A stretch of DNA of 20,829 nucleotides from a virus. Under the pieces are notes generated by a model. That model made no database searches. It was not told the DNA's origin and saw only the letters and a list, made by a program, of their open reading frames with translations. Position 1 is the first letter of the stretch, and each line of letters begins with the position of its first letter. Below, in pieces: positions 1 through 20,829 of this stretch. The DNA lies in the IMG/VR virus record IMGVR_UViG_3300040807_000375, positions 1-20,829 of that record, one strand, 5' to 3'. A program made the position numbers and the translations under genes.

Positions 1-8
1 AAGAGCGA

Positions 9-323
9 ATGGCATCAAGAGAGGAGCCAAGGATTAGCCGCACCAGTGAGTCGATTCCTGACTATGACGAGAGCAGAGCCCGGACAGAGCACTTAAAGGC
101 AGAGTTGCTTGAGCTTGAGCGTCAGCAGAAAGAGGGCCTGCTGGTTAAAGCTGAAGAGGTCGAACATGAATGGGTTGAGGTAATCACTCGCGCAAGAACA
201 AAGTTACTGGGTATTCCAACCAAGGCAAAACAGCGGATACCAGATTTGGACACAGACGCAATCGGTGTTTTGGATGATATTGTGCGTGAAGCTTTAGAAG
301 ACCTTGCTATTGAAGGGGAATAA
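9..323 (+). CDS. terminase small subunit, Nu1-like (probably 5'-truncated)
   Basis: Likely small subunit of the packaging motor, which recognises the viral DNA end and recruits the large terminase. The 104 visible residues are mostly helical and charged. A YDESRARTEHLKAELLELER segment (residues 18-37) is followed by EEVEHEWVEV and a KLLGIP segment, an arrangement I recognise from the C-terminal half of Nu1-type small terminases. Nu1 of lambda is about 180 residues and has an N-terminal winged-helix DNA-binding domain that is not seen here. The frame is open to the window edge (GAG CGA precede the ATG), so the gene probably starts upstream and ATG 9 may be internal. It lies directly before, and overlaps, a GpA-type terminase, as Nu1 does in lambda. 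No cos site can be seen because the upstream DNA is missing. Confidence 0.72.
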   Translation: MASREEPRISRTSESIPDYDESRARTEHLKAELLELERQQKEGLLVKAEEVEHEWVEVITRARTKLLGIPTKAKQRIPDLDTDAIGVLDDIVREALEDLAIEGE

Positions 324-2166
324 CGCAGTAAAGCTCAGAAAGGCGGCATTTTTGGCGTTTAAGCCGCCAAAGAAGATGACTTTGAGCGAATGGGCGGACT
401 CTCATGCGTATTTGAGCGCAGAATCAAGCGCAGAAGGCGGTAGATGGCATACGCTCCCTTATCAGAAGGGAATTATGGATGCAATTACAGATCCGAGGAT
501 AGAACAGATCACTGTGATGAAAAGTGCCCGTGTTGGGTACTCAAAAATCCTGAACCACGTCGCTGCGTTTCATATCCACCAAGATCCATGCCCGATCATG
601 ATCGTGCAGCCCACGATTGAGGATGCGCAGGGCTACTCGAAGGAAGAGATTGCTCCGATGTTGCGTGACACGCCTTGCTTGCGTGGCGTTGTAAGCGAGG
701 CGAAGTCAAAAGATGGCGCGAATACGATCCTGCAGAAGCAGTTCCCTGGCGGGAGCTTGAGCTTGGTCGGCGCAAACTCACCACGCGGCTTCAGGAGGGT
801 GAGCCGTCGTGTTGTGTTGTTTGACGAGATTGACGGCTATCCCGCATCAGCTGGCACCGAGGGTGACCAGATCAAGCTTGGTATCCGCCGAACGGAGTAC
901 TACTGGAACCGCAAGATTGTGTCGGGCAGTACGCCAACGGTGAAGGATTTCAGCCGTGTGGAGCGCATGTTCCTGCAGGGTGATCAGCGTCGATATTTCG
1001 TGCCGTGCCCGGACTGCGGTCATATGCAGTACTTGAAGTGGGCAAATATCAAGTGGCGAGATGATGATCCCGATACTGCGAGCTATGCGTGTGAGGGATG
1101 TGGTGTGTGGATCCCTGCGTCGAAAAAGCGTTGGATGGTTGAACGCGGTGAGTGGCGGCCCACCGCGCCAGGGAACGGCAAACATGTGTCGTTCCACATC
1201 TGGGCAGCTTACAGCTATAGCCCGAACGCAACCTGGCAGAACTTGGTTGAGGAATTTTTGGACGCAAAGAATGACGCAGAGCAGTTGAAGACGTTTGTCA
1301 ATACGGTCTTGGGCGAGACGTGGGAAGACGAGTATGCATCGAAGGTTGGTGCGGATGCTTTAAGTGAGCGTGCTGCGATTGAGGAGTACCAGCAGGGCAA
1401 TGTGCCGAGTGAGGCTTTGCTGCTGACCATTGGTTGCGACGTGCAGGATGACCGCCTCTCGTTGAGCGTGTGGGGATGGGGTCGCGAGGAGCAGGGTTGG
1501 TTGATTGACCGGGTGAAGATCTATGGCGATCCGTCCCGTGGCGAGGTCTGGAAGCAGCTGGACGAGATCCTGCAGGCGCCATATCCGGGTGATGGCGATC
1601 GGAAGTTGAAACCGATGGTGGTTGCAATTGACTCTGGTGGCCACCACACGGCAGAGGTGTATCAGTATGCAAGAGAGCGGCAGAACCTAGGCGTAGTCGC
1701 GATTAAGGGTATGTCTACGAAGAACAAGCCTCCGATCGGGAAAGCGAGCAAAGTTGACCTGAATGCGAATGGGAAGACGTTGAAGAAGGGTGCTCAGGTG
1801 TTTCCGGTGGGTTCGGACACGATCAAGTCACTGTTGTTCGGCAGGTTGAAGCACAACGACCCTGGTCCGGGCTATTTGCATTTTTATCCAACAGTTGAAA
1901 ATGATTATTTCGAGGAGTTGACCGCAGAGAAACAAATTATGCGATTCAGGAACGGATTCCCCGAGAGGATTTGGGTGAAAAAGAGCAGCGCAAGAAATGA
2001 GGCATTGGACGAATTGGTCTATGCATATGCAGCTTTAAATCGCGTGTATCAGATCAAGGACCGCAGGACGCTATGGGACCAGATGGAGAAGCCACCAGAA
2101 GAGCGCAAGACACGTCGCAGCGTGCAGGCCAAGAAGAGTGGAAGGAGTTTCGTTAATCAGTGGTAA
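304..2166 (+). CDS. terminase large subunit, GpA family (ATPase-nuclease)
   Basis: The motor ATPase and endonuclease that cuts concatemeric DNA and pumps it into the prohead through the portal. The protein resembles lambda gpA along its length (620 versus about 640 residues). The Walker A-like VMKSARVGYSK is at residues 71-81 and the Walker B VVLFDEID at 170-177. A CxxC pair (C235, C238) and a second pair (C263, C266) suggest a zinc-binding insert. The nuclease domain begins at IGCDVQDDRLSLSVWGWG, with acidic candidates D379, D443 (AIDSGG) and D569 (NEALDELVYA). The start is uncertain. The TTG at 304 overlaps the preceding gene by 20 bases. A TTG at 310 with AGAAG nine bases upstream, or a TTG at 352 after AGAAAGG, are alternatives. 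Comparison with the lambda N-terminus favours one of the two upstream starts. Confidence 0.95.
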   Translation: MLLKGNNAVKLRKAAFLAFKPPKKMTLSEWADSHAYLSAESSAEGGRWHTLPYQKGIMDAITDPRIEQITVMKSARVGYSKILNHVAAFHIHQDPCPIMIVQPTIEDAQGYSKEEIAPMLRDTPCLRGVVSEAKSKDGANTILQKQFPGGSLSLVGANSPRGFRRVSRRVVLFDEIDGYPASAGTEGDQIKLGIRRTEYYWNRKIVSGSTPTVKDFSRVERMFLQGDQRRYFVPCPDCGHMQYLKWANIKWRDDDPDTASYACEGCGVWIPASKKRWMVERGEWRPTAPGNGKHVSFHIWAAYSYSPNATWQNLVEEFLDAKNDAEQLKTFVNTVLGETWEDEYASKVGADALSERAAIEEYQQGNVPSEALLLTIGCDVQDDRLSLSVWGWGREEQGWLIDRVKIYGDPSRGEVWKQLDEILQAPYPGDGDRKLKPMVVAIDSGGHHTAEVYQYARERQNLGVVAIKGMSTKNKPPIGKASKVDLNANGKTLKKGAQVFPVGSDTIKSLLFGRLKHNDPGPGYLHFYPTVENDYFEELTAEKQIMRFRNGFPERIWVKKSSARNEALDELVYAYAALNRVYQIKDRRTLWDQMEKPPEERKTRRSVQAKKSGRSFVNQW

Positions 2167-2203
2167 GAGTTAGACTTCGGCATATCAGTCGATAATTCTG
2201 TCG

Positions 2204-2791
2204 ATGGCGATCCCACCGTCCATAACAAGTGGCGTGGATGCGGTGTGGACTGATGCCGAGACCGTTGATGTTTTTGGCGACGCAGTAACTAGCACCACTC
2301 ATACGCTTACTTATTACTTTCGCTTGAACACTGCAGGCGAGGGCGTGACTGCTACTGCGGTTGCGTATAACAGCGGTTGGAAGACCACACTGTCAGCTGC
2401 AGTGACTGGCGCAATGGAAGCCAGTCCTGATTGGTATTTTCAGGCAGTTGCGACAAAGGTCAGCTACGGCACGATTCAGGAGTACAGCCGAGGACAGATC
2501 GAAGTTAAGGCTTCGCTGGCGTATTCCGGCACTCCTGATGCGTTTGATGGAAGAACGCAAGCCCAGCAAGATTTAGACGCTGTTCAAGCTGCAATTCGCA
2601 GTCTGATCAGCGGCGGCGCTGTTTCCGAGTATCGAATCGGTAATCGCAACCTTAAGCGATACGACTTGTCTGAATTGATTGAATTGGAGTCAAGGCTAAA
2701 GTCAGTTGTGGCTAAGGAAAACAAAGCCAAGCTGATCGCTTCTGGACTTGGCGATCCACATAATCTTTACGTTCGATTCGATCGAGGCTGA
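2204..2791 (+). CDS. head-tail joining protein: Ig-like N-domain plus gpW-like C-domain
   Basis: 195 residues sitting where lambda has gpW, between terminase and portal. Residues 1-105 are beta-rich with aromatic strands (LTYYFRL, SPDWYFQAVA, GQIEVKAS) and look like a small Ig-type sandwich. After a DGRTQAQQDLDAV linker, residues 122-172 (AIRSLISGG, YRIGNRNLKRYDL, ELIELESRL) match the layout of gpW, a 68-residue joining protein that binds the portal vertex after packaging. The assignment rests on this pattern plus position. Similar two-part proteins occur next to portal genes in many phages, usually labelled hypothetical. There is a 37-base gap after the terminase, no clear ribosome-binding site, and the stop overlaps the portal start (TGATG). 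The Ig-like part has no known role; capsid or portal binding is a guess. Confidence 0.65.
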   Translation: MAIPPSITSGVDAVWTDAETVDVFGDAVTSTTHTLTYYFRLNTAGEGVTATAVAYNSGWKTTLSAAVTGAMEASPDWYFQAVATKVSYGTIQEYSRGQIEVKASLAYSGTPDAFDGRTQAQQDLDAVQAAIRSLISGGAVSEYRIGNRNLKRYDLSELIELESRLKSVVAKENKAKLIASGLGDPHNLYVRFDRG

Positions 2792-4275
2792 TGGGACTTC
2801 GTACACGATTTCTTAGAAGGCTTGGGTTGCAGCCAATTCCGCAGCAACAGCCTCGTCGCCGCCGCCGCAGCTATGCAGGCGCGATTATTTCGCGACTGAC
2901 GAATGATTGGATGAGTACTCAATCGAGTGCTGATGCTGAGATTCGCAACAGCTTGCGCAAGCTGCGCGATCGTTCCCGCGAAATGGTGCGGAACAATCCG
3001 TACGCAAAGCAGGCGAAACGCACAACGCAAATCAATGTTGTCGGCAGCGGCATCAAACTGCAGTCACAGGTGCAGCAGGTCCGCAGTCGTAAGCCAAGCG
3101 AGGCGATTAACCGGCTGATCGAAGAGAAGTGGAATCTGTGGACTCGCGCTCAGCATTGCGATGTTGCTGGTCGGCACAGTTTCCACATGATGGAATGGCT
3201 GGCGACTGGTGCGCTGCCTGAATCAGGCGAAGCGTTGTTTCGGATCATTCGTCGCCCATTTGGTGGCAGCCGAGTGCCATTGGCGCTTGAGATGCTTGAG
3301 TCCGACGTTTTGGATGAGGAGTATCAAGGCCCGACGCTTGCGAAGAAGAACGAGTGGCGGATGGGCGTTGAGGTCAACGAATGGGGCCGCCCTGTGCGGT
3401 ATGCATTCCTGACTCGTCATCCGGGTGATTACTGGTTCCAAAACGCACCACAGAAAGGAGACAAGCACGTATTTCTTCCTGCAGAGGATGTAATTCATCT
3501 GTTCCTGCCGGAACGGCCTCAGCAGAATCGCGGCGTGCCCTGGTTCCATCCCGTGATGTCCGATGCGCATCAGCTGCAGGGCTATGAAGAAGCTGCAGTG
3601 ATCCGCGCTCGCGCTGGCGCATCGATCATGGGCTTTGTCACGAGCCCTGAGGGCGAGCTTGACGGCGATGATGTCGAAGATGGCCGCCGGATTTCAGAGT
3701 TTGAACCTGGGATGTTCAAGTATCTGGAGCCAGGTCAGAACGTAACGGTCCCAAACATCGACTCGCCTGACCAGCAGTTTGAGATGTTTGTGCGCAATAA
3801 AGTGCGCAGATTTGCAAGCGGTTTTGGATGTAGCTACGAGACTCTGAGTCGTGATTTTTCGGACACGAACTACAGCAGCTCAAGGTTGAGCCTGCTTGAG
3901 GATCGCGAGCACTGGAAGGTTGTGCAGGCTTATCTGATTGAGCATTTTCACAATCGGGTGTTCCGCGAATGGTTGAACCTTGCGGTTTTGGCCGGTGAGC
4001 TGCCGTTCGATGATTACGACACTCGTCCTGAGCGCTATGACTCACCGCGATGGATGGCGCGTGGTTGGGATTGGGTTGATCCACTTAAGGAGGCGAAGGC
4101 TTACCGCGAGATGGAGCAAGCGGGCTACATGACGAAAGCGCAAATTGTCGCGAAACTGGGCGGCGATTTCTACGACAACCTCACCGAGTTCGCGAGAGAG
4201 CAACAAACAGCAGCTGACCTTAATGTTGAGCTTGACAAGGACATCATTGAGCAGCCGCCGGAGGTCATCGAGTAA
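2791..4275 (+). CDS. portal protein, lambda gpB family
   Basis: Forms the dodecameric ring at one capsid vertex through which DNA enters and leaves and to which the tail is joined. The 494 residues begin with a very basic segment (RRRRRSYAGA), followed by a helical region (SADAEIRNSLRKLRDRSREM, RNNPYAKQA) and GSGIKLQSQV. Typical lambda-portal signatures follow: HCDVAGRHSFHMMEWLA, GEALFRIIRRPF, LEMLESDVLDE, the FASGFGCSYETLSRDFSDTN segment and LLEDREHWKVVQAYLIEHFH. Length is close to lambda gpB (533). The ATG overlaps the upstream stop by one base, and the stop overlaps the capsid-gene ATG as TAATG, so translation is likely coupled on both sides. The C-terminal tail after residue 470 is acidic. 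Confidence 0.95.
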   Translation: MGLRTRFLRRLGLQPIPQQQPRRRRRSYAGAIISRLTNDWMSTQSSADAEIRNSLRKLRDRSREMVRNNPYAKQAKRTTQINVVGSGIKLQSQVQQVRSRKPSEAINRLIEEKWNLWTRAQHCDVAGRHSFHMMEWLATGALPESGEALFRIIRRPFGGSRVPLALEMLESDVLDEEYQGPTLAKKNEWRMGVEVNEWGRPVRYAFLTRHPGDYWFQNAPQKGDKHVFLPAEDVIHLFLPERPQQNRGVPWFHPVMSDAHQLQGYEEAAVIRARAGASIMGFVTSPEGELDGDDVEDGRRISEFEPGMFKYLEPGQNVTVPNIDSPDQQFEMFVRNKVRRFASGFGCSYETLSRDFSDTNYSSSRLSLLEDREHWKVVQAYLIEHFHNRVFREWLNLAVLAGELPFDDYDTRPERYDSPRWMARGWDWVDPLKEAKAYREMEQAGYMTKAQIVAKLGGDFYDNLTEFAREQQTAADLNVELDKDIIEQPPEVIE

Positions 4276-6686
4276 TGCCCGCAATGCCGACAGAAGGGAT
4301 GCGCGAAGAAGCGCAGCGTTACAGGGATTGGAAGGAAGAGGGGCGTGAAGGCGGCACTGATGTTGCTGCTCGTCGCGCTTCTCAGATTCTCAGTGGTGAT
4401 GAGTTGAGTGATGAGACCATCGTGACCATGAGCGCATGGTTCGCTCGTCATGAAGTAGACAAGCAGGCTGAAGGGTTCAGCCCTGGAGAGGAGGGTTATC
4501 CATCTCCAGGTCGTGTCGCATGGGCCGCATGGGGCGGCGATGCAGGTAAAACTTGGTCTGATCGACTTGTTGAAGCTATGGATCGTTCAATTGAGACTGA
4601 GCAAAGGGCAGAACCTGATGCTTTGAGTGTTGGTGATTTCGTCAGCTGGAATAGCTCTGGTGGCCGTGCTCGCGGAAAGATTGAGCAAATTGAGCGCGAT
4701 GGTTCAATTGACGTGCCTGATTCTGAGTTCACTGTTAATGGCACCGAGGAAGATCCTGCTGCCTTAATTCAGGTTTATCGCGAGGGCGATGATGGATGGG
4801 AAGCTACTGAGACTAAAGTAGGACATCGATTTAGTACACTGACAAAGATCGAAGCATTACGCGCAATGGAAGTTGATTCTGAAGCGCCAGAAGTTGTCGC
4901 AGAGGAAGAATCCAAAAAGGATTTGACTCGCGAAATTGAAGGCACAAAGTTCCAGCGTGTTGAATCTACAAGTTTCAACATGCTTGATGATCGGAGCATG
5001 GAGTTTCCATTCAGCTCCGAGTATCCCGTGGCTCGTTATTTCGGGAACGAAGTCTTGAGTCATGAGATGGAGTCCGCGAATCTTTCGCGGCTCAACGATG
5101 GCGCACCGCTGTTGTTTAATCATGATCCAGATCGCATGATCGGCGTTGTCGAGCGTGCATGGATCGATGGTGAAAAGAAACGCGGTTACGCAAAAGTGCG
5201 TTTCTCGCGCAATAAATTTGCGCAAGAAGTGCTTGAGGACGTTCGCGACGGAATCCTTCGCGGCGTTTCTTTCGGTTACTCCATCGATAAGATGGAGGAG
5301 CGTAATAATGATTTCGTAGCAACCAATTGGTCGCCCTACGAGGTCTCGCTAGCCGTTATTCCGGCTGACCCTACCGTCGGAGTTGGGCGTTCTTTAGAGG
5401 ACACCAATTCTGAACCTGCGGCTTCAACCGCATCTCCTGAAAACACTGTGACTGAACCTGTCATGGACAACACTCCTGACCTGGAGGTGATCCGGTCCGA
5501 GGCCGTAGAGGCCGAGCGTACCCGGACTGCTTCTATCTCCAAGCTGGGCGAGCGTCATGCTCTGCCTGAGCTGGCACGTGAACTGATCGACGGCGGCAAG
5601 TCTGTCGATGAAGCTCGTGCTGCATTCCTCGAAAAAATCGGCACCCAACCCGTGGAACACAGCATCACCGCCAACGATCTTGGCCTGACCGAGAAGGAGA
5701 CTCGCTCCTTCAGCTTCGTTAAAGCTCTGAACTTCCTCTCTAATCAGGGTGATGCTCAGGCTCGTCGCGACGCCGCCTTTGAAATCGAAGTTGGCGAAGC
5801 CGCTGCCAAGAAGTACGAGCGTTCTTCTAACGGCATCGTTATTCCTAACGAAGTCCTTCGTCGTGACCTCGTCGTCGGCACCCCTACCGCTGGTGGTGAT
5901 CTGGTTGATGATGTGCTCCTGGCTGGCAGCTTCATCGATCTGCTGCGCAACCGTCTGGCAATCGCCCAGGCTGGTGCAACCATGCTGACCGGTCTGCAGG
6001 GCAATGTTTCTATCCCCCGCCAGACTTCAGCTGCAACTGCTTACTGGGTTGGCGAGAACTCTGCTCCCACCGAGTCCCAGCAGGCCATCGACCAAGTGAA
6101 TCTGAGCCCAAAAACGGTTGGTGCTTTTGTTGACTACTCCCGTCGTCTTCTGCTTCAGAGCAGCATTGACGTTGAGGGTATGGTCCGCAATGACCTGGCT
6201 CGTGTGATTGCACTGGAAATCGACCGCGCTGCTATCTACGGCACCGGTTCTTCCAACCAGCCTCTTGGCCTGACCAACGTGAGCGGCATTGGCTCCGAGA
6301 CCCTGACCGGAACCGGCACCTTCGCTGAGTTCATCGCGATGGAAACCGACGTTGCTGCAGCTAACGCTGATGCTGGCGCTCTGCGTTACATCGTGAACGC
6401 AACCACCCGTGGCGGTCTGAAGGGCACCAAGAAGGATGCTGGTAGCGGCGAATTCGTGTTCGCTGATGGTGAGATCAACGGCTATCCCGCGATCGTCTCC
6501 AACCAGCTCGCCAACAACGATGCACTCTTCGGTGACTTCTCCATGTTCATCATGGGCATGTGGTCTGGCCTGGATCTGACTGTGGATCCTTACGCTGGCG
6601 CTACTGCTGGCACCGTTCGCGTGATTGCGCTGCAGGATGTGGACTTCGCTGTTAAGCAGCCTGGCGCCTTCTGCTTCGCCACCTGA
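4275..6686 (+). CDS. prohead protease-major capsid polyprotein with two extra N-terminal domains
   Basis: One uninterrupted 803-residue frame with at least four modules. (1) Residues 1-107 form a helical domain with SDETIVTMSAWFARHEVDK and PSPGRVAWAAWGGDAGKTW, a recurring phage-head domain of unknown role. (2) Residues 117-192 (VGDFVSWNSSGGRARGKI to GHRFSTLTKI) resemble the HVA1/Tudor-like fold. (3) Residues 219-375 are an S78/HK97-gp4-type prohead protease, with probable catalytic H283 (LLFNHDP) and S332 (LRGVSFGYSI); E356 (PYEVSLAVIPADP) is a possible third residue. (4) Residues 397-520 are helical and scaffold/delta-like, leading into an HK97-fold major capsid protein (IVIPNEV, AYWVGENSAPTES, DVEGMVRNDLARVIALEIDR, YGTGSSNQPLGL). 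Protease and capsid are usually separate genes, though fusions are known. The codon switch near Met397 (5463) suggests separate high-level production of the capsid part. Processing sites cannot be read from the sequence. Confidence 0.93.
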   Translation: MPAMPTEGMREEAQRYRDWKEEGREGGTDVAARRASQILSGDELSDETIVTMSAWFARHEVDKQAEGFSPGEEGYPSPGRVAWAAWGGDAGKTWSDRLVEAMDRSIETEQRAEPDALSVGDFVSWNSSGGRARGKIEQIERDGSIDVPDSEFTVNGTEEDPAALIQVYREGDDGWEATETKVGHRFSTLTKIEALRAMEVDSEAPEVVAEEESKKDLTREIEGTKFQRVESTSFNMLDDRSMEFPFSSEYPVARYFGNEVLSHEMESANLSRLNDGAPLLFNHDPDRMIGVVERAWIDGEKKRGYAKVRFSRNKFAQEVLEDVRDGILRGVSFGYSIDKMEERNNDFVATNWSPYEVSLAVIPADPTVGVGRSLEDTNSEPAASTASPENTVTEPVMDNTPDLEVIRSEAVEAERTRTASISKLGERHALPELARELIDGGKSVDEARAAFLEKIGTQPVEHSITANDLGLTEKETRSFSFVKALNFLSNQGDAQARRDAAFEIEVGEAAAKKYERSSNGIVIPNEVLRRDLVVGTPTAGGDLVDDVLLAGSFIDLLRNRLAIAQAGATMLTGLQGNVSIPRQTSAATAYWVGENSAPTESQQAIDQVNLSPKTVGAFVDYSRRLLLQSSIDVEGMVRNDLARVIALEIDRAAIYGTGSSNQPLGLTNVSGIGSETLTGTGTFAEFIAMETDVAAANADAGALRYIVNATTRGGLKGTKKDAGSGEFVFADGEINGYPAIVSNQLANNDALFGDFSMFIMGMWSGLDLTVDPYAGATAGTVRVIALQDVDFAVKQPGAFCFAT

Positions 6687-6691
6687 TTCTC

Positions 6692-6925
6692 ATGAGACTT
6701 GAGATCACACGCAATGTGATGATCAACGGGGAGCCTGTGAAAGCAGGCTCCTTTGTTGAAGTCGAGATAGGCATTGCAAATTTGCTGATTGGCAGCGACA
6801 AGGCGAAGGTTGCTCCTAAAGAGGAACCGAAGCCGAAGCTGGAGATCCAGCAGAAGCCTGTCAAATCAGAACCCAAGCCTGTAGCTCGACGCGGGCGACC
6901 GAAAACCGATTCTGGTGAAGACTGA
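6692..6925 (+). CDS. small basic-tailed head protein with AT-hook-like motif
   Basis: 77 residues encoded five bases after the capsid stop. The N-terminal 35 residues form a compact beta-like unit (RLEITRNVMINGEPVKAGSF, then VEVEIGIANLLI). The rest is a Pro/Lys/Glu-rich, probably disordered tail (EEPKPKLEIQQKPVKSEPKP) ending in RRGRPK at 66-71, which matches the core of an AT-hook, a minor-groove DNA-binding motif. Small proteins of this design, with an rNVMidGkPVkaG-like opening, recur directly after major capsid genes. Their function is not established; roles in head completion or packaged-DNA contact are inference. The stop overlaps the next ATG (TGATG). A terminator-like hairpin lies within codons 13-20. 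No convincing ribosome-binding site is present. Confidence 0.7.
   Translation: MRLEITRNVMINGEPVKAGSFVEVEIGIANLLIGSDKAKVAPKEEPKPKLEIQQKPVKSEPKPVARRGRPKTDSGED
6730..6757 (+). terminator. terminator-like hairpin inside the gene after the capsid gene
   Basis: Perfect 8-bp inverted repeat GGAGCCTG (6730-6737) with CAGGCTCC (6744-6751), loop TGAAAG (or a U-G closed GAAA tetraloop), followed by TTTGTT. It lies 44 bases after the major capsid stop, within codons 13-20 of the next gene. The U-tract is interrupted, so termination would be partial. It could also simply stabilise the 3' end of the capsid mRNA. Confidence 0.45.
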
Positions 6926-7296
6926 TGGCAATTCTTTCTGTGGGGCTTGAAAAGCTTTCCCACTTTGCTTTGGCTCCTACAGCCGAGCGCACTGCAAACT
7001 TGGACGGCACCGCTGTTGACCTTGTTGACTACGAGGGTGACATCGTTGTGATTCTTGACGTTGAGAACGGTGGAACCTCCACCCTTGACGTGAAGATTCA
7101 GTCTGCAGACACCTCCGGTGGTACGTACTCTGATGTTTCTGGTGCTGCGTTCACTCAAGTGAGCACAACGGCCAGCAAGCAGACCTTGGTTTTCGCCAAG
7201 GGTGATGCTAAGCGCTACATCAAGGCTGTTTCGACCACTTCTACTTCAACCCACACCTATAGCATTAACGCTTTTGGTGCCCTGAAGTACGCCTGA
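6925..7296 (+). CDS. putative capsid decoration-like beta-sandwich protein
   Basis: 123 residues, almost all beta-strand in character and rich in Thr, Ser and Asp. A central VVILDVENGGTSTLDVKIQS strand pair is followed by SGGTYSDVSGAAFTQV and KRYIKAVSTTSTSTHTYSI. The scheme (strand, deviation from ideal, DVSGAAFT, KRYIKA) is one I associate with small structural proteins next to phage major capsid genes, often proposed as decoration or head-accessory proteins. It takes the place of lambda gpD in the head cluster but sits after, not before, the capsid gene, and I see no real gpD similarity. Codon use is partly of the C-ending, highly expressed type. A strong intrinsic terminator follows within ten bases of the stop, fitting a protein needed in many copies. 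Confidence 0.6.
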   Translation: MAILSVGLEKLSHFALAPTAERTANLDGTAVDLVDYEGDIVVILDVENGGTSTLDVKIQSADTSGGTYSDVSGAAFTQVSTTASKQTLVFAKGDAKRYIKAVSTTSTSTHTYSINAFGALKYA

Positions 7297-7305
7297 TAAC
7301 GATAC

Positions 7306-7330
7306 GCGCCCGGTCATCCGGGCGCTTTTT
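7306..7330 (+). terminator. intrinsic terminator after decoration-like gene
   Basis: Perfect 8-bp stem GCGCCCGG (7306-7313) with CCGGGCGC (7318-7325), loop TCAT, then TTTTT (7326-7330). It stands ten bases past the TGA of the decoration-like gene and three bases before the ATG of the gpFII-like gene. A strong textbook structure; read-through is required for all downstream tail genes unless another promoter exists. Confidence 0.88.
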
Positions 7331-7333
7331 CTG

Positions 7334-7618
7334 ATGGCATTCACTGAAGATCTAAGCGTATTTTTGAGCACTGCTGATTTCGCAGTGGAAGTGACTGCTG
7401 GCGCGGTGTCTGGTTTAGGAATCTTGGATATGCCGTCAGAGATTATCGCTGATGGCGTAGTACTCACAACCGACTACAAGCTGACCTGCGAAGCCTCAAA
7501 ATTTGGCAATCTGCTGCACAGCGACTCTGTTGTGGTTGGTGGCGTTAATTACACTGTTAGAAGCACGTCACTCGTCGATGACGGTGCTTTTTGCGAGATC
7601 ATGTTGATGAAGGTCTGA
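7334..7618 (+). CDS. head-tail connector, gpFII-like
   Basis: 94 residues opening MAFTEDLSVFLSTADFAVEV, a common start for gpFII-type attachment proteins. Two strand-rich stretches follow (VVLTTDYKLTCEASKFG; SVVVGGVNYTVRSTSLVDDG). In lambda, gpFII (117 residues) joins the completed head to the tail. Size, strand pattern and position in the neck cluster all fit. The ATG lies only three bases after the U-tract of a perfect terminator hairpin and has no Shine-Dalgarno sequence, so it must be read from transcripts that pass the terminator. The stop overlaps the next ATG (TGATG). Confidence 0.72.
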   Translation: MAFTEDLSVFLSTADFAVEVTAGAVSGLGILDMPSEIIADGVVLTTDYKLTCEASKFGNLLHSDSVVVGGVNYTVRSTSLVDDGAFCEIMLMKV

Positions 7619-7941
7619 TGGTTATCGAAATTGGCTACTTCGCAGACAACTCCAAGAACATTCACTTCTGGGATCCGCTTACGGCCGACGGCCCGACGCC
7701 TTCAGTAAAGGTTGCTGGAATTAATTTTACATTTTGCGACAAAATTACAGGCGCAAACATTACAGTCGTCCATCAAGGATCCTTCAACGACTCCGATTGG
7801 TTCGACCTGGAATCCCACTCTCATACTGGAAGCGGGGTTGATCGTCATACGTATTCAAACACTCCAGTTCTTTACGTTAGAAGCGTCACTTCTGGCATTG
7901 GCGCCGGAGAATCGTACACCGGCTCTGTGATGTGTGACTGA
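7618..7941 (+). CDS. beta-rich structural protein of unknown function
   Basis: 107 residues, start chosen at the ATG that overlaps the preceding stop (TGATG); an in-frame upstream ATG at 7591 would intrude 28 bases into the gpFII-like gene. I do not recognise a family. The sequence is strand-rich: VKVAGINFTF, ANITVVHQGSFNDSDWFDLE, and TPVLYVRSVTSGIGAGESYT. The layout, a residual-type strand followed by DL or DV, then YVR or YIK, resembles the decoration-like protein at 6925-7296, so the two may be distant relatives. It occupies the slot of lambda gpZ but has no visible similarity to it and is much shorter than gpZ (about 190). A role in the neck or as a surface protein is inference from position. 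Confidence 0.6.
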   Translation: MVIEIGYFADNSKNIHFWDPLTADGPTPSVKVAGINFTFCDKITGANITVVHQGSFNDSDWFDLESHSHTGSGVDRHTYSNTPVLYVRSVTSGIGAGESYTGSVMCD

Positions 7942-8369
7942 TGGCTACCAAGCGCGAACAAATCTTGGCCCAGATCGCGTCAACGCTGGCCAGTACGGCT
8001 GGTGTTAGTGGGAGGGTGTATCGGTCGCGTGTTACTGCGGCTGCCAGGGCAGAAAGCCCAATGATTGTTATCGAGCCTGTCAACGACACTTCGCAGCAGA
8101 TTACATCTCTCCCGAAGCTTGACTGGACAATGCGTGTTCGTGTCGTGGTAGTGGTTCGTTCCGTAAATGCTTATACAGATGCAGACCCGGTGATTGAATC
8201 GATGCACTCAAAGATTATGTCCGACTTAACCCTGGGCGGCTATGCGATTGACGTGCAACCCGTTCTAACGACATTTGAATTCTTGGATGCAGATCAACCT
8301 GCTGGTGTTTTTTCTAATGAGTACGATGTGAAATATCGCACCACAGTTGCTGACCTGACTACTGATTAG
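7941..8369 (+). CDS. tail terminator, gpU-like
   Basis: 142 residues. It begins with a helix, MATKREQILAQIASTLAS, then GVSGRVYRSR, SPMIVIEP, LDWTMRVRVVVVVRS, a helix ESMHSKIMSDL, GGYAIDVQP and YDVKYRTTVADL. This alternating alpha/beta order is that of gpU-type tail terminators, which cap the tail tube when it reaches the length set by the tape measure and form the surface that binds the head. Lambda gpU is 131 residues. Position just before the tail tube gene also fits. The ATG overlaps the upstream stop (TGATG), and 24 bases separate the stop from the next small reading frame. Confidence 0.72.
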   Translation: MATKREQILAQIASTLASTAGVSGRVYRSRVTAAARAESPMIVIEPVNDTSQQITSLPKLDWTMRVRVVVVVRSVNAYTDADPVIESMHSKIMSDLTLGGYAIDVQPVLTTFEFLDADQPAGVFSNEYDVKYRTTVADLTTD

Positions 8370-8393
8370 GATTAAGCAAACGCAGGTTCTACC

Positions 8394-8627
8394 ATGAATG
8401 ACGAGTACAGCGGTCAAGGTGGGTCGTATCTTCTCGATCCAGAAACCGGAAAACGCACTCTGATCAAGCGCACACTTCCCGCCGAACCCCAACAAGACAA
8501 TGGCACTTCTTCTTCGGAAACGACTGATTCTGGTAGAGACGGAATCGACTTACGGGACCGACCCGACTCCAGACGGAGCGGACGCGGTTTTGGTGAGGGA
8601 TTTGAATATCACTCCTCAGCAGAGTGA
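8394..8627 (+). CDS. small protein overlapping the tail tube gene
   Basis: A 77-residue frame whose first half, MNDEYSGQGGSYLLDPETGK and RTLIKRTLPAE, has the look of a real conserved opening; I recall similar short GQGGSY proteins just before tail tube genes. The second half (from about residue 36) lies out of frame within the first 128 bases of the tail tube gene and is low in complexity (Asp, Arg, Ser, Gly). A GCAGG seven bases before the ATG could serve as a ribosome-binding site. It otherwise fills the 130-base gap between gpU-like and tail tube genes. No function can be assigned. It could instead be a spurious frame or a leader that couples translation to the tube gene. Confidence 0.5.
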   Translation: MNDEYSGQGGSYLLDPETGKRTLIKRTLPAEPQQDNGTSSSETTDSGRDGIDLRDRPDSRRSGRGFGEGFEYHSSAE

Positions 8628-9435
8628 TACTGTCTCTCGCGATCTGATTCGCCCTTATTTGGGTGCGTCTGAAATTCTTCTCGCGAACACTCGCGTTGAA
8701 TGTACTTTCAGCGTTGAGCTTGCTGGCTCAGGCACTGCTGGCACTGCGCCCCAATATGGCAAGGCTCTTCAGGCTTGCGGACTGAGCGAAACGGTTGTTG
8801 CGGCTACTAGCGTTACTTACGCGCCTGTTAGCAGCAACTTTGACAGTGTCACCATTCATTACAACATTGATGGTGTTCGCCATAAGGTGACTGGCGCTCG
8901 CGGAACTTTCACTCTCAATGCAAATGTGGGTGAGATTCCAACGATTGATTTCACCTTCACTGGCATCTATAACGCTCCTGACGATTCAGCGCTGCCTACC
9001 GCAACTTATGCGAACCAGGCAACACCGTTGATCTTCAAGAATGGCAACACCGACACTTTCTCGCTGCTGTCCTATTCCGGCTGCCTTCAGTCTGTGAACA
9101 TGGATCTGGGCAACTCGATCGTGTATCGCGAGCTGATTGGCTGCGACAAGGAAGTCCTTATCACCGATCGCAGCGCTAGTGGCACTGTTGTCGTTGAGGC
9201 TCCTACTATTGCGCAGAAGGATTACTTTGCTGCTGCGCTAACCGATGGAACTCTGGGCAACCTGACCTTCCAGCACGGCACCGCCGCTGGCAACATTGTT
9301 GATTTCAGCTCGACTCGGGTTGACATTGGCGACGTGTCCTACAGCGATCAGGATGGCATTGCGATGCTGAACATGCCTTATACGGCAATTCCGTCAACTG
9401 CAGGCAACGATGAGTTCAGCCTGATCTATACTTGA
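8500..9435 (+). CDS. major tail protein (tail tube)
   Basis: 311 residues. Opens MALLLRKRLILVETESTYGTD and continues with VLVRDLNITPQQSDTVSRDL, IRPYLGAS, VECTFSVELAGSGTAG, YGKALQACG, GARGTFTLNANVGEIP and FTGIYNAP. This is the typical sequence of siphophage tail tube proteins of the gpV functional class. Hexameric rings of this protein stack around the tape measure to build the tail, so many copies are needed per virion. Codon use is enriched in C-ending codons in parts, and a strong terminator follows 22 bases after the stop. The start is supported by the conserved opening, although only a weak purine stretch (AAGAC) lies in front. The final 40 residues (SYSDQDGIAMLNMPYTA) are the usual end of the family. 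Confidence 0.92.
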   Translation: MALLLRKRLILVETESTYGTDPTPDGADAVLVRDLNITPQQSDTVSRDLIRPYLGASEILLANTRVECTFSVELAGSGTAGTAPQYGKALQACGLSETVVAATSVTYAPVSSNFDSVTIHYNIDGVRHKVTGARGTFTLNANVGEIPTIDFTFTGIYNAPDDSALPTATYANQATPLIFKNGNTDTFSLLSYSGCLQSVNMDLGNSIVYRELIGCDKEVLITDRSASGTVVVEAPTIAQKDYFAAALTDGTLGNLTFQHGTAAGNIVDFSSTRVDIGDVSYSDQDGIAMLNMPYTAIPSTAGNDEFSLIYT

Positions 9436-9455
9436 TCCAAGGCGAGTGGGGAGCG

Positions 9456-9481
9456 AAGGGTCGCATTGCGGCCCTTTTTTT
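9456..9481 (+). terminator. intrinsic terminator after tail tube gene
   Basis: Stem GGGTCGC (9458-9464) with GCGGCCC (9468-9474), one G-U pair, loop ATT, followed by seven T (9475-9481); A9456-A9457 can extend the stem into the T-tract. It follows the major tail protein stop by about 20 bases. Confidence 0.85.
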
Positions 9482-9494
9482 ATTGCTGTATAGT
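9466..9494 (+). promoter_or_regulatory. possible promoter overlapping the terminator
   Basis: TTGCGG (9466-9471) and TATAGT (9489-9494) are separated by 17 bases. The -10 matches the sigma-70 consensus at five of six positions; the -35 matches at three. The -35 lies within the terminator hairpin. If active it would restart transcription just before the chaperone and tape measure genes. Weak evidence, since such pairs arise by chance. Confidence 0.22.
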
Positions 9495-9516
9495 TTGCTG
9501 GAGTCTATTTTGCCTC

Positions 9517-9843
9517 ATGGCTTTTATTCGCAAAAAGGTTAAGACCTTCAAGTGGCCTGTAACTGTTGAAGAGCCTACTGACGGCGGTGTATTTGAAGAA
9601 TCTAAGTTTGACGCAATTTTCAAGCGTGTGCCTCGTTCTGAGTTCCAGAAGCTTGCAGACAAAGGTGACCTTGAGCTTTTGAAGGCTGTGCTGACTGGCT
9701 GGGAGGGTATTGAGGATGAGGACGGTAAAGCTGTGCCGTTTTCGCAGGTAACCATGAAAGAATTTGCTGATGATCCTTACTGGATTCGCGGCGTGCTGAA
9801 GGCTTACACCGAAACCTTCGAGGGTGCTCGTCTGGGAAACTGA
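9517..9843 (+). CDS. tail assembly chaperone, G-type (short product)
   Basis: 108 residues: MAFIRKKVKTFKWPVTVEEP, a SKFDAIFKRVPRSEFQKL segment, LLKAVLTGWEGIEDEDGKAV and a helical end DPYWIRGVLKAYTETFEGAR. This matches phage tail assembly chaperones that coat the tape measure before tube polymerisation, equivalent to lambda gpG. The ATG at 9517 is preferred over an in-frame TTG at 9466, because the extension would be Cys/Phe-rich and would be encoded by the terminator. A GGAG lies 13 bases upstream, which is distant. The frame ends Gly-Asn-stop, where GGA AAC TGA is part of a slippery heptamer, so a fraction of ribosomes should continue into the longer product. Confidence 0.88.
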   Translation: MAFIRKKVKTFKWPVTVEEPTDGGVFEESKFDAIFKRVPRSEFQKLADKGDLELLKAVLTGWEGIEDEDGKAVPFSQVTMKEFADDPYWIRGVLKAYTETFEGARLGN

Positions 9844-10184
9844 AGTATGCCGTTGAGTACTGGGCGAAAGGCGGCAAGAAGGTAGAAGACAAAAGTGCTG
9901 ATGATGCTGCTGCATTCGGTTTGAAGCCGCAGCGTCAGGCCGCTCCAGAGGAGGAGCATTGTGAGGTATGGGAAGAAAACTGGGAATCGTTGATGATGTT
10001 CCTGCGTATGCAAACGCAATGGAATGTCACAATGGGTGGTTATGTCGGCTTGAAGTACGAAGTGTTGCTTGGTGCCGGTGGCTTGATGTCCCTTTATGAT
10101 GTAGATAATCCACGCGGCTTGCTAGAGGACATCCAAGTGATGGAAGCAACCGCGCTCGCAGAACTGAACAAAAAAGATGGCTAA
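9517..10184 (+). CDS. tail assembly chaperone, GT-type frameshift product
   Basis: If ribosomes slip back one base at G GGA AAC (9834-9840), decoding continues CTG AAG TAT from position 9840 to the TAA at 10182-10184. This adds 114 residues for a product of about 222. The extension (YAVEYWAKGGKK, then EEEHCEVWEENWESLMMFLR, MGGYVGLKYEVLL, NPRGLLEDIQVMEATAL) is a plausible protein with no good start codon of its own: the frame is open across the junction and has only a TTG at 9921. In lambda the G and GT products are both essential, GT linking tape measure to tube subunits. The tape measure ATG at 10177 overlaps the end of this frame by eight bases. Frequency of slippage cannot be read from the sequence. 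Confidence 0.85.
9834..9840 (+). other. -1 ribosomal frameshift slippery site GGGAAAC
   Basis: The heptamer fits X XXY YYZ in the reading frame of the short chaperone (G GGA AAC) and is followed at once by the in-frame TGA. Lambda uses G GGA AAG at the same genetic location. A weak potential stem (TGCCG at 9848-9852 with CGGCA at 9872-9876) lies downstream, but a convincing stimulatory structure is not evident by eye. Confidence 0.85.
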
Positions 10185-13100
10185 GACTGTTCAGCCTATT
10201 GCTATTGAGCTTGGCATTAAGGGCGAGGAAAAGCTTGCAGCGCTGAGTAGATCATTCCGCGACTTATCGAAGCAAGTAAAGTTTTCGGATGCCGATATTA
10301 TCCAGGCTACGAAAGATGTAGCCAAGTTTGCTCAAGAGGCTGGCAATAGCGAAGCGACAATTAAGGGGCAGATCAAGGCTTTTGAGGGACTGCGTGAGCA
10401 GGCCACGATGGGCGGGAAAGCATATATTCAACTGGGTAAAGATATTGAGTCCCTGAAGGTGACTCTCAGAGGGTCAACCGATGAAATGGAGCAGCAGCGT
10501 GCTGCTTTTGTTAAAACTGGCAACGCTGCAAAATCAAGTGCATCTGACATTGCCGGAGTTATCTCTCAACTTGAAAATCTCAGAAACAAAGCCAGACCCG
10601 GATCTTCCGCTTTTGCACAACTTGGGAAAGATATTGCTGCATTGAAGTCTCAACTGCAAGAGGCAAATGTAGAGGTCAAGAAATTTAACGCAGGCTTTGA
10701 GATCAGTCAGCGCCCCGCAATGAGTCTTGAAAAGATTCAGAGGCAGATTGGTAGGCTTGCTGAAGGTCTCAAGACTCTTAATTTTATTAGCGATGATTTT
10801 TTGAATACTCAAGAAAGAATCGCTCTTCTTGGGCAGGTCCAATCCAGGACTGTAGGTCGGCAGCAGGTAAGGGCTACTGAGCAGTTGTTTAGTAGTCAAG
10901 CATTTGAGAATTTTGTTCAAGGTCCAGCTGGGCGATTGGATCTTCCAAGAACTGCTGCCGCTTTGAATTTAGAAATCAGTGAACTTCAAGAGCAGCTTGC
11001 GAACACAGTACCTGGCAGTAAATATGCTGATTTAACTGTTGAAATCGCAAATAAGCAAAAAGAACTAAATAAGATCCTGGATGTTACGGCTGATGCTTAC
11101 GATAGGGTCGCAGCAGCTCAAGATCGGTCCGCAAGAGTTGCTGAAAAAATTTCCGGAATTCAAGAATATCAAAGATCAACAGGTGGTATCGCCGCTGGCG
11201 TTGGAGGATTTAGGGATCCAGATACCGGCGCAATAATTGCAAGGGGTACTGGAAGTATTCAAGATAGAAGGGCTTTCAGGGCTGCACGCGCAGAGCTGGC
11301 AAATGCAATTATCGATGGTGCTGTTCGGCAGGCCAGGACATTAGCTCTTCCCGCTGCTGGTGGCACCACCGCTCCAGGCACTGGTGCCGCGATGAGCGGG
11401 ATGGCAAGAAGAGAACTGCCATATGATATTGATCCTCAGACTGGTCAGCGCGTTTTACGAAGTGGCGCCGCTGAAACGACTCGTCGCCCTTTGGCGCCAG
11501 CAGATCTCCCGAGGGATTATTTAGAAAGATCGAGGGCTACTTTAGCTGCAGCGCCTTCTGCTGCTGTTGGCGTGGCTCCTGGAGTGGGCTTCGGGGAACA
11601 AGTAATTAAAAAGCAAGTTTCTGCATTAAAAGAAGCTGCTGCTGCGTACAGGCCATATAACAAAGCAATTAGAGACGCTCGGGCGGCAAACAATGACAGC
11701 ATTAGCAGCATTAATAATTTAAAAAATGCCTTGATTGCGAAAAGAAATGAAGTTCCCACCACCTCAGCAGCTTTCCGCCGTCTAACTTCAGAAATTGAAA
11801 ATTTAGATCGAAAGTCTGAGCGCGTCAGTCGTCGGATGCGTGGCCGCCGTATGTCTGCTGGCCAGCTTGCTCAAGCAGCGGGTGCGACTATTTCTGGTGG
11901 TATTTTTGGTGGCCCTGAAGGTTTCCTTGGGGGCGCTATCGGCACTGCGTTTGGTGGTGCCGGCGGTGCATTTGCAGGTGCTGCTATTGGCGCTCAGGTT
12001 GGTGGTCTTAGAAGAGAGCTTGGCGGCTATGCAGAGTATGCAGCTCAGATTGAGAAGTTGAAGATTGCCTTGAAAGGGCTTACCAAGGATCAAAGCGAAT
12101 TCAATTATGCTTTGGCTGCTTCGCAAAAAGTAACTCAAGATTTTAATATACCCCAGCAGGAATCAATCAGGGGAATTACGCGGCTTGCTGCAGCAGTTAA
12201 AGGGGCGGGCGGCCCGCTCACTGATGCAGAAGTTGTATTCAGGAATGTAACTACTGCCATCAAGGCAACTGGAGGCAGTGCGCAAGATGTAGAAGGAGCC
12301 GTTACTGCAATGGTTCAGGTATTCAGCAAAGGCAAGGTGAGCGCTGAAGAACTTAGCGGTCAGCTTGGCGAGCGTTTGCCTGGTGCCGTGACGATGTTTG
12401 CCAAGGCCAACAACATGAGCCTTGTTGAGCTGCAAGATAATTTAAAAGCCGGAACAGTTGGCTTGAACGAATTGATGAAGTTTGTCAGGTCGCTTGGTGA
12501 TACATATGGCACAACAGCGAGAAAAATTTCTGACTCTAATGCTGACGCTGGCGCAAGGCTGCAGGTTGTTGTTAATGACATGAAAACCGCGATAGGTGAT
12601 GCTTTGATTCCAATAGGGGCTCAGCTTCAAGATGCCTTCGGTAAGTTCTTGCAAGAAATTACGCCTACACTTGTGGAGGTTTTGCCAAAAATTGGCGAGC
12701 TATTTTTGGGAATTGTCAAAAACCTTGATCTTATCGCTCAAGCTGCTGCAGCCGTGTTCGCGGTCGTAGTTGTTGGAAAAATTACTGCAATCATCGCCTC
12801 AATTGGATCGCTAAGTGCGGCCATTTTTACGCTTAAATTGAACGCAATTGTGGCGACAAAGGCGCTGATAGGACTAAATGCAGCCGCTTTGCTTAATCCT
12901 TACGTCGCCCTGGCTGCTGGGGCTGCAGCATTGGGAGTTGCGATATTTAGAGCCGCACAAGAGCAGAAAAGGCTTAACACGCTGATTAGGGAAGGGTCAG
13001 TTGCGGACATTGATAAACAGCTAGCTGAGAATAGATCTGAAATCATCAAGATAGAACAAAGGCAATTAAACCCAGGATTGTTTTACGACGTTTCTCCTGG

Positions 13101-14484
13101 CTCCCAGGGCACTAGCCTTTCCCCAAGACAAAGAGATATTCAAAATCTAGAAAAATACAGAGACGCAGAGAAAAAACTTCAAGAGGCCCGCAAAAGAGCG
13201 GTCTATGATGCCACGCAAGGCGCAGACTTGCCGGAGAACCTTCTTCGACCATTTGATTATCAGTCTCCCAAGGGTGACGGCGACGGCAAGGGTGGCAGCG
13301 CCAAAGAAAAGAAAGAGCGTAAATCACAGCTCGAGTCAATCAATGCTCGCCTAACTTTGCTTGACATCGACAAGATGATCAGAGCAAACGCAAGAGAGAT
13401 TGTTGAGGCGCAAGCCGATAATAACTTCGAGAGAGTGAAAGAGCTGAGCCTGCAAAAACTTTCCTTGGCCTCTCAGAAAGAGTTTGCGTCCGTTCAGCTT
13501 GATTACAGAGATGCTTTAGCTAAGGCTGCTGGAGATGAAAACGAGCAGATGCTCAAGGCCGAAGCTGCTGCAAGCAGGGATAGGGCGATTCAGGAGCTGA
13601 GGTTTAAACTTAAAGAAGACATGCTCGATCTTGAGCAGCAAAGTCGCCTTGAGCAAGAAGCTCGAACAAGAGCTGCCGAAGACGAAGTTTTTGCACTTCG
13701 CGAGCAACTCGGCCTCGTAAGCGATCAGGAAAGAATTTCTAGGTATAGGACAAACCTAGAAGAGCAAGGCACGCCTAACGCTGATGAGCTTACTGATCTT
13801 TATAGGCAGACCGTTGATCCTACTTTTGCAGAGGGCATTTCTCAAAACATTAGGGCGCTCAAGAAAGATTTAGAAGAGCTTTTAGATCCAGTCAATCAGG
13901 TTACAGGCGCCGCAAATGCAATCGGCACCGCATTTACCGATTCATTTATGAGCGCTATTACAGGTAGCGCTACGGCTCAAGAGGCGCTTGCGAACTTCTT
14001 CAGCAATACGGCTAAGTACTTCTTGGACATGGCTGCGCAGATCATTCAGAAGATGATCGTTATGGCGATTTTGAATCAGGTCGTTCGTGTGCTGCCTGGT
14101 GGCGGTGGCTTCAAGTTTTCTGGCGGCTCAGCAGATGCAGGGCTGAACACTGCAAATCTAATGGGGGGCATCACCCCCTTCGCCATGGGTGGCATCGTTG
14201 ACAAGCCCACCATGTTTGCCTATGCAAACGGTGGAGTTGGCCGCTTTGGCATCATGGGCGAAGCTGGTCCAGAAGCAATCCTTCCCTTGCAGCGGGGGCC
14301 AGGAGGCAAGCTTGGAGTTCAGGCTTCGGGTAGCTCCGTTGGTGATGTTGTTGTTAATGTTGACGCATCTGGAACTCGCGCTCAAGGCGACAATCAATCT
14401 GCGACCCAGCTTGGTAATGTAATTGGAGCAGCCGTTCAGGCCGAGTTGATTAAACAGAAACGACCTGGAGGGCTTCTTGCTTAG
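10177..14484 (+). CDS. tape measure protein
   Basis: 1435 residues, the longest gene here. The protein fixes tail length and is ejected with the DNA. Residues 1-330 and 480-555 are coiled-coil-like and contain four related units (L..LR..A.PGS.AF..LGKDIA.LK..L). Residues 572-610 are a Gly/Ala-rich zipper. Residues 615-820 hold the conserved tape-measure domain (QEESIRG-like IPQQESIRGITRLAAAVK, AEELSGQLGERLPGAVTMF, LNELMKFVRSLGDTY). Residues 845-925 contain hydrophobic, possibly membrane-inserting helices. Residues about 1035-1190 are charged helix. The C-terminus has the typical PFAMGGIVDKPTMFAYANGG and GRFGIMGEAGPEAILPLQRG segment. At about 0.15 nm per residue the tail would be near 215 nm, an estimate from the lambda gpH rule. 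It follows the chaperones with an eight-base overlap. Confidence 0.95.
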   Translation: MAKTVQPIAIELGIKGEEKLAALSRSFRDLSKQVKFSDADIIQATKDVAKFAQEAGNSEATIKGQIKAFEGLREQATMGGKAYIQLGKDIESLKVTLRGSTDEMEQQRAAFVKTGNAAKSSASDIAGVISQLENLRNKARPGSSAFAQLGKDIAALKSQLQEANVEVKKFNAGFEISQRPAMSLEKIQRQIGRLAEGLKTLNFISDDFLNTQERIALLGQVQSRTVGRQQVRATEQLFSSQAFENFVQGPAGRLDLPRTAAALNLEISELQEQLANTVPGSKYADLTVEIANKQKELNKILDVTADAYDRVAAAQDRSARVAEKISGIQEYQRSTGGIAAGVGGFRDPDTGAIIARGTGSIQDRRAFRAARAELANAIIDGAVRQARTLALPAAGGTTAPGTGAAMSGMARRELPYDIDPQTGQRVLRSGAAETTRRPLAPADLPRDYLERSRATLAAAPSAAVGVAPGVGFGEQVIKKQVSALKEAAAAYRPYNKAIRDARAANNDSISSINNLKNALIAKRNEVPTTSAAFRRLTSEIENLDRKSERVSRRMRGRRMSAGQLAQAAGATISGGIFGGPEGFLGGAIGTAFGGAGGAFAGAAIGAQVGGLRRELGGYAEYAAQIEKLKIALKGLTKDQSEFNYALAASQKVTQDFNIPQQESIRGITRLAAAVKGAGGPLTDAEVVFRNVTTAIKATGGSAQDVEGAVTAMVQVFSKGKVSAEELSGQLGERLPGAVTMFAKANNMSLVELQDNLKAGTVGLNELMKFVRSLGDTYGTTARKISDSNADAGARLQVVVNDMKTAIGDALIPIGAQLQDAFGKFLQEITPTLVEVLPKIGELFLGIVKNLDLIAQAAAAVFAVVVVGKITAIIASIGSLSAAIFTLKLNAIVATKALIGLNAAALLNPYVALAAGAAALGVAIFRAAQEQKRLNTLIREGSVADIDKQLAENRSEIIKIEQRQLNPGLFYDVSPGSQGTSLSPRQRDIQNLEKYRDAEKKLQEARKRAVYDATQGADLPENLLRPFDYQSPKGDGDGKGGSAKEKKERKSQLESINARLTLLDIDKMIRANAREIVEAQADNNFERVKELSLQKLSLASQKEFASVQLDYRDALAKAAGDENEQMLKAEAAASRDRAIQELRFKLKEDMLDLEQQSRLEQEARTRAAEDEVFALREQLGLVSDQERISRYRTNLEEQGTPNADELTDLYRQTVDPTFAEGISQNIRALKKDLEELLDPVNQVTGAANAIGTAFTDSFMSAITGSATAQEALANFFSNTAKYFLDMAAQIIQKMIVMAILNQVVRVLPGGGGFKFSGGSADAGLNTANLMGGITPFAMGGIVDKPTMFAYANGGVGRFGIMGEAGPEAILPLQRGPGGKLGVQASGSSVGDVVVNVDASGTRAQGDNQSATQLGNVIGAAVQAELIKQKRPGGLLA
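10378..11811 (+). repeat. four copies of a ~31-residue repeat within the tape measure gene
   Basis: Degenerate protein repeats at 10378-10470, 10567-10659, 10981-11070 and 11716-11811. The first two are closest (both contain LGKDI followed by a LK pair 3-4 residues later); the third (PGSKYADLTVEIANKQKEL) and fourth (TSAAFRRLTSEIENLDRK) are more diverged. DNA similarity is low, so these are old protein repeats rather than recent duplications. Confidence 0.5.
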
Positions 14485-14489
14485 CAATC

Positions 14490-14852
14490 ATGGCATCATT
14501 TGACGACGCAACTCTTGGGATAAACACCTGCCCAGACTTTGAGGCAACAAGGTCTTCTGCTCCGAAGATTAGAAAGGCTCAGTTCGGTGATGGGTACGAG
14601 CAAAGAGTTTATTTTGGCCTAAATCAAAATCCAAAGTCTTGGTCTTTGCAGTGGCTTTACAGGAGCACTTCAGATGCAGATGCCATCGAGGCGTTTTTTG
14701 ACGCAAGGGCTGCTGATAACGCTGCGTTTGACTGGATTCCTCCAGATGATACGACCTCTTACAAGTGGGTTTGTGAGCAATGGGACCGCAGGTTGACTTC
14801 GCCTAATCGAGCGACAATATCTGCGACGTTCAGACAGGTGTTTGAGCCTTAA
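14490..14852 (+). CDS. minor tail protein, gpM-like
   Basis: 120 residues matching the phage minor tail family of lambda gpM (109 residues): PKIRKAQFGDGYEQRVYFGL, SWSLQWLYRSTSDADAIEAF, a DWIPPDDTTSYKWVCEQW segment, and ATISATFRQVFEP at the end. The KAQFGDGYEQR motif is diagnostic in my experience. This protein forms part of the tail tip attached to the distal end of the tube. It starts five bases after the tape measure stop and has no clear ribosome-binding site. Confidence 0.92.
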   Translation: MASFDDATLGINTCPDFEATRSSAPKIRKAQFGDGYEQRVYFGLNQNPKSWSLQWLYRSTSDADAIEAFFDARAADNAAFDWIPPDDTTSYKWVCEQWDRRLTSPNRATISATFRQVFEP

Positions 14853-14861
14853 ACTACAACC

Positions 14862-14868
14862 AAGAGGA
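14862..14868 (+). promoter_or_regulatory. strong Shine-Dalgarno before fibre-like gene
   Basis: AAGAGGA seven bases before the ATG at 14876, the best ribosome-binding site in the window. Most other starts rely on stop/start overlaps, so this gene seems able to initiate independently. Confidence 0.65.
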
Positions 14869-14875
14869 TTTCATC

Positions 14876-15298
14876 ATGAGCACCATCGTTACTAGAGCTG
14901 GCAAAGGCTCACCACTCACTCACACCGAAGTTGATGCCAACTTCACCAACCTCAATACAGATAAAGCTGGTTACGTAGCGGGCGAAGGCGGCACAGTAAC
15001 GCAGGCCACTAGCAAAAGCACAGGCGTCACGCTTAGCAAAAAGTGCGGTCAAATCACGATGAACGCAGCAGCACTTGCTGCTGACACAACCGTGACTTTC
15101 ACGCTGACCAACACCGAGGTCGTTGCTACTGACATCATTATTCTCAACCATGTCAGCGGAGGCACCGCTGGGTCGTATCTTCTGAACGCTCAGGCTGGAT
15201 CAGGTTCTGCAAGCATCAATGTCCGCAACATTACTGGTGGTGCGCTATCTGAAGCAATCGTAATTGGCTTTGCGATCATTAAAGCTGTAGTTAGCTGA
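14876..15298 (+). CDS. fibre-like tail protein inserted between gpM and gpL genes
   Basis: 140 residues. It opens MSTIVTRAGKGSPLTHTEVD and ANFTNLNTDK, an N-terminal module I recognise from tail-fibre-like proteins, where it probably anchors to the virion. Residues 33-140 are beta-rich (GGTVTQATSKSTGVTLSK, QITMNAAALAADTTVTFTL, ATDIIILNHVSGGTAGSYLL, ASINVRNITGGALSE), resembling a small end domain found in many phage structural proteins. Lambda has no gene at this point: gpM is followed directly by gpL. The gene has its own strong ribosome-binding site and ends two bases before the gpL-like ATG. A decoration, chaperone-like or receptor-contact role is possible; none can be proved. Precise function unknown. 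Confidence 0.75.
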   Translation: MSTIVTRAGKGSPLTHTEVDANFTNLNTDKAGYVAGEGGTVTQATSKSTGVTLSKKCGQITMNAAALAADTTVTFTLTNTEVVATDIIILNHVSGGTAGSYLLNAQAGSGSASINVRNITGGALSEAIVIGFAIIKAVVS

Positions 15299-15300
15299 AC

Positions 15301-16152
15301 ATGGCTTACGTTGTCTCCGGTTACTGGGACGTCGGTTATGCCGACACCGAATCCAGTGCGGCGATAACTGGTGAGCTGCAGGGAATCAACCCAACTGCAA
15401 TCATTGAGCTATTTCAGCTCGAACTAAACGCCAACCAGCACGGTGTAAACCAGACTTACTATTTCCACAGCGGCACCAAACCAGACACCGGCAATAACTT
15501 GATCTTTGGTGGGATACCATACATAGCCCTACCGATTGAAGCTGAGGGTTTTGCGTATTCTGGCCAAGGCAGTTTGCCAAGGCCAACGCTAAGGGTCAGC
15601 AACATCTTCAGCACGATTACGGCACTGCTAGCAACACTGCCCAACGGTTTAGAAGGTGCCAAGGTGACGCGGCTCCGCACCTTGGCGCGTTATATCGATG
15701 ACGCAAATTTTGGTACGCCAGGATCAGAACTAACAACGCAAAGTGGAGACAGCCTGATAACTCAAGACGGCGTCCTCACAGTCGGCTTTGTGGAATCGGG
15801 GAATCCTTACGGCACGCCCGATCCAACTGCATTATTTCCTACTGAGGTGTATTACGTTGACCGCAAGTCAACCGAAAATCGAAACTTAGTCGAGTTTGAG
15901 CTTGCCAGTGCATTTGACCTTGCAGGTGTTCGCGCACCCAAGCGTCAGTGCATCAGCCGTTGCCAATGGGTGTATCGATCCGCTGAATGCGGTTATACCG
16001 GTACTAATTACTTTGATGCCAACGACAATTTTGTAGCTGATTCATTCGAGGATGTTTGCGGCAAGAAGCAGAGTAGCTGCGAAGCTAGATTTGGTGAGAA
16101 CAATGAGCTGCCATTTGGCGGCTATCCCGGCATTGGTACTTTCTTCGCATGA
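15301..16152 (+). CDS. minor tail protein, gpL-like iron-sulfur tail-tip protein
   Basis: 283 residues, against 232 for lambda gpL. The N-terminal part includes [48 protein letters not shown] and the typical [13 protein letters not shown]. The C-terminal domain has cysteines C221, C230, C253 and C260, with spacings 9, 23 and 7. As I recall, these equal the spacings of the four cysteines in lambda gpL that hold a [4Fe-4S] cluster; C217 is an extra one. Much of the length excess lies in residues 138-172, which contain [13 protein letters not shown], absent from lambda as I remember it. gpL is part of the tail tip between the tube and gpJ. The stop overlaps the gpK-like ATG as ATGA. Confidence 0.93.
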
Positions 16153-16850
16153 CTTGGCGCGACGCTGCATTACAAGACGCTAAAGACCGCGATCCTTGGG
16201 AGTCGGTCGGTTTGGTCGTTGTCGTTAAAGGTCGTGAGCGGTACTGGCCATGTAGGAACATGGCGCACAACATGGAAAGCATGTTCGTGCTGAATCCTGA
16301 GGATTACGCTGCTGCATCAGATGCTGGTGAAATTATCGGCATTGTTCACAGCCATCCGCATACCGCACCAGTTGCCAGCGAAGCCGATCGAGTTTCAGCA
16401 GAAAAACACGGCCTCCCCTGGTACATCGTCAACCCACGAATTGAAACCTGGGGCGAATACTGCCCTTGCGGCTACAAGGCTCCCTTGATTGGCAGGCAAT
16501 GGACTTGGGCTGTCAATGATTGCTGGACTTTGGCGCGTGACTGGTACGCAGAACAAGGAATCATGCTGCGCGATTGGGATCGCCCTGCAACACCAGAACT
16601 GTTCATGAATGCGCCGATGTTTGATGGCGCCTGGGCTGCAACAGGATTCCGCCAGTTGGCCGAAAACGAACCGTTGGAGCGTGGCGACTTGCTGCTAATG
16701 CAGATTAACGGCAAAGGCTTGAATCACTGCGCCGTATTTATCGGTGATGGCATGGTGCTACATCACCTTGCAGGACGGTTAAGCAGTAGAGATATTTACG
16801 GTGGCTGGCTACAATCGGTGACAGGGAGGCGGCTGCGTCATGTTGCGTAA
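16149..16850 (+). CDS. tail assembly protein, gpK-like (JAMM plus NlpC/P60 peptidase)
   Basis: 233 residues with two enzyme domains, as in lambda gpK. The N-terminal JAMM/MPN metallopeptidase has E18 (WESVGLV) and the [14 protein letters not shown] motif (H67, H69, S77, D80), a complete zinc site. The C-terminal NlpC/P60 domain has its nucleophile at C125 ([13 protein letters not shown]) and H193 ([12 protein letters not shown]). Both active sites look intact. gpK is needed for tail-tip assembly and is not found in the lambda virion; cell-wall cleavage or processing of a tail protein is proposed for the family. An extra CPC pair (C105, C107) links the domains. The start overlaps gpL's stop (ATGA); its end overlaps gpI by 11 bases. 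Confidence 0.94.
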
Positions 16851-17469
16851 GGTCAGACTTTACGGGCAGCTTGCCAAGTTCGTCGGTCGAACTGTATTAG
16901 AAGCAGACTTGAGCACTACAGCAGAAGTAGTGCGAATGTTAATTGCAAATTTTCCCGCATTAGAAGAACACATGGCTGATCAGCATTACAGAGTGCTGGT
17001 GGGCGAACGTGCATTGACATTGGACGAGTTGCATTTCCCTGTTGGGCAGGAAGAGATCAAAATCGTTCCAGTGGTTGTCGGCGCTGGTGGTAACGCTGGT
17101 TTGACTATCCTTGCCGGTGTTGCATTGGTTGCTCTTTCGTTTGTGAGTTTTGGTGGCACTGCTTTTGCTGGAGCTGGAGGCGCTCTCGGTATTTTTGGTG
17201 GAACGGGTGCTGCATATGGATCGTCTGCGTTGTTTTTTATTGGTGCAGGCCTTTTATTAACTGGCATTGCTCAGGCCATCTCCCCGGTGCCTGCAATCCC
17301 GCAAGGCCCAGATACTGAACAGGATCCCCGGAAATCTCAGTCGTATTCATTTTCTGGCGTACAAAACACAAGCCGTGGTGGCACGCCTGTTCCTATCGTT
17401 TACGGTAAGACTCTGACTGGCAGCGTTGTTATCTCTGCTGGCATCGACACCGTTCAGGTAAGGACATGA
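16840..17469 (+). CDS. tail assembly protein, gpI-like
   Basis: 209 residues, close to lambda gpI (223). The N-terminal 80 residues look like a small ubiquitin-like unit ([50 protein letters not shown]). Two hydrophobic Gly/Ala-rich segments follow (about residues 88-105 and 127-150). The C-terminus is the conserved [20 protein letters not shown] segment, which resembles the N-terminal region of tail-tip proteins. gpI assists tail-tip assembly with gpK and is thought to leave the particle. Overlaps the gpK-like gene by 11 bases and the gpJ-like gene by four (ATGA), so the K-I-J trio should be translated together. Confidence 0.92.
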
Positions 17470-20400
17470 CAACGATTATCGGTGCTGGCGGCGGCGGTGG
17501 CGGCGGTAAAGGTGGCGGCGGCGGTGGTGGTGGCAGTAGCCGTTCACCTAGGACCACACCTGACTCCCTTGATTCAAGGCAGTACGCAAACGTCATTGAC
17601 TTGATTTCAGAAGGCGAAATCGAAGGTTTAGTTGACGGCAATAAATCAATCTTCCTAAACAATACTCAGCTAGAAAGCGTAACTGGTGATTTTAACTTTG
17701 AAGACGTTACTGTTTACACCCGCAACGGTACGCAAAGCCAAGAGCACATTCCTCTGACTCCTGGAACGGAAAACGAGCGTGCAGTGAATCGCCCTGTTGC
17801 GCAACCAGTTCCGATCATAGAAAGCATCACTGATGACGAAGTCGATGCAGTAAGGATCACCATTTCAATCCCATCGCTGCAAAAAATTGATAACGAAACT
17901 GGAGACACCGAAGGCACTTCTGTTCGACTGAAGATTTATCTGCAGTATGCAAATGCTGGTTTTATAGAGGTTGTCAACGATAGGATCAGTGGCCGCACCG
18001 CTGATTTATATCAAAAAGATTATTTGATTGAACTGGAGCGACCAAACCCTACTGACAACGTCGATGTCAAGGTTGAGCGCATCACGGGCGATAGCAGTAA
18101 CTCACTGCTGACTAACGCTTTTAGCTGGACAAGCTTGACGGAAATCAAGTGGGCAAAGCTTACTTACCCAAATAGCGCACTCGTCGGTTTGCGTGTAGAC
18201 GCTGAGCAATTCAACAGCATCCCATCGCGTAAGTACTTGGTCAAAGGTGTCAAGGTCAGGATCCCCAATGGTGTCACCGTTGACTCCGACACCGGCAGAA
18301 TTATCTACCCACAGAATTTCGTCTGGGACGGAACATTTGCCGCTGTAACTTGGTGCGCCTGTCCAGCGTGGATCCTATGGGATCTGCTGACCAACACTAG
18401 GTACGGTTTCGGCAACCATATTGACACCTCTCAGCTCGATAAGTGGGCGTTCTTTGCAGCGTCAAAATACAGCAACGAACTGGTTGATGACGGGTTTGGT
18501 GGAACGGAAGCCCGCTTCAGCTGCAACACCACGATTCAAACAGCCGAGGAATCTTTCAAGCTTATTAACGACCTGTTGTCAGTCATGCGTTGTCAGGGCT
18601 TCTGGAGTTCAGGCAGCCTGACGATCGCGCAAGACGCACCACGGGATCCGGCCTATCTATTCACGATGGCCAATGTCACAGAAGATGGTTTTACCTATAG
18701 CGGCAGCAGCCTGAAAACTCGCCCCACCGTTGTCGTGGTCAGCTACCTCGACATTGACCTCAAAGATAAAGCCTACGAGGTAGTTGAAGATCATGATGGC
18801 ATCGCAAAATACGGCGTGGTGCGTAAAGAGTTTGATGCGTTTGCCTGCACCAGTCGCGGTCAAGCAGCAAGGATAGGCAAGTGGATTTTGTACTCTGATA
18901 AGTACGAGAAAGAAGTCGTCTCGTTTACGTCAAGCCTTGATGCTGGGCAGGTTGTCCGGCCTGGCATGGTGATTCAGATTGCTGATCCTGTTGTTGCTGG
19001 CGAACGCAAAGCAGGGCGAATCAGTGCTGCGACTAGCAATTCAATCACGGTTGACGACACGGCAAGCACCGACTTGAACTTTGGTTCAGGTAGCAAGCTG
19101 CACGTCATCTTGCCAGATGGCACGTCTGAAACCAAGGACATCAGCACTATCGCTGGTGGTGTTATTACGATTGTCGGGACGTTTAGTGTCACGCCAAACG
19201 TCAACAGTATTTGGATGCTTGAAACCCTTGGTTTGGGCGCGAATAACATCCAGCCGACACTATGGCGCGTGCTTGCAATTGAAGAGCAGGATCAAATGCT
19301 CTATACCATCAATGCCGTTTCGTATAACGAGGGTAAGTACGCTTACGTTGAAGATGGCGAAGAACTTCAGCGGCGTGATGCGACAAACTTAGACGTTATC
19401 CCCGAACCACCAGAAGACCTTGAGGTACTAGAGACAATTCCTCTGGGTGGAACGGAGCCAACCAAGGAAGTTCAATTTGTACTGAACGGCAGAGTAGCCA
19501 TCAAGATTACGTGGCACTGGCGCGTTCCCAGCGGCCAAACCACCAAGAAATTCCGCGTTCGTTACCGCCACGAAGACGACAACTTTACTGAAGAAATCAT
19601 TCAAGGCACCACACTAGACATTCTTGACGCCAAGCCAGGTAACTATCAAATCCAAGTCAGCGCTATTAGCGGTAGCGGCATTCTGTTCAGCAAACCTGCT
19701 CTTGCTAATTACACGGTTCAAGGTCTTGGCGCACCACCGGCTGACATCGTTGATCTAAGCCTGACGCCTACGACTGACACGCTGGCAATCCTGTCTTGGG
19801 ATCAGGTCGATGAACTAGACGTTCAACTTGGTGGGCGCATCATTATTCGCCACGATCCACGGCCTTTAGCAGCCGCTGAATGGAACAGCAGCAACCGCAT
19901 TGTCGATGGCGTTTCTGGTGCATCTACCCAAAAGCAGGTGCCATTGCTTGCTGGAACGTATTTTGTTAAAGCCGAAGATTTCCTTGGCAATCGTTCTGTC
20001 AACGCAGTTGGTTATGAGGTTGCACTGCCTGATCCTGACGCATTGCTGACAGTCAAAACCTATGCGGAGCAAAGCTTGTCTCCGCCGTTTGACGGAACAG
20101 CTGTCAACTGTGCATATGACGTAGCTGAAACAGCGCTAGTGCTAGAGCCTGACGCTTACGTTGCTTTGGGTTATGCCGTTGATTTTTACTTTGAAGTTGA
20201 TGGGCAGGCTGAATACATCTACAAAGATACTTTTGACTTTGGTGCGGTTTATGACACGATTATTCGCCGCACAATTCTTAGTCGCCCCACGGTTCAAACG
20301 GGAACTTTGTTCGACGGTTATGCCGGACTGTTTGACGACGCCACTGGCTTTTTTGACGGTACATCGTCAGATGCTGTTAATACCGTTACTTACGTGCGAA

Positions 20401-20783
20401 CAACGGATGACGACCCAGCAGGTTCACCGATTTGGGGGCCATGGACTGAGTTTGTTGCAGGCGTAATTCAAGGTCGCGGCATCCAGATCAAAGCACAATT
20501 GACTACAACAAGCTCAAACATCAACGTCGCAGCTGATCAGCTTGGTGCGACGCTTCAACTGCGGCGGCGCACAGAGACTGGCACTGGTTCGTCTGGCAGT
20601 GCAGTGACATTTGGCAATGCGTTTTATCAAGCGCCTGACGTGGTTATCACTCCAACAGACCTTGGGGCAGACGGTTATGTGACGTTGAGTAGCGTCACGG
20701 GGACAGGATTTACGGCAACGCTTACAGGAGCGACAAATAGCGGTTTCAGTTACACTGCGACTGGATACGGTCGAGCACTGTAA
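17466..20783 (+). CDS. tail tip / host-specificity protein, gpJ-like
   Basis: 1105 residues (lambda gpJ has 1132). It forms the distal tail hub and carries receptor-binding parts. It begins with a glycine-rich run (residues 6-22, one Lys inside), then the conserved SRQYANVIDLISEGEIEGLV, the TipJ-type region around residues 295-440 (CPAWILWDLLTNTRYGFG, FKLINDLLSVMRCQGFW) and a beta-rich domain (ISAATSNSITVDDTAS). Two fibronectin-III-like domains follow at roughly 645-752 and 757-853. The C-terminal 60 residues (VTFGNAFYQAPDVVITP, GYVTLSSVTGTGFT) form the end domain common in aquatic phage fibres. The gene overlaps gpI by four bases, and its stop overlaps the next ATG (TAATG). The receptor cannot be inferred. 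Confidence 0.95.
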   Translation: MTTIIGAGGGGGGGKGGGGGGGGSSRSPRTTPDSLDSRQYANVIDLISEGEIEGLVDGNKSIFLNNTQLESVTGDFNFEDVTVYTRNGTQSQEHIPLTPGTENERAVNRPVAQPVPIIESITDDEVDAVRITISIPSLQKIDNETGDTEGTSVRLKIYLQYANAGFIEVVNDRISGRTADLYQKDYLIELERPNPTDNVDVKVERITGDSSNSLLTNAFSWTSLTEIKWAKLTYPNSALVGLRVDAEQFNSIPSRKYLVKGVKVRIPNGVTVDSDTGRIIYPQNFVWDGTFAAVTWCACPAWILWDLLTNTRYGFGNHIDTSQLDKWAFFAASKYSNELVDDGFGGTEARFSCNTTIQTAEESFKLINDLLSVMRCQGFWSSGSLTIAQDAPRDPAYLFTMANVTEDGFTYSGSSLKTRPTVVVVSYLDIDLKDKAYEVVEDHDGIAKYGVVRKEFDAFACTSRGQAARIGKWILYSDKYEKEVVSFTSSLDAGQVVRPGMVIQIADPVVAGERKAGRISAATSNSITVDDTASTDLNFGSGSKLHVILPDGTSETKDISTIAGGVITIVGTFSVTPNVNSIWMLETLGLGANNIQPTLWRVLAIEEQDQMLYTINAVSYNEGKYAYVEDGEELQRRDATNLDVIPEPPEDLEVLETIPLGGTEPTKEVQFVLNGRVAIKITWHWRVPSGQTTKKFRVRYRHEDDNFTEEIIQGTTLDILDAKPGNYQIQVSAISGSGILFSKPALANYTVQGLGAPPADIVDLSLTPTTDTLAILSWDQVDELDVQLGGRIIIRHDPRPLAAAEWNSSNRIVDGVSGASTQKQVPLLAGTYFVKAEDFLGNRSVNAVGYEVALPDPDALLTVKTYAEQSLSPPFDGTAVNCAYDVAETALVLEPDAYVALGYAVDFYFEVDGQAEYIYKDTFDFGAVYDTIIRRTILSRPTVQTGTLFDGYAGLFDDATGFFDGTSSDAVNTVTYVRTTDDDPAGSPIWGPWTEFVAGVIQGRGIQIKAQLTTTSSNINVAADQLGATLQLRRRTETGTGSSGSAVTFGNAFYQAPDVVITPTDLGADGYVTLSSVTGTGFTATLTGATNSGFSYTATGYGRAL

Positions 20784-20829
20784 TGGCCCAAAGCGATCAA
20801 GTCGTACAGAACGCAACATTCCCGACTGT
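20783..20829 (+). CDS. start of a fibre-like structural gene (truncated by window end)
   Basis: Fifteen codons starting at the ATG that overlaps gpJ's stop (TAATG). The opening MAQSDQVVQNATFPT resembles the start of tail-fibre or tail-tip accessory proteins I recall following gpJ in aquatic phages. The rest lies outside the window, so only a partial call is possible. Confidence 0.55.
   Translation, partial: MAQSDQVVQNATFPT

Follow-up and report, generated by a model that had tools for sequence, protein, structure and literature searches.

A phage protease-capsid fusion gene with two probable products: a scarce fusion protein and an abundant capsid protein

Introduction

How can a phage limit the number of protease molecules in its head when the protease and the major capsid protein are parts of the same open reading frame (ORF)? 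The question is raised by a viral DNA of 20,829 nucleotides (IMG/VR record IMGVR_UViG_3300040807_000375). This whole stretch is referred to here as the window. An ORF on its + strand at 4275..6686 (803 aa) joins a prohead protease to a capsid protein, and the parts of this ORF described below are on the same strand. Annotation as a single protein leaves unexplained how a prohead with hundreds of capsid subunits fits equally many proteases.

Other genes of this kind are on record. A single gene for protease, scaffold and capsid has been published for Pseudomonas phage MD8 (PMC8508860). The same fused layout is found in PAJU2 ('prohead protease fused capsid protein'), phrog_617 and phrog_4523. 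Unlike the reading that we set out below, in which two products are made, the descriptions of these fusions give each gene a single protein. The window also resembles genes 4 and 5 of HK97, where an S78 protease is followed by a capsid protein with an N-terminal delta domain as scaffold. However, in HK97 the protease and the capsid are encoded by two separate genes (PMC8508860).

Results

Organisation of the protease-capsid ORF

The ATG of the 803-aa ORF overlaps the portal stop codon and follows a GGAGG Shine-Dalgarno sequence (4260..4264; duplex -10.7 kcal/mol). The encoded protein comprises, in order, an N-terminal domain, a Tudor-like domain, an S78 protease, a linker, a delta (scaffold) domain and an HK97-fold major capsid protein. 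The N-terminal domain matches phrog_2859 (residues 5-105; 4287..4589) and is variable or absent among relatives. It is followed by a Hva1_TUDOR domain (residues 120-171; 4632..4787; Pfam E 1.4e-7). The protease (residues 265-371; 5067..5387) is assigned to Peptidase_S78 by its Pfam profile (PF04586; E 1.5e-8, 35.4 bits against a cut-off of 21) and by the catalytic residues His283 and Ser332, which are invariant in 30 homologues; its activity is predicted. A match to phrog_617 spans residues 232-802 of the protein.

The linker (5388..5480) varies in length among relatives and is predicted to be disordered, with pLDDT <50 at residues 362-403. Directly after it, from residue 403, the structure model places a confident helix (pLDDT >80). 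This model was built on a shallow alignment and is poor in the capsid part; it was used solely to define the boundary between linker and helix. The HK97-fold capsid domain occupies residues 540-802 (5892..6680; PF05065, E 1.5e-46). The profile and the helical scaffold segment that precedes it identify an HK97-type capsid with a delta domain, the capsid fold itself being predicted from the profile.

The phrog_2859 domain (4275-4590) is missing in S-LBS1 and in loci L054-L056, L059, L060 and L074. It is longer in L064-L069 and, in roseophage CRP-823, forms a separate ORF (L094: 980-1696). Elsewhere in the window, the tail assembly chaperone region (9466-10184), ahead of the tape measure gene, matches phrog_569 and phrog_313. 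One would expect this region to have a programmed frameshift of the G/GT kind. The host of the window phage can be judged from relatives only, namely Synechococcus phages S-CBS1, S-CBS3 and S-LBS1 and roseophage CRP-811 (about 46-51% identity).

Codon usage changes within the linker

A preliminary description of this locus reported an abrupt switch in codon usage near an internal ATG at position 5463. The codon counts given there are exact, and this ATG is indeed codon 397. Codons 1-396 include five TTG and three TTA, two AGG, nine AAT and four AAC. In codons 397-803 there are no TTG, TTA, AGA or AGG codons, and AAC outnumbers AAT by 15 to 4. Between the same two segments, the share of CTG among Leu codons rises from 2/18 to 25/36, and that of ACC among Thr codons from 7/21 to 21/29. 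A change-point test on synonymous codons gave a log Bayes factor of 17.4. Equivalent values for 300 shuffles of synonymous codons, which preserved the protein and the codon totals, averaged -1.8 and reached 8.6 at most. The codon switch is real and well beyond chance.

The best single break falls after codon 374 (95% interval 287-397), with codon 397 at the edge of the interval. We also derived a capsid codon score, trained on codons 501-803 only and set against the background of all other genes in the window. Summed along the ORF, this score has its turning point at codon 371 and shows a steady rise from about codon 410. A codon index taken along the ORF does, then, change in the linker around codon 397. 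An abrupt change placed exactly at 5463 would be more precise than the data allow: the switch lies in the linker that contains Met397, and can be narrowed down only to about codons 371-410.

Codons 397-500, which are outside the training segment, score +0.290 per codon. By comparison, the protease scores -0.096, codons 1-200 score -0.110 and every other window gene lies between -0.310 and -0.001. The protease half resembles the remaining window genes; it is the capsid half that stands apart. The stretch after ATG5463 is the sole part of the window with such codon usage. The delta region equals the capsid core in score, though it was not used in training; hence, the favoured unit begins where the precursor begins. 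The delta domain is cut off during maturation of HK97-type heads. Since the favoured codon usage covers a domain that is lost in maturation, selection acts on the complete capsid precursor (delta domain and capsid, 407 aa), not on the mature shell protein. The corresponding segment, 5463..6683, has the codon usage of a highly expressed gene and would encode a second product.

A candidate internal start in the window and its close relatives

The free capsid precursor would begin at ATG5463 (5463..5465). The residue encoded, Met397, is six residues ahead of the delta helices. Adding 80 close IMG/VR relatives to the window gave a set of 81 sequences. The linker ATG is present in 81/81, although the length and sequence of the linker vary, as does the distance from the ATG to the delta helix; this distance differs by one codon between two groups of close relatives. 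Capsid-like codon usage is higher in the delta region than in the protease in 27/29 dereplicated close relatives. There is also a second candidate start, GTG or ATG, positioned 12-15 bases 5' of the linker ATG in 72/81 of the set. In the window this is the GTG at codon 392 (5448..5450). In this clade, translation of the capsid precursor would most likely start at the site of ATG5463, with GTG/ATG5448 as the possible alternative.

The window does not have a recognisable ribosome-binding signal at ATG5463. As the preliminary description had remarked, no Shine-Dalgarno sequence is visible (duplex -3.4 kcal/mol), and the openness of the mRNA is average (rank 36%). Throughout the clade a Shine-Dalgarno sequence is absent before the internal ATG and the mRNA around it is no more open than elsewhere, whereas the Shine-Dalgarno sequence of the full-length ORF is strong. 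However, about two thirds of the other window genes, the tail tube gene included, also have none. This weakens, but does not remove, the objection posed by the missing signal. Because most other genes of the window share this property, this phage seems to recognise starts without a Shine-Dalgarno sequence as a matter of course.

The strongest synonymous-site conservation of the entire ORF is found just after the internal ATG, at codons 403-413 (5481..5513; CTGGAGGTGATCCGGTCCGAGGCCGTAGAGGCC). Synonymous sites here are almost invariant in 43 dereplicated relatives, and a rare CGG codon is kept in 43/43. The stretch holds GGAGGTGATC (5483-5492), a 10-nt complement of the 16S 3' end, located 20 nt 3' of the internal ATG. 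We rejected GGAGGTGATC as an ordinary Shine-Dalgarno sequence. No ATG, GTG or TTG lies at a usable distance downstream, and the element is missing in L061 and in the isolates S-CBS1, S-CBS3 and S-LBS1. Pairing between CATCTCC (5428-5434) and GGAGGTG (5483-5489), with the ATG in the loop, is absent from the consensus fold. Conserved RNA structure at the start was likewise set aside for this clade, the consensus hairpins being weak (5417-5432 and two short ones downstream). The hairpin-like repeat TGCGG-CTTCAA-CCGCA at 5417-5432, within the linker, is kept in many relatives with an altered loop and could be a by-product of the Ala-rich linker.

Internal starts in fused homologues beyond the clade

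Fused homologues were collected from 23 annotated phages. Their hosts are Synechococcus, Roseobacter, Vibrio, Halomonas, Pseudomonas, Acinetobacter, Serratia, Klebsiella, Enterobacter, E. coli, Burkholderia, Achromobacter, Rhodobacter, Xanthomonas, Paenibacillus and Stenotrophomonas. All 23 have an ATG in the same linker (23/23), and the codon shift on the capsid side is also present in 23/23. For the 20 phages with non-cyanobacterial hosts, the median duplex energy at the linker ATG is -5.85 kcal/mol, compared with -2.5 kcal/mol at 301 other in-frame ATGs (p 2.6e-8; because the homologues share ancestry and are not independent, such p-values are too strong and only indicative). Folding near the linker ATG is, at the median of the 23 phages, weaker than at ~95% of codons.

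A further set of 80 loci, from bacterial genomes in GTDB, was analysed with the linker delimited by a fixed rule. The linker ATG is present in 80/80, and the median duplex energy is again -5.85 kcal/mol, against -2.5 kcal/mol at 1212 control in-frame ATGs. The open-structure rank at the linker ATG is 2.9%. Complementarity to the 16S 3' end forms a sharp peak at -16 to -11 from the linker ATG, with none on either side; for this profile, the ATG was chosen independently of Shine-Dalgarno strength. The motifs AGGA, GGAG or GAGG begin between -15 and -8 in 55/79 loci, compared with 2-8 in displaced intervals. The capsid-side codon shift is found in 59/79.

When all sets are pooled, the linker ATG is present in the 184 sequences checked (81 + 23 + 80). 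Taken by itself this argues only weakly for an internal start, because control segments of the same length often contain an ATG by chance (expected 62.5/80, about 78%). The placement of the ATG, the Shine-Dalgarno sequence and the openness of the mRNA carry the case. Judged by these features, a conserved internal in-frame start with a ribosome-binding signal is evident in the wider family; in the window, the signal is missing at this start.

The same arrangement is seen in individual fusions. PAJU2 has a linker ATG with a Shine-Dalgarno duplex of -10.8 kcal/mol and an mRNA openness rank of 4.7%. In Helicobacter prophages, which are 23-25% identical, AAGGAG is found ~eight bases ahead of the linker ATG. 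One such prophage (L106:931-2676) has two copies of AAGGAGAAGAAAATATGCC in the linker, 42 nt apart, and these form two successive Shine-Dalgarno/ATG sites for the capsid.

Pseudomonas phage MD8 (L189, 2372-4453) differs from the window in that its capsid is fused to an apparent ClpP-like protease, as read from the sequence, rather than to an S78 enzyme. Its linker ATG has a Shine-Dalgarno duplex of -6.9 kcal/mol and an openness rank of 1.7%. A stronger Shine-Dalgarno-like site precedes an ATG within the MD8 protease domain, but the RNA is structured there. The combination of linker ATG, Shine-Dalgarno sequence and open mRNA in MD8 suggests that dual-product fusions arose more than once.

A split homologue is present in a gut phage scaffold (L104). 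Here, a 183-aa protease gene and a 405-aa capsid gene are separate, the end of the first overlapping the ATG of the second. This free capsid protein is nearly equal in length to the 407-aa internal product proposed for the window.

Discussion

Two proteins are probably made from the gene at 4275..6686: a protease-capsid fusion in small amount and a capsid protein in large amount. We favour, with a probability of about 0.88, an arrangement of two in-frame nested genes: a low-abundance fusion would be made from 4275, and an excess of capsid precursor from an internal start in the linker. The preliminary description had suggested an internal start near 5463, with the capsid translated more often than the protease. 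This proposal has strong support from the linker ATG in 184 sequences and from the recurrent codon shift. Outside the window's clade, it also gains from the position-specific Shine-Dalgarno peak and from low mRNA structure in most such homologues. Against it, the change-point estimate is slightly upstream of ATG5463.

In our model, translation from 4275 would give few copies of a protease-delta-capsid fusion. Separate, independent initiation within the linker, with ATG5463 as the most likely site, would give a large excess of delta domain plus HK97-fold shell protein. Both forms would co-assemble via the shared capsid part, so limiting the protease copies in the prohead. The protease would then remove the delta domains and itself. 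The prohead would thus gain a protease without a 1:1 ratio. We infer internal initiation and the excess of the short form from sequence comparison, codon usage being indirect support for the excess. Co-assembly is suggested by analogy with HK97 and lambda biology.

A capsid-only product might instead arise from a promoter within the protease region, with the resulting mRNA translated from near 5463. Herpesvirus UL26 is a protease-scaffold ORF with a nested in-frame C-terminal product, UL26.5; unlike the product proposed here, this short form comes from its own transcript and is scaffold only. An internal transcript would account for the codon switch without a Shine-Dalgarno sequence in the window's clade, and the synonymous-site conservation could mark a nucleic-acid element. 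However, the conserved stretch is located 3' of the ATG, and the Shine-Dalgarno sequence in most homologues favours translational control. A scan of 4200-6950, limited to promoters of the sigma-70-like type, found 0 against 1.5 expected. We consider a separate transcript improbable.

It is very improbable that the full-length protein is the sole translation product, to be cut afterwards, with the codons of the second half reflecting the speed or accuracy of capsid folding. One CDS is annotated in all records, and cleavage by the S78 protease is expected in any case. Yet the switch takes in the delta domain, which is discarded, and neither the Shine-Dalgarno peak nor the openness of the mRNA at the linker ATG would be explained. 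The alternative offered in the preliminary description, a recent joining of two genes that differ in codon history, is hardly credible and we reject it: the halves do differ in codon usage and the N-terminal domains are variable among relatives, but the fused layout is old and widespread, carrying the same shift in homologues at 30-50% identity from cyanophages, roseophages, vibriophages, enterobacterial phages and prophages of many genera, and it is the capsid half, not the protease half, that departs from the other window genes.

Nested in-frame head genes have a precedent in lambda, where C and Nu3 encode protease and scaffold (Shaw and Murialdo 1980, as cited in PMC8508860). As proposed for the window, an internal in-frame start in the lambda head protease gene yields the C-terminal part by itself, and in larger amounts, and the shared part carries the protease into the prohead. 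However, the lambda nested product is a scaffold, and the major capsid protein E has a separate gene; that of the window would be a scaffold domain together with the major capsid protein. Our search of the open-access literature turned up no description of an internal capsid start for such fusions, and a word search of the MD8 paper (PMC8508860) found no mention of an internal start codon. Hence, the fusion is already known, and the nested capsid start is apparently unreported in that literature.

Protease-capsid fusion genes may in general be dual-product. We give even odds to this broader reading, in which S78-type fusions, the D3-like PAJU2 and the ClpP-like MD8 would all keep an internal capsid start because protease and capsid in a fixed 1:1 ratio would be unworkable. 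In the cyanophage-like clade, the start would have lost its Shine-Dalgarno sequence and be recognised otherwise, possibly helped by the nearly invariant GGAGGTGATC downstream.

A conserved internal start would resolve the problem of protease excess. Many public phage records would then miss the true start of the major capsid gene, with consequences for annotation, for the interpretation of mass spectrometry, for structural work and for capsid expression. Codon usage within one reading frame can expose nested genes.
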